59,905 bases of DNA from Thermosynechococcaceae cyanobacterium YX3bin19 (GTDB taxonomy: Bacteria > Cyanobacteriota > Cyanobacteriia > Thermosynechococcales > Thermosynechococcaceae). Positions 1 to 59,905 of this stretch are shown one piece after another. Positions within the stretch are counted from its first letter, which is position 1, and each line of letters opens with the position of its first letter. Both the position numbers and the translations under genes were made by a program. A model generated the notes under the pieces. It was not told where the DNA came from and made no database searches. It saw only the letters and a program-made list of their open reading frames with translations. Where the stretch lies: contig JAUJON010000008.1 in NCBI GenBank assembly GCA_030447595.1, positions 1 to 59,905 of the forward strand, in the 5' to 3' direction.

Positions 1-979
1 GTTCAATACTGAAGTGCTGCATCACCCAATCACGGCAGTGTTGTCGATCCAGTAACTTTGCTGCTAGAACGCTTTGAACCATCTCGTCCAAGCTGCAGCA
101 AACGAAGCCAGTTTTACCGTGGTTAAGGACTTCAGGAACGGAACCTAAGGCCATACCTACTACAGGCGTACCCGTTGCCATTGATTCAATCATGACCAAT
201 CCAAAAGGTTCACGCCAGGTAATGGGAAATAAAGTGACTGTTGCCCCGGCAAGCAGTTGGACCTTTTCTTCGTGAGACACTTCCCCCAGGTACTGGATCT
301 GTTTTTGATCAATCCAAGGCTCAATTTGCTCGTGGTAAAAGGCTGTATCAACGGCATCGACCTTTCCCGCCATCTTTAAGGGTAGACCGACAGCTTGGGC
401 AATGGCGATCGCCTGAGCGGGCCCTTTCTCAGGTGAAATCCGGCCCACAAAGGCAAGGTAAGGAGGAGTCTTCGGCTGCGGCCGAAAGGGATAGTCTGCA
501 ACCCGAATGCCATTATAGACCGTGCGGATATAGTGTAGCCCTAAGCGAGGCTCTCTTTGGGCATCAGTGATACTGATGTAAGGCTGATCTGCGAAGGCAC
601 GAAACAGCTTTTCATTATCTGGAGTAAATATACCGTGGAGTGTGTGAACGGTTGGTGTTTTCACCAAGCTGCTGCAGACAAGGGCTGAGCAGCCAATGTG
701 AGAGTGAATGATATCAAACTGATCGGTATGCCGATAGAGTTCAGCAAGAAGCATTTGCTCATAATGGGCTGGCTCTTTAATGCTTTTGTCTAGTCTTAAA
801 GCCTTGTTGTGTACTGACTTGAGACGAGCCTGGGTGAGGGAATCGCCCGAAGCAAAAAGCGTAACCTCGTGACCTCGACGAACAAGCTCATTGGTGAGTA
901 GAGCAACAATAAGCTCAATCCCGCCATAGCGAAACGGCGGAACGCGTTCCCAGAGCGGGGCAATTTGAGCAATTTTCAT
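1..979 (-). CDS. Glycosyltransferase family 4 protein, partial (3' end beyond the window)
   Basis: GT-B fold glycosyltransferase, probably transferring a sugar from a nucleotide-sugar donor. Translating the minus strand from the ATG at 979 gives one open frame to the window edge. It begins MKIAQIAPLWERVPP, followed by a RYGGIE segment typical of the N-terminal domain. The donor-site motifs come later: FVGRISPEKG, and PFGLVMIESMATGTPV with the conserved EX7E-type glutamate. The C-terminal end is cut off by the window. Acceptor and product cannot be told. It is not related closely to the second glycosyltransferase at 58543-59826. Confidence 0.85.
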   Translation of the reverse strand, partial: MKIAQIAPLWERVPPFRYGGIELIVALLTNELVRRGHEVTLFASGDSLTQARLKSVHNKALRLDKSIKEPAHYEQMLLAELYRHTDQFDIIHSHIGCSALVCSSLVKTPTVHTLHGIFTPDNEKLFRAFADQPYISITDAQREPRLGLHYIRTVYNGIRVADYPFRPQPKTPPYLAFVGRISPEKGPAQAIAIAQAVGLPLKMAGKVDAVDTAFYHEQIEPWIDQKQIQYLGEVSHEEKVQLLAGATVTLFPITWREPFGLVMIESMATGTPVVGMALGSVPEVLNHGKTGFVCCSLDEMVQSVLAAKLLDRQHCRDWVMQHFSIE

Positions 980-1230
980 AGCAGGTATCAATGGCGACTA
1001 TGTTGAACACTGAACCCCAACTTCGTGGGTTGACAAAAAAATTACAGAACTCACCGTCACTCAACTGTCTCTAAGCTCAATCAAGGTACGAGTTAAGACC
1101 AGGAAGTATGTCAATCTGACGCATTCTGCATCTGGTAGTATAGGGGACCGAGCCGCCCAAGAGGTAGTTTCAATAGTTTCGTGCTGGCAGCTCGACTCTC
1201 GTTAATAATGCCTTTGCATCCAATTTATCC

Positions 1231-3270
1231 CTAGGTTGCACCAATCATTGCTTCGACTCCCTTACTGTCAACGGGCTTAGAGAAAAGGTATCCTTGCCCA
1301 CACTCGCAGCCAAGAGATTTTAGCTGAGCCAGTTGCTCCACGGTTTCCACTCCTTCTGCTGTCACATCCATTCCCAGATTATGAGCTAAGGTGACAATCG
1401 TTCGGACAATCTCAAAGTTCTCACTATCTGACTCCATCCTGCTGACAAAGGAGCGATCAATTTTTAGGCAGTCAATGGGAAAGCGGTGAAGCCGGCTTAA
1501 GGATGAGTAGCCGGTGCCGAAGTCATCAATGTAAAGCTGAATCCCCAAAGCCCTCAACTGCAAAAGAATTGCAGTGGTTGATTCAGTCTGTTCGATAATC
1601 ACGCTTTCAGTGATCTCTAGTTTTAAGCTGTTAGTATCTAAGCCAGTTTTTTGCAAAATCTGACCAATTTGCGGCAGTAGGTCCGGTTGCAAAAACTGTT
1701 TACCTGAAAGGTTAACACTAACAGTCAAGGGCTGGGCCAGTGGGTAGCCTAGAGAAACTTGGGCACAAGTTAACTGCCAGGCTCGTAGCTGACGGCAGGC
1801 TTCCTGGAGTACCCACCAACCTATAGGAATAATTAGTCCAGTTTCTTCAGCAACCGGGATGAACTCGGTCGGCGAAACTAGCCCTCGTTCTGGGTGCTGC
1901 CAGCGGACTAGGGCCTCAAACCCCGTAATTTTGCCAGTCTTTAAAAGAACGATCGGTTGATAATGGATCCGGAACTCCTCTCGTTCAATTGCCCGTCGCA
2001 GGTCTGTCTCCAACTGTAATAGCGATACAGCCTGCACCCGCATACTGGTATTGAAAATCTCATGACGGGCTTTGCCTCGTGACTTCGCTTGGTACATAGC
2101 AATGTCCGCATCTCGAAGGAGATCCTCTGGATGTCTGTACTGACTTGAGACTAGGGGAGTGGCGGTCTCAGGTGGCGCACCCTTTTGCGTAACATCTAAT
2201 AGGTGAGAGCCGTCGGAGCAGAGGATGCCGGTGCTTAGAGTAATGCCAATGCTGGCGCTGGTAAACACTTCGTGGCCATTCAGGTTGAACGGCTGCTTCA
2301 GTTCGCCTTGAATCCGCTCCGCGACCCAGACTGCATCAGTGATATCCTCGATGTCGTCCAGTAGGATGGTAAATTCATCACCCCCCAGTCGGGCAACGGT
2401 ATCGCCAGGACGCACCGCCCGCTGTAGCCGCTTCGCGATCGCAATCAACAGTTGATCCCCCATCATATGGCCGAGGCTGTCATTAACGACCTTGAAGCGA
2501 TCTAGGTCTAAAAAGAGAACAGCAAAGCAGTAGGTCCCACGCCTGTTTGCCCGCTCAACGGCATGTTCAAGGCGGTCCATAAACAAAGCTCGGTTGGGCA
2601 AGTTTGTTAGGGCGTCATAAAAGGCGTTGTGCAACAGCTGCTCTTCCGCTCGTTTGCGATCCGTAATATCGCGGATCACGGTAAGGAGACAAGGCTCGCC
2701 CCCCAGGTCAATGATTTCTGCTGAAACCCATCCTACACGCAACCTGCCTAACTTCATGCGAAAGACAAACTCTAGATCCCGAACGGCTCCCTGTTGCTGT
2801 AACATCTGTTGCATTCTGCTACGATCCGTCAGATCAGCCCAAATGTTAAGCTCGGCCACGGTGCGACCAATCATCTCTTCACGGGTATAGCCTGTAAGAT
2901 TCAGGCAACTATTGTTGACTTCAATTAGCTTGCCCTCTGCGAGGGTAGTGATACTAATCGAGTCAGGACTAGAGCGAAAGGCTTTAGAAAATTTTTCCTC
3001 GGAAATGCGTAAAGCTTCCTCCACCTGCTTGCGCTCCATAATCTCTTTTTCAAGGGCTTGTTTAGCTGTCTCGGCCACCGTTGCCCGCAGCAGTGCCTCC
3101 TGAGCTTGCTTGTGTTCCGTGATATCACGGGTGACGGCAAGCGTGTACTGCTCACCTCCTAGGTCAATGATCTCGGCGGATACTAGCCCCCGCCGCGTTT
3201 CGCCTGACTTAACCCGGAAGTCGCACTCCAGATTGCGGACTGCTCCCTGTTGCAGCAACAGGCGCTGCAT
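1231..3270 (-). CDS. PAS domain-containing GGDEF-EAL protein (cyclic-di-GMP turnover), N-terminus frameshifted
   Basis: Signalling protein that makes and/or degrades cyclic-di-GMP. The intact frame (679 residues) has a PAC tail at about 1-60, a complete PAS/PAC at about 89-210, a GGDEF domain with an intact RLGGDEF (about 211-400) and an EAL domain with FEALVRW and DDFGTGYSSL (about 415-670). Both catalytic signatures look intact, so it could be bifunctional. The GGDEF domain carries an insertion of roughly 30 residues between SIGITLS and the conserved YRHPEDLLRDADIAMY. The real gene starts further upstream: KDGRYVEINDN and FDITKHKQVEK, pieces of another PAS/PAC repeat, lie at about 3285-3530 in shifted frames. 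No membrane segment is seen in the readable part. Confidence 0.88.
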   Translation of the reverse strand: MQRLLLQQGAVRNLECDFRVKSGETRRGLVSAEIIDLGGEQYTLAVTRDITEHKQAQEALLRATVAETAKQALEKEIMERKQVEEALRISEEKFSKAFRSSPDSISITTLAEGKLIEVNNSCLNLTGYTREEMIGRTVAELNIWADLTDRSRMQQMLQQQGAVRDLEFVFRMKLGRLRVGWVSAEIIDLGGEPCLLTVIRDITDRKRAEEQLLHNAFYDALTNLPNRALFMDRLEHAVERANRRGTYCFAVLFLDLDRFKVVNDSLGHMMGDQLLIAIAKRLQRAVRPGDTVARLGGDEFTILLDDIEDITDAVWVAERIQGELKQPFNLNGHEVFTSASIGITLSTGILCSDGSHLLDVTQKGAPPETATPLVSSQYRHPEDLLRDADIAMYQAKSRGKARHEIFNTSMRVQAVSLLQLETDLRRAIEREEFRIHYQPIVLLKTGKITGFEALVRWQHPERGLVSPTEFIPVAEETGLIIPIGWWVLQEACRQLRAWQLTCAQVSLGYPLAQPLTVSVNLSGKQFLQPDLLPQIGQILQKTGLDTNSLKLEITESVIIEQTESTTAILLQLRALGIQLYIDDFGTGYSSLSRLHRFPIDCLKIDRSFVSRMESDSENFEIVRTIVTLAHNLGMDVTAEGVETVEQLAQLKSLGCECGQGYLFSKPVDSKGVEAMIGAT

Positions 3271-3284
3271 CTGGCGCGATCCTC

Positions 3285-6200
3285 TCAGGGCGTTAACCTC
3301 TCCAACATCATCTGGCGTGCCATCAACATCTTCCCGCTTACAACTGTTAGTCGTGGCGAATTATCGTTGATTTCAACGTAGCGTCCATCTTTGAATGCTA
3401 ATCGTGATCGAATCGGGACTGAGCGTGAAGCGTTTTTAGAGAACTTTCCTCGAGGATGCGGCGGCTTCTCCACCTGCTTGTGCTTAGTGATATCAAAGGC
3501 TGTTCCAGGCGTAGTAGCCTCGTCGTGAAGCAGAGAAATGGCGATTTCGCTTTATCCTGCCCTTGCCCCTTTGGTGACAAAACTTGCTCGTAGTGAAGAC
3601 CCGCAGCTAATGACCTTGCGGCTGCTCAAACTCACAGGCGTCGACAGCCAGGTCAGGAGCGCACAACCTGGCGAAACCACGGTCAGAAGTTCCGCCTGCG
3701 ATAACCGCCTGTTGCGGCAGTTGCGATGGCGACATGAACCTTCGACCCGCACAACAAAGATTGATGGCACGCAAGCACGAAATTTTACCCTGCTCACTAT
3801 TAATGCTCATCCATTTGCTTGCGCTATGCTACCGGGGCGCAGCTGGTTTTTCCCTGAAAGTATTGGTTTTTGCCGGTTACCGTTTGCAACAGTATCGGCA
3901 AAGATGACCGTTGTTCTTCGGTCACCAGCGCTGGCTTTACCGCCGTGAATAAGACAGATCAACGAAGCCAGGCGCGCTGAAGAAAGCTGGTCAATCTATA
4001 AATCAGCGCAACAGTTTTCTTGCGCGCATAACCACTTCCAGTTACCAACTGCTTAGTCGACCAGTGCGCACCACCTGGCGAAATCAATCACCGGCAGTCA
4101 GCAGTTGAGGTATCGGCGACCGACACCACCGAAATTAAACCTCGTAGGCTTCCAGGCGTTGATGATCGCCAACAGCTTCGGCACCAGTGCATGTCGCCAG
4201 TAATTTATACGTTGCACGCAGTGGTGTTCAGCGCCCATTACTGCTTGGATATGGGGCAGGACCCAGCCACCAAACCGTTCGATAAGCCCCAACCGATATC
4301 GAGCAAGAAAGAAAGTGCTGTTTTATCCTCATCAAGACGATAAATTTGCCAGACGGGTTCCTGAATTGAATCATGAAGCTGTCATAATATAGCAACGTCG
4401 CTTTTTCCTGCAGCAAGGCAGGTAAAAACTTCGGGGCTCACGAACTTGATCGTAAATTGCTTGCGTCCTTCCTGCGCTAAACTCGGTGGTCGTCGACTTC
4501 AGTTCAGCTGGAAGAGCGACATTTCAGCGTTAGGTAATGCCGGGATCTTCTGGCCCAGCGGACGAGAAAAGTGATATAGCCTGCGGTTGTGGCGCAGAAC
4601 AGCGTATGTCTTCATTAATTGAAAAAGGTTGATGTATTCGCTAAAGCAGTCAGGTGCGGCCTGGTCGCTGAACGACAAAGGCGATCGCCGAAAAGTCAGG
4701 GTTAGGGAGCCTTGCCGCAAATCCCGCCGGTAAACGCAGTTAAAGCGATTCCGGTCACGTCGTCGGCAACTTGCGTGCGTTTTCAGCAAAGTTCTGGATA
4801 TTTTGCTGCTGGCGTCTCACAACCTCTTTCCTGGACAGTACTGGAAGCCTGCACGACCAACGCGCTACCGCGGCCTGACAGCGCAGGCGACCCGTTTTAG
4901 CCAGTTGAGCATCTTTAGCGATACCGCAGTTTGTCCCCGGTCTCGGATGAATGGCCTCAATTGCGTGTAGTTACACTAATGTTGCTCCGTCTGGATATCC
5001 GTTGGTAGCAATGGTCAAGCTGGTCAGCGCGGCGGCGAAAAACCAGCATCCTCCAGCGCGCGGTATTGGCTATCCGAAAGCAACGCGCGTCTGCTCAAAG
5101 ACCATCACGGACAAAGTGGTTGGTGCGCTGGAACCTGGCCTGGCGATTCTGCGTTAACCGGATAAGGCCTGGCCCCGGGCTGAGCAGCCAGAATACCCTG
5201 CGGCACTGCCACGCATGTGAATGATCGATCTCGTGGTCGAAGGCAATCCCATCGAAGTTCCCCGAGGAAGGTGGGGAAACCGGAAGTGGTTTGATCAACC
5301 GGATGAGACTACCTAACCCCCACCTAGCGCTTTTCTGGCACATATAGTTGGCTTGCTTTTGAGCGGCGTCACTCCCCAGCCCTTTGACAGTGAAAACTGC
5401 CGCGCTAGAAATAGAAGCAGACTGCTCCAGCCGCAACTCACATCCAACACCTGTCGCCACTGAAATCTCCCGGCCTGGAGCAATAAAACCATTTTGTTGT
5501 CGTGTTTGGCGGTGAACTGGCTATACCTGAAGGCGTATTTACCTGCACTTCATGTAAGGGTTCAGGGGAAAAGCTCAAAGATTTTCAGTTCTGGTCACAC
5601 CGCCAGCGGTTCCATCCGCTCAACGGCGCATTGGTATTTTTGTTATGGCTTCAGGCATATGTTCACCGTCAGCCGCTTTCCAGGCGTTCGCCTGCGATGG
5701 TGGTCACTTCGATGGCGTTGATGCTGAACAACCTTTCTGTTCGTCCTTGTAGTGTTTCTTCCACACACAAGATGACCCGCAAAAATTTCAGTGATTCAAC
5801 GTTTGAACGTTCCGGCAGGCCTGTTTTTTCAGTAATCAACTGCGGATCGATGTGTAGTTCGCCAGCAGAGTATGTCTTTAACCGTTGTCTGAATACGACT
5901 AAGATCACGGTTCATTAGGAATCCCCTGCAACAATGAAAACGTTTTGCGTTAGCTGAGCTATTGCCCTGACCCGACAGCACGCTCACCTTTCTGGACATA
6001 CCGGCATCACTTCTTCGCTGGAATACGGCGGTCGCCAGGGCGATAGCGGCAGCGTTCTGCTCCAGCAAGCCCGGCACCGTTAGCTGCGGCGAATATCGTT
6101 AGTGCTGGCTGTCGATAGCAGCCCTGATCAACAGAGCTGTTCAAGATTGCCAGCGGAGCCATATCAGCATAGCGAGCACTGATTGCGGCGCGCTGCATCG

Positions 6201-9200
6201 CTTACGGGCGTTGCTCCTGCTTAGCGAAATAAGTCAGCACTGCTGAACACCAGCCTTCCAGTTCAATCAGGCTCTGCAAGGCGGGCGGCTACCCGTCGCA
6301 AAGCAGGAAAGAGAAAACTTCCGCCTGGAGCCAGCGCCGACCAGCGAAGCGATTGTCCTGAGTTGGCAGGCATCCAACCAGATACGCGGTATTGCCGCTG
6401 CTGGATATCGCTGAATGCGTTCAACAGGCCGTCCTGCAGGTCTGGCCTGACCGTAGCCGACGACTATTTTAAAAGTAGTTCTGCTGCTTGCCGCTGCTCG
6501 TGCGGTGTAGACTCGCTGCAGCGGCAAATCAGTGTCGCGAGTCCTCCGGTGATTTTAGAATAGCGATTTTGCGTCGCGTAATCCAGCACGCCCGTTTTAA
6601 TCGCAATCCATTCGCCCGGACTGCAACGGTCATTTGTTGTCCGGTGCTACTACGCCGCAAAGGTACGACCCGATAAACCCCCCTAACCTGCCCCACAGGT
6701 AATTTCACATCCTGGGGAGGCACCTTTTTCCCATTGATGACAATCATCTCTTTGCCCGACCCAGAGCGCAGAGTGTTTTCGCAAAGCAGAACTGTCCTGG
6801 GGCATTCGCCAGCCATCTCGGCATTGCTGCGCTCTCCTTCAGGTTCGCGAAGAACCGCGCCGCGTTCGCTGGCCTTTATCTGGAATGACCCACTGCGTTT
6901 TCCAGGGCTTCACCTTGTATTAATGATCTCACCGCCTCACTTTCTCCAACAGAGATTACGCCTGAAGCTTTCAATAACGCCCACGGTTTCTGTTCGCCTG
7001 ATTCGCTACACCTCGCCGTTCACCTACTGAGTCACGGGTTGACTACCCGGTTGCAGGGAACTACTGGCGCTGTTGCTGGCTTGCCATTCCATAAACCGGA
7101 AACATAGCGGCACGAAAACCGACCTGCGGAAAAGCGCTGAATAAATTGGCGTCTAATGACCAGCGGATCGACATCCACTGCCATTAAATGCCAGACGCCA
7201 GCGGGGAAAGATCAAGAGAGGCAAGCGTTTGCCACCAACACGATTTAGCATATGGGCGACCAGCAACCGGGTCCGGCGGCAAAGGCTGCCCCCACCGGCT
7301 AAACTGACCAACCAGCCACCATATTCGTTTGTCAAACGAATGCGACCTTGAGATGCGGCAGGTTTCCATTCAGGTCAAGGCGCTGCCGCCTGTTGCCGCA
7401 GATAGAGCGGAAGCCAACCGCACGATATCGCTGGTTGCTGGATTGCTGGCGATCGCCGCTGAACCCGGAGCAGACGTTGCAGGCAACAGCTGGACAGCCC
7501 GGATGGCTACCCTGACGCACTGAACCAACATAATTACCCGCGACCGTCAGTAAAGCAGCACCATCTCGCCAGCCAATTTCGCCAACAGTTGAAAGATGAA
7601 CAGTGACTACCTGACAAAGCCGGAGTTCTGAAGTATGCAGCCTGATATATTCCGCAGGCAAGCATGGATAAGCAGCGCCCATATTCCGGCAGACTTATCC
7701 AGAATATTGTACAGAGTACACCGCATGATACCCTAAAAAAATAAACAACCTATCCAGTGGAGGCAGACCATAAGAACGGTCTGTAAACTGAATAAAATCA
7801 TATGCGGCATTGAATAAGCCGCAGCAGGCCTCAAAATAACTTCCGGCATTCGCTGTTAAAACCTGAGAAATGCTCATTTTTGCAGGTTTCCGCCATAAGA
7901 GCGCCCACAACCGGGAGAATGATCAACGCATCCCCGCCAGCAGCCAGTTAACTGATGGTTTTGCTTCAGAGATGCAGGGAGAGTAAAATCAGTCTGAGAA
8001 AGAAACGGAGAGAACGGGCAATGATCTGTACTTCATCCTGCAGCCAACAATAAATTAATGGTCAGCAAGAATAATATAACTTACCCATAAATACTTTCAC
8101 CGTAAAGGAAGAGAGAAGAGTCCGTGCAGAAGAATAAATCCCATAAATCTTCCGGGTCTTGCCTAATTGCCGCTGACCAGACAGACCTGGGGAACGCCAC
8201 TCGGCAGACGGTCCGCTAAGATATGTTTTCGATCGCAATAACTCAACACGCTACCCCATACCACCTTTGCCCGCTGTCGCCCACCACCATCGCTAATAGC
8301 GCTAAACCGACCTTTGCCGCAATACCTAACGATCAACAATATTTATGCCTGACAATGAGGGCCAGCGATAAATCTTCGGCAAATTTTATTCATTACGCCA
8401 GCTCAGGCCAGCGGCAGAACAACAATATCAAAAGACTCACCGGCGATATCCGGTTCCGGTGAAGAGGTTCTGGCATACCGCCGCTGGCTTCCGGAGCCAT
8501 CCCCAGAGGTCTGTGGACGGGACCAGTCCTTCCTGAAAGTCGAGTCCCAACCAGCAGCGCGCGACGATCTCAACGTCCGTTTGGGGATTCACGAAACAGC
8601 AGACTACCGCTGAACAGATATAATGAACAAAGGTCAGAGCGAAAATAATCCAGTGGCGTTTTGTTCTACTTCGATACCCAGCAACCTGATGACCAGCCGC
8701 TTCCCAGCCAGCAGGTAGATGATATTAAACCAACGCAAGACGCCAGCTGGTTTTTGACTGAGGATATGGCCTGGATCAGCCTGGAGCTGAATTGCCTTAG
8801 TGTCTGTCGAGATGACTGGCATGGCAAGCGTATAGCAGCGAACTTGCCAACGTTGCTGTCTGGTTGAGAAGAGATCGGGTGTCGATATGCCCCGCAGCAG
8901 CCAGTAATGTTGCTGGATTGCTGGGCCAGATATAACCCGGCTGTCACGACCAACTGATAGTGTTTTGTCATTATACCCAGTACCATAATTTTCACGACGG
9001 ACGATTGATCATGTTCGAGGTAATATCCCGCGGCAATAAGAGAGATCCTTTAATAAAGCCAGACAACCATCTTCGCCTTGTCGACTGTTCAGCGGTAGCC
9101 CACCATTAAAAGCCCCAGACATACCTTTAATAAACTTTAACTTTGAGTCCGGCAACTTAGCGCATAAATTCACCAACGGCATACTGACTTTCAGGTTTCG

Positions 9201-9890
9201 CCAACGATGTGCATCATCGATAATCAGCACATATCCAAAATGCATAAAGTACGCCCACAGACTTGATGAAATAGTTCTGCCAGTTCATCAACGGCAACAG
9301 GCTGCACCGAGGCAAGTCAGTTTTTGGGTGAATCAACAATTAACGGATTAATGTTTTGCGCGATCGGCCTGATAGCGAATATCAATGGTCTTTACAAACG
9401 GTCATGCCGTTCCTGAATATCGAGAACCAGCAACATACAACGCGATTAACGTCGGTAAATAAACGGTGCGCCAGCACGACCAGATGGTAATGGCGTCCAG
9501 CTCCACCACTACCCGGCAAACCTGCATAACCTTTATCAACGTTACCGAGAGCACGCGCTGGCTTCCAGACGAAAACCAGTTTGCGCATCGACAACAGCTG
9601 CCAGCAATCCCCTGCGTGATGGCAACAGTTGATCCGCAGCAATGGACTGGCGTTGATCACGATATCGCCGTCGAGCAATGCCGCGCGATCCTGATCCTCT
9701 GTTGACCAGATTGCCAGAGCGCGCGGCAGACAATGGCTGTGTCGAAATGACCCAGCGCCTTCAAACGGAGTCATGCAGGGGGTGGCTCAATTTCCTGTAC
9801 GAATCAACTGCTCTACCTTAACCTGGCATACGCTGAAAGCAGCACTAGAATCGCGGGATAGCCTAACTTCTCAATATGTGACCAACGAAT
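3285..9890. other. 6.6-kb block with no intact gene; scrambled reading frames
   Basis: No open frame here resembles a complete protein, although fragments do. On the minus strand the PAS/PAC repeats of the gene at 1231-3270 continue to about 3600, with indels every 10-40 bases. Around 5690-5900 (minus) there is an acyl-carrier-like stretch (LHIDPQLITEK, then NVESLKFLRVILCVEE). Around 9180-9240 (minus) there is a Walker-B-like YVLIIDDAHRW. Around 7330-7680 (minus) a fragment ends in AVGFRSICG. HIP1-type GCGATCGCC sites persist (about 4680 and 7450), which argues for cyanobacterial DNA. The most economical reading is uncorrected long-read sequence bridging a gap. Genuine decay is the alternative. 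I do not name any gene here. Confidence 0.7.
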
Positions 9891-9902
9891 AAGACTTAAA
9901 GA

Positions 9903-10421
9903 ATGGAGACAACTACAAAATTTTTAGTCGCTGGTGAATGGTCAGCTATCGTTACCCTAGCCTGTGGGGTACTAACCGTTCTAGCATTTCTTTTTCGCTG
10001 GGACATTCGCTTCCGGTTGGTTGGGGCAACAGGGTTTTTAGGCGTGCTAGCCGCTGGCTTCTTTGCCCTGAGTTTGGTACCGATTACCCGCACTGTCATT
10101 CCTGGAGCGATACGATTCTCCAGGGTGTTCGATTCAGGTGTTGCTCAGGTCGTCATCGCTCTGCCGCCAACCGTAACAGAGGCAGAGTTGTCCGCCACCC
10201 TGCGCCAGGCAGCTAGTGATTTGTTTTCCCCAGGGCGCCTCAGCCAGGGGGAAAAGCAGCTGACTATCCGGGCTCGAACTGTTCTCCACCCTGAACCGGG
10301 CGTTTCCCAACCCCTCTACTTGGGACAGATCAAGCGATCGCTAAGCCAGCGGCATGACTCGAATATGGAAACTACAATTTACCAGGAAAATTTGGCCCAG
10401 CTGCCGCAGTCGTCCGCTTAA
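9903..10421 (+). CDS. ycf51: Ycf51 family protein
   Basis: Conserved membrane protein of cyanobacteria and some plastids (Ycf51/DUF2518), function unknown. The 172-residue product has two hydrophobic helices near the N-terminus (about 15-32 and 38-57). The family core follows: LVPITRTVIPGAIRF, LRQAASDLFSPGRLSQGE, then TIRARTVLHPEPGVSQPLYL. Length fits the family. It is the first intact gene after the scrambled block, so its upstream promoter region may also be unreliable. It lies 45 bases before the dehydrogenase gene on the same strand. Confidence 0.9.
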   Translation: METTTKFLVAGEWSAIVTLACGVLTVLAFLFRWDIRFRLVGATGFLGVLAAGFFALSLVPITRTVIPGAIRFSRVFDSGVAQVVIALPPTVTEAELSATLRQAASDLFSPGRLSQGEKQLTIRARTVLHPEPGVSQPLYLGQIKRSLSQRHDSNMETTIYQENLAQLPQSSA

Positions 10422-10466
10422 ACCCTGTCAACCTGCTACCCCAGACCGTCTTTCCAGCCTACTCCT

Positions 10467-11630
10467 ATGTCTCATCTATCAAAAACCCCTCATTTGACTG
10501 CGCTGCTAGCGATTGCGCCCCGGCAAGTGCTGCGGGGAGCTAACGCTTTATCTGACTCTGGCGCAGCGATCGCGGCTCTGGGAGAGCGACCATTGGTTAT
10601 TGGGGGTAACCAGGCTCTACCAGTCGCCCAGTCCTTTTTACAGCCTATCCTAGAGCAGCACCTGACTCCTGCGGTGGCGAACTATGGCCCCAACTGTAGC
10701 GAGGGCGGACTAGCAGCCTTACAGCAGGCCGCCGCGGCTCATCAGGCAGACTTGGTTATTGGTGTCGGCGGTGGTAAGGCTCTAGATGCAGCCAAACTAG
10801 TGGCTCAGCAGTGCCAGCTTCCGGTAGTGACTATTCCAACCTCTGCGGCTACCTGTGCGGCCTGGACTGCGCTTTCCAACGTCTATTCCCAAGCGGGTGC
10901 CTTCCAATACGACGTTAGCCTTGATGCCTGCCCAGATTTACTGATTTTGGATTACTCTCTCATCCAAACTGCCCCTCAGCGCACCTTGATTGCCGGAATT
11001 GGTGATGCCCTAGCGAAGTGGTATGAAGCCTCTGTCAGTAGTGGTAATTCTGGGCAGACCCTAACTATTGCTGCAGTTCAGCAAGCGAGAGTCCTGCGGG
11101 ATATTCTCCTGCAAAAGTCGGCTGCTGCCCTAGAGCAACCTGGGAGCCAAGTCTGGCAAGAGGTAGTAGACGCGACGGTTCTGCTTGCAGGTGTCATTGG
11201 CGGTCTAGGAGGAGCCCAGTGTCGAACGGTAGCTGCTCATGCTGTCCACAATGGCTTGACTCACCTGCCTATCAGCCATGGCAGTTTACACGGAGAGAAA
11301 GTAGCCTACGGCATTTTGGTTCAGCTCCGCTTAGAAGAAATGCTGCAGGGTAGCAACCTGGCAGCGGCAGCCCGCCAGCAGCTATTAAAGTTCTACGCTG
11401 AAATTGGTCTACCTAAAACCCTAGCCGAGCTAGGTTTGGCAACTGTGACAATTGAAGAGTTAGAGTCGGCTGCAGAAGTTTCCTGTGCTCAAGGTTCAGA
11501 TCTCCATCGCCTGCCCTTTGCCGTAGAATCTTCCCAGTTGCTAGCTGCAATGGTTTCTACAACAGCTCCAGGGCCAAGCAGCCGGGGAAATGCAGTTTTA
11601 GTACCGCAGGCGCTTCCTACAGCGGAATAA
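10467..11630 (+). CDS. Iron-containing alcohol dehydrogenase / GldA-like oxidoreductase
   Basis: NAD(P)-dependent dehydrogenase of the glycerol dehydrogenase-like branch of the iron-containing alcohol dehydrogenase superfamily; natural substrate unknown. The 387 residues show the nucleotide-binding loop GVGGGKALDAAK, the IPTSAATCAAWTALS segment, GIGDALAKWYEA, and the metal-site histidines in AAHAVHNGLTHL and SHGSLHGEKVAYG. Full length for the family. Cyanobacterial members are often simply annotated as an oxidoreductase. Follows ycf51 in the same direction and may be co-transcribed with it. The product is probably cytoplasmic, with no signal peptide. Confidence 0.85.
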   Translation: MSHLSKTPHLTALLAIAPRQVLRGANALSDSGAAIAALGERPLVIGGNQALPVAQSFLQPILEQHLTPAVANYGPNCSEGGLAALQQAAAAHQADLVIGVGGGKALDAAKLVAQQCQLPVVTIPTSAATCAAWTALSNVYSQAGAFQYDVSLDACPDLLILDYSLIQTAPQRTLIAGIGDALAKWYEASVSSGNSGQTLTIAAVQQARVLRDILLQKSAAALEQPGSQVWQEVVDATVLLAGVIGGLGGAQCRTVAAHAVHNGLTHLPISHGSLHGEKVAYGILVQLRLEEMLQGSNLAAAARQQLLKFYAEIGLPKTLAELGLATVTIEELESAAEVSCAQGSDLHRLPFAVESSQLLAAMVSTTAPGPSSRGNAVLVPQALPTAE

Positions 11631-11708
11631 GTCCTTGGAACATCCAGAATGAAATTCCTCTGCTCGACTGCGGCACACTAAGCACAAACAGCTATGAGGA
11701 TTTGACCG

Positions 11709-12068
11709 ATGCCTACTCTTTGGAGAGTAGTGGCTCGCCCAATCCTAGGCTCCGTCCTAGCCACTACGCTGGTAATGACTGGCTCTGCTCGGGCTCAGAC
11801 CGCTGGCGACATAGTGATTATTGGTAGTTCACTAGAGGCACAGGCTGCGTTGCAAGCTTACTGGGAGCAGTTGCTGGAACTTAACGCCGCTAAGAATTCA
11901 GCGCCGGCAGCAGAAGCACAGCCAGCACCTGCTCCTGCTGAAGCACAGCCAGCAGCGGATACTCAGGAAAAGCAAACAGGTATTTCAGACGCAGACTTTG
12001 AGGAAGACTTTGAGGAAGACTTTGAGGAAGACATCCCAGAGGCAGAAAGTGAAGATAACGATTCATAG
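11709..12068 (+). CDS. Small secreted acidic protein, unknown function
   Basis: I do not recognise a family. The 119-residue product starts with a clear signal peptide: a basic start, a hydrophobic core and an AxA-type end at SARAQ near residue 30. The mature part is about 90 residues. It has an Ala/Pro/Glu-rich linker with a near-repeat (AEAQPAPAPAEAQPA) and ends in a very acidic tail with three tandem copies of the unit EEDF/EEDI, encoded by a 12-base direct repeat at about 12000-12030. This suggests a periplasmic or exported, possibly cation-binding peptide. The last point is only inference. Confidence 0.6.
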   Translation: MPTLWRVVARPILGSVLATTLVMTGSARAQTAGDIVIIGSSLEAQAALQAYWEQLLELNAAKNSAPAAEAQPAPAPAEAQPAADTQEKQTGISDADFEEDFEEDFEEDIPEAESEDNDS

Positions 12069-12179
12069 CCTGGGCTTGCCCAGACTTAATATTAATTACC
12101 TTAAGTAGATCGCGTTGGTTGAATCACTCACCGTGGTGTCCGAAGTCGATGGCTAATACCCTCACCATGCTAATGGGCC

Positions 12180-13709
12180 CTACTTGGCAGCAGGCTCTTC
12201 AGGATGTTCATCTAAGGATGCCAGCCAGGGTTCTCCCCATTGTGCTGCCGATTCAGCGGCTTTAGGAGTTGCCTCAGCGCTGATTGAATACCCTGGAGAC
12301 TGAACAAGTTCTAGTTGAACTTGTGGAGGCTGCGCTTCAAGCGGTTGGGCACGGCGACGGCGGGAGGTATTTTCTTCACTTGTGTTTTCCGCTACAACCT
12401 CGTACAGTAATGCCAGTTTATCTTTGTCTTTTCCCCGGCGGAGAATGCGGCCTAAGCGCTGGATATACTCGCGGGTAGAACCCGTACCGGATAGAACAAT
12501 CGCCACGCTGGCTTCCGGGACATCCACACCTTCATTCAGCACCCGGGAGGCAACCAGAGTCTTGTAGGTTCCCTCACGAAAGCAAGTCAAGATGTCGTGG
12601 CGTTCTTTTACGGCTGTTTGGTGGGTAATTGCGGGAATCAAAAAGTCTTGAGAAATCCGGTAGACGGTAGCATTGTCATCCGTGAAGATCAGGGTGCGTT
12701 CTGGGTAGTGCTGCGCCAGTAGATCCGCCAAGATTCGCAGTTTACCCTCCGTGCCAAAAGCGATCGCTCTGGCTTCACGGTGAGCCAACATGGCCCGGCG
12801 TCCGGCCTGGGAACGGGCACTGGCCTGAACAAACCGCTGCCAGCCTTGAAGGCTGCCCAGGAAAATATTGGCAGTTTTCAGGAAGTCATTCCGCACCTGG
12901 ATCAATTCGTCGTAGCGATCGCGCTCCCTGGGGGACAGCTTGACCTTGATTTGGACTGCTTTGTGCTTTGCCAGAGCAGTACCCGACAGTTCCGCGGCAG
13001 CTTTGCGGTAGACCTCAGCCCCAATCAGGACGTTGAGGTCGCTGTGCTTGCCGTCGGCGCGGTCCGGGGTGGCAGTTAACCCTAACCGATAGGGGGCGAT
13101 CGCGTATTCCGCAACCACCCGGTTAAATTCACTGGGTAGGTGATGACACTCATCAAAAATCAACAGGGCGTACTGATTGCCCAGGGTTTCAGCATGAATT
13201 GCAGCGCTGTCATACGTGGCAATCAAGATTGAAGTACGCTCACGGGAACCTCCGCCTAGCAGGCCAATTTCTGCATCGGGAAAGGCCGCAACCAGGTGGG
13301 CATACCACTGGTGCATCAAATCTAGGGTTGGCACCATCACTAAGGTACTCCGCTGGGTGAGCTGCATGGCTAACTGGGCCAGGTAAGTTTTACCCGCGGC
13401 TGTAGGCAGCACGATAACCCCGCAACGTCCAGCCTGGGCCCAAGCTGTTAGGGCCTCCTGCTGATGGACGTAGGGTTCCATCTCCAGGCTGGGGACCAGT
13501 TCAAGCTCTCTGAATGATTGTGCCTGGTCAATTAACTGCGTTCCCGTGTCCTGGAGAACTTTAATGAGATTGCGGTAGTGGATTGCCGGAACGCGAAATC
13601 GCTCTACCCGATCATCCCAAGTAGCATAGTCTAGCCAGTCTTTGCCCCTGGGTGGTGGGTGGAGAATTAGAGTGCCCCGATCAAATTGCAGAGTAGGAGT
13701 ACGAGCCAT
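12180..13709 (-). CDS. DEAD/DEAH-box (SF2, XPB/type III restriction-like) helicase
   Basis: ATP-dependent nucleic-acid helicase or translocase of superfamily 2. The 509 residues contain an HQQEAL Q-like motif, Walker A LPTAAGKT, Walker B/motif II DECHHL, motif III LTATPDR, and the C-terminal motifs LVASRVLNEGVDVPEA (V) and QRLGRILRRG (VI). The DECH box and overall layout match the XPB-like helicases common in cyanobacteria and archaea. No restriction or nuclease domain is seen, and the usual nuclease partner is not next to it. The C-terminal 60 residues are low complexity. The gene is convergent with the secreted protein at 11709. Confidence 0.85.
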   Translation of the reverse strand: MARTPTLQFDRGTLILHPPPRGKDWLDYATWDDRVERFRVPAIHYRNLIKVLQDTGTQLIDQAQSFRELELVPSLEMEPYVHQQEALTAWAQAGRCGVIVLPTAAGKTYLAQLAMQLTQRSTLVMVPTLDLMHQWYAHLVAAFPDAEIGLLGGGSRERTSILIATYDSAAIHAETLGNQYALLIFDECHHLPSEFNRVVAEYAIAPYRLGLTATPDRADGKHSDLNVLIGAEVYRKAAAELSGTALAKHKAVQIKVKLSPRERDRYDELIQVRNDFLKTANIFLGSLQGWQRFVQASARSQAGRRAMLAHREARAIAFGTEGKLRILADLLAQHYPERTLIFTDDNATVYRISQDFLIPAITHQTAVKERHDILTCFREGTYKTLVASRVLNEGVDVPEASVAIVLSGTGSTREYIQRLGRILRRGKDKDKLALLYEVVAENTSEENTSRRRRAQPLEAQPPQVQLELVQSPGYSISAEATPKAAESAAQWGEPWLASLDEHPEEPAAK

Positions 13710-13896
13710 CCGTTCACACTAGCGTACTGCAATGAGTGCATTCTACATTGTGCCGTCAATTCAGCTTGAAAACCTTTACTCACTGGGATAATCAGTATTT
13801 CTTTAAGGACAACCCTCTTGAGATTCAAGTAATAAACTCTGATGAACGCTAAAGATTCTGTGCTAGCCTAATTTATGTCTTACTTAATCTCATCTT

Positions 13897-13967
13897 GCGG
13901 GCGTAGTTTAGTGGTAAAACCTTAGCTCTCCAAGCTAATGATGTCAGTTCGATTCTGATCGCCCGCT
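13897..13967 (+). tRNA. tRNA-Gly (anticodon TCC)
   Basis: Cloverleaf can be drawn by eye. The acceptor stem GCGGGCG pairs with CGCCCGC. The D arm is TAGTTTAGTGGTAAAAC. The anticodon stem is TTAGC/GCTAA with loop TCTCCAA, and the T arm is GTCAG-TTCGATT-CTGAT. The anticodon read at loop positions 3-5 is TCC, hence glycine. CCA is not encoded. Oddity: loop position 33 is C instead of the nearly invariant T; the first two loop bases look swapped relative to the usual CTTCCAA. Confidence 0.88.
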
Positions 13968-14274
13968 TTCAACCCAAAACCCCTGATAGTCAGTATCCTT
14001 GCAGCCAGCAAACAACTGTCCGTTGTCGCTCGCGCTTTTCTGGAATATCTACTGGATGAAGGGAAGCAGATTGCAGAGCAGACAACCTTAGAATTTAGAT
14101 AAAGGATAGCTTGCGCTGTCCACATGTTCAAAATGATAAGAACTTTGCAGCCGAGGAAGATGAACGAATATCTCAGCTCCATCTCCAGGAAGCTATAACC
14201 TCAAGACTCAAACCAGGATACTAGCAGTGTTAATATCTGCCAATAATTATTGAAGCGTAGTCTCCATTTCTAAA
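13968..14274. other. Intergenic stretch with possible gene remnants
   Basis: About 300 bases without a complete gene. On the plus strand two short coding-like tails can be read. One ends SVVARAFLEYLLDEGKQI (about 14000-14070), which resembles the last helix of a LysR-type substrate-binding domain. The second reads ERISQLHLQEAITSRLKPGY before a stop at about 14222. Both lack the rest of a gene. They may be remnants left next to the tRNA, or chance. Confidence 0.3.
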
Positions 14275-15351
14275 ATGACTGAAATATCACCAACTTCCCC
14301 GCTCCCTGAACATGAAATTAATGCTAAAGAGCTTTTGCGATCGCTTCGTCAAAAACAAGGAACCTGGATCGAGTGGGGAAAAGCCTGCCAGCAGTTACAA
14401 AAAGCAGGCTATACTCCCCAAGCAATTTTTGAGGAAACTGGGTTCGAGCCAATTCAGCAAAATCAGATTATCGTAGCAGCCCAAGTCTACAAGAGCCTAG
14501 TAAACGGCAATGCTCCAGCTAATGTGTTAGCTCACTTTCAGCAAAAGGGTAGCGATAGTTTGTACGAGTTACGTGTTTTAGCCCAATCAGAACGGGTTGC
14601 TACGGCAGAGCTACTCCTAACCAAGAACATCGATTCTGAGGGAGCTCGCGAAGTTGTCAGAGCGATTAGGGAGTGTTCCATGGTAAAGCTTCCAAATGAG
14701 TTCTCATCTCATCCAGGAGATGCTGTCGCTTACCAGTGTTGGAAGTCGGCTCGGCAAAAGGCAGATTTTCAAGAACGAGCTCGTCTGATTGCGCGGGGAT
14801 TAAACTTTGTTCACAGCGAAACTGCTCGCCAACAAATTGAGAAACTGCTAACTGACTTTACTGTAGTTAAGACGCGTCCGGCCCCACGAATGCCGGTTTA
14901 CAGGTCGGAAACTGAAGCGGAGTTGCCTCGCATCCTTCCTGTGGTTGGGAAGTTGCCCTTAACTAGGGCAGCTCTCCAGGCAGTTCCCCTGATTGATGAG
15001 GTAGGACCACTGCGGTTGATAAAGTTTTCAGGGGAAGGGGTTTGGGTTGGTGTACCGGGTTGGCAAGTCGTCCTGAATGCAGAAGATCCAGTTGCGATTT
15101 TAAGTGACAGCGAAGCGCTGCCGGTTAGCCTGCCTGGAGAGCCAGATGAGGTACTAGTAGTCATAGACCGTGCCCAGCGGGAATGGCAGGCAGACCACTA
15201 CTTTGTTGTTGAGCTAGCAGGTCAGTTGGAATTTCAGTGGTTTGCAGAAGCCCCAAACCTACCGCTGCTTGGACGCGTTATTTTGGTGATGCGTCCGAAA
15301 AGAATCCTTGACGAGGAAGCCAAGAAGGACCTCTGGCAAATTGATGAGTAG
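14275..15351 (+). CDS. raf1: RuBisCO accumulation factor 1 (Raf1)
   Basis: Assembly chaperone that clamps Rubisco large-subunit dimers and helps build the L8 core in the cytoplasm. The 358 residues show the Raf1 alpha domain (helical, about 15-200; it starts ELLRSLRQKQGTWIEWGKAC and contains GYTPQAIFEETGFEP) followed by a linker and the beta-domain (about 215-355). The beta-domain has LRLIKFSGEGVWVGVPGWQVV and ends in DLWQIDE. Full length for the family. It converges on mcdB, 29 bases away on the opposite strand, inside a group of carboxysome and CO2-uptake genes. Confidence 0.92.
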   Translation: MTEISPTSPLPEHEINAKELLRSLRQKQGTWIEWGKACQQLQKAGYTPQAIFEETGFEPIQQNQIIVAAQVYKSLVNGNAPANVLAHFQQKGSDSLYELRVLAQSERVATAELLLTKNIDSEGAREVVRAIRECSMVKLPNEFSSHPGDAVAYQCWKSARQKADFQERARLIARGLNFVHSETARQQIEKLLTDFTVVKTRPAPRMPVYRSETEAELPRILPVVGKLPLTRAALQAVPLIDEVGPLRLIKFSGEGVWVGVPGWQVVLNAEDPVAILSDSEALPVSLPGEPDEVLVVIDRAQREWQADHYFVVELAGQLEFQWFAEAPNLPLLGRVILVMRPKRILDEEAKKDLWQIDE

Positions 15352-15380
15352 GCTTAAGAGAACCGCTATTTCAATCAAAT

Positions 15381-15983
15381 TCAATCAAACCAGCCAACAT
15401 TTTTCTCAAAAGTTTTACCCGATGGGGAATCTGGCTGAATTGAGTGATAAGGTAATTTCTTCAAGCCCAACTTTTGTGAACTGGTGCCTTTTTTTTCTTG
15501 TTTAGGGGTATTAACTTCTTTTTTAGGGAGATTAACTTCTCGGGTAGTCTTGGAGTTGGCCGCCGAAAGTTGGAGGATCACTTTTTTTGCCTGCTCCAGC
15601 TCTGCTTTGATCTGATGGCTCTGTTCTAGAGCTGCTTGGAGGTTTTGGACCAATATTTTCTGCTCCTGCAAATCTGATTGTAAATTAGCAATTTGTTGCT
15701 GCAGAGAGTTTTCTTTGCCGTACGCCGCTTGCAGTATTTCCTGCAACTCAAGCACCGTTGTTTCCAGCTCGGCTTTAGTAGGACCTGTGCGCCTAGCACG
15801 CAGGGTTACAGCCGGCTCTACTGATGACGGCTCTGTTGTAGTTTCATCAGGCAGCTCCGTCTCCGATAGAGCTGTCTCTGCTTCTAGTTGATCTGGAGCT
15901 GCCTCTTGAATTACTTCGGTTGCTGGATCTGGAGACTCTTGCGCCTCCTCCCGTAGCAATTCCCCTAGACGTTTCTTAGTCAT
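15381..15983 (-). CDS. mcdB: McdB-like carboxysome positioning adaptor
   Basis: Probable adaptor that links carboxysomes to the ATPase McdA and tunes its nucleoid binding. The product (200 residues from the ATG at 15983) is charged, with a long acidic disordered N-terminal half, a coiled coil at about 70-150 (LETTVLELQEILQAAYGKEN, then a heptad-rich stretch) and a basic tail ending VGWFD. A tryptophan at the extreme C-terminus is a known hallmark of McdB proteins. It directly follows a ParA-type gene. A TTG start 12 bases upstream is possible, but a GGAGG lies five bases before the ATG and the ATG overlaps the mcdA stop (TAATG). Identity rests on context and the tail more than on sequence similarity. 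Confidence 0.72.
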   Translation of the reverse strand: MTKKRLGELLREEAQESPDPATEVIQEAAPDQLEAETALSETELPDETTTEPSSVEPAVTLRARRTGPTKAELETTVLELQEILQAAYGKENSLQQQIANLQSDLQEQKILVQNLQAALEQSHQIKAELEQAKKVILQLSAANSKTTREVNLPKKEVNTPKQEKKGTSSQKLGLKKLPYHSIQPDSPSGKTFEKNVGWFD

Positions 15984-16624
15984 TAGTTCCTCCAATCCTG
16001 CTGTATTTCATCTATCACTTGGCGGTAGTCCGCCTCAGCCTCCCGTCCATTCTTCCCCCGCCACTGAGTAATTGGCAAACCCTCCAGGGCAGCCCGTTCG
16101 TGAGCTTTGTATGAACGCACAAATGCCCTACAGGCAGGAATTCCCAGTTCCATAAGAGTTTTTTGAGCCTCCCGTGCTTCCCCCAAACAACGCTGGTCCA
16201 CCCGCGTCAGCAGTACTCGATGGGCTACCCCTGTTGGGATGACAGCTTTTTTAACTGTCTCAATCAAAACAGCAAGATCCATAGGAGCTGGCGGGGTTGG
16301 CAAGACCAGGTAATCAGCGATCGTCACTACTGTTGCCAATACTCTAGAGCCTAGCGCTGGCGGTGTATCTACCACAACTAAATCGTAGCCTGTAATTTTC
16401 TGTAATCTACCTAAAAGTCCTGGATCTGTCTCCTGGGCTAAGTCAAAGCCCATGCCTTTCGCACTCCGCTTAGTCCACCAAGAAAGACTGCCTTGACTAT
16501 CTGCATCTACGGCTAGAACTTTGTATTTCTCTGAAAAGATACACGATAGTGCCATAACTGTTGTGGTTTTCCCAACTCCACCTTTTCCATTAACCACAAC
16601 AATTACTTTAGGGGGCAATGCCAT
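15983..16624 (-). CDS. mcdA: ParA-family ATPase, McdA-like carboxysome positioning protein
   Basis: Deviant Walker ATPase that forms dynamic gradients on the nucleoid to space carboxysomes. Of 213 residues the start VIVVVNGKGGVGKTTTVMAL is a complete deviant Walker A box with the signature lysine. Walker A' DADSQGSLSWW and Walker B YDLVVVDTPP follow. This KGGVGKTT form corresponds to the McdA type that keeps the signature lysine, unlike the Synechococcus elongatus type that lacks it. No helix-turn-helix extension, so not a plasmid ParA of the long class. Translationally coupled to mcdB. A plain chromosome or plasmid ParA is the alternative, but the carboxysome genes on both sides favour McdA. 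Confidence 0.78.
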   Translation of the reverse strand: MALPPKVIVVVNGKGGVGKTTTVMALSCIFSEKYKVLAVDADSQGSLSWWTKRSAKGMGFDLAQETDPGLLGRLQKITGYDLVVVDTPPALGSRVLATVVTIADYLVLPTPPAPMDLAVLIETVKKAVIPTGVAHRVLLTRVDQRCLGEAREAQKTLMELGIPACRAFVRSYKAHERAALEGLPITQWRGKNGREAEADYRQVIDEIQQDWRN

Positions 16625-16858
16625 CTAAAATTTTCCTTTTCAGAGAATTCTGGATTTTCAGACGCGTGCTCCCAGATGTCTAGAACACGGTAACCAGCAG
16701 AGACTAACTTCTGCTATTGATTATTCTATTATTCCTCTCCAGTACGTTATGCCAATACTCTCCATCCTCAATAATTATTTCACAGAAAATTTCCTCTATC
16801 AGGGTGGCAGTTGGCAAGCTCTTGGGCCTGCGGTTTAGATTCGGAATTGTTCAGACAG

Positions 16859-17158
16859 CTACACTCGATAGTGGAGTGGTAAAACAGTCTCGACGTTTCT
16901 GTCCAGACGTGCAATGACATGGGAAGAGAGAAACAGGGTCTTCTCTTTCGAACTTGCAACTTTCTGGGCTGCGTCAACTCCAGCTGCAACTGATACTTCC
17001 ACATCAGAAATATTGCCTCGGACAATAATGGTATAGCGAGCACCGCTTACTTTTTCATAACCAACCAGCGTTACACCAGCGGCTTTACACATTACATCTG
17101 CCACCGATAGCGCTGGAGGCAGCCCTAATACTTCAACCATACCAACTGCTGCTGTCAT
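16859..17158 (-). CDS. ccmK: Carboxysome shell hexamer protein, CcmK paralogue (CcmK5/6-like)
   Basis: BMC-domain protein forming hexameric tiles of the carboxysome shell, whose central pore passes small metabolites. The 99 residues read AVGMVEVLGLPPALSVADVM, then the family segment KAAGVTLVGYEKVSGARYT, RGNISDVEVSVAAGVDAA, and a C-terminal SSHVIARLDRNVETVLPLHY. The EVLG and YEKVSGARYT variants and the serine/lysine insertion before SSHVIA differ from CcmK1/K2 and from CcmK3/K4, and look like the rarer K5/K6-type paralogues. SD-like GGGAG precedes the ATG. Upstream of mcdA on the same strand, 234 bases apart. Confidence 0.85.
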   Translation of the reverse strand: MTAAVGMVEVLGLPPALSVADVMCKAAGVTLVGYEKVSGARYTIIVRGNISDVEVSVAAGVDAAQKVASSKEKTLFLSSHVIARLDRNVETVLPLHYRV

Positions 17159-17384
17159 CGTTAATCTCCCGAATCAATCGAATACATGAAAGTAATCGTA
17201 CGGCTTCTTGCCAGCTTAGAGGGGAATGGCGATCTTGAAAAATTAAGAGTGAGCTGAGAACAGATTTTGAAGATTGAGCCGTTAAAATCTCCCTTCTTTG
17301 GACAAAGTTACCGAATGAGGTATAGCGCTACTACTCTAAAACTTGTGAATCGGGTAATCTGGTAGGGACTATTCAAAGGAGCCG

Positions 17385-18519
17385 CTAACCCACTTGAACA
17401 TCCTGTAAGCGAGAGTTGAGGAAGCGATCCATCCAAGTTTCAAAATAAGATTGATTTGCTTGCTGTTGATCCGGGTCAGTTGTGTCTGGGGGATAGGGTG
17501 CTAAACCTAAAATTGCAGCCGTGGTGACACAATACATCGATTTTTGAAAGCTTTGGCAGATTTTTACCCTTAAGTCATCTTCTCCTCGGAGGCTGTGGCG
17601 ATAGACATTGTGCAAATATTCCGGTAAAAAGTGGCGCATATCCTGCATTAGCAAGGTGGGTGGGATTCCGGCACCGCCAATTGGCAAGGGATCAGCGTAA
17701 AGCGCTCCATAGTTAAACCGGCTGAGGTCCGGGGAAATTTGATTGGCTTGAGCATTGTACGAAACCGTACCCGGGAAGGGGGTTCCGCGAAAGAAAACAG
17801 CTTCAACGTAGGGTACTGCCGTATCTGGCAGGAACGTCAACCCTACAGATTCAGGAATGATTTCATAGACCTGATCTCGAATAGTAACCGCGTAGGTAAT
17901 CGGCAGGTTTGCTGCGGCGACCAACCCAGCCTGAATGTGCTCGACCACCTGGGGAATGGATTGAATCTTTCCCTGCTCGTAATGGTCTGACAGGGTGAGA
18001 AACATTTCACTCATCACTCGCCAGAACTGGCCGAGGGCACTGTAGTAAGTGAATTGTCGCACTTGTTCTGGCAAAAAATCTGGAAATAGCTGGTTGAGCC
18101 CACTCATTAACCAATTGCCCTTCACTTTGGCTTGAATTACTGATTGCGATCGCTCCTTAAATTCCGGAGAATCCAAGTAAGCATCCAGACCGCCACCCCC
18201 ATGCCAAAACATAGCCTTCATGCAGTACTCGGCGTACTCAAAATTAATCCGGTCATGCCACCAGTGGCGCAGCAACTTCGCGAAGGAAATTTCTCCCATT
18301 GAAGTATTTGAAGAAAGGAAATAGCACCAAGAATTGATGTTCAGCAATGTAGAGAAGATTGTTGTAGTAAGCCTCTAGAACTACCCCATAGCTTTTGAGG
18401 ATACCTACCACCTCCAGCACGTTTTCTGGACGATCCGGCAGCAGAGCCCCACCAGTTTTCAATTGCTCAATGTAGGTGGTTAAGGGATGAGTTGAGGATT
18501 TAACGGTTGTGTTGATCAT
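17385..18519 (-). CDS. CO2 hydration protein ChpX/ChpY (CupA/CupB), one frameshift
   Basis: Peripheral subunit of the CO2-uptake NDH-1 complex (NDH-1MS type). It carries the zinc-dependent site that turns CO2 into bicarbonate on the cytoplasmic face of the thylakoid. The N-terminal part (18519 to about 18300) reads HPLTTYIEQLKTGGALLPD and AEHQFLVLFPFFKYFNG. The frame then shifts, and the rest continues EISFAKLLRHWWHDRINFEY, CMKAMFWHGGGGLDAYLDSP and so on to the natural end. Total about 377 residues. It starts 11 bases after ndhD, so it is in one operon with ndhF and ndhD. No cupS gene follows, which leans towards the constitutive ChpX/CupB type, but I cannot decide this from sequence. The frameshift is probably a base error. 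Confidence 0.86.
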
Positions 18520-18530
18520 TGCTGCTACTC

Positions 18531-20145
18531 CTAGGGCAAAGTTACGGACAGATCCGCGGGAGGGAAGTCTCCCTTCAGGTGCGCTATGATAGGCCCTGCC
18601 GTTGTAGTAACTCCCACAGGGCTATCCCCGTCAGAAGGGTTTGCTACAGCAGAAAGGTGAGCTACTGTTGAACTGTTAATTAAGGCAGTGGTTGTGGTCT
18701 CGGTCCAACGCGTTATCCAACTAGGCTGTAACCCCAAGACAACGATTAAGACAGCTAAAGGATCGCTGGAGTTCGCTCAACCCATTGTACAGGTGGCAAA
18801 TTCACATCCCCCAAGAACTGGTGGGTTCCCTGGCTAGGAACGGCAAGGCGTCCGAAAAACGTGTTGTTAACTAAGATCAGAAAGTAAACCGAGGTCAAGC
18901 CAGTGCCGACCATACACAGTAAGGTTTGAGTTGGAAACACCGGGAAACTACCCGGAAGACTAAAAATTCAGAAATAAAACCGACCATACCGGGGATACCG
19001 GCGCTCGCCATGACTCCCAGGACCATCAAACTACCAATCAGGGGTAGACCGCGCTCGGTGTTCAAGAGACCACGCAAAAACGTTTAAGTCACGGCTACCC
19101 GTTTTTTTGTAGACAAGGCCTACTAGCAGAAAGAGAAGTGCCGAGATCAAACCGTGGCTGATCATCTGAAAGACAGTTCCCAAAATACTTAAGGGAGTTG
19201 CAGCCGCGCAAGCTAACAGGACATAGCCCATGTGGGCAATCGAGCTATAAGCCACCATTTGTTTCATGTCTTTTTGGGCGATTCGCCAAAAGCTCCGTAA
19301 AGCACGCTCACTACTGCCCAAGAAGCCAACCAGGGAGCCCAGATCGCCCACGCTTCTGGAAACAAGCCTAAACCAAACCGCAGTAGACCGTAAGTCCCCA
19401 ACTTCAGCAACACACCTGCTAGCAAAACAGAAACGGGTGTTGAGGCCTCGACGTGGGCATCGGGTAACCAGGTATGAAAGGGGACCAAAGGAATTTTGAT
19501 GCCAAATCCGACTAAAAGTGCGCCTAGGAGCAGGAATTGCTGTCCCAAAGGCAAAGCTTGCGTCAGTAGGGGCTCATAGTTAAAGCTGGAAGAACCACTG
19601 AGGGCAGTCAGACCTAGAAATGCAGCCAGAATTAGGATGCCAGAAACAGCAGTATAGATCAGAAACTTGGTTGCTGCGTAGCCCCGACGAGGACCACCCC
19701 AAATGGCAATCAACAAATAAAGGGGTATCAGTTCTAGTTCATAGAACAGGAAAAACAATAGTAGATTTTGAGCTAAAAAGGCACCGGCAACCCCGGTATT
19801 GATGAGCAGGATCAAGATGTAATAAAGCCGAGGCCGGTGGATAGACCGATCACTACTATAAATAGCAATCCAGGTTAGCAGGCTGTTGATTGCGACTAAA
19901 GGTAAAGAGAGACCGTCCAGGCTGAGTTTATAGCTCAAGCCTAAAGGTTCAATCCAAGCCAGATCCTCCTGAAACTGTGGTCCTACAATGCCAGCATTAA
20001 ATTGACTTGCCAGGAGTACTGTCCAGCCCAGTGTAATACCCGCTAAAACTAAAGCTAAAAGTCGTGAACGGTTGGGGGCTAGAGCAGGCCACAACCCAAT
20101 CGCAACTGCACCTAAAACTGGGATCCAGATCAAAGCACTAAGCAT
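18531..20145 (-). CDS. ndhD: NADH dehydrogenase-like subunit NdhD (NdhD3/D4 type), several frameshifts
   Basis: Membrane-arm antiporter-like subunit of the CO2-uptake NDH-1 complex. From 20145 to about 19270 the frame is open (LIWIPVLGAVAIGLWPALAP, the proton-channel helices, HTWLPDAHVEASTPVSVLLA). It then continues in other frames: RIAQKDMKQMVAYSSIAHMG (about 19290-19230), ISHGLISALLFLLVGLVYKK, LNTERGLPLIGSLMVLGVMA (about 19060), LTSVYFLILVNNTFFGRL (about 18880) and AVLIVVLGLQP (about 18740). About four single-base shifts near 19270, 19075, 18945 and 18755 restore one protein of about 535 residues, the family length. Conservation is undamaged on each side of the shifts, so sequencing error is more likely than loss. 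ndhF ends 12 bases upstream. Confidence 0.85.
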
Positions 20146-20157
20146 CGTTTGTCTCCC

Positions 20158-21996
20158 TTACCACATGGACCAAGTTAGCAGCACACCCAATAAACTGACA
20201 CTAATAAAGATGGTCAACAAATAAGTTTGAGACTGGCCTGTGAGGCTGTACTTCAAGCTCTCCCCACTGAAAATAGAGGCTAAGCCAACACCGTTCACCA
20301 GCCCATCTACGACATAGCGATCAAACCAAGCACTACAGCGAGAGATCAAAGTAACCCCCAAAACGAAGGTGACGTGGTAAAGGCGATCAATATAAAAGTC
20401 ATAGGCCAACCAATCCTGTAGTACTCGCGAAGGTAGGTACACTGATCGCGACCAAGCTTTGTGCAGATAAATCGTTGCCCCAATACTGCACCCCGCAATC
20501 CCAGATAGAACCAGCGCTAGTACCTGCACTCGATTGAAATATCCCCAATCTAAAGGCACCAACGTCAAGCGCTGCAGCATCGCAGGAACTAAGAGAGTGA
20601 CAATCGTTAAGCTGACCATCGGTACAGCCATCGACCAGGGAACCTCCGGTGCTCGCCGGGTTTTAGGCTGAGGTTGACCTAAAAAGACAAGACGAAACAC
20701 CCGCGTTAAGTTTAAAGCTGTCAATCCATTGACTAGTAGCCAAACCGGTACGAGCCAGGGCCGTTCAATCCAAACGATGTCAATTCCTTGCTGAAGTGCC
20801 CAGAAGCCGCCCAAGGGTAGCAGCCCCACCAGCCCGGCAGCACCGACAACATAGGCGCTAGTGGTTGCGGGCATGCGCGACCAAAGCCCCCCTAATTCTG
20901 TGATATTTTGGCAGCTCGTTGTCGAAATGATAGAGCCAACACTCATGAACAACAGGGCCTTAGCGATCGCATGGGTCAACAGCAACAGGAGCGCAAAACC
21001 AGTCCGTTGAGTCCCGAGGGCGATAAAGACTAAGCCTAAGTAAGCACTCGTTGAATGGGATAAGACTCGCTTGATGTCAATTTGCGCGATCGCGACAAGA
21101 GAAGTACCAATAGCAGTAACTACGCCAAGGACGATTAGGGTGTTCAACGCCACAGGCGAAAGGGCTAAGATGGGCTGCAGCTTAATCAGCACATAGGCCC
21201 CACAACCGACAACCACTGAATTCCGTAAGATCGAGGCCGGGTTGGGTCCTTCCATCGCCTCATCTAGCCAGAGATGGAGTGGGACTTGGGCGCATTTGCC
21301 CGTAGGCCCCGCAATTAAGGCTAAACCCAACAGTGTTGCTGCTGTTGGAGTCAAGGTTGCAGTTCCAGCCCACTCGTAGAGATCAGGAAAATTTAAGCTT
21401 CCCGATAGACTTGCCAGCGCTACCACCCCCATCAATAGCAAGACGTCCCCCACTCGCTTGGTTAAAAAGGCGTCTCGCGCTGCCGTTACCACTAGGGGTT
21501 GCGCATACCAAAACCCTACCAAGAGATAAGTGGACAGGGTAAGCATTTCCAGCAGGGCATAGGTCAGGAATAAGGAATCACTAATCGCCAGCCCACTCAT
21601 TGCCCCCTCAAAAAATCCCATCAAACCAAAGAAGCGGGCTAATGCCCAGTCCTTCTCCATGTATCCCAGCGCAAAAAATTGCGCCAGCAGACTTAAGCCC
21701 GTTATCAGCTCCATAGCCCCGATGCTGACTGAGGAGATGTCCAAAGCTAAGGACAAGTCAAAATCTGCTACTTTTAACCAGTGAAATATTAACTCTTGAG
21801 GTTGCTGGTTCCAGGTAGCTCTAAAAATAGCTGAGCCATGGATGAAGGCTAAAACGCTCATTAATAAGTTAAAGTAAGCCGCTGGCCGAGGTCCGGTTCG
21901 GTGGACCACCCCAGCAGCCCATGGCAGCGTCAAAACAGCCCCAATTAAGCCGTAGCAAGGCACCCACCAACTAGTTTGGAGGAGGAAGTGAGTCAT
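20158..21996 (-). CDS. ndhF: NAD(P)H-quinone oxidoreductase subunit NdhF (NdhF3/F4 type)
   Basis: Distal membrane-arm proton-pumping subunit of the CO2-uptake form of cyanobacterial NDH-1. The 612 residues form about 15-16 membrane helices. Family motifs include LTYALLEMLTLSTYLLVGFW, DAFLTKRVGDVLLLMG, PLHLWLDEAMEGPNPASILR and KRVLSHSTSAYLGLVFIALG. Replacement of the usual HTWLPDAMEGPTP-type sequence by HLWLDEAMEGPNP, together with ndhD and chpX/Y downstream, separates it from the respiratory NdhF1. First gene of the ndhF-ndhD-chp operon. F3 (low-CO2 inducible) and F4 (constitutive) could not be separated by eye. Confidence 0.9.
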   Translation of the reverse strand: MTHFLLQTSWWVPCYGLIGAVLTLPWAAGVVHRTGPRPAAYFNLLMSVLAFIHGSAIFRATWNQQPQELIFHWLKVADFDLSLALDISSVSIGAMELITGLSLLAQFFALGYMEKDWALARFFGLMGFFEGAMSGLAISDSLFLTYALLEMLTLSTYLLVGFWYAQPLVVTAARDAFLTKRVGDVLLLMGVVALASLSGSLNFPDLYEWAGTATLTPTAATLLGLALIAGPTGKCAQVPLHLWLDEAMEGPNPASILRNSVVVGCGAYVLIKLQPILALSPVALNTLIVLGVVTAIGTSLVAIAQIDIKRVLSHSTSAYLGLVFIALGTQRTGFALLLLLTHAIAKALLFMSVGSIISTTSCQNITELGGLWSRMPATTSAYVVGAAGLVGLLPLGGFWALQQGIDIVWIERPWLVPVWLLVNGLTALNLTRVFRLVFLGQPQPKTRRAPEVPWSMAVPMVSLTIVTLLVPAMLQRLTLVPLDWGYFNRVQVLALVLSGIAGCSIGATIYLHKAWSRSVYLPSRVLQDWLAYDFYIDRLYHVTFVLGVTLISRCSAWFDRYVVDGLVNGVGLASIFSGESLKYSLTGQSQTYLLTIFISVSLLGVLLTWSMW

Positions 21997-22257
21997 TACA
22001 AATGCTTTAGAGTTTCGGTAGTCATACTAGAGGCTACTAGTAAATAGCACCCGTATGCAAGAATAGGCGGAAATACTAAAGACCAAACAGCCATCCAGAA
22101 AGCCATGACTCTAGCTTATGCAACTGAATTGACTATGTCTCAATGGGAGTTGCTCGAATTGCTACTGCTGCCTTGAAAACCAACTGGACGGCCTCACACG
22201 GTAAACCTCATGCACGTAATGCAGGCCATTCTCTATTGGTGAGAATTGTTCTGTTGA

Positions 22258-23304
22258 CTACGAAGTTAGCTTGGTGAGCAGTTGACACAATACTGCGTTC
22301 TGCTCATCAGTTCCGACGCTAATGCGGAGCTTATCCTCTAACCCTGGCTGCTTAAAGTATCGTACGAGTACTCCTTGGTGTTTCAAAGCTTGATACAGGT
22401 GCTCGGCATTCTGCCAGGATTGCACAAACAAGAAATTTGCTTGGGAAGGCCAAACTCGAAATCCTAACTTCTCTAGATAATGGGCGAGCTTGAGCCGCGA
22501 GGCCTTGATCCGCTCAGCATTCGTGATTTTGTGCTGCTGGTCCTGCATCGCGGCTGCCCCTAATACACAAGCGATCGCATCAACACTGTAGCTGTCTTTC
22601 ACCTTGGTTAATTCTGCAATCAAATCGGGATTAGCCACCGCAAATCCCAAGCGCAAACCCGCCAAGGAATAGCCCTTTGACAGCGTCCTTAAAACTATGA
22701 CATTGTCGTACTTCTGAGTAAGGCTAAGGGCGTGATTATCGGCAAAGTCAACGTAGGCTTCATCAATCACGAGAATACCAGGCAAGTGTAACGCTAGTTC
22801 GTCCAGCAGCTCAATCGGGGTAGTGGTGCCTGATGGGCTATTCGGCGAGGCCACAAACGTCACAGCACCCTCTGCTCCTATGAGATTGTCTAAGGGCAGG
22901 TTAAAGCGCTCATCGTAGGGAACTTCTCTGGGTTCTACCCCTTGAATTTGCGCCAAAGTTCGATACAGCACATAGGTCGGTGTTGGATAAACTACCCGTT
23001 GATCAGATTCAACACAGGCTCGCACCAGGATGTTTAAGAGGTCATCACTGCCATTTCCCACCACAAGCCAATCTGCTGGCACCCCTAAAACTTGACTGAC
23101 AGACTGACGGAATCTTGCAGCGGTTGCATCGGGATAGCGCCGCAGTAGCTCACTATCCAATTGATGGAGCGTCTCAAGTACTAATGGCGAGGGTGGATAA
23201 GGATTTTCATTCGAGTTAAGTTTAATTACTTGGCTACCCAGTGGAGGCTGCTCTCCAGGCTGATAGCCAGGCATAGCCATAATATTTTTTCGAAAATACG
23301 TCAT
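22258..23304 (-). CDS. hisC: Histidinol-phosphate aminotransferase
   Basis: PLP enzyme converting imidazole-acetol phosphate and glutamate to histidinol phosphate in histidine synthesis. The 348 residues carry the family marks: KLNSNENPYPPSP near the start, VGNGSDDLLNILVRA, PTPTYVLY, VIDEAYVDFA, and the PLP-lysine loop RTLSKGYSLAGLRLGF. Full length, with an intact C-terminus containing LRISVGTDEQN. The gene starts 7 bases after birA ends, so the two are probably co-transcribed. Some relatives act also on aromatic amino acids. Confidence 0.92.
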   Translation of the reverse strand: MTYFRKNIMAMPGYQPGEQPPLGSQVIKLNSNENPYPPSPLVLETLHQLDSELLRRYPDATAARFRQSVSQVLGVPADWLVVGNGSDDLLNILVRACVESDQRVVYPTPTYVLYRTLAQIQGVEPREVPYDERFNLPLDNLIGAEGAVTFVASPNSPSGTTTPIELLDELALHLPGILVIDEAYVDFADNHALSLTQKYDNVIVLRTLSKGYSLAGLRLGFAVANPDLIAELTKVKDSYSVDAIACVLGAAAMQDQQHKITNAERIKASRLKLAHYLEKLGFRVWPSQANFLFVQSWQNAEHLYQALKHQGVLVRYFKQPGLEDKLRISVGTDEQNAVLCQLLTKLTS

Positions 23305-23311
23305 TCCATTC

Positions 23312-23938
23312 CTAGGTCAGCAACTTTAAGTAGTCCGGTAGCAGGTCCTTAAGGCCGGACTGCCATTGCTGGTAGCCCCATTCCAGCCCCTGCAGGGCGA
23401 TCGCTGCTAGCATTTCCAGCGAGTAAATTGCTGGAGCGGACTGGTCTGCCAAAACTGATTTCAGGTTAATCCCTGTTTCTGGGACGGGATTTGTCCAGTT
23501 AAGGCCGACTCCAATCACGGCTGTGGTAATTTGCCCCTGCCGCAGGCGAGTTTCTGTCAAAATTCCTCCTAGTTTGCGCCCATGCAGCAGTAAATCATTG
23601 GGCCACTTGAGCTGAATTGGCAAAGAATAATTCCGCAGGGTCTTGGCGATGCCCCAGGCACTGCAGAGAGTGAGCTGGTGGTTTTGAGCAGCAGCTAGAT
23701 TGGGTGCCACTGCAACCGACAAGTAGAGCCCCCCAGGGGAAGACTGCCACTGGCGGCCCCACTGTCCCCGTCCTGCCTGCTGTTGAGCCGCAATGACCGT
23801 TGTTCCAGCCCCAGCCCCTCGATTCAGGAAATCCCAGAGTGTGGAATTCGTAGAAGCCAGGGTGTCGAACCAGTAGAGGGGTCGCCCCAGCTCGTTGGTC
23901 TGCAAAAACTGTTCAAACTGCTGTTGATTAAACCGCAC
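23312..23938 (-). CDS. birA: Biotin--[acetyl-CoA-carboxylase] ligase
   Basis: Attaches biotin to the biotin carboxyl carrier protein of acetyl-CoA carboxylase in the cytoplasm. Only the catalytic domain is present (208 residues): LASTNSTLWDFL, AQQQAGRGQWGRQWQS (the biotinyl-AMP binding loop), LKWPNDLLLHGRKLGGIL with the catalytic lysine, and VIGVGLNWTNP. There is no N-terminal helix-turn-helix, so it cannot act as a BirA-type repressor. A short C-terminus is normal for cyanobacterial members. Directly upstream of hisC. Confidence 0.88.
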   Translation of the reverse strand: MRFNQQQFEQFLQTNELGRPLYWFDTLASTNSTLWDFLNRGAGAGTTVIAAQQQAGRGQWGRQWQSSPGGLYLSVAVAPNLAAAQNHQLTLCSAWGIAKTLRNYSLPIQLKWPNDLLLHGRKLGGILTETRLRQGQITTAVIGVGLNWTNPVPETGINLKSVLADQSAPAIYSLEMLAAIALQGLEWGYQQWQSGLKDLLPDYLKLLT

Positions 23939-24047
23939 AGCGGGGGTAAATCCTCAAGTTCCTTTAGTGGTGACGCAGGCTAGCATGAATGGCAAGCCGG
24001 TTTAATCCGGCAAACACTTACACTGGAGCGCAACTACCTCTTTACCT

Positions 24048-24860
24048 ATGAATACCTGGAACTGGCATACTTGGCAAGGGATGCCCTATCTAACCTGTCG
24101 CTTGCTACAACCCTGGAAGCACGGCTTCTTCACGCAGCAATTCTGGCCGCGATCGCCGGCTGAACTGACAGCAGTGCTGCACCCTGATGCTCAGACCTTA
24201 CAGGTGAAGCAAGTCCATGGCAACCAGGTTCTCAGTGCTTCGGAACTTCAGGCGCCTGATATTACTTCCAGCGAAGATTCGCGATTCCTGCCTAGTGCAG
24301 ATGGTCTGTTAACCGAAGAGCCCAACCAGGGGGTGTGGGTTTGTACAGCCGACTGTACTCCGGCACTCGTTGCCGATGCCCAGACAGGTCAGGTTGCCGC
24401 CGTTCATGCGGGTTGGCGGGGCACCGCTGCCAGAATCTTGCCCCAGGCGATCGCCCGCCTGCAGGCCCAAGGAAGCCAACTGTCTGATCTGCGAGTCGCA
24501 ATGGGTCCGGCGATCGCAGGGGCAGTCTACCAAGTATCCACCGAAGTAGCAGCCAAGGTAGGGTCCACAGCTCTAAAATCTCAAATGCTGGAAGCGATTG
24601 ATGCCCCGGCTCCAGTAGAAAACCTGCTGGAAAGTTTGTACCAACTACCCAATCCCCCTGTATTTCCTGACCAAAAGCCAGGGCACGCTCGTTTAGATGT
24701 GCGGCAGGTCAATGCCTTGCAGCTAGAGCAACTGGGAATCAAACCGGAGCAGATTGCGGTCGCCCCCTTCTGTACCTACCAAAACCCGGAGTACTTTTTC
24801 TCCTACCGGCGAGATAATCGCAAGCAGGTCCAGTGGTCTGGAATTGTCAGTAGGGGATAA
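24048..24860 (+). CDS. pgeF: PgeF/YfiH family protein (multicopper-like, purine nucleoside phosphorylase activity)
   Basis: Family known as peptidoglycan editing factor PgeF (YfiH/DUF152). Some members phosphorolyse or deaminate purine nucleosides, others prevent wrong amino acids in peptidoglycan. The 270 residues show KQVHGNQV, CTADCTPALVADA, AAVHAGWRGTAARILPQAI, ALGPAIAG-like AMGPAIAGAVYQV, and FCTYQNPEYFFSYRRD with the metal-ligand histidine and cysteines in their normal places. Full length. Divergent from birA, with about 110 bases between them. Confidence 0.88.
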   Translation: MNTWNWHTWQGMPYLTCRLLQPWKHGFFTQQFWPRSPAELTAVLHPDAQTLQVKQVHGNQVLSASELQAPDITSSEDSRFLPSADGLLTEEPNQGVWVCTADCTPALVADAQTGQVAAVHAGWRGTAARILPQAIARLQAQGSQLSDLRVAMGPAIAGAVYQVSTEVAAKVGSTALKSQMLEAIDAPAPVENLLESLYQLPNPPVFPDQKPGHARLDVRQVNALQLEQLGIKPEQIAVAPFCTYQNPEYFFSYRRDNRKQVQWSGIVSRG

Positions 24861-24947
24861 AGGGGATTCAGACTGAATGCTTTGAAGGTATACTGGGTTG
24901 GCTAAAGCCAACTCCCGACTAGAACGTGATGACAGTATAGGGATTCG

Positions 24948-26039
24948 CTAAGTTCGAGAAGCCCGCAATTGTCCGCAGGCAGCATCTTTCTCTAGACCGC
25001 GAGAGCGACGGACACTGGCTGCAATGTGCTGCTGCTTCAAGGCATCCATAAAAGCTTTGATGCGGTCAGGATCAGGACGCTGATAATCGACTTCGCTGAT
25101 GGGGTTATAAGGAATCAAATTCACATGGCTTTGAAACCCTCGCAGGTGCTGCGCTAGCTCTAGGGCGTGAGCAGGTAAATCGTTGACTCCGGCTAGCAGG
25201 ATGTATTCAAAGCTGACTCGTCGACCCGTCACGGCAACATACTCCCGGCATTCCTGGAGTAGGGCTGCGAGCGGGTACTGGCGGGCACTAGGAATCAGTT
25301 GAGCCCGCAGGGCTTGGTTCGAGGCATGTAAACTTACGGCCAGTGTTACCTGGAGCTTAGATTGAGCTAAGCGGCGGATGCGACCCGGAACACCTACAGT
25401 GGAAACCGTTATCGACCGCTGTCCAATCCCAACATCCTGATTCAGCGACTGCACCGCATCTAAAACCGCCTCTGGGTTCAGTAGCGGTTCTCCCATCCCC
25501 ATGAATACGACATTGCTCACCCGCTGTTGAAAGTCTTCCTGAACGGTTAGAACCTGGTCAATAATTTCATGCCGAGCCAGATTCCGGCTGAAACCGCCTT
25601 TGCCCGTGGCGCAGAAGTCGCAGGCCATTGGACAGCCGACTTGTGATGAGACACAAACCGTTAAACGCTTCTCTGTAGGAATTCCCACAGTTTCAATGAT
25701 TTGATTGTCCGCTAAACGCAGGAGAAACTTGACGGTACCATCAGGTGCTTGAGTGCGGTGGTGCAAGGTGGAGCGGCCAATTGGGACTTCAGCAACAGTG
25801 GTTCGCCACTGCTTTGGGAAAACAGAAATCTCACAGAGAGATCGCGCTCCTTTTTGATAAATCCACTGGTGCAACTGCTGGCCCCGGTAAGCAGGCTGTT
25901 GCTGCTGCTGCACCCACTCTGTTAGCTCAGCTTTAGAGGCCCCTAGCAAGGGCGGCACTGCTCTGTTGGTTCCGGTAGGGCTGGCTGCTTCCTTCGGCAA
26001 GTTACTGTTGCTAATTTGAAGCTGAGGAGTAACGGACAT
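24948..26039 (-). CDS. rlmN: 23S rRNA (adenine(2503)-C(2))-methyltransferase RlmN
   Basis: Radical SAM enzyme methylating A2503 of 23S rRNA and A37 of some tRNAs. The 363 residues contain the 4Fe-4S motif [11 protein letters not shown], the family segment [47 protein letters not shown], and the C-terminal cysteine region [10 protein letters not shown], which carries the second catalytic cysteine. An N-terminal extension of about 25 residues precedes the conserved [13 protein letters not shown] start. An alternative start further in is possible. Convergent with pgeF. Confidence 0.93.
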
Positions 26040-26176
26040 GACACTGGCCTATTGATAGTTATCCCTAAGAACTTCTATTTTAAAGGGTTGATAAAGCTGA
26101 TCTAAGATGGAGCAGGTTTACTTGTCCTTAGTGAACAGGTATTCGATACTCTCTAGTGACTGTACAGGAGTAAGAC

Positions 26177-26765
26177 GTGTCCGAACTATCTAAACAAGAC
26201 GCTCAACTAGAGGAATATGCATCGGCTCAACTTAGTCCGGGTGTTGAAGTCTCAGGTGTAGAGGTACAGGTAGAGAAGCTTGATAATCGCCAGCGACGAA
26301 TTTCTGCCAGTATTAAAATTCCCCTACCCTCCTGAGAAAGTTTGGCGGGTTTTAACCAGTTACGATACCCTGGCCGACTTCATTCCTAACCTGGCAAAAT
26401 GCCAGCGCTTGCCCCACCCCAACGGCGGTGTCCGCTTAGAGCAGGTGGGGATGCAGCAGGTCCTGTTCCTGGATTTTCTGCCCGCGTCATCCTAGATATG
26501 GAAGAGAACTTTCCCCAGAAATTCGCTTTTCTATGGTCGGCGATTTTAAAACCTTCTCCGGGTCCTGCGTCCTGCAGGACTGGCCCAGGAGCGGGGAAGC
26601 GAATTAACCTACACCGTGATCGTTTGGCCTAAGCGCACCATGCCGATCGCCGCTGTGGAACGCCGGATTCGTAGCGATCTGCCACTAAATCTGATGGCAA
26701 TCCTGGAGCGATCGCACAAATTGTTGGTCACCAGGGCAGAAGCAGTCGGTCTGGTTGGCACCTAA
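26177..26765 (+). CDS. SRPBCC (START/cyclase-like) family protein, frameshifted
   Basis: Member of the SRPBCC ligand-binding superfamily found widely in cyanobacteria as a cyclase/dehydrase-like protein; ligand unknown. It starts at GTG 26177 with AGGAG seven bases upstream. The frame reads VEVSGVEVQVEKLDNRQRRISASIK, then shifts to PPEKVWRVLTSYDTLADFIPN and LPHPNGGVRLEQVGMQ, shifts again near 26490 and 26550, and ends ERRIRSDLPLNLMAILERS before the TAA at 26763. About 195 residues in total. The two-sided conservation suggests sequencing indels. Confidence 0.7.
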
Positions 26766-26957
26766 CGCTCCAAAGCACATTAGCTCTATTTTTTAGGCGA
26801 TCGCGTCTTCTCTCCTTAATGCGATTGCGTAGTAGCGGTTCATCATTGTAATCGCGCTTTTTTACTGGGTTAATCTGGAAGAAATGCTCTCCAATGATGC
26901 TCTTGCGGACTTGTACAATACCAGGTAAGTCATTAGCTACTGGTTTATAGAGCAAAG

Positions 26958-27141
26958 ATGAGTGCAAAAGATGTGCTGATCCAGGAAATCGACAGGCTCC
27001 AGAGTTCCTTTTGGAAAGTTTTGGATTTCCTACGGTTCCTGAAAGTGAAGCATCTGCAAGAAAAGCTAAGAGCGTGTTCTAAGTGAGTCCTCCCTACAAA
27101 AAGACTGGCTGAGGCCAGAGGAGGCTTGGCACGATTTGTAA
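26958..27141 (+). pseudogene. DUF2281-like antitoxin, frameshifted
   Basis: Small protein like the DUF2281 antitoxins that precede PIN or PemK toxins in cyanobacteria. From the ATG at 26958 it reads MSAKDVLIQEIDRL, then VLDFLRFLKVKHLQEKL. After a shift near 27085 it continues SESSLQKDWLRPEEAWHDL to the TAA at 27139. Length (about 60 residues) is normal for such antitoxins. It is followed at once by a toxin-like remnant. Broken, either by sequencing error or by real decay. Confidence 0.5.
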
Positions 27142-27290
27142 GCGGAGATGTAGTAGTTCTCTTCTTTACTAAATGGGCAATCGTCGCACCCGAATCACTT
27201 TTTTCACTAACCGGAAATGATAGCTCCTGCTTCTAGATCGCTTTCGCGTGCTCTCAACACTTTTGCCAAGTGCTCATTAACTTCGGAACT
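27142..27290 (+). pseudogene. Possible MazF/PemK-like toxin remnant
   Basis: Directly after the antitoxin-like gene a stretch reads GDVVVLFFTKW. This resembles the start of MazF/PemK endoribonucleases (normally GDVVVVPFPFT). A shifted tail around 27215-27235 could match the GND-type loop of the family. The rest is missing or unreadable. Only position and this short match support the call. Confidence 0.3.
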
Positions 27291-27302
27291 TTCATTGTCA
27301 GC

Positions 27303-27527
27303 CTAAATAAAATGACGCTCGGTACTTGTTCTCGGCTGACTGCCAAAGATAACCAAAGTCCAAATCCATCGTGAGAGAATGCGCCCTTCGGCACGAGCCT
27401 TTGCCAAAACTACTTCGTCATCTGATCGCTGTAGGTTCTCCTCGGTCAAATGAACTGCATCGTGGCCTGAAGATCGTAACCATGTGACTGTACGCATCAA
27501 GATACCCATATCGGCAAGAAATCTCAT
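27303..27527 (-). pseudogene. DUF5615 PIN-like toxin, frameshifted
   Basis: Putative PIN-fold nuclease toxin of a type II toxin-antitoxin pair. The frame from ATG 27527 reads MRFLADMGILMRTVTWLRS and SGHDAVHLTEENLQRSDDE, with the conserved first aspartate and the AKARAEGRILS segment. It should then go on with a TMDLDFG-type motif, which appears in a shifted frame (WIWTLVIFG in the printed frame). Length is about 75 of the usual 110 residues. Overlaps the upstream DUF433 gene by ATGA. Confidence 0.65.
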
Positions 27528-27765
27528 CCAACTTTTTCAGAGTTCTGAGGATAAACTTGTTCGCGAGTTAACCATGCAGCATATTCCAACGCTTGCTGGA
27601 TGTCTTCTGGTTGCAAATCGGGGTATTCCTCTAAAATTTCAGGCACCTGCTTGCCATGCGCTACCAGGTTTACAACTAATGAGACAGGGATTCGCATGCC
27701 GCGAATACAGGCTTACCGGCCATAATACGCGAATCAAGAAAGTAATGCGATCAAACCAAAAACAT
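27524..27765 (-). pseudogene. DUF433 antitoxin-like protein, frameshifted
   Basis: Small DNA-binding-like partner of DUF5615 toxins. Reading with frame changes gives FDRITF and IMAGKP, then RGMRIPVSLVVNLVAHG, then ILEEYPDLQPEDIQQALEYA and AWLTREQVYPQNSEKVG up to a TGA that overlaps the DUF5615 start (ATGA). About 75-80 residues, as expected for the family. Two or three indels break it. The overlap shows the two genes were translated as a coupled pair. Confidence 0.6.
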
Positions 27766-27893
27766 CTCGCCTCTTTGTTGACAATGCTTCGATGAAATTA
27801 ACCTTGCGACTAGCCTAGAGAATTCATGAACGCTATGCTCGTCCCCGACGATAGAATAGCCAAATTTTTTATTCACTTCTTCACAGGTGATCT

Positions 27894-28177
27894 TTATATA
27901 TGCCCTAGTTTGTGATTTTTCGCTATTAACTCATTATGCTTCTCTTGAGCGGCTTCAATTATTGCTCTCTCCAGTTCCTCATGGGGTTTGCTCCCTTGAG
28001 ATCTGCCTATGGAGGTTTGCCCTCTTGAGATTAGCACCGCTAAGGTTACCCAGATAAGAACTTCCTGTATGAGGTTTGCTTCGCTAAGGTCAGGCTGTAC
28101 TCAAAATTCTTTTCTCTCCACTCATTCCAAGTGTGTGCTCCTTGCTTGAGTAGATCTAGAGGTTCCTCGTTTGCCAT
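27894..28177 (-). pseudogene. Pentapeptide-repeat protein, frameshifted
   Basis: Short right-handed beta-helix type protein, role unknown. From ATG 28177 it reads MANEEPLDLLKQGAHTWNEW. After a shift come the pentapeptides DLSEANL, then LGNLSGANLKRANLHRADLK-like units, and a helical tail HEELERAIIEAAQEKHNELI before the TAA at 27894. About 95 residues. The gene length is not a multiple of three, so at least one net indel is present. Confidence 0.6.
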
Positions 28178-28494
28178 CTACAGCTAACCTCCCGTCTCTG
28201 CCAGTATACGCAACTGCTCTAAAAGAGGCTACGCCAAAACAACGCTTCGCGAACAAAACTCCATTGTTTGAGAAAAAAGGGTGAACATTCAAGCTTGGAA
28301 CTTGGATGGTCGAGCGCAGAACTTAAACGTTCATGTTCTATGCTCCATTCTTCGAGCACAGCTCTTGAAGCATCAGGCTCAGAACTGTGATCGTGGTGAA
28401 GTGAACCGGATAGGCCGCGATCGCCGGTGGGGAACAGCAGCGATCGCCCAACTTGTCTAACTCTGAAGTCAGTTCTATTCAGTTGGCGTTTGTC
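28178..28494. other. Gene-free stretch
   Basis: I see no gene, tRNA or clear repeat between the pentapeptide gene and the kinase. The segment near 28430-28450 has two GCGATCGC-type sites. No convincing terminator is seen. Confidence 0.5.
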
Positions 28495-29472
28495 CTAGAG
28501 GGATGGGTGCTGGGAGAGAAACGCTGCGACTTCTGCAGCGGTGGGTTGGGCCGCGATCGCCCCTGGTTTTGTCGTGGTTAAGGCTCCCGCGGCACTGGCA
28601 TAGGTAACAACGGCTCTCGCGCCATCCGGGTTTTCTAGCAGGCGCAGGCCCTTTTGACATTGGTGCAAGAATCCAGCCGTAAAGCTATCTCCAGCGCCTG
28701 TGGTGTCGACAACTTTCACCGGAAAAACGGGGATTCTCCCTTCATTGCCACCAAGACAGTAGGCGCTGCCCCGCTCACCGGCAGTGACCAAAACTCCCTC
28801 AGTGCTGCCAATCCGGTGATTGATTACTCCTGGATCGGTCGTGTCAAACAGCCATTGGGCCTCTTCGTCTGAAAGCTTGAGGAAGTCCACTTGCTTGATC
28901 AAGGCTTGAATCGGCTGTAGGGCGGCCTCTGGGTCGGGCCAAAAGATCGGTCGCCAGTTCACATCCAGCAAAATCTTGACGTAGTAGCGTTCGGCTAGCT
29001 CAAGTGCCCGATAAATGGCCTCCCGCGTCTCAGGGTAAGCCAGCTCCAACGTCCCCAGCACTAAGTATTCTGCTGTCTCAAATAACGACTCGGGTAATTG
29101 GGTAGCCTGCAGGTGAGCATCGGCAAATTCGCTTGTGTCATAATCCCCAAACCCGGAGAAGATGCGATCGCCTGTTTCCGTGCGAGTCACGTAAACCTGG
29201 CGTGTGGGCGCTGTGGGATGGCGCTGCACCCCTGTCACATCCACCCCTACATCTTGCAGCAGCGCCACCAGGTCTTCTCCTGGCTGGTCCTGGCCCACAC
29301 AGCCAATAAACCCGGTGGCAGTACCCAGTTTCACCAGCCCACAGGCAACGTTGGCAGGTGCTCCTCCTGGGTAAGGAGTCCACGATTCTACGGCCTCAAG
29401 TTCCCGTCCTAGCTGATCTGCCAAGCAATCAAACAGAATTTCACCTAGGCAAAGAACACGAGGGGCAGACAT
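28495..29472 (-). CDS. PfkB-family carbohydrate kinase (fructokinase-like)
   Basis: ATP-dependent sugar kinase of the ribokinase/PfkB family, most like fructokinases. The 325 residues carry LCLGEILFDCLADQ at the start, the sugar-binding GGAPANVACGLVKLG (PfkB signature 1), GCVGQDQPGEDLVALL, and the ATP/catalytic signature VVDTTGAGDSFTAGFL with the catalytic aspartate. Full length. The specificity (fructose or other) cannot be decided. It lies alone on the minus strand between accessory genes. Confidence 0.88.
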   Translation of the reverse strand: MSAPRVLCLGEILFDCLADQLGRELEAVESWTPYPGGAPANVACGLVKLGTATGFIGCVGQDQPGEDLVALLQDVGVDVTGVQRHPTAPTRQVYVTRTETGDRIFSGFGDYDTSEFADAHLQATQLPESLFETAEYLVLGTLELAYPETREAIYRALELAERYYVKILLDVNWRPIFWPDPEAALQPIQALIKQVDFLKLSDEEAQWLFDTTDPGVINHRIGSTEGVLVTAGERGSAYCLGGNEGRIPVFPVKVVDTTGAGDSFTAGFLHQCQKGLRLLENPDGARAVVTYASAAGALTTTKPGAIAAQPTAAEVAAFLSQHPSL

Positions 29473-29559
29473 GGTGACACTCCTTTGGGCTTTTTCTCAG
29501 CCTACCAGAGGACGAAAAGTCTCTGAGATGAAATTCTATAAAGGATTTTGTAGTTAGTT

Positions 29560-29824
29560 GAGCGCTCTGCCCGCAACCAATTGGCAACAGAGCGACTGTG
29601 GCTGGGGTAAGGCACTTGATGTGGTAGGGTCAGCTTTTGAGAGAAGCCTACCGACTACATCCCCTAGTCCCCATAACCCCAAGGTAATCGAGGGTAGTCA
29701 GGGTACGAACGACTCCAGATTCAATACGCCAGAGGCCATTCTGATTCAAAGGTAGGAGAGCGCGACGGGTCAATGTCTGCTGTACCAGGTATGGGGACTG
29801 AGAGAGCAAAAGTGCGAGGGGCAT
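29560..29824 (-). pseudogene. Truncated Crp/Fnr-type regulator fragment
   Basis: From an ATG at 29824 the sequence reads YLVQQTLTRRALLPLNQ, then NGLWRIESGVVRT and, after small shifts, TTLDYL and GDVVG followed by ADP. This matches, step by step, the N-terminal part of the intact regulator at 50691-51278 (NRGDIVPLQPNCLWRIEQG, VTTLGYWGMGDVVG, QTDPYQIECL). The second half of the beta-domain and the whole helix-turn-helix are absent. It is a broken paralogue. Confidence 0.6.
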
Positions 29825-29888
29825 AAGTAACTCTTTTAACCCTGAAACAGGGCAAGCTAGAGGTTCTACTGAGTTGAGGAGTGCATTG

Positions 29889-30415
29889 CTAAGCTGCATG
29901 AAGTGCTTGATAGTAACACTGCTGTAGCTGGTGCATGCGATTAAACAACTTCCAGCAGTACTCCTCCGGAAGCCCACAGGTTAAGGCACCCCGCAGGACG
30001 ATGTTGAAATACCAGTCGTTAGGTGCTAGCTCCTCTGCAAGTTTTTGAACGACTACATAGGGCCGCACTTCTTTGTAATGTTGTCCCTGGCAGTAGACCT
30101 CAACTGATTCATGCCGATAGCCCCCTTGGAAGCACTTCTTCCCGTTCATCAGGCGATCGCTCAGCCGCCAGGGTAATTGATAAAGCACCCCTTGAACGAT
30201 ACTCGTCGGGTCCGGTACGATATCTGGCGCCCCCACAGTCGCGATGGAGGATGTGGTGATAAACCTAGACGATAGCCCTTGAGCGTTGCAGGCCCAACGA
30301 CGAAGGGATAGGTCTTCTCCTTAACGATCTTGAGGTCCACTGGGCACATACGAGAGCCGTAGGCAAAGTAGTAAAAGCTTGGCTCTAGTGGTTGTGCAGC
30401 GTCTCCGTAGGGCAA
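29889..30415 (-). CDS. Gamma-glutamylcyclotransferase-like (GGCT/AIG2) family protein, frameshifted
   Basis: Predicted gamma-glutamylcyclotransferase fold enzyme or amino-acid amide cyclase. The N-terminal frame (from ATG 30415) contains FYYFAYGSRMCPVDL, which is the family start, and GPATLKGYRLGLSPHP. The C-terminal frame holds APDIVPDPTSIVQGVLYQLP, with the VxGVLY motif, and VEVYCQGQHYKEVRPYVVVQ. One shift near 30230 joins them into about 175 residues. Flanked by other damaged genes on the same strand. Confidence 0.72.
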
Positions 30416-30533
30416 TCGCTGTGTTTCAGAACCGAATTTTCACAGGTGCTTGCTGCATACTCCCGTTTTTGATAGGGAAATGGATGGTAAACGCTTCTCA
30501 CAGCAGAATGATCAGTCATAAGCAAGCTTTTCG

Positions 30534-30885
30534 CTACCAACCATCTGTTTCAGGACTAGACTTGTGCCAAATTTCTAAATTAAGTTCATCGAAATAAATC
30601 AAAGCACTCTGAATCTGCTGGCGGGTGCCTAGAAGTTCCAAGCCAAACCAACCGTCATCCCGCGCATTCGCGCCTAGTTAAGGCAGCTGCAATATTCACA
30701 GTCAAGCCGTAGTGAGAAACCAATCGTGAGATCACAGGCTCCTGGTGATAGTCTCTAGGAATGTGAACTTTGACTCGAGTTTGAGTGCGCCGACTGCTGT
30801 CATCTGGTTTTGCAAGGTAGATGGGTACAACGCTGGGGGCATTACCACCTTCAATGAGTAAATCATCAATGTTTTGGGGTGTCAT
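30534..30885 (-). CDS. NIL domain-containing protein, frameshifted
   Basis: Small ACT-like NIL-domain protein. The N-terminal frame reads RRTQTRVKVHIPRDYHQEPV and SRLVSHYGLTVNIAAAL. After a shift near 30672 it continues LGANARDDGWFGLELLG, QQIQSALIYFDELNLEIWH and ends at a TAG at 30534. About 116 residues. In other cyanobacteria such proteins sit by sulfur-assimilation genes. Here cysH lies 55 bases upstream on the same strand, which supports a link to sulfur metabolism. Confidence 0.75.
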
Positions 30886-30940
30886 CTGAACCTGTATTAA
30901 GCCCTAAGTAAAGTATGCCTTTCAACGAATTTGATAGAAC

Positions 30941-31664
30941 TTAGTGGATTCCACACTCAGTTCTATAGGTACCTCGCCAACGTCCAGCCCGTTCATCTTC
31001 ACCTTCTTGCACTGGGGTGGTGGTGGGTTGGTCACCAATACTGGGATAACCTTGATCATGAAGGGAATTGTATAAAACGCCGTACTCATGGACGTAAGCC
31101 CAGGTGTCTTCGCTGGTCAATTAGCTAAAGGATTAACCTTGAGACGTTGTTTTTTATCCAGCTCAAAAATGGGTGTTTGCGCCCGTACAGTAGACTGGTC
31201 CCGGCGACGCCCCGTAATCCAGGCAACAGCTTGTAGCTCCTCAAGGCCACGGGCCAAGGGTTCGACCTTGGTCAGTCGATGGAACATTTCGATATCTGTA
31301 TTCCAAAGGTTTTCCCCATAACGAGCGGCAAAAGCTTCTCGCGAGTCTACTGGAACCTTGTATACCTTTAAGTTCAGGCCATAATCGCTTGCGCGTTGCG
31401 AACGAGCGCCAGGGTTTCAGGAAAATGGTGTAACGTATCTAAAAACAAAACGGCGACTGCTGGGCCGGGTCTAAGCTCTCGATAGAGCAGATGCATAATC
31501 ACCATACCACTGACATTAAAGGCGCTGGTTTGCACAAGACCAGACCGAATATTCTCGATGCACCAGGCTAAAACCTGTCTGGGTGAGCAGCTTTGAAATT
31601 GCTCGTTAAGCGCCTCCGGATCAAAGGCAATCGCTAGATTGCTAGGCACAACACAATGGTTCAT
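30941..31664 (-). CDS. cysH: Phosphoadenylyl-sulfate (PAPS) reductase, two frameshifts
   Basis: Reduces PAPS to sulfite with thioredoxin in assimilatory sulfate reduction. From ATG 31664 the frame reads EALNEQFQSCSPRQVLAW, NVSGMVIMHLLYREL and VLFLDTLHHFPETLALV. It then shifts near 31380 to YGLNLKVYKVPVDSREAFAA and ITGRRRDQSTVRA, shifts again near 31115, and ends DQGYPSIGDQPTTTPV, AGRWRGTYRTECGIH. About 241 residues. Only the ECG catalytic cysteine is present, with no CC/CxxC pair, so it is the PAPS and not the APS type. The IS1-family element ends 5 bases before its start, so its own promoter may be lost. Confidence 0.85.
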
Positions 31665-32268
31665 AGTTGGGCGTTGCTGAATAACAGGATGAATTAAGTA
31701 GGGAGGGACATCCCAAAATTTTAGATAGTGCAGTAACAAGCGAATTGAATGCCTCAGCATTTCCTCGGACTTGGAATAGCAGAGTGTTTTGCGATGTAGT
31801 CTTGCTAGATAATGCCGCAACCGTGTATTCTCCCCTTCTACTCGTGTCATGTAAGTCTTGCTCACAATCTGGTCTCCGGGTGGAATGAATCCTGGATACA
31901 CACTCCAACCGTCAGTGACATAGAAGTAACATTGCCATGCTCCGACAATTGCCCACAACGGTTTCAAAGGTCTTGGCACTATGGTCGCCCATACCCAGCC
32001 CAAAAGGCCTGCACTAAAATGGTCTACTGCTGTCCACAGCCAGATTTTGTTTTTTAGCACCGACAAAAGTTTCCAATTCATCCAGTTCACCCCACCTGTG
32101 GGATTACCTGCGGAACGTAGGTATCGGGCAGATGTTGTCCGGTTTGTTTCACCCAATAAATCACAGTTGTGTGGTGAACACCTTTGACTCGTTGGATGCC
32201 ACGAAAACCCATGCCATTGACATACATTCGTAAGCATTCCTGTTTGATAGCGGCACTGTAGCCTTGAG

Positions 32269-33721
32269 CATTACAGTTGTAGATAGTCTAAATTATATTT
32301 ATAAGTAAATACAGTTTAGCAATGCTAGATACATCCAACGTGTTCCTAACCGGGAAGCGTTAGAAGCGCTGTCTGAATGGATGCCACACTCAAAACATTT
32401 CAGCAAAAACTGGGAAAACATTTTGCTCGTTCTGAAGCAAGTCTTGCAGCCTTCAACTATATCCAGGCACTACTAAGCCCGGTTGAACGCGTAAAAACGG
32501 TTGGCAAATGGCTGAACAAGTGGGATACAGTACTCCCTATCGGTTGCAGCATTTATTAGGACGAGCGCAGTGGAATGCAGATGCCGTGTGTGCAGAAATT
32601 AGGCAATATGCAGTGGAGCATTTGAAGAGCGAGACAGATATTTTGGCAATTGATGAAACAGGCTTTCTCAAGCAGGAGAGCAATCAGTAGGCGTGCAGGT
32701 ACAGTACTACGGTACGACTGGACATTTGGAGAATTGCCAGGTGGGTGTGTTTATGTCCTATATCAGTGATCAAGGGCAGACATTAATTGATCGCCGCCTA
32801 TATCTTCCCCGTTCATGGGCGCAAGACCAGAGCAAACGTAAAAAGACGGCGATTCCAGAAGCGGTTGAATTTGCGACTAAACCTCAACTAGCACAACAGA
32901 TGTTGGAATCAGCAATCAATGAGGGAATTCGTCCAGTTTGGTTCCGTCGCTGACGGGTGTATCAACGACGGTTCGTTCTGGTGGTGGTTGGAAAAGACTG
33001 CAAAACTTCCTATCTACTCACAGTCAACAAAAAGCAGCCTGTAGTTATTGGTTGGCGGCGTTACCGAGCCGAAGATTTAGTGCCACAATCAGATTCTCAG
33101 CAGTGGCAGCGCCTGGGTTGTGGAGCTGGCAGCAAAGGAGAACGATACTATGATTGGGCACGCGTTGCCGTTAACTGTGACAAATCAGATGGTTGCCAAC
33201 GCTGGCTGCTGTTTCGTCGCTGTTTGGAACACCCTGATGACCCTCGCTTCATCAACTACTACCAAGTTTTTGCTAAGAACAATACCACCCTAGAAACGAT
33301 GGCTCAAATAGCTGGGCAAAGGTGGCGAATCGAGGAGTGCTTTAAATTCGCTAAAGACCAGCTAGGTTTAGGAGAATACGAAGTTCGTTCCTGGCACGGT
33401 TGGTATCGACATCACCCTCGTCCTGGCTGCTCAAACAGTTCTCTCAATCCTGCGGCATCAAGCTGAACCTGTTGTCAACAGGACTACCCCTTTGGCGACC
33501 GCATCCACTGGCAGCCTGGTCTCGTTCAAAGCGGTGCGAGGTTTGTTGTCCAATTGAGTGTTTGGGAGATGAAACGGTGGGTATCTAGGCTCTTGTTTCC
33601 CACGTTCTGGTGTCTTGAACACGTTTTGCACTGGTCTTATTGGCGCAGAGCTCATCAATACTGCTCGATACTACCATTACCAAAAGCGAATTCACTCCTC
33701 TGGCTATCTACAACTGTAATA
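32269..33721 (+). mobile_element. IS701-family insertion sequence, 1453 bp
   Basis: Complete element with 17-base perfect terminal inverted repeats ATTACAGTTGTAGATAG (32270-32286, reverse complement ending at 33720). It is flanked by a 6-base direct repeat CTTGAG at 32263-32268 and 33722-33727, the likely target-site duplication. Removing it and one CTTGAG rejoins the IS1 transposase frame. One transposase gene fills the element. Confidence 0.82.
32377..33719 (+). pseudogene. IS701-family transposase, several frameshifts
   Basis: DDE (RNase H-like) transposase. Pieces in successive frames are MAEQVGYSTPYRLQHLLGRA, ILAIDETGFLKQ (first aspartate), TGHLENCQVGVFMSYISDQG, AVEFATKPQLAQQMLE, an ADGVY second aspartate region, GQRWRIEECFKFAKDQLGLG (glutamate), and the C-terminal EMKRWVSRLLFP. 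The total, about 440 codons, is a full-length transposase. Indels near 32690, 32950, 33040, 33410 and 33550. The same kind of indels occur in housekeeping genes here, so the copy may really be intact. Confidence 0.75.
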
Positions 33722-33881
33722 CTTGAGGAGGTGCATAACTGTCAATGAATTGACGACCACAACTAACACAGATGTGATTTTGCTTACCTCTCCTCTTCCC
33801 ATTTTTGCGGATGTGAGCGGATTTGCATTCCGGGCATTCCATCAAAACCAGCCTCAATTCATCTCTTCATTATGCAACGCC

Positions 33882-34529
33882 GACCATCCCGACATGGGTA
33901 ATCTGGCTGGTCTTGAAAAAGGCCCTTTCATTGATATCTCCGTAATGGGGCAAGGTATAGTTGAACCGCTCAAACAAGATCTGTCGGGTTAGGGGTTGGA
34001 GAAGCATCATTTCTCGTACTCCAATCGCTGGGTCGGTAAAAGGGCGCCCTTTGCCTGCCGTTTTGTAGATTACAGCCCATTGCGGATCAATGTGCCGAAT
34101 CGGCCAACCTGCTGCTAGCCCCTCTTCAACGTGGTTCAAGATATTCAACACATCGGCGGTTAGGGTCGCTGCCCAGCGATTTCCTTTAACTTTCATAGAT
34201 GCCATTCCTAATCCCTGATTCACAGGTTTTTCCCAGGCCATGAGGCGAATCAGGCCATGGTCAGCATCTTGGTGGTAGAGCCGAGTGGCATGCAAAGCTG
34301 AATCGACTCCGTACAGTTTTTTTGCTACCTCTTGAGGTAGTCTGCCCTGCTGACCAATCCGATAGCCAAATTGCTGCCAATATTGAGTCATAGATGTCAG
34401 ATCCTGGACCCCAATCCCGACTTCATAGACCCCCGCCACTGAGGTTGGTTGGGTCTGGGGTTTTGATTGGCACGGTACAGTCATGGTTCCCCTCGGGCCT
34501 CTCGATAGCGTCTCGATTGCCTCACTCAC
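33882..34529 (-). pseudogene. VOC-superfamily (glyoxalase-like) protein, 3' end removed by IS1
   Basis: Predicted glyoxalase/dioxygenase-fold protein of unknown substrate. From ATG 34529 it reads SVAGVYEVGIGVQDLTSM, QYWQQFGYRIGQQG, KKLYGVDSALHATRLYHQDA, and a second half-module ending AFFKTSQITHVGMV. The last three codons before the stop (GVA) belong to the IS1 inverted repeat, so the native C-terminus, probably more than 100 residues, is missing. It overlaps argZ by ATGA, so it was the second gene of that operon. Confidence 0.78.
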
Positions 34530-36622
34530 TTAATTGAGTAAGGACGATCCAATTTACTCAATTGCTGTACCAGTAAGCTCAAGAATAAACCAACGTCGGT
34601 CACGACACCTACTGATTCCACGGAGCCGCGATCGCTGAGTTTGGTTACCACCGCCGGATTAATATCCACACAGACCAGCTTCACTCCAGCTGGGGTCATG
34701 TTGCCCGTGCCAATAGCGTGCAGCATCGAAGACAGCATCAAGATTAAATCAGCTCCCTGAATCAGGTGGGCGTATTCAGCCTGGGCAGCAATCAGGTCCA
34801 TTTGGGTATCCGGCAAAGGGCCGTCATCACGGATCGACCCGGCTAGGGAGAAGGGAACGCCATGGCGCACGCACTCATAGAATACGCCACTGGTCAGCAC
34901 ACCCTGCTTTACTGCCTGGGCAATGCTGCCGCAGCGGCGGATCGTATTAATTGCCTTCAGGTGGTGGCGGTGACCGCCGCGCACGGAAACGCCCTGCTGC
35001 ATATCCACCCCCAGGGAAGTCCCCAGTAGCGCTTGCTCAATGTCGTGGACCGCGATCGCGTTGCCCCCTAAGAGGGCCTGCACATGTCCCTGGCGAATCA
35101 GCTGGGTAAGATGCTCACTGCCACCCGTGTGGATCACCACTGGTCCGGCAACCACGACTACCTTGCCGCCTTGGTCCCGAATTTTGCGGAGTTCCCAGGC
35201 AATTTGCTCCACCACCAGTTCCACCCGACGTTCACTGGAAACCCCGGCCCCCATGAAACTAAATTCCTGGGTTGCCCGCTGTTCTCGCGCTTCCGGCTTG
35301 CGGACAGTCCGGATGCCCTCAACCCCGATGACCACCTGTTCACCAGGTTCTAGCTCTCGCAGCAGCTTGCAGGTAGCTGTGGGCTGGTCCTGGGACACGA
35401 CGATTGCCGCATCCATCCGTTGCCCCTGAACTCTTACCCACTGGTCGTGGATTCTGACTTCTGTGGGATAAATCGTCGTGACGTAAAAGTCATCTGGGGC
35501 TACGCCTGCTTGCGCCACCGCTTCTAGCTGGACATCCTGTTCCTGCTGGGGAGAAGTGACAGCACCCAGATCAATTAACTGGGCCATTACCTCTTCCATG
35601 ACATCCTGAGAAGGTGCCGAGACTTTAATCTCAGCAGAAGACGTGCTTTGCCGCTGCTCCCCCAGGTGGAAGTTCAGAACCTGAAAGCTGCCGCCACCTT
35701 CCACAATCAGATCTAAAGAGCGGCTAATCAAGCCAGAGTCCAGCAAATGACCTTCTAGTCGCACCGTCCGCGCCTGCACCGCAGCACTGGCATGACGTTC
35801 AACTCGCACTGGCTCCGTTACTCGCAGGGTGAGACACTTAGCGGCTCCACCTGCCTTGAGAAATTCGGTCAGTGGCGTCTCGACAATATGGAAGTTCACA
35901 GCTAGCAGCCGCTGCTTCAGCTCCTCACTCGCTTTGTTCATCACCACGGTTTGCTCAAAGTTGACCGCATTGCAGGCAAAATTGACCGCATCGGCTTCTC
36001 CCACAGGAATTCGCTTGGATTCTGGCACTCGCATCTCAATCATGCGGTTGGAGTAGGCGTCAAAGGCGAGGGGGTAGTAGAGGAGATAGCCGCCGCTCAG
36101 CGGACAAAAGCAGGTATCCAGGTGGTAAAACCGCTCATCCATTAACCTCAGAGAGAGAACTTCTGTGTCCAGCCACTTCGCCAGGTAGGGGTGGGAGTCT
36201 AGTTCCGAGCGGAAGCCATAACCGGCCCATAGCCAGCGTCCTTCGCGATCCAGTAGGGCATCCCCAGCCCCTTCAAAGGGTAGGTCCTTGGGTAACTCGT
36301 GGACGGTGTACCCCTGTTCCGCAAACCACTGTTTGAAGTAGGGTTCCTCCCCCTGACGCTCTTTGTGGAAGAAGCGGCTAAGCACCACCGTGTCCCCCAA
36401 AACAAGACCGGCATTGGCAGTGAACACCAGGTCTGGCAAACCCGGCTGAGGATCGATGAGGTCCACTATGGTATGGTCTTTCAGGACATGAAACAGCCCT
36501 TGCCACTGCTCCACAGCGCGATCGCGGGACGGCTTGTGCAAGTTACCCTCCATCCACGGGTTGATTACGTAGTCCACGTCGTAGTAGTCGGGCGGGCACA
36601 TCAAAAACCGGGGGGAACTCAT
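34526..36622 (-). CDS. argZ: Arginine dihydrolase (ArgZ/AgrE) with C-terminal LOR/SDH-type domain
   Basis: Converts arginine to ornithine, CO2 and two ammonia. It is the entry step of the cyanobacterial ornithine-ammonia cycle and of cyanophycin nitrogen release. The 698 residues begin with the guanidine-modifying domain: PDYYDVDYVINPWMEGN, LVFTANAGLVLGD, EGAGDALLD, FYHLDTCFCPL (catalytic histidine) and GGAAKCLTLRV (catalytic cysteine). From about 275 on follows the TIGR00300/LOR-SDH domain with a Rossmann-like GSIRDDGPLPDT region, linked to ornithine cyclodeaminase-type activity in AgrE. All visible catalytic residues are present. AgrE and ArgZ are names of the same family. Confidence 0.9.
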   Translation of the reverse strand: MSSPRFLMCPPDYYDVDYVINPWMEGNLHKPSRDRAVEQWQGLFHVLKDHTIVDLIDPQPGLPDLVFTANAGLVLGDTVVLSRFFHKERQGEEPYFKQWFAEQGYTVHELPKDLPFEGAGDALLDREGRWLWAGYGFRSELDSHPYLAKWLDTEVLSLRLMDERFYHLDTCFCPLSGGYLLYYPLAFDAYSNRMIEMRVPESKRIPVGEADAVNFACNAVNFEQTVVMNKASEELKQRLLAVNFHIVETPLTEFLKAGGAAKCLTLRVTEPVRVERHASAAVQARTVRLEGHLLDSGLISRSLDLIVEGGGSFQVLNFHLGEQRQSTSSAEIKVSAPSQDVMEEVMAQLIDLGAVTSPQQEQDVQLEAVAQAGVAPDDFYVTTIYPTEVRIHDQWVRVQGQRMDAAIVVSQDQPTATCKLLRELEPGEQVVIGVEGIRTVRKPEAREQRATQEFSFMGAGVSSERRVELVVEQIAWELRKIRDQGGKVVVVAGPVVIHTGGSEHLTQLIRQGHVQALLGGNAIAVHDIEQALLGTSLGVDMQQGVSVRGGHRHHLKAINTIRRCGSIAQAVKQGVLTSGVFYECVRHGVPFSLAGSIRDDGPLPDTQMDLIAAQAEYAHLIQGADLILMLSSMLHAIGTGNMTPAGVKLVCVDINPAVVTKLSDRGSVESVGVVTDVGLFLSLLVQQLSKLDRPYSIK

Positions 36623-36870
36623 AGAAAATACCTATTGAGCGGCTAGAGGCAGTAAAACCAGGTTCTATTGTATTACCGCAGTGCTCAACACCTCAGTACA
36701 CCAGTTACCCGTCTGCTACCAAAACTAGTCTTTTTACGAATCAAAAACCAACTTGTTTGGTAGAAATGTCCAAACTGTCCAATTTGTCAATCTACAGCGG
36801 TTCTCACTCAGCTGTAGTTGTAATACCCCATAAGACCTTCCTGAAAACTTACAATCCTGAAGCAGGCATA

Positions 36871-36909
36871 GAAAAAGACAACTGGGTAGCGGCTGCTACC
36901 CAGTTGTGG
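36871..36909 (-). terminator. Rho-independent terminator of the porin gene
   Basis: A 12-bp perfect stem, CAACTGGGTAGC (36879-36890) against its complement at 36895-36906, with a 4-base loop. On the minus strand it is followed by TCTTTTTC. It lies about 45 bases after the porin stop. Confidence 0.85.
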
Positions 36910-36953
36910 TGTTGAGATTTCTCTTAATCTAAGCTGGTTTGAACTACCGAATC

Positions 36954-38689
36954 CTAGAAGGAGAAGGTTGTCCGGATTGTACCGACATAAATGTTGCCAT
37001 TTGCTTCATTGTGCTCTGGGTTAAAGATAACGTAGGCGCCGGGAGTAATCGCAATGTTATCAGTAACCTGGAAGCGATAAAGCCCCTCAAGAACATAAGA
37101 GGTATCAGGGTCTTCAGCAATATCACCATCAATGACCTTAGGTGGTTGACCAAAGGTGACTGCCGCTAGGTTACCTTCTCTACCCAAATCGGTAAGGACA
37201 AAGTGGCTGCCCAGTTAAGCAGGTTGGCCTGGTTATCTGTGGTGTTTTCAGCATCAGCAATGCTGTAGCCTGCCCAACCAGAGACACCGAGACGATTACC
37301 CAGCCGCAAGTTGACTTCCGCACCGAAGGAGTTGGCTGTCAATGGCACACCTGCCCCAAACGGCGCATTCGCAAGAGCGCTGCCCGTGTCACCATCAAGG
37401 CCAGTGCCATCGGGCAAGTACGAACGCACGTAGGTTAAGCCAATACCAATATTGTCAGTAGGCTGAAACCCAAGTTGAGCCAGGGCGCTGAACTCACCGT
37501 CGGTCAAACCGTTCTCGCCGGTAGCAACAGTGGCAACATCAGTAGGCACCAGGTAGCCACCGCTGAGTGTAACTTTCTCGCCAAAACCAATGTTAGCCAT
37601 TATACCCGTACCATCGGTTATCCGATAGATGGGGTTTAATCGCGTAAACCGGCTCAGGGCGCCGAGACCGCTGCTATCTAGAGGGCTGAACGTATCAATC
37701 GCGTCATAAAATTCGGTGTCAGCCGCTGAGATATAGACATTGCTGTTCTCACCAAGGGGGAAGCGGTAGTACAGGTCATCAATGTCAAACTCGCCCTCGG
37801 TGTCAGTATCGAAGTTATAGCGAGCCATGTTCGTGCCCGTGACGTCATCAAGCCTCTCATTGTCAGCAGCTTGTAAGCGTACTCGCAAACGGTCTTCACC
37901 CGTAAAGCTGGTGTCGAAGTTGAGACGAGCCCGGTAACCTAGGATAACGTTAGTGTCATCATCCTCATCTCCATCACCAGGACCAACAGGAAGGTCACCC
38001 TCAGGATAAACCGGGGCAAAATTGCTTCCCCTGTCAGCCTTGGTCGTGGTGGAGAACTGGTTGGCTTCCAGTTCGTTGGTCCGAGCTTCTAGAGCATCGA
38101 CGCGGCCCCGTAGGGTCGCTAGTTCGGCAGCAAACTCCTCCTGCAGCCTTCTGAGAGTCGCTAGGTCGTCCCCGGTAACCCCTCCTAAGCGCTCAGCTAG
38201 GCTGTTCAAGCAGGAATACAAACCCGCAGCAAACTCGTAGCGAGTCAGTGCCCGGTTGCCCCGGAAAGTACCATCTGGATAACCAGCAATACAGCCATAG
38301 CGCTCAATCAAGGACTGCAGTGACTGGAATGCCCAGCTACTGGGGTCGACATCTGCTAGTTGTGAAACCGAGGTTACAGGCGCACCTTGAGCAATCAGAT
38401 CATCGCTGGCAGCGGCAGGTGCTTGAGGGGCTGCTGGCACTTGAGGGGCCGCTTCGACAGCTTGAGCAACCACAAGGTTACTATTCGTTTGTCCAGGTAC
38501 GGTTAAATCAGTTGTGCTGGCAACGGCAGCCTTATCGAGGTTAGCTAGCTGGGAAGCGTTAGCTGCAGGAGCATTCGCCTTGACTACCGTTGACTGGCCT
38601 TCTGCAGCAAGGGCAGAAGTCGAGATAACCAGCGAAGCTCCCAGAACTGCTGGACCTGCCAGCAAAGCGTTCCATAAAAACTTAGACAT
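36954..38689 (-). CDS. Iron-uptake-type porin (SLH + OprB carbohydrate porin domains), one frameshift
   Basis: Major outer-membrane beta-barrel porin of cyanobacteria (Som/Slr1841 type), linked in Synechocystis to passage of inorganic iron and small solutes. It has a signal peptide ending near STSALAAEG (residue 30). An Ala/Pro-rich linker, an SLH domain (SVSQLADVDPSSWAFQSLQS, RYGCIAGYPDGTFRGNRALT, about 105-165), a coiled coil (LRRLQEEFAAELATLRGRV) and the OprB barrel follow. The open frame ends at 37166, and the last strands continue in another frame to 36954 (YRFQVTDNIAITPGAYVIFN, then a final TFSF typical of barrel ends). One indel near 37185. About 577 residues. Confidence 0.87.
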
Positions 38690-38957
38690 TTCCTTAAACT
38701 CCTCACAGTTGATTTCCAGAACGTAAGAGGGCTTACCAACACCCCTACTTCAAAAGTATAGCTTCAAGAACTAAATGATTCCTCAGTAGAAGCTTGTACC
38801 TACTAAAAGATTAATAGCACTCCTAGAGGTAATTGTTTGTGAAGTAGAACTTAAGATCGGGTTATCGAAAATTTAAGAAACCTGCCCAAGCAAAAAGAGC
38901 GCTGAGCTTGCTATTGATGCTGCATTTCCTAGCTCAATGTAACCTCAGAGAGGGAAC

Positions 38958-39789
38958 TTAACCAAACCGACCTTCAATATAGTCTTGAGTACGGGGATGA
39001 CTCGGTGCTGTAGATTTCAGCTGTCGGGCCGAACTCCACCATCTGGCCAATACGGCTTTCGTCTGTGCTGAAAAAAGCTGTGTAGTTAGACACCCGAGAT
39101 GCTTGCTGCATATTGTGGGTCACGATCGCAATGTTAGCTGCCCGTGCAGGCTGTGGATCAAGTCTTCAATTTTTTCATCGTGGCAATGGGATCAGGGCTG
39201 AGCAGGCTCATCCATCAGCAAAATCTTTGGCTTAACTGCAGCGCCCGAGCAATACAGAGTCGCTGCTGCTGCCCCCAGACAGTCCTAACGCTAATTTGTT
39301 GAGGTTATCTTTGACTTCATCCCAAAGGGCGGCACTGGAGAGTGCAGATTCGACAATTTCATCCAACTCAGCTCGGGAGCGACGTCCAGAAACCCTAACC
39401 CCATAGGCTACATTATCGTAAATGCTCATTGGAAAAGGGTTCGGCTTTTGGAACACCATGCCAATTTGCCGGCGGAGTCGATTTAGGTTAATGCCCCGGC
39501 TGTAGATGTTTTGACCAAAAAATTCGACAATTCCTTCGACACGGACCTTGCATTCTAGCTCACCAATCCGATTCAAGGCTTTGATAAATGTTGATTTACC
39601 GCACCCAGAGGGTCCAATAATTGCCGTGACCCGACCTTGGTAAATATCCATTGATACCGCTTCTAGGGCCTTTTGGCTCCCGTAATAGAAGCTGAGATCT
39701 TTGGTCTGGAGTGCTGGAAGAAGGTCTTTTGGGGCTGATTCTGTCACAGTTGGGTTGTTAAAGTTCGCAGCTGGATTATTGAACATCAT
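38958..39789 (-). CDS. pstB: Phosphate ABC transporter ATP-binding protein PstB, several frameshifts
   Basis: ATPase that drives high-affinity phosphate import on the cytoplasmic face of PstCA. The intact part reads [20 protein letters not shown], Walker [18 protein letters not shown], and the Q-loop [20 protein letters not shown]. From 39250 the frame breaks at the signature (LSGG, then [11 protein letters not shown] in a shifted frame). LLMDEP (Walker B), ALLA-like [27 protein letters not shown] (H-loop) and the end [16 protein letters not shown] are found in changing frames. About four indels. Surrounding pst genes are clean, so base errors are likely. Confidence 0.85.
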
Positions 39790-39792
39790 CTG

Positions 39793-40716
39793 CTAGCGCA
39801 TTAAATTTCTACGGGTGACCAAGCGGGAGAGAATGCTAATTAGCAAAACCAAACCAACCAGAACTAAAGAAGCGGTCCAAGCTATTTGGTTTTGCTCGAC
39901 AAAGGGAGAGAAGGCGTAGTTATAGATTAATACTGACAGTGAAGGAGTTGGGTTAAACAGTCCCTGAGGCCAGTTTTGGCTAAAGAGGGCCGTAAACAGC
40001 AGTGGAGCCGTCTCGCCTGCAGCACGGGCGACAGCAAGTAAAACACCCGTGGTAATTCCTGATAAGGCAGAGGTGACAACGATGCGAAATATAGTTTGCA
40101 GTCGATTTGCTCCTAAAGCAGCAGAAGCAAGGCGTTGAGAGGTTGGAACCAGCTTTAAGGCTTCTTCCGTTGTCAGCGTCACAATCGGCAACATCAGCAC
40201 GGCGAGTGCCACCCCGCCTGCGACAGCTGAAAATTGCTTGGTTGCCAGTACAATAACGCCGTAGGCAAAGACCCCGGCAATGATTGAAGGAACGCCACTC
40301 AGGATAGTTGCAATAAAACGGATCGCGCTGGCAATTGCCTTAAGTGGGCTGGAACCGCCTGCTCCTTGACCCAGTTCTGATAAGAAAATTCCGGTCATCA
40401 CCCCAATAGGAATGCTGATCACCGAAGCGATGCCAACCATGATCAGGGTACCTAGGATGGCGTTAGCAAAACCGTTTGCTGTATTCTCCATTCCAGCCGG
40501 AGCTGGCAAAGAGACAAAGACTTCCCACTTCAGGTGAGGAACGCCTTGCCGGAGGATCTCGATCAGAATAGCTAGCAGGGGTAGCAGTGCTAGACCTGTC
40601 AAGCCAAAGGCGATCGCGCTCATGCCGGTGCTGAATAATACTCGGCCTTTAGGCAACGGGCGTTTAAGCTCTGCAGCCAGTACTTCAGGATTAGAATCGG
40701 CGGGAGTTGCGGTCAT
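39793..40716 (-). CDS. pstA: Phosphate ABC transporter permease PstA
   Basis: Inner-membrane permease subunit that pairs with PstC. The 307 residues have six hydrophobic helices. Visible family segments are FANAILGTLIMVGIASVISI, ILSGVPSIIAGVFAYGV, the coupling-helix region TEEALKLVPTSQRLASAALG, and ARAAGETAPLLFTALF. Ends 4 bases before pstB. The N-terminal 30 residues are polar and cytoplasmic. Confidence 0.93.
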   Translation of the reverse strand: MTATPADSNPEVLAAELKRPLPKGRVLFSTGMSAIAFGLTGLALLPLLAILIEILRQGVPHLKWEVFVSLPAPAGMENTANGFANAILGTLIMVGIASVISIPIGVMTGIFLSELGQGAGGSSPLKAIASAIRFIATILSGVPSIIAGVFAYGVIVLATKQFSAVAGGVALAVLMLPIVTLTTEEALKLVPTSQRLASAALGANRLQTIFRIVVTSALSGITTGVLLAVARAAGETAPLLFTALFSQNWPQGLFNPTPSLSVLIYNYAFSPFVEQNQIAWTASLVLVGLVLLISILSRLVTRRNLMR

Positions 40717-40777
40717 GGAAGTTAATCTACGCAGCGAAAAGCATTCTCAAAACAAAGCAGCGGACGTGAGAGGTCAA

Positions 40778-41803
40778 TTAGCGGTTCAGCACCATCCCCC
40801 GCTGGAGACCAATCAGCCAGACTAACAATACGGCAGCAATGTTGACTAAAAGGGTAATGGCAAACAAAATTAAAGCGAGGTACATCAGAGCACCGATGTG
40901 CAAACCCTCTAACGCTTCAGGAAATTCGTTCGCCAGTAGCGCCGGGATCGTATAACCGGCATCTAGCAGGGAGGCACTGATGTAGGGCGAGTTACCAATC
41001 ACCATAGTCACTGCCATCGTTTCTCCTAAAGCACGCCCCAAGGCCAGCATGGCTGCGCCGAGGATGCCAGAAACGCCCGCAGGTAGCAATAGGCTAAAAA
41101 TCGTTTCCCAACGGGTTGCACCTAGAGACATAGAAGCACTCCGCAGCTCCTGAGGAACCGCCAACAGTACTTCTCGGCTAATTGCTGCCATTGTCGGCAA
41201 GATCATGATTGCCAGGATCACCCCAGCGGTTAACAACCCAGGCCCAAACGGTTCAGTGCTAAACAGGGGAGTCCATTTGAAGTAGTCATAAAGCACCTGT
41301 TGAACCGGCCGTAGAACCGGAATTAAAACGAAAAGGCCCCAAAGACCAATGATGACGCTGGGAATTGCAGCAATCAGCTCCACAAGAAAACCTAGGGGCG
41401 ATCGCACCGCTAAGGGCAAGAAATTTTCACTAGTGACAATTGCAACCGCCAGTCCAACGGGTACGGCAATCAGCAGGGCGATTGCTGAACTCACCAGGGT
41501 CCCATAGATATAAGGTAGGGCACCAAAGGCTAGACCGGCTACATCCCAGTCCTGACTCCACAAAAACCCTAGACCATATTCCTGAATAGCCGGGCGGGCT
41601 TGTTGATAAATTACCCAACTGATCCAGAACAGCAAGACAACTGTACTCAAGGCAAACCCACACAACAGCCAGGTAAACCCCTGTTCGAGCCAGAGATCCC
41701 ACCTACTGGTTGTCGTGATGTTCAGCTCGGCCTCAGGTGAGGGGTGAAATAACGAAATACCTGCCCTGCTTGGACTGCGAGCTGTTTCAAGGGGTTCTTT
41801 CAT
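40778..41803 (-). CDS. pstC: Phosphate ABC transporter permease PstC
   Basis: Inner-membrane permease subunit of the phosphate importer. The 341 residues include a polar N-terminus of about 40, then six helices. Family marks are GALPYIYGTLVSSAIALLIA, VELIAAIPSVIIGLWGLFVL, ISREVLLAVPQELRSASMSL (coupling loop) and ALGRALGETMAVTMVIGNSP. pstA starts 61 bases downstream. Confidence 0.93.
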   Translation of the reverse strand: MKEPLETARSPSRAGISLFHPSPEAELNITTTSRWDLWLEQGFTWLLCGFALSTVVLLFWISWVIYQQARPAIQEYGLGFLWSQDWDVAGLAFGALPYIYGTLVSSAIALLIAVPVGLAVAIVTSENFLPLAVRSPLGFLVELIAAIPSVIIGLWGLFVLIPVLRPVQQVLYDYFKWTPLFSTEPFGPGLLTAGVILAIMILPTMAAISREVLLAVPQELRSASMSLGATRWETIFSLLLPAGVSGILGAAMLALGRALGETMAVTMVIGNSPYISASLLDAGYTIPALLANEFPEALEGLHIGALMYLALILFAITLLVNIAAVLLVWLIGLQRGMVLNR

Positions 41804-41853
41804 GCAGGCATACTATCTTAGAACTAAAAGCTGACACAAATTAATACGCAAGG

Positions 41854-41882
41854 AGGGGGCACCCCCAGCGGAGATGCCCCCT
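41854..41882 (-). terminator. Stem-loop between pstS and pstC (attenuating or stabilising hairpin)
   Basis: An 8-bp stem AGGGGGCA (41854-41861) against TGCCCCCT (41875-41882), GC-rich, with a 13-base loop, in the pstS-pstC gap. No T-run follows on the minus strand, so it is not a full terminator. Such hairpins often keep pstS mRNA more abundant than the permease part. That role is inferred. Confidence 0.55.
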
Positions 41883-41912
41883 ACCCTGGAGCAAGGAGGT
41901 GAGAGGAGTGAG

Positions 41913-42983
41913 TTAACGACTAGCGGAACCGCCGGTAGTAACAGTACTATTCACGGCCTGAATTACCTGCTGAGCTACCTCATCAGGGATCTCCGTATAG
42001 GTCAGGTCATCATTGAGTGCTTGACCTTCAGTGAGACTGTACTGAACCAGCTTCTTGACCGCATCCGCTTTAGCAGCGTCTGGATACTGCTTGTAAACCA
42101 TCATCCAGGTAAGACCAGTAATTGGATAGCCGTCTGCGGGTGCCCCAAGCTTTTCAAAGTCAACCCGGAAATCTGGGTCGAATTCTACGTTTTCTAGGGC
42201 CCGGTTAGCATTCTCAATGGTTGGCGCCACATAAGCACCCTTCTCGTTCTCGACCAGAGCTGTCTGGAGCTGGTTTTCGTTGGCAAAGCTAGCCTCAACA
42301 TAGCCAATGGTAAAGGGCGTCCGCTTAACCGTCTGGGCAACACCAGGGTTTCCTTTAGCACTCAAGGGTCTACCAGGCCAACGGGGGGCCTTATCTGCGC
42401 CAACTCTGCCCTTGAAGTAAGGGTCCATAGCGCTGAGGGCATTGGTAAAGATAAAGGTAGTACCACTGCTGTCCGCACGCACAGCAAGTCTAATCGGGCG
42501 ATCAGGAAGGTTCACACCGGGATTGTCGGCGGCAATTTTCGGGTCATTCCAGCGGGTGATTTGGCCCGCAAAGATGGCTGGAAGCACCTCTTGGGACAGC
42601 TTCAAGCTCTGGGAAACACCTGGAAGGTTGTAAACAGCGGCTACCGGGCCGCCAGCAGTCGGGACAAATACAACACCCCGCTCCACTTCAGCTGCTTCTT
42701 TGTCGGTCATTGCTGTATCACTTGCCGCGAAGTCAACGGTTCCGGCGGTCATTTGCTTAATACCACCGCCGCTGCCGATTCCCTGGTAGTTCACCTGAAT
42801 ACCCGGATTCTTCTTCTGGAATTCAGCAAAGTAACGCTGGTATAGCGGTTCAGGAAAGGTCGCCCCTGCACCGCTGAGAGAGATCGTTTGGGCGATCGCG
42901 CTTAGTAGAGGCCCAAACGCAAGGGTAACTGTGACGACAGAAGTTGCAACAGTGCGACGTAAAGTAGTCGAAGAAAAAACCAT
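41913..42983 (-). CDS. pstS: Phosphate-binding protein PstS
   Basis: Periplasmic phosphate-binding protein of the Pst importer. The 356 residues start with a signal peptide (hydrophobic core about 10-27, AIAQ cleavage site). Family marks follow: LSGAGATFPEPLYQRYF, VNYQGIGSGGGIKQMTAGTV, DFAASDTAMTDKE, RADSSGTTFIFTNAL with the phosphate-contact serine and arginine, and TPFTIGYVEASFA. Full length. First gene of pstS-C-A-B, with a Pho-box-like site upstream. Confidence 0.93.
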   Translation of the reverse strand: MVFSSTTLRRTVATSVVTVTLAFGPLLSAIAQTISLSGAGATFPEPLYQRYFAEFQKKNPGIQVNYQGIGSGGGIKQMTAGTVDFAASDTAMTDKEAAEVERGVVFVPTAGGPVAAVYNLPGVSQSLKLSQEVLPAIFAGQITRWNDPKIAADNPGVNLPDRPIRLAVRADSSGTTFIFTNALSAMDPYFKGRVGADKAPRWPGRPLSAKGNPGVAQTVKRTPFTIGYVEASFANENQLQTALVENEKGAYVAPTIENANRALENVEFDPDFRVDFEKLGAPADGYPITGLTWMMVYKQYPDAAKADAVKKLVQYSLTEGQALNDDLTYTEIPDEVAQQVIQAVNSTVTTGGSASR

Positions 42984-43091
42984 TTTGCCTCGTTTTTGGG
43001 AGTCAGAAGTTGAAATATTGAGTTATTTAGACATTCAGTGACAACGATACAACGAATTTAGTTAAGAAAAAATAAAGAAGAAAATAAGGTG

Positions 43092-43135
43092 AAATTAATC
43101 TTTGTTTAAGTTAGATTAAACAAAGACTTAAAACA
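43092..43135 (-). promoter_or_regulatory. Candidate Pho box (SphR site) upstream of pstS
   Basis: On the minus strand four TTAA-centred octamers follow each other with about 11-base period: TTTAAGTC, TTTAATCT, CTTAAACA, ATTAATTT. Spacings are 12, 10 and 11. This matches the known cyanobacterial Pho box design of tandem PyTTAA octamers with 3-base spacers. It sits about 110-150 bases before the pstS start. The rest of the 42984-43530 gap is AT-rich with no gene visible. Confidence 0.6.
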
Positions 43136-43530
43136 CTTGCTCATTCTATATTTAGCAACTTTAAATCAACGCAAACTCTCGACATGCAGCAATTTAAGTA
43201 CTGAATTCTAAACTACATTTGACGAATTCACATTAGGGTATGCTTGTCTTAAGGTATAGAAGATTCATACAGTGCTGCATAAAGTAAATCTTATGTATAA
43301 AAGTACAGAAAATCTCTACTAAGAATCTGAAGCCTTAGAAACATAGTACTACTCAGCTTAAATTAAGCACACGAAGTTTACTTCACCCGATTGAATTAAA
43401 AGCATTGAGTTAGCTAACAGAGCTTTAGAAAAAGTTAATTCACTAACTATTCAGTGATTATTTTTTTCATCACAAAAGTAAGCCTTTAGCGTTGTGTAGC
43501 TAGCTTTGTTCCAAAACGTAATTCGGATCA

Positions 43531-44619
43531 ATGACTCATTCTTACCCACTCAAGAACTTACCTACACCTGTTCAGCTTTTGATTCGGCCTATGTTGCTAA
43601 TCTCCCTGGGGCTGCATGGCTTGCTGTTATTTTTGCCGACAGGTGCCGAGAGAAATCCAATTGTGGAGAAGGAGGAAACGGTCAAGATTACTCAGCTACC
43701 CTCTAGTAGCAAGCCTGCAGCGAAGCCTGCCTCTAAATCGGCTGCTAAGCCAGCGGCTAAGAAGGTAAAACCAGCCCGGCGAGCTGTAGCAATTAATCGT
43801 CCAAGAGCAATTGTCACACCGGCACCTCGCATTGAACCACGCCAAGCTAGCGCTGCAGGAGAACAAGCCAGGCGCGAATTAGTAGCAGCTTCAGCCAGTG
43901 GAGAGACCTCAGGGACTGATCAACAAGCCGAGGCATCAGGAGCTGAAAGTCCATTTGCAGATTTCCCCCACTATTCCGGTGCCGAGCCCGGCTGCTTTGG
44001 AAAAGAGTCTTGCCAGAAAACAGCAGATCCACTCGGCAAGGTCGATGCCCATTTTGCCAAACAACTGCCGGCAAAAAAATATCAGGTGCAATCAGTCAGT
44101 AACGAGGCAGATAAAAAGGTTTACCAGGTCTCGAAGGGAGGAGCAACCCAGTTTCTCAACTTGTTCACCAGTGATGGGGGGACTGTTTATGTTCTGGCCC
44201 CAGAGCCGCTCAATAGTCTTGATGACCTTAAGGCAGCAGTAGAGGTACCTGAAGGGTTGTATGTTACTCTGAGTAAACTGGGTGGAGAGCCAGCTGACGA
44301 TACCAACTTTGACGATCCTGACAATTTTTTTGCCAAGCTCAGCAGTGAAGATGAAGCAGGTAGCGTTCTTGCTGCAGAGCTGCGTTCAGAGATCGATGGC
44401 AGCCCCCAATTAGTCTCAGGCCAAACTCCCGAAAAAGTATATAACGGGCTGCAGCCCCAGCTTCAAAGTAATGGCATCGAGATCTCCGAAGTGAAGCCCT
44501 ACGGCGGTGGCTCTCTTTACAAACTGCACAAGGGAAGTTTTACGGGCTATCTCAACCTAGTGCCGAGCAAAGATCGCACCGGGACGATTGTCGTTGTTTG
44601 GACAGGCTCTCCCAACTAG
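43531..44619 (+). CDS. TonB-like periplasm-spanning protein
   Basis: Probably the TonB-like energy transducer of the neighbouring ExbB/ExbD. The 362 residues have a short cytoplasmic start, one membrane helix (about 21-37, MLLISLGLHGLLLFLP), and an Ala/Pro/Lys-rich stretch of about 60 residues (KPAAKPASKSAAKPAAKKVK), typical of the TonB periplasm-spanning arm. A C-terminal folded half follows, with two similar segments (VYQVSKGGATQFLNLFTSDG and LYKLHKGSFTGYLNLVPSKD). The S-L-G-L-H-x-L-L-L membrane segment fits the TonB pattern with the histidine. The C-terminal domain is not a classic TonB_C. Convergent with exbD. Confidence 0.7.
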   Translation: MTHSYPLKNLPTPVQLLIRPMLLISLGLHGLLLFLPTGAERNPIVEKEETVKITQLPSSSKPAAKPASKSAAKPAAKKVKPARRAVAINRPRAIVTPAPRIEPRQASAAGEQARRELVAASASGETSGTDQQAEASGAESPFADFPHYSGAEPGCFGKESCQKTADPLGKVDAHFAKQLPAKKYQVQSVSNEADKKVYQVSKGGATQFLNLFTSDGGTVYVLAPEPLNSLDDLKAAVEVPEGLYVTLSKLGGEPADDTNFDDPDNFFAKLSSEDEAGSVLAAELRSEIDGSPQLVSGQTPEKVYNGLQPQLQSNGIEISEVKPYGGGSLYKLHKGSFTGYLNLVPSKDRTGTIVVVWTGSPN

Positions 44620-44629
44620 GAAAGTAGGT

Positions 44630-45043
44630 TTAACTTTGATCGACGCCTAGAGAAACGCGATCGCCGCCAATATCCCGCATAATCCCTAAGACTTCCTCAA
44701 CCCGTTCGTAAGAGAGTTCGCGGTCTGCTTGCAAAATGATTGTCCCCTTGAGATTGTTTTGCAAATAGGTTTGCATCTCCTGAGTTAGCTGCACTTCACT
44801 CACGGGTTGATTCCTAAGTATCGTTTGTCCTTGCTGATTCAGCCCTACGACTAAGGGCGGTTCTGGTTCTTGCTGGTTACTAATACCTGTCCCAGCCCTA
44901 GGTAGGTTGACGTTCAGAAATTGCTGGCCTGTCAATGTCATAGAGACAATGATAAAAAATGTCAGGACGGTCATCAGTACGTCCATCATTGGCACTAGAT
45001 TAACTTCCGGCACCTGCGAACCTTTTTGCTGTTTAAATTGCAT
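44630..45043 (-). CDS. exbD: ExbD/TolR-family biopolymer transport protein (second copy)
   Basis: Part of the ExbB/ExbD proton motor in the inner membrane. The 137-residue product starts at ATG 45043 (MQFKQQKGSQVPEVNLVPMM) and has one membrane helix with the conserved aspartate MMDVLMTVLTFFIIVSM (the proton-carrying D). The periplasmic half contains VVGLNQQGQTILRNQPVS, a TYLQNNLKG segment and ADRELSYERVEEVLGIMRDI. The copy upstream (45058-45467) is similar along its length. The longer frame that seems to fuse both copies (to 45421) is due to an indel near 45085. Confidence 0.85.
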   Translation of the reverse strand: MQFKQQKGSQVPEVNLVPMMDVLMTVLTFFIIVSMTLTGQQFLNVNLPRAGTGISNQQEPEPPLVVGLNQQGQTILRNQPVSEVQLTQEMQTYLQNNLKGTIILQADRELSYERVEEVLGIMRDIGGDRVSLGVDQS

Positions 45044-45057
45044 ACTTCTACCCCAAC

Positions 45058-45467
45058 TTAATTTGGGTCGATGGCCAGAGACCCGATCTCCTGCCGTGTT
45101 CCGCATTTCTCCCAACAGTTGAACAACCTGTTCATAGGGCAACCTAGGGTCTGGCTTGAGTAGCACAGCTCCTTTCGGATTTCTTCCCAAGTAAGCTCGG
45201 GTTTGCTGCGCGAGTTGGTCTCTACCGATGGATTGGTTATCAAGCAGGATTCGCCCTTGCTGGTTTAACTCTACTACCAGGGGATCGGGTGTTACTTCCT
45301 GAGTAGTGCTGCCCTCGGTACTGGGCAGTGTGACATCCACTCCCTGCTGAGCTGTAAATAGGACGGTAACGATGACAAAAAATGCCAGGGTTCCCATCAT
45401 CACAGTTAACATGGGTATCACATTAATTTCTGGCAGTTTGAGTCTTGTTGCTGATTTTAAATTGCAT
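45058..45467 (-). CDS. exbD: ExbD/TolR-family biopolymer transport protein (first copy), frameshifted
   Basis: Same family as the next gene. It starts at ATG 45467 (MQFKISNKT). A shift near 45445 brings in RLKLPEINVIPMLTVMMGTL, with a membrane helix AFFVIVTVLF. The periplasmic part (VVELNQQGRILLDNQSIG, AYLGRNPKGAVLLKPD, YEQVVQLLGEMRN) ends SLAIDPN after a second shift near 45085. Notable: the position of the proton-carrying aspartate in the helix is threonine (MLTVMM against MMDVLM in copy two), so this copy may be structural only, if the base calls hold. Confidence 0.75.
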
Positions 45468-45480
45468 CGAGTTGGCCTGC

Positions 45481-46149
45481 CTACCCTATCTTTTCTTGAG
45501 GTAGTGAACCTCGTCTAGACGCAGCTGCGGTAGAGGCAAAAGGGTCAGAATCTGATACGGAGGGTTCATACCACATCTGGCGGTAAATAAGTTCAAGCTC
45601 ACTCCCAACGGCAGAAAAATAGTCCATTTGCCGAGACTGCAAGGTAACAAAGGCCCGGAAGACTAACAGCGCAATAATTGCCACAATCATGCCAGCAGCG
45701 GTCGTGATCAGTGCTTCACCAATTCCGCCTGCAGCTCGGGTAGCTTGCTCACTCGTACCACCACTACCAATGTTGAGGCTACCGAAAGTGGCAATTAGAC
45801 CGGTCACAGTGCCTAGAAGACCTAATAGCGGGGCAACTGCAACAACAGTTTCTAGGAGCTTATCACCTTTGCGCATTTGGACAAACTCTTTGTCACCTGC
45901 CGCTTCCATAGCTAAGCGAAAAGTTTCAGGGGTCGGTTGTTTGAGTCGAAGAGGGGCTAGCAGAAACCGACCTATCGGCAAAGTTTGGGCCTGTTCAGCG
46001 ATCGCGGCTGCTTTGTGTAAATCAGATCGCGCAGCTTCCAGCACATCGTGAACAATGCGGTCCTCTTTGCTAAGTAACTGGAACCAGAACCGAACTCGCT
46101 CCAGCGCTGTCGCAATGGTGGCGATAGACAGTCCTAAGAGCGGCCACAT
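45481..46149 (-). CDS. exbB: ExbB/TolQ/MotA-family proton channel protein
   Basis: Inner-membrane pentamer that with ExbD uses proton flow to power the TonB-like protein. The 222 residues show the first helix LLGLSIATIATALERV, the cytoplasmic region, and helices two and three in VAVAPLLGLLGTVTGLIATF and IGEALITTAAGMIVAIIALL, which hold the conserved threonine and glutamate positions. The start may lie a few codons upstream: GGPVMWPLL reads naturally, but a TGA precedes it. First gene of exbB-exbD-exbD. Confidence 0.85.
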   Translation of the reverse strand: MWPLLGLSIATIATALERVRFWFQLLSKEDRIVHDVLEAARSDLHKAAAIAEQAQTLPIGRFLLAPLRLKQPTPETFRLAMEAAGDKEFVQMRKGDKLLETVVAVAPLLGLLGTVTGLIATFGSLNIGSGGTSEQATRAAGGIGEALITTAAGMIVAIIALLVFRAFVTLQSRQMDYFSAVGSELELIYRQMWYEPSVSDSDPFASTAAASRRGSLPQEKIG

Positions 46150-46511
46150 TACCGGACCCCCTCAACAACGAAATCATACAGTCTAGCCATGGTTTTTGGA
46201 GGGTTTGCTAACGTTGAAGTCGTGAGCTAAGGGATAAAAGCAGCTAAAGGCTCTCAGGCCGAGTCATTCACATTAATTAATAGCATTGGGCCAACATCCA
46301 GCTCTAGTAAAGCCGCGCTTATGCTTTGGTTCTTAGAGATTTAAGAGAGCTAAGCCGAATTGCCCCTCGGTGCAAGCCCTCAGGCGAGTCCAGTTGCGGG
46401 TGATAATGAGCAGATAGGGACTGCGGTTTCCTGATACCCTGACTGAGCAGGGCAAAGTTTTGCTGGAATTACCCTATTACCTGGCTGATAAAGGACCTTT
46501 GAAGTGAAGCA
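46150..46511. other. Divergent promoter region between exbB and futB
   Basis: About 360 bases without a gene. It must hold the promoters of the exbB-exbD operon (minus) and of futB (plus). The GATAATGAG near 46402 looks like a half Fur site, but the match is too weak to call. No terminator or repeat is seen. Confidence 0.4.
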
Positions 46512-48206
46512 GTGATTAAGCCGAATTCTCCTGAATCAATAACCCCGACAACCTTTAAGCGGAAGCAGGCAGTTTCTACTTTACGAATCAACGGCTGGGC
46601 TGTATTAATTATGGCGATCGCGGGTCTCGTCTCGGTCCCCGTGGTTGTGGTCTTGAGCAGTATTTTTTCTGCCTCTGGTGAGGTCTGGAATCACTTAGCG
46701 GCAACAGTTCTGCCCCGCTACCTTGCCAATTCTTTGGGGTTGATGCTGGGTGTCGGTATGGGAGTACTCGGGATTGGGATTGGAACAGCATGGCTTGTTA
46801 CCCTGTGCCAGTTTCCGGGCAGGCGACTATTTGAATGGGCTCTACTGCTACCCCTCGCGGCCCCCGCCTATGTCCTGGCCTATACCTATACTGGTTTTTT
46901 GGACTTTGCTGGGCCTGTACAAAGCTTCCTCCGCTCCCTGTTCGGTTGGGGCGCAGGGGAATATTGGTTTCCCAACATTCGCTCCCTAGGCGGTGCGATC
47001 GCGATGCTAACCCTGGTGCTCTATCCTTACGTTTATCTGCTGTCGCGGGTTGCTTTTCTGGAGCAGTCGGTTTCAACTCGGGAAGCTAGCCGGGTGCTCG
47101 GCTGTGGTCCGTGGCGGAGTTTTATGACAATTGCCCTACCCCTGGCTCGTCCAGCAATCGCCGCCGGTCTCGCCCTGGCACTGATGGAAACCCTGAATGA
47201 CTTTGGTACGGTTCAGTATTTTGGGGTTGACACCTTCACTACCGGCATCTACCGCACCTGGTTTGGGTTGGGCGAACGGGAAGCGGCGGCTCAGCTGGCT
47301 ACCTGTCTCCTCTTATTGATTTTCGGACTGATTTTGCTGGAGCGCTGGTCACGGCGGCAGGCCCAATATTATCAAACCCACAACCGAGAGCGCCGGATAT
47401 TGGGTTATCCACTACAGGGCACACGGGCCGCGATCGCTTGGGTTGCCTGTTTTATGCCCCTCTTCTTAGGGTTTCTGCTGCCGCTGGCCCTCTTACTAAA
47501 GATGACCCTCCAGAACGCGCGTCAAACTTTGGATGACCGCTTTTGGGGCTTTGCCACTAACAGTTTCATCCTGGCGGCAATCACTGCCGCCCTGGCATTA
47601 GTAATTGCGCTGCTCATGGCCTACGGTTTGCGCCTGCGCTCTAACTTGGGGATGCGGGTTGCGGTGCGGATTGCCTCAATGGGCTATGCCGTTCCAGGTT
47701 CGGTGATTGCAGTCGGGGTGCTCCTACCCGTTGGCTGGCTAGATAACACAATTGATGCCTGGTTCCAGGCAACCTTTGGTGTGTCTACCGGCCTGCTACT
47801 CAGTGGCACTATTGCCGCGCTGGTATTTGCTTACTTGGTCCGATTCCTAGCTATTGCCTTCAGTACAGTCGAGGCAAGCTTGACCAAAATCAAATTAAAC
47901 CTCGATGATGCTGCTCGCAGCCTGGGTCATGGGCCCACCAGCACTCTGGTCAAAGTCCACACACCAATGATGAGGGGCGGTCTGTTAACTGCAGCAATGT
48001 TGGTCTTCGTTGACGTGATGAAGGAACTTCCGGCAACCATCGTGATTCGGCCTTTCAATTTTGATACCCTAGCAGTTCAGACTTACCAGCTTGCTGCCGA
48101 TGAGCGCTTGGCTGAGGCGTCCGGTCTCGCCCTGGCCATTGTCGTTGTTGGGATTATTCCGGTAATTCTTTTGAGCTTGAGGATCACCCAATCCCGGCAG
48201 AGGTAA
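46512..48206 (+). CDS. futB: Iron(III) ABC transporter permease FutB
   Basis: Inner-membrane permease for ferric iron. The 564 residues hold two fused permease domains (about 12 helices), as in FutB/SfuB. Coupling loops are SVSTREASRVLGCGPWRSFM in the first half and LDDAARSLGHGPTSTLVKVH in the second; MALPLARPAIAAG-like and MKELPATIVIRPFNFDTLAV segments follow. Start is GTG 46512. The ATPase subunit futC is not in the window. Convergent with futA, whose stop is 2 bases away. Confidence 0.88.
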   Translation: MIKPNSPESITPTTFKRKQAVSTLRINGWAVLIMAIAGLVSVPVVVVLSSIFSASGEVWNHLAATVLPRYLANSLGLMLGVGMGVLGIGIGTAWLVTLCQFPGRRLFEWALLLPLAAPAYVLAYTYTGFLDFAGPVQSFLRSLFGWGAGEYWFPNIRSLGGAIAMLTLVLYPYVYLLSRVAFLEQSVSTREASRVLGCGPWRSFMTIALPLARPAIAAGLALALMETLNDFGTVQYFGVDTFTTGIYRTWFGLGEREAAAQLATCLLLLIFGLILLERWSRRQAQYYQTHNRERRILGYPLQGTRAAIAWVACFMPLFLGFLLPLALLLKMTLQNARQTLDDRFWGFATNSFILAAITAALALVIALLMAYGLRLRSNLGMRVAVRIASMGYAVPGSVIAVGVLLPVGWLDNTIDAWFQATFGVSTGLLLSGTIAALVFAYLVRFLAIAFSTVEASLTKIKLNLDDAARSLGHGPTSTLVKVHTPMMRGGLLTAAMLVFVDVMKELPATIVIRPFNFDTLAVQTYQLAADERLAEASGLALAIVVVGIIPVILLSLRITQSRQR

Positions 48207-48208
48207 AC

Positions 48209-49258
48209 CTATTTCCAGCCGACGCGGTCCATCAGCTCGACGGCTGCCGGGTTATTCTCTCCATAGGCTGAAACATTGACATCATCAGACTTAAATTTTC
48301 CTAACTTCGCGACAACGGGGTTCAACGGCACACCGGAAACAACTGGATACTCGTCATTACCCTCAGAAAAGATCTTTTGTGCCTGAGGGCTGACCAGGTA
48401 TTCGAGAAATTTGACCGCATTAACTTGATTGGGAGCATCCTGAACGACGCCCGCACCGCTAATGTTAATGTGGGTACCGCGCCCCGCTTGATTGGGAAAA
48501 AAGATGCCTACCTGTTTGGCTACCGCCTGTTCCTGAGGATTTTGCGATGTCGCAAGGCGAGCCCAATAGTAGTGGTTGGCGATCGCAACCTCACACTCTC
48601 CTGCTGCAACTGCCTCGATCTGCTCAATATCCCCGCCCTCTGGTTCCCGCGCTAGGTTAGACACCAGCGACTTAGCCCACTTTTCCGTCGCCTCGATGCC
48701 ATCAGTTTCAATCATTGAGGCGACAAGAGACTGATTGTAGACGTTATTTGAACTCCGTATACAAACTCGGCCCTTCCACTTTGGGTCTGCCAGTGCCTCG
48801 TAGGTTGATAGCTCAGACGGTTTAACCTGGTCTTTGTCATAGACGATGACGCGGGCCCGCTCTGACAGTCCAAACCAGCGGTTCTCTGGATCCTGCAGAT
48901 TCTCTGGCACTTCTGCCTCCAATACAGAGGAAGAAATGGGTTGAAGAATACCAGCTTCCTCTGCTCGCCACAGGCGGCCTGCATCAACTGTAATCAAGAC
49001 ATCAGCTGGACTATTAGCGCCCTCGCTTTTAATTCGCTCAATTAGCTGATCGGCATTGCCCTCAATTAGGTTGACCTCAATCCCGGTCTGCCGGGTGAAG
49101 TCTTCGTAGAGGGCATCATCGGTATCGTAGTGCCGGGCCGAGTAAACGTTAACTTCTCTACTAGTCCTACCTGGAGCCCCCTGGCTAGAACACCCCGCCA
49201 CAACCAGTACTACTAGCCCTGTAATGGTAGCTGCCAAACCCTGTCTAGTGATATTCAT
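48209..49258 (-). CDS. futA: Iron(III) substrate-binding lipoprotein FutA
   Basis: Binds ferric iron in the periplasm or on the membrane for FutB. The 349 residues start with a lipoprotein signal ending VVAGCSS (lipobox, Cys about 23). Then VNVYSARHYDTDDALYEDFT carries the first iron-contact tyrosine and histidine, ADVLITVDAGRLWRAEEAGI follows, and NHYYWARL holds the paired tyrosines of the FutA iron site. The end PVVSGVPLNPVVAKLG is typical. All expected ligand residues are visible. No promoter with a clear Fur box is seen. Confidence 0.92.
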   Translation of the reverse strand: MNITRQGLAATITGLVVLVVAGCSSQGAPGRTSREVNVYSARHYDTDDALYEDFTRQTGIEVNLIEGNADQLIERIKSEGANSPADVLITVDAGRLWRAEEAGILQPISSSVLEAEVPENLQDPENRWFGLSERARVIVYDKDQVKPSELSTYEALADPKWKGRVCIRSSNNVYNQSLVASMIETDGIEATEKWAKSLVSNLAREPEGGDIEQIEAVAAGECEVAIANHYYWARLATSQNPQEQAVAKQVGIFFPNQAGRGTHINISGAGVVQDAPNQVNAVKFLEYLVSPQAQKIFSEGNDEYPVVSGVPLNPVVAKLGKFKSDDVNVSAYGENNPAAVELMDRVGWK

Positions 49259-49407
49259 TCTCTACAACTTTCCTTCTTTTCCATCAAGCAGGTGCCACGG
49301 ATCCAGCCGCCAACTTAAACTAAACTATCAAGTAACAGCTAGCTTGACGGCTAAGTTATTGGCAATTTTTGTACATCAGTAAGCTTTAAAGCCACTGGAG
49401 AGCTGGT

Positions 49408-49659
49408 CTAGCTAGATACATCTTCCCAGCAGCGCTCCAGCCAATTCACGAGCTCCGAGCGAGACGAGGTGAGTTGTTTCACAACGCTCCAGAGCTGCAC
49501 GGCTGCTGTTGCATTATTAACTTGGACCTTTAGCGGCTGATCTGGATCACAGCGGCAGGGAATAGCTAGCTCCCACAGGCGGAGACAAACCTGCCAGCGA
49601 TCAGCTCGGTTGATCTCAACTAACGCATTTGTTTCAGATTGTGGATCTAATGGGTTCAT
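49408..49659 (-). CDS. Conserved cyanobacterial small protein (Asr1405/Asl0597-like)
   Basis: The 83-residue product is soluble, with a VEINRADRWQVCLRLWELAI start, an IPCRCDPDQPLKVQV middle (two cysteines) and AAVQLWSVVKQLTSSRSELV, WLERCW at the end. This resembles the small cyanobacterial family named after Anabaena Asr1405/Asl0597. The function is unknown. It stands alone upstream of futA on the same strand, 149 bases from it. Confidence 0.65.
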   Translation of the reverse strand: MNPLDPQSETNALVEINRADRWQVCLRLWELAIPCRCDPDQPLKVQVNNATAAVQLWSVVKQLTSSRSELVNWLERCWEDVSS

Positions 49660-50080
49660 GCAGTAAATGCAATTAACTTTCAGTAGTTTGACGCTTTTTC
49701 AGCAATAACTCACAAAACCGACCAGGAGTTTCTGAGCGATCGTTGCTCTTTCAGAGCATAAAGTAAGTGCAAATCATTCTCAGTTAATCAAGACAAAAAG
49801 TTTAAGAAACTTAAGAATTAGGCCGCAGCGAGCATCAGCTTTAACGAAGATCAGGCCATCACTGGTCTGCCTCCTAATCAGAGGCTTTGAAACTAGCATG
49901 ATAAACTAGTGCAACTGTAATCATAGACACTGATTAACCTGGTGCATTTCATCGCCCTAACAGTTTGACATTGGAGTTGATCCAATCCGTTAACGATACG
50001 GCTCATTAAAAACTGATGCTGAAGATTCTTCAATCGGTGTAATGATAACGCCAAGATGAGGTTTCGCCCGCGGGGATGAC

Positions 50081-50161
50081 CTAAAAGGTAAAGTCTGGAC
50101 TTTGCGTGAGGCGTCGCGTCTCACTGTGGCAGTTTGAGAATAGTGTTCCGTTAACCTTTAG
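50081..50161 (+). ncRNA. Candidate structured RNA
   Basis: In a gap of about 1030 bases (49660-50690) with no gene, this 81-base segment can fold by eye. A closing stem has CTAAA (50081-50085) plus GGT (50087-50089) against ACC plus TTTAG (50154-50161). Inside is a hairpin at 50090-50103 (AAAGT/ACTTT) and another at 50106-50124 (GTGAGGCG/CGTCTCAC, one G-T pair). No known riboswitch consensus is recognised. It could be a small RNA or a leader. Confidence 0.3.
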
Positions 50162-50186
50162 TCATGTCTGCCGATACCTAATTCAT

Positions 50187-50219
50187 AGAAAAAGCTAGGT
50201 GGCTATAGCAACCTAGCTT
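50187..50219 (-). terminator. Minus-strand terminator-like hairpin
   Basis: Stem AAGCTAGGT (50192... wait-free arm ending 50200) against ACCTAGCTT (50211-50219), with a smaller inner GCTA/TAGC stem. On the minus strand the stem runs straight into TTTTTC. No minus-strand gene is visible upstream of it until 51590, so it would end an unannotated transcript, or be bidirectional. Confidence 0.5.
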
Positions 50220-50247
50220 CGTTATGCCGTTGTCAGAGGAGAGATCG

Positions 50248-50278
50248 TAGCGGATAGGAAGCCAAGTCCTGTCCGCTA
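50248..50278 (+). other. 12-bp hairpin
   Basis: TAGCGGATAGGA (50248-50259) pairs with TCCTGTCCGCTA (50267-50278), one G-T pair, 7-base loop. The following CTTCTTGCT is only partly T-rich. With the hairpin 30 bases to the left it could bound a small transcript. Confidence 0.4.
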
Positions 50279-50632
50279 CTTCTTGCTAAGGAGAACACTT
50301 GAACACAATATAATCTTATTGAAAATATTATTCAATATACCTGCTGCCCGAATATTTTGGTTTAAATTCTGATGCCAACAAGCTTCAACTGAAGCAAACC
50401 TCTACTGAGCATCAGCCACAACCTTCTGAGGGTGTTTCACCAAGATGGTAGCCACGATTTAGCAAGAACTTGACACCGACTACAGAGCAGTTGCTTAACT
50501 CGTAGGAAAACCAATAACTTTAGCTCAACGTCTTGCCAAATACGGGAGAAATTACCTTACACTAGAGTTCAAATTAATTGAGTATATATCTCAATAAGCT
50601 TGTTCGATTTTACGTACCCTAATAGTTTCTTT

Positions 50633-50719
50633 AGCAGGACAGTTTCCATGACAACTTTGACCGCGACCTTCTTACAGCAGGACAGTTTCCATGACAACTT
50701 TGACCACGCGACCTTCTAC
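50633..50719. repeat. 43-bp tandem duplication covering a start codon
   Basis: AGCAGGACAGTTTCCATGAC begins at 50633 and again at 50676. The copies agree over about 43 bases except for two small indels. Each copy carries an ATG (50648 and 50691). The first ATG is out of frame with the regulator gene and would give a 31-codon upstream ORF overlapping its start. Confidence 0.85.
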
Positions 50720-51278
50720 AACAAGCACTACCCATCTTGCTGAACTACCTAATTTGAGACAACAAACATTTAACCGCGGAGATATTGTTCCACTGCAGCC
50801 AAATTGTCTTTGGAGAATTGAGCAGGGTGTGATTCGAACAATGACCTGGGGAGAAGCAGGAACCGTGACTACTCTAGGCTATTGGGGGATGGGGGATGTA
50901 GTTGGCAAATCCCTATCGCAAACTGACCCCTATCAAATTGAATGTTTAAGCAGTGTAAGAGCTAGCGTCCTACCGCTTCACCTGTGGTACCTAGCATTAA
51001 ATGCTGTGCTCCGTCATATTCAACAGGTAGAAGAACTCCTGAGTATTGTTCACTCTAAGCCGGCTCAACTTTGTTTGACGCAATTCTTGCTCTGGCTAGC
51101 ACAGAAGTTTGGTTGTGAAGTCAACCAAGGGAAATTGATTACCCTGCGATTAACTCACCAAGAAATTGCTGAAACAGTTGGTATGAATAGAGTTACAGTT
51201 ACACGCTTGCTGAACCAGTTCGAGCGGGATGGCATGATCCGCCGGTACCGTCAGTATTTAATTGTCCTGCGTGCTTAG
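50691..51278 (+). CDS. Crp/Fnr-family transcriptional regulator
   Basis: DNA-binding regulator. The 195 residues hold a cNMP-fold sensor part (NRGDIVPLQPNCLWRIEQG, TVTTLGYWGMGDVVGKSL, about 25-85), a dimerisation helix and a C-terminal winged helix-turn-helix (LRLTHQEIAETVGMNRVTVT, then LLNQFERDGMIRR). No cAMP-contact arginine/serine pair in a canonical place is seen, so the ligand is unknown. The HTH differs from NtcA. Start chosen at 50691, because the first ATG of the duplication is out of frame. A broken paralogue lies at 29560-29824. Confidence 0.85.
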   Translation: MTTLTTRPSTTSTTHLAELPNLRQQTFNRGDIVPLQPNCLWRIEQGVIRTMTWGEAGTVTTLGYWGMGDVVGKSLSQTDPYQIECLSSVRASVLPLHLWYLALNAVLRHIQQVEELLSIVHSKPAQLCLTQFLLWLAQKFGCEVNQGKLITLRLTHQEIAETVGMNRVTVTRLLNQFERDGMIRRYRQYLIVLRA

Positions 51279-51589
51279 TTAATTCGGCGGGAAGCGCCAC
51301 GTCCGTACTTGCAGAGGAGCGTGTGGGATGAGAGTCGCGCTCTTGCAGAGGCGAACGTCCGTATCGGACAGTCTACTGCGGGGTATCCTGCCCCCGAATG
51401 TACAGCTTTAAGGTAGAAATCGTAACTCTACCCCGGTTACGGCGAAGTAAGAACTACTCCAGAGAACATTGTTTCAATACACTAGCTCAACCTGTTCGGG
51501 AAACTCCTGCTCTGACCCCTTGGGAGAAAAACTCTTGAGGCCATTGAAACGCAGCAGTCAATATCCGCAGCAAGAGCCTGCTTCGAGCG
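51279..51589. other. Gene-free stretch
   Basis: About 310 bases between the regulator and the kinase gene, which converge here. Short related segments (GCAGAGG with CGTCCGTA) occur at 51300-51320 and 51345-51365. I see no gene. A terminator for either gene is not clear. Confidence 0.45.
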
Positions 51590-52846
51590 CTAAAGCGGCA
51601 GTTCGATCTGAAAGGTTGAGCCCTGCTTGACGACACTGGTGGCAGTAATCTGCCCGCCGTGGGCCTGGACAATCTGCTGGGCGATCGCTAAACCTAGACC
51701 AAAACCACCGGATGAGCGCGATCGCGAGACATCCACGCGGTAAAATCGCTCAAAAATATGGGGCAAGTCGGCGGTAGGAATGCCAACGCCGCTGTCTTCG
51801 ACTTGAATCACCGCCCGACGGGATTGGGTCAAGAGACGAAGCTGAATTGTGCCGCCAGGAGGCGTATATTTGCAGGCATTGCTCAGCAGGTTCAGAACCG
51901 CTTGACGTAGTAGATCAAGATCGGCTCTTAAAATAACTGGTTTTTGGGGTAGGTGAGAGGTAAATTTTAGCTGCTGTGCTGCGGTGATTTCAGCCTGTTG
52001 TTCTGCCAGATCTTCGAGTAGGCTGACCAGGTTAACGTCTTTCAGAGTATTGGGAACTAGCAGTCCTTCATGTCGAGCCAAAAATAGCAGGTTCGTCACC
52101 AGAGCGCTCATGGACTTGGCTGTTTCGACAATATTGTCCAGGCGCTGGCGCTGCTGGGCACCATCCGGGGCCAGTAAACCAACTTGAGCATTACTCAAAA
52201 CTGCTGCTAACGGAGCCCGGAGTTCATGGGAAGCATCTGCTGTAAATCGCTGCAGTCCCTCGTAGGCCTGGCGGATAGGCTGCAGTGCCAGTCCTCCAAG
52301 CCACCACCCGCTAAGACCAATAACGCCTAGGGAAAGGGGCACGCTCAACGCCAGCAATAGCCGCAGCTGATCCAGGCGGCTCTGTAGGGGTACTAGGGGA
52401 GTTGCCACCTGAAGGTAGCCCAGCAATCGTTTCCCTTGGAGAACAGGTAGGGTCAACTGACGCAGCTTAGTTTCTGTTGAGGCTTCCGCTTGAGCTGCGG
52501 GTTTGATTGTTTGAAACCCAGGTGCCAGGGTCAGGGGTCCTTGAGGCGGTGTACCAACAAACTGAGCTAACTTCCCGCTGGCACTGTACCAGCGGATATA
52601 CGCCAGCTCGCTACTCGGCGCCAGTGGGTGAATCCCCAGCCCGCGCTCGTTCAAATGGTGTCTCCCTTGGTATCGATACTTCATACCCGTAGCGATCGCT
52701 TTGCTTTTTTGATAAAGGGCTCCATCAAAGGAACGAATCTGGTCCCGGACTTCCAGGTAATAGACCATCCCAGCAAAGACAACCAGTACACTTCCCATCG
52801 ATAGGGTAAACCAGCGGGCTAGGTTGCGGCGACTGCGGCTAAACAT
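51590..52846 (-). CDS. rppB: Sensor histidine kinase (RppB/NrsS-like)
   Basis: Membrane sensor kinase. The 418 residues have a first helix near 13-30 ([20 protein letters not shown]), a periplasmic loop of about 130, a second helix near 165-185, then HisKA with [20 protein letters not shown] (phospho-histidine), and HATPase with [13 protein letters not shown] (N-box), EDSGVGI (G1) and [19 protein letters not shown] (G2). The N-terminal sequence resembles the cyanobacterial RppB/NrsS group, involved in redox and metal sensing; the signal here is unknown. The response regulator gene ends 15 bases upstream. Confidence 0.82.
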
Positions 52847-52860
52847 GAGCTATTACCCAC

Positions 52861-53541
52861 TCAGGGTTTGTCTAGGGGGCTGAGGCGATAGCCCACCCCG
52901 TGGATAGTTTCCAACCAGTCCTTCGCTCCCACTACCTGAAGCCGCTGTCGCAAGCGACGCACCAGGGTTGTAATTGCGTTACTCTCAGGCTCGTCTCCCC
53001 ACTGCCAGAGTGCCTGTTCAATCTGGTCGCGGGTTAACACTTGGCGCGGATGGCGGAGTAAGTACTCAAGTAGCTGAAACTCTCGGGCAGATAATTGGAC
53101 GGTCGCTTCCCGGTGCTCAACAGTCAATCTAGTCAGGTGCAGGTGTAAATCCGCCAAACTAAGTGTGTCTCCCTGCCACAGAGACGATCTGCGACCCAAG
53201 GCTCGCACCCGTGCTAGGAGTTCAACGACATCGACGGGTTTTACCAGATAGTCGTCTGCCCCAGCATCTAAGCCGATTACTTTGTCGGCTGTGGCATCCT
53301 TGGCCGTCAGCATCAGCACGGGAGCCGTTTTGCCACTCTGGCGATACTGGTGACAAAGGTTAACACCACTGATCAGAGGTAACATCCAATCGAGAACGAG
53401 CAAGTCATACGCTTTTTGCGACAGTAGCCACTGGGCTGTTTCCCCATCCTCTACCCCATCGACAATATGACCAGCCTGGGACAGGGCCGCATGAAGGGGT
53501 TCTAATTGAGCGGGATCATCTTCTACCAGTAAGATTCTCAT
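52861..53541 (-). CDS. rppA: OmpR/PhoB-type response regulator (RppA-like)
   Basis: Partner regulator of the kinase downstream. From ATG 53541 (MRILLVEDD) it has 226 residues: receiver domain with acidic pair ED, phospho-acceptor aspartate in LLVLDWMLP, threonine in LMLTAKDA, lysine in YLVKPVD, and the winged-helix effector ending ETIHGVGYRLSP. A start 99 bases upstream is open, but the first 33 codons do not resemble the receiver family, so MRILLVEDD is chosen. The upstream gene at 53617 diverges, so its promoter and this one share 75 bases. Confidence 0.85.
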   Translation of the reverse strand: MRILLVEDDPAQLEPLHAALSQAGHIVDGVEDGETAQWLLSQKAYDLLVLDWMLPLISGVNLCHQYRQSGKTAPVLMLTAKDATADKVIGLDAGADDYLVKPVDVVELLARVRALGRRSSLWQGDTLSLADLHLHLTRLTVEHREATVQLSAREFQLLEYLLRHPRQVLTRDQIEQALWQWGDEPESNAITTLVRRLRQRLQVVGAKDWLETIHGVGYRLSPLDKP

Positions 53542-53616
53542 GAAGCGCGATCGCTGCGACTTAACCTTGGACCAGATTAAGATGTTCGATGATCCTAGCA
53601 TCAGATTCCTGACCCT

Positions 53617-54027
53617 ATGCTTCAACCCCGCTGGCTGCAAGTACTGTATAGTTTGGGGCCAGAGCTGTGGTTACCGTTACCACTACTCGGACTACTTTTT
53701 TGGCTGGGTGGGGGACGACTGACTGAACGAGTTTTAGATCGTGCCTATAACCCGAAAGTGCAGCTACAGGCCGGGGTGCAGCCCCAAGTCAGGCGTTCCA
53801 TCACCCTGCTGCCCTCTGCCCGGGTTCTGTCGATTGACGTCTTGGTTCAAAGTGATCAGGGTCTTTCGCAGGTAACGGTCAATCCTGCCAATTCAACATT
53901 GAAAGCATTGATCTTTGAGTTCCCGGTTACTGAGTTTAGCCAGGTTGAAGTGGCGATCGCGCAAACACTCGGTTGGCCTCCTGAAAAGGTCAGAAGCCTG
54001 GTACGTTACCAGGTAGAGAACCAGTAA
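53617..54027 (+). CDS. Membrane-anchored hypothetical protein
   Basis: No family recognised. The 136 residues have a hydrophobic helix near 16-32 (ELWLPLPLLGLLFWLGGG), then a soluble part with a charged-to-beta pattern (VQLQAGVQPQVRRSITLLPS, ARVLSIDVLVQSDQGLSQVT) and an end with WPPEKVRSLVRYQVE. Similar small membrane proteins occur next to two-component genes in cyanobacteria, but I cannot name them. It diverges from the regulator gene with 75 bases between the starts. Confidence 0.6.
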   Translation: MLQPRWLQVLYSLGPELWLPLPLLGLLFWLGGGRLTERVLDRAYNPKVQLQAGVQPQVRRSITLLPSARVLSIDVLVQSDQGLSQVTVNPANSTLKALIFEFPVTEFSQVEVAIAQTLGWPPEKVRSLVRYQVENQ

Positions 54028-54062
54028 GGACAAAGAACATAAGTTCAATAGCACTGCTCTGC

Positions 54063-54359
54063 CTACCCTCTCTCTAGCAGATGCTTAACCAGCCCAGCGA
54101 GCTGCTCAATATTCCGCTCTTGACGTGCGGCTGTCTCGGCTTGTCTTTGAGTGGTTACCCTCAGTTCAACCATATCAACCCGAAACTCAACTTGAGACTC
54201 TGTAAGTCTGCCTATTTGCTCTGTGAGAACGTTGATGTTATGGTTCTGAGCTCTCATGCCCTCCAGCATTGCTGCTATATTTTGGCCATGTTGTTCACTA
54301 GCAGCTACCAGGCGCTCTAGCCGTGGATCAATGCTATCCAATTGCCGCTCAGTGTTCAT
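54063..54359 (-). CDS. Small coiled-coil protein
   Basis: The 98-residue product is nearly all helical. Heptad patterns run through LERLVAASEQHGQNIAAMLE, NINVLTEQIGRLTESQVEFR and VTTQRQAETAARQERNIEQL, with no membrane segment. Function unknown. Its ATG overlaps the stop of the XRE gene by ATGA, so both are translated together. Confidence 0.65.
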   Translation of the reverse strand: MNTERQLDSIDPRLERLVAASEQHGQNIAAMLEGMRAQNHNINVLTEQIGRLTESQVEFRVDMVELRVTTQRQAETAARQERNIEQLAGLVKHLLERG

Positions 54360-54580
54360 TTGCTAGCTACCGCCTCATCAGAGATATACTCAATCAATTC
54401 ATCCAACTGACATTGCAGGGAGTCACAGAGCTTACTGAGGGTTTTACCGTCTGTTTTAGGCATCTCATCCACAGCTTTGAGCCGAGAGATAGAGCCTTCG
54501 TGCATCCTCATAGCATCAGCCAAGGCTCGGTTAGTAACCTTTTTGCGAGCCATTAGTTCACGAAGCTTCCATCTGACCAC
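54356..54580 (-). CDS. XRE/Cro-type helix-turn-helix protein
   Basis: Small DNA-binding protein of 74 residues: KLRELMARKKVTNRALADAM, MHEGSISRLKAVDEMPKTDG, KTLSKLCDSLQCQLDELIEY. The five-helix XRE domain fills the whole protein. It is a likely local repressor, and with the coiled-coil protein downstream it could be a toxin-antitoxin or conflict-type pair, which is only inference. Confidence 0.8.
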   Translation of the reverse strand: MVRWKLRELMARKKVTNRALADAMRMHEGSISRLKAVDEMPKTDGKTLSKLCDSLQCQLDELIEYISDEAVASK

Positions 54581-54854
54581 GGGTTAACCTGAACTCTCAA
54601 AGTTAAGACTATGGTGTGGTTGTGCTAGTTTCAACAGCAAGTGTTATAGGTGCAACATCTACTAGCAAAAGTATAACGCCAAGTGTTAAACCAGTGTAGC
54701 CTTTGCTTTATTCATTTTTGACGCTGCAAGTCTTTAGACAGGTAGCCAATGTCCTAGAGGCTGGCTCAGGCCGATAGGAGTAGAGAGTTTAGAGCAAATA
54801 AAGCTCTAAATATTCACTCATAAAGTTTTCTACAAAGACTGCTTTAAGGGCGGG

Positions 54855-54886
54855 AAAAATGGCAATCAAAGCTTTGATTGCCATTT
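54855..54886 (-). terminator. Terminator of bioD (30-bp perfect palindrome)
   Basis: 54857-54886 is a perfect palindrome (AAATGGCAATCAAAG and its complement). On the minus strand it is followed by TTCCCG after an unbroken TTTTT, and it sits about 60 bases after the bioD stop. It could also act on the plus strand. Confidence 0.75.
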
Positions 54887-54943
54887 CTTAAGGTTAGGAG
54901 GTATAGCACGGGCAGAATTAGATGTGCTTAATCAACTTGATAG

Positions 54944-55626
54944 CTAACCAAAGTTAAATGGAATCAATCGTTCCAAATCTAGATTGGCAGCTATTTGAGC
55001 AAGTTTAGATAGGTCAGCCGGATCGCTGAGGTGGGGAACAGTGCCGAGAACAGGCGTATGGGTCAAAGTCTGAATCAAGTCCCGAGGTGCCCAATCTGCA
55101 ACTTCCTCAAGGGAACAAGGCTGTACACAGTTGAGGACAATTCCCTGGAGGTGAACGCGCGACTGGCGAGCCAAAGCAACATTGGCAACCGCTTGAGCGA
55201 TCGCTCCCAGCTTCACCGGCACCGTTAACACAACGGGTAAGCGCCAGTCCCGCGCCAGATCTGCCACCGTGATTTCGTAGGTAACCGGAGAACCTAATCC
55301 ACCCAGAGCCTCTACCAACACAAAATCGTGCTTCTGCTGGAGTGATTGAAACGTCCTCCAAGCTCGTGCTAGTTCTACCTGACGACCTTCTCGCTCGGCG
55401 GCAATTGGTGGCGCTAGGGGGGCCTGGAAGTATAGGGGGTAATTTCCTCCAAGGATTGGTTACGGGTGAGGCGGCTATAAAGTTCGCGATCGCCTGGTCC
55501 TGCTTGGATTGGTTTAAAGATTGCCAAGTGGGAGGTACAGTAAGCTTGCCAGTAAGCAACCAAAGCTGTGGTTAAGACTGTTTTTCCAACACTGGTATCT
55601 GTACCGCTAATGAGAAGGGTATTCAA
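54944..55626 (-). CDS. bioD: Dethiobiotin synthase, one frameshift
   Basis: ATP-dependent closure of the ureido ring of dethiobiotin in biotin synthesis. The N-terminal frame (from ATG 55626) reads LLISGTDTSVGKTVLTTALV (P-loop), then FKPIQAGPGDRELYSRL. After one shift near 55430 come APLAPPIAAEREGR, VLVEALGGLGSPVTYE, the nucleotide-binding NCVQPCS and the end AQIAANLDLERLIP. About 227 residues, the normal length. The kinase gene lies upstream on the same strand, 49 bases away. Confidence 0.87.
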
Positions 55627-55675
55627 GGACGAGTCCCCATTGACAAGAGAAGCGATGGTAAAGCACTGTGATTCT

Positions 55676-57531
55676 TTATTCTAAATCGCGAACCTCAACA
55701 TTCAGGCTAAAATCCGTCTCTTCCGGGGCAATCACATCAATTTGGTAGTCTCCACCAGTAGTTAATTGCGACTCCCAGCTCAAAACTTGAGAGGCGTTTT
55801 CAATCAGTTCACCGTCCGGTGAGCGGATGTTAGTAACTAGGCCATCAATCACTTGGGCCGTCAGAACCTGTCCTTCTTGGGCATTCACTAAGTAGCGTCT
55901 CACCCGGCTGGGACTAGCAGTATCCGAGATTCGTTCGGCGGACTCGCCCTCGGCAAAGCGGACTTGCTCGACCTCCACTTGCACGGGTGGCGGTGAGGGT
56001 TCTGGACTGAGAGTTGGCGTCGGTGTCGGACTGGGGCTGGGTCGGGTTGGGTCCGTCAAGCTGACGGTCAACTGGTAATTACTCTGAGATACACCGGGAG
56101 CTGGTTTAACCTGCAAATAGTAGTCCCCCGTTGCCGGCAAGATTCCTTCCCAGTTGATAACCTGGGTCACTAAAGGGGTTTGACCGGGGCCAAAGAGACT
56201 CATGACCGTGCCCGACCCGGTAAGGTTGGCGGTTAGCTGCTGCCCCTGCTGGCCCTGAATCACATAATTCAGAGTTTCATTGGGCTGCAGCGTTCCCTGG
56301 ACAGACGCGATCGCCCGGCAGCAGTGTTAAGGGCCGATTGTAGCTGATAGTTCTGGACTCGGGGAGAGAGACAAGGTTGGAGAGACAGAAGCTTGTGGGG
56401 TTGGCAGCCACTGACGCTGTAGCAGTGCTCGCACAAAAGTCCAGGAGGCAAAACCGGTGAGTAGGGCCAGGACAATCCCCGCTAACCCTACCGCCCAGGG
56501 ATTGTCCCCAGGGATTTGCTAGTGACTGGCGGAATCATCGGCTCTTTACGGGCTCGTTGAGGTATGACAATGCTGGCTCGATCCAAAGCCATTGTCCGAA
56601 CCTGAGACATTGGCGCTGAGAGGAGCGGTTTGGGGCTGGGGCACCGTTTGGCGCTGCACCTTGCGAGTGATTGTGGCAACTGGTTCGGGCAAACCTTGCA
56701 GCGCCTCGATTACCTCCGCACTGACTGGAAGCGATCGCCAGGTTTGTGTTGCAGCATTCGGTGCAAGACCTGAGCAAAACCAGGGCTAACAGTGGCCCAC
56801 TGCTGCCAATGCCAACTTAGAGTCGTATCGTCGTATAATTCCTGAGGTTCTTGCCCACTGAGCAGTACAACAGCAGTTGCAGCGAGGAGTACAGGTCACT
56901 GCTGGGAAAGGCACGCCCTGTTTGAAGTTGTTCTCCAGGTGCATAACCTAGCTTGCCGACGGTGGTCACTGGGGCAGCACCCTCAGGGACATGGAGCCGC
57001 GTTACAATTTCTTTAACCACGCCAAAGTCAATCAAAACCGGTTGCTGGTCATTTTCTCGCAAGATTAGGTTATCCGGGAAATATCCCGGTGAATAATGCC
57101 TTTGCTGTGGATGTAGGCCAGTACCGGCAACACCTGTCGTAGTAGACCTCGCACCTCCACCTCGGAAAAGTCTGACTTTGGGCCTTGCGATCGTTTAAGA
57201 GAGCATGGTAGGTCTTTCCTTCCACGTAGTCTTGCACAAGGAATAGACGAGGACTTCCCTGGAAGTTGTATTCAAAGGTAGCTCGGAACTGTGGAATCTG
57301 CGGATGGTGAATTTGGTAGAGCACCGCAGCTTCTCGCTGAAAGAGTTCCTTGGACTTCTCCAGCACGTACTCACTCGATTGACTGGGAATAAATTCTTTT
57401 AGGACACAGAGTTCGTTGAAGCGGCCTTGATCCTCTGCCACATAGGTACGGGCGAATCCCCCTTGGCCCAAGACACTAATGAGTTGGTAGCGATTCTGGA
57501 GAACAGACCCGATGGGAATGGGTGGTTGCAT
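55676..57531 (-). CDS. Serine/threonine protein kinase with C-terminal repeats, several frameshifts
   Basis: Eukaryotic-type kinase common in cyanobacteria. From ATG 57531 it reads LQNRYQLISVLGQGGFARTY (glycine loop), ELCVLKEFIPSQ (lysine), VQDYVEGKTYHALL; after a shift IIHRDIS (catalytic loop), QQPVLIDFGVVKEI (DFG) and TVGKLGYAPGEQ. A poorly readable linker with a hydrophobic segment at about 56450-56510 follows. The C-terminal extracellular-like part has two similar modules (YYLQVKPAPGVSQSNYQLTV and YQIDVIAPEETDFSLNVEVR) linked by a Pro/Ser/Thr-rich stretch. About 615 residues with four or more indels. Confidence 0.75.
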
Positions 57532-57725
57532 AGCACAGGATTGACTTTTGCCCAAAGCGGGGAATACATGGGTTCAGGATACAGGGTCAACCAAAATACT
57601 CCAAGAGCCAGTTGGTCCATTCAGTGTAGAACGAATTGCATCTAACTAAGGAGCAGTACCTATTGCTTCGCTCCGGAGCCCTAAACTCATACAAAACAAT
57701 ACAACTTGCTGCTCCTGGAGGCAAC

Positions 57726-58184
57726 TTAACCCGATAGCTTTACTTTGACCAGCTCCTGAACCTTTTTGCCATCAGCTTTGCCTTTGAGTTGCTGCATGGC
57801 GGGTCCCATCACCTTCCCCATGTCTTTGGCAGAAGTTGCGCCAACTTGGATAATAATCTGGTCAACCAGCTGACTGATCTCCGGGTCTGATAGTTGCTGG
57901 GGTAAGTATTCTTCAATGATGGCAAGTTCCTGAGCCTCTTTCTCCGCTAGGTCAGGACGTCCCACCAGGCGATATTGCTCGATTGAGTCCCGGCGCTGCT
58001 TGGCCTGCTGGACTAAGACTTCAAGCTCTTGCGCTTCGGTTAGCTCTGTTTGTCCAGCTGGTCGAACACTGACTTCTTTTTCCAGCAATGTTTTTTTGAT
58101 ACTGCGGACTGTCTCTAGACGCAGCTTGTCTCGAGACTTCATCGCTGTTTTGATAGCTTCTGTAATCTGGTCTTTTAAGCTCAT
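57726..58184 (-). CDS. GatB/YqeY domain-containing protein
   Basis: YqeY-like protein related to the tail domain of the tRNA amidotransferase subunit GatB; function not settled. The 152 residues read LKDQITEAIKTAMKSRDKLR, a typical start, and end MGKVMGPAMQQLKGKADGKK, the family hallmark. Length normal. Stands alone on the minus strand, 194 bases from the kinase. Confidence 0.88.
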   Translation of the reverse strand: MSLKDQITEAIKTAMKSRDKLRLETVRSIKKTLLEKEVSVRPAGQTELTEAQELEVLVQQAKQRRDSIEQYRLVGRPDLAEKEAQELAIIEEYLPQQLSDPEISQLVDQIIIQVGATSAKDMGKVMGPAMQQLKGKADGKKVQELVKVKLSG

Positions 58185-58454
58185 AGCTCTATGTCCGCAG
58201 TATCAAGTTCTCAAACATAAATCATTGCCCTTATACGACTGGCCCTCAGGCCCACAAACCCATGCAGTCAGCGATATCCCTGTAACGCGATACACACTGA
58301 AGCACTTGTAAAAGCCAGCGCCAGTTCATTGCTATCTATTCCCTAAGATCCTAGCAAACTGGCTGTGGTAAAGCAGGAGCAGCCTTTTGAAGAAGATCTG
58401 GCGGGGGGGCTAGCCCCTCGTTCATTCCTAACTTTATGCAAGAAGGCCAGTCCT

Positions 58455-58504
58455 TCACAGACTAACGCCATAGTATCTGGGGATACTATGGCGTTAGTCT
58501 GTGA
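58455..58504. repeat. Perfect 23-bp inverted repeat, 4-base loop
   Basis: 58455-58477 is exactly complementary to 58482-58504 with loop TGGG. It lies between the glycosyltransferase end and yqeY, 38 bases after the glycosyltransferase stop. No T-run follows on either strand, so it is not a classic terminator. It could be a transcript-stabilising hairpin or a short mobile palindrome. Confidence 0.85.
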
Positions 58505-58542
58505 TGAATCAGCGAAATACCTCATCAATGCGAGATATCCAG

Positions 58543-59826
58543 TTAAGCCGCAATGCGGGACGGTTGCGCTGGCTGGGTAGATTGAGCGAGCAGTTTGGTG
58601 TAAAGATGAGCCAGACGGGAGGCTACGCTCTCCCAGCTTAATGCTATTTCTGCCCGTTGCCGTCCCGTTTGTCCCAGTTGATCTCGCCAGCTCGGATTAG
58701 CAAGCACGCGATCAACCGCCTGAGCTAGAGCTCCCTCCTCTTTGGGAGGCACGAGCAAGCCAGTGACTTCCGGAACCACAGTAAATTGAAGCCCACCGAC
58801 ATTGCTAGCTACAACGGGTGTGCCGCTTGCCATAGCCTCAACCGCAACGGGACTGAAGGGTTCGTAGTAGCTAGGGACAACACAGACATCAGCTGCGGCA
58901 TAGTAAGCGGGTAAGTCTGATTCATCAAGATAGCCTGGGAAAGTTGTGAGATTGCTTAGCCCTAGTTCGGCGACAGTTCTCTTGATGTGATCGCGCTCTG
59001 CGCCATCCTCCCGGCTAGGATCACTCCCACCTGCAATGACCAGCTTTAGGTCTTCTGAGGCTCGAAAGGTTGACTGAGCAACTGCCCGGACAAGAGTCTC
59101 AATGCCTTTACGCTGACTGAATTTTCCGACATACAAGACGACCTTGGCCTGAAGAGAAATTCCTAACCGTTGGCGGGCTTCTGAACGCGATAGTGAACCA
59201 AAGTGGTCTACGTCTGTACCGCAGGGGATCATTTCGATACAATCCTGGTGCGGGACCAGTACCTTCATGTACTGCTTCTCTTGAGGACTGGTTGCGACAA
59301 TCCAGTCTGCCCTTTCCAGGCAAGCTTTCTCTACTGCTAGTCTTGCAACCACAGTCTCGTATTGAGAGGGCGCAACCGGAACAACCTGGTACTTTAAAGC
59401 GCCCAAGGAGTGAAAGGTATGGACCTGAATCAGGGGGGAGCGCTTCTTCAGCTCCATTCCCACCCAGGCAGATAGCCAGTGATTGGTGTGGATGAGGGGA
59501 TACTCAATCCCTTCTTGCTGCTGAAAAGCACGAAACTGCTGGACAAACTCCGGCAGGTAGCTAAAAAGCTGATCCCGAGGTATCCGGTCTTGGGGACCGG
59601 CTACCAACCGGATGGTTCGGCAATTGGGTCTATGCTGAATGATTTTGGGCTGATCAGCACGGCAACAGCGGGTAAATAGATCGACCTGCCACCCCTGTTG
59701 AGCCAGCGACTCGCCGACTTGTCGGACATACACATTGCGGCATCCTACTTCCTCTTGACCAATTTTTGTCGCCGGGTCACCATCGACAGAAACGAGAGCA
59801 ATACGTCTTTTTGCAGTGATAAACAT
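58543..59826 (-). CDS. Glycosyltransferase family 4 protein (sucrose-phosphate-synthase-like)
   Basis: GT-B glycosyltransferase. The 427 residues start IALVSVDGDPATKIG and include GGCNVYV-like VGCRNVYVRQVGESLAQQGW, HTNHWLSAWVGMELKK, VHTFHSLGALK, KVVLYVGKFSQRKGIETLV (donor domain start) and PFSPVAVEAMASGTPVVASN (EX7E). These are the marks of the sucrose-phosphate synthase/sucrose synthase-like GT4 branch. The acceptor is not known; sucrose-phosphate synthase proper would normally be longer. The gene is complete. Confidence 0.85.
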   Translation of the reverse strand: MFITAKRRIALVSVDGDPATKIGQEEVGCRNVYVRQVGESLAQQGWQVDLFTRCCRADQPKIIQHRPNCRTIRLVAGPQDRIPRDQLFSYLPEFVQQFRAFQQQEGIEYPLIHTNHWLSAWVGMELKKRSPLIQVHTFHSLGALKYQVVPVAPSQYETVVARLAVEKACLERADWIVATSPQEKQYMKVLVPHQDCIEMIPCGTDVDHFGSLSRSEARQRLGISLQAKVVLYVGKFSQRKGIETLVRAVAQSTFRASEDLKLVIAGGSDPSREDGAERDHIKRTVAELGLSNLTTFPGYLDESDLPAYYAAADVCVVPSYYEPFSPVAVEAMASGTPVVASNVGGLQFTVVPEVTGLLVPPKEEGALAQAVDRVLANPSWRDQLGQTGRQRAEIALSWESVASRLAHLYTKLLAQSTQPAQPSRIAA

Positions 59827-59905
59827 AGTTTTGATCTATATCTGAAAAGAACAAAGCTCCCCCCGTCGCAGAGAAAGTTCCCTGCTGTATTTGAACCAGT
59901 GAATT

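Follow-up and report, generated by a model that had tools for sequence, protein, structure and literature searches.

Genes and reading frames of the locus

The window analyzed here is the whole 59,905-nucleotide stretch of contig JAUJON010000008.1 from Thermosynechococcaceae cyanobacterium YX3bin19, part of an assembly of 446 contigs (3.87 Mb) listed as 74% complete. Near its left end, a gene for a PAS-GGDEF-EAL protein is clean over 1231-3270 on the minus strand (Pfam EAL, GGDEF and PAS_9), and its N-terminal part enters a 6.5-kb block, 3271-9769, with almost no open frame. Beyond the block lies ycf51 (DUF2518; 9903-10421, plus strand, PF10726), which is clean, as an earlier note on this DNA had described it. 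Stop-free frames of at least 150 codons cover 1% of the bases in 3285-9890 and 72% of those in the rest of the window, and the interval 3361-9899 is the longest in the window without one. When codon usage was modelled from 14,817 codons of the same genome, 99% of 3271-9769 came out as non-coding, compared to 22% of the remaining window. The scrambled reading frames reported in the earlier note are thus confirmed by both measures. The HIP1 motif (GCGATCGC) persists within the block, as had also been noticed, though its two sites (~0.3 per kb) are sparser than the 44 in the other 53.3 kb (~0.8 per kb).

Accuracy changes abruptly at both borders, as judged by the frame break on the left and by identity to an accurate contig (C29, described below) on the right. 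The PAS gene, previously considered clean to about 3285, loses its frame between ~3271 and ~3284, a modest refinement. On the right, the limit had been placed at about 9890; the sharp border is instead at 9769/9770, within sufU, where identity to C29 jumps from ~0.63 to 1.00. On its clean side, 9770-9870 still holds a few residual differences from C29, and at these positions the SufU protein of a relative agrees with C29 and not with the window.

Recognizable protein fragments had been claimed for the block, and own-genome protein searches do match it, with the hits correctly ordered and interrupted by stops. Genes of the left half were placed by frameshift-tolerant protein alignment against the intact cluster of G001, whose ycf51 match ranks highest among the relatives, while the protease and SufU were placed with the proteins of C29. 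Four scrambled genes follow one another on the minus strand, each scored against 60 shuffles and 14 other window stretches. These are an acyl-ACP desaturase-like gene of the PF03405 family (4108-4820; score 440, maxima 124 and 112), a CMAS-type SAM methyltransferase gene (4904-5658; 388, maxima 137 and 132), an acyl-carrier protein (ACP) gene (~5693-5903; 169, maxima 75 and 66), and a fatty acyl-AMP ligase (FAAL) gene with a Pfam AMP-binding match (6425-8026; 592, maxima 219 and 218). Own-genome protein searches recover the desaturase at E 2.6e-12 with two stops, the methyltransferase at E 9.9e-11 with two stops, and the C-terminal part of FAAL at E 2.3e-7; for the latter two, other family members elsewhere score equal or better.

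To the right, a scrambled carboxyl-terminal processing (Ctp) protease gene of family S41 occupies 8322-9434 on the minus strand, and its score of 235 has the smallest margin of the six genes (maximum 158 in shuffles and 160 in other window DNA). The gene sufU (9495-9889, plus strand; 210, maxima 97 and 107) is scrambled to 9769 and clean from 9770. Next to the left border, 3271-3629 (minus strand) appears to continue the PAS gene with a further PAS repeat, a weak placement in which the aligned part, 3315-3629, scores 120 against a shuffle mean of 91 and maximum of 119; a PAS-like frame is found at 3285-3473. Two unrelated proteins aligned to the block score only 126-149, and frameshift-tolerant alignment placed no gene in 3630-4107 or 5904-6424. 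The acyl-carrier-like protein suspected earlier is therefore present as the ACP gene, which stands well above its shuffles. The NTPase-like protein suspected alongside it was not found; the genes placed instead encode an AMP-forming acyl ligase, a methyltransferase, a desaturase, a Ctp protease, and SufU.

FAAL, ACP, methyltransferase, and desaturase lie in the block in the same order as in the intact cluster of G001. The predicted true order of the locus is PAS-GGDEF-EAL (-), acyl-ACP desaturase (-), CMAS-type methyltransferase (-), ACP (-), FAAL (-), S41/Ctp protease (-), sufU (+), ycf51 (+), and Fe-ADH (+).

An accurate counterpart of the right half

The earlier note had proposed a comparison with other sequence from the same organism, and for the right half this could be made inside the assembly. 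An own-genome search with the block identified C29, a contig of 3,269 bp that is colinear with window 7195-9982. Over 7195-9769, C29 gives the sequence in intact form, and the block, in this right half only, differs from it by dense indels. It encodes the first 287 codons of FAAL without interruption (C29:1-861), a complete S41/Ctp protease of 420 aa (C29:1314-2576; PF03572, TIGR00225), and a complete SufU of 155 aa (C29:2712-3179; TIGR01994). End-to-end alignment of C29 404-2907 with window 7565-9676 gives a score of 830, compared to a mean of -7 (sd 34, maximum 87) for 40 Markov-1 shuffles and a mean of 31 (maximum 97) for 42 other window stretches taken from 21 starts on both strands.

The right end of C29 crosses the sufU/ycf51 junction into the same neighbor as the block. 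In 13 of 19 relatives' loci, G001 included, ycf51 adjoins sufU; among the six loci without sufU beside it, one (L027) ends early at a contig end. The intact genes of C29, its run across the junction, and the conserved adjacency together indicate that C29 is the same locus, read accurately. The last ~90 bases of C29 (~3180-3269) have ~70% identity to the clean window, mostly through substitutions, and ycf51 is broken there; this corruption is of a different kind from that of the block.

That the assembly contains both sequences could also mean a duplication, with C29 as an intact real copy and the block as a decayed one. This is the least probable reading, a very long shot, as C29 passes into the same neighbor as the block and the genome yields a single ycf51 match at E <= 0.001. 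In a real duplicate, moreover, most differences should be substitutions, and indels would not recur every few bases.

For the left half, 3271-7195, the assembly holds no clean counterpart, only matches of chance length (~35 bases or fewer), so it is protein similarity that carries the reading there. Foreign DNA was also considered. No nucleotide match to 3200-10000 was found in the plasmid collection or in the phage collection, nor to the block in E. coli genomes, searched with 5100-9000. Contamination by vector, phage, or E. coli is thus not supported at the sensitivity used.

Error profile and origin of the block

Aligned with C29 1-3056, the block has 2008 matches, 294 substitutions, 754 deleted bases, and 273 inserted bases, a density of indel bases close to one in three over the right half, where 2,575 bases of the block stand for 3,056 of C29. 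At that rate of loss in the left half as well, the true distance between the two borders would be ~7.7 kb. End-to-end alignment flatters such sequence, with matched bases reaching 58% in shuffles and 65% in the real pair, and error rates were therefore calibrated by simulation. The simulations that best match the observed score, matches, and gaps have ~14-18% substitution, 8-12% insertion, and 24-29% deletion. Errors in the right half fall very unequally on complementary bases: T is wrong at 359 of 757 positions (47%) and A at 187 of 764 (24%; chi-square p 2e-20), with a smaller difference between C and G (p 0.024). Such strand asymmetry is as expected of single-strand reads. Together with the dense indels and the abrupt border inside a gene, it marks the differences as reading errors and not as mutations. 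The left half does not share this AT skew, and the halves may thus derive from separate reads.

Protein fragments interrupted by stops and frameshifts do resemble old pseudogenes, and the block might accordingly be viewed as a genuine decayed chromosomal region. This is very improbable. A pseudogene would have no intact copy at the same locus, and C29 carries intact sufU and Ctp protease genes beside the same neighbor. Decay would also have to stop abruptly inside sufU, break every gene placed in the block, introduce about one indel base per 3 bases over the right half, and strike A and T at very different rates.

The block is most likely a familiar type of assembly artefact, and not a decayed region. 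Almost certainly, 3271-9769 is uncorrected low-accuracy sequence from single-molecule long reads that joins two accurate contigs. The raw long-read gap filler proposed in the earlier note is thus well supported by the intact state of C29, the dense indels, the strand-asymmetric error, and the right border within a gene. A hybrid assembler or gap closer would have bridged the two accurate contigs with a noisy long read, a read so noisy that C29 would not have been recognized as the counterpart of the right half and would have been left as a separate, unplaced contig.

Hybrid assemblies are known to contain errors of this class, in which raw long reads fill a gap. As in such cases, an abrupt, indel-dense coding block lies between accurate contigs, and a contig that reads part of the locus accurately has been left unplaced. 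The block differs from typical filler in its error load, which exceeds the 10-15% taken as usual, so that nucleotide search ties it to C29 only in patches. Among the titles of literature on hybrid MinION assembly of cyanobacteria or on raw-read gap filling, none was tied to this genome.

Filler blocks of this kind make housekeeping genes (here sufU and the Ctp protease), as well as a rare lipid cluster, look absent or pseudogenised. Pseudogene counts, claims of gene loss, and completeness estimates such as the 74% listed for this assembly could be misled by them. The block deserves masking or re-polishing, and this contig should not be taken as evidence that sufU, the Ctp protease, or the lipid cassette is absent.

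Sequencing platform

Early nanopore reads are expected to shorten homopolymers strongly, while raw PacBio sequence is insertion-rich. The block shows no reduction in homopolymer content, with 56 bases per kb in runs of at least 4, compared to a minimum of 46.7 and a mean of 62.5 in clean windows. The runs of C29 are often shorter at their place in the block, with the overall run content of the block normal. In the GraphMap paper (PMC4835549), deletion and mismatch rates of ONT reads exceed their insertion rates, PacBio mismatch rates are low by contrast, and the raw accuracy of early MinION 1D reads is below 65-75%. The MARC phase 1 data for 2D reads likewise have deletions (5%) above insertions (4%).

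With 754 deletions to 273 insertions, the excess of deletion fits an early nanopore 1D read better than PacBio, and 1D is regarded, with moderate confidence, as the likeliest platform. The normal homopolymer content and the inferred error load, which is high even for 1D reads, count against it. PacBio CLR or a poor consensus, which would leave the artefact itself unchanged, is a doubtful yet possible source: it would account for homopolymers that are not notably shortened, and it agrees poorly with the predominance of deletions over insertions and with the frequent substitutions.

A probable lipid cassette beneath the block

The scrambled genes at 4108-8026 constitute a FAAL-ACP-CMAS methyltransferase-acyl-ACP desaturase cassette, which is intact in G001 (C46:48000-66000, at positions 6176-10317). 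The cassette looks rare. When 145 genomes, including that of YX3bin19, were searched with the G001 desaturase at E <= 1e-20, the sole match was G001 itself; the scrambled copy in the window falls below this cut.

Among plasmid records, the best desaturase matches are megaplasmids of Streptomyces clavuligerus, at 40% identity. In the one record examined (NZ_CP065235.1), AMP-binding, SAM methyltransferase, and acyl-ACP desaturase genes are adjacent in the G001 order, with ligases 34%, methyltransferases 45%, and desaturases 41% identical between the two. Unlike the G001 cluster, that of the megaplasmid lacks an ACP gene between the ligase and methyltransferase genes, and upstream of it lies a gene for an FAD-dependent oxidoreductase.

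The families of the four proteins, namely AMP-binding (FAAL), PF00550 (ACP), PF02353 (CMAS), and PF03405 (desaturase), suggest a pathway. From family membership we infer that a fatty acid would be activated, loaded on the ACP, and desaturated, and that its double bond would then be modified with a carbon derived from SAM. The balance tips slightly toward this cyanobacterium having, beneath the block, an intact cassette that is rare in cyanobacteria, that shares the ligase-methyltransferase-desaturase order of Streptomyces clavuligerus, and that is predicted to load a fatty acid on a carrier protein of its own, where the chain would be desaturated and would receive a methyl, methylene, or cyclopropane group. 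If true, this would be a carrier-bound modification of a kind normally made on phospholipids or mycolates. Literature searches combining FAAL and acyl-ACP desaturase with cyclopropane or methyltransferase returned nothing under the terms used.

Similar blocks and other features of the assembly

A survey for similar blocks covered the 36 readable contigs among 63, the other 27 being wholly or mostly N. Of the readable contigs, 24 reach 3.7 kb or more; the window was examined together with no more than the first 20 kb of every other one, and 11 of the 24 have a stretch of at least 2 kb without an ORF of 150 codons. Outside the window block, four ORF-poor stretches exceed 5 kb. Those in C132 and C251 are each labelled 44% non-coding, and that in C310 is labelled 85% non-coding, with 2.5 kb of it N. 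Only the fourth, C340:3051-10033 (7 kb, 97% non-coding by the codon model), resembles the block. It may be a second filler block, since a transposase copy within it (7637-8318) is rich in indels: aligned over 689 columns with its C138 counterpart, it shows 25 gap openings, compared to 1 and 5 in two other alignments of repeats. This stretch has a lower G+C content, and most of its length is without a clean counterpart. A blastn comparison of the small contigs with the larger sequences at hand turned up no other pair resembling that of C29 and the window.

Within the window, 26049-28497 is another ORF-poor stretch, with short frames over 2.4 kb. Two frames outside the block seem to end early: 19264-20145 (293 aa), presumably NdhD-like, and 39232-39789 (185 aa), which we take to be PstB-like. 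Given the lengths expected of such proteins, they suggest scattered frameshifts outside the block. Finally, 32267-33721 is a 1.45-kb repeat, 97% identical to C132:47772-49226, that contains a presumed transposase-like frame and is probably an insertion sequence.
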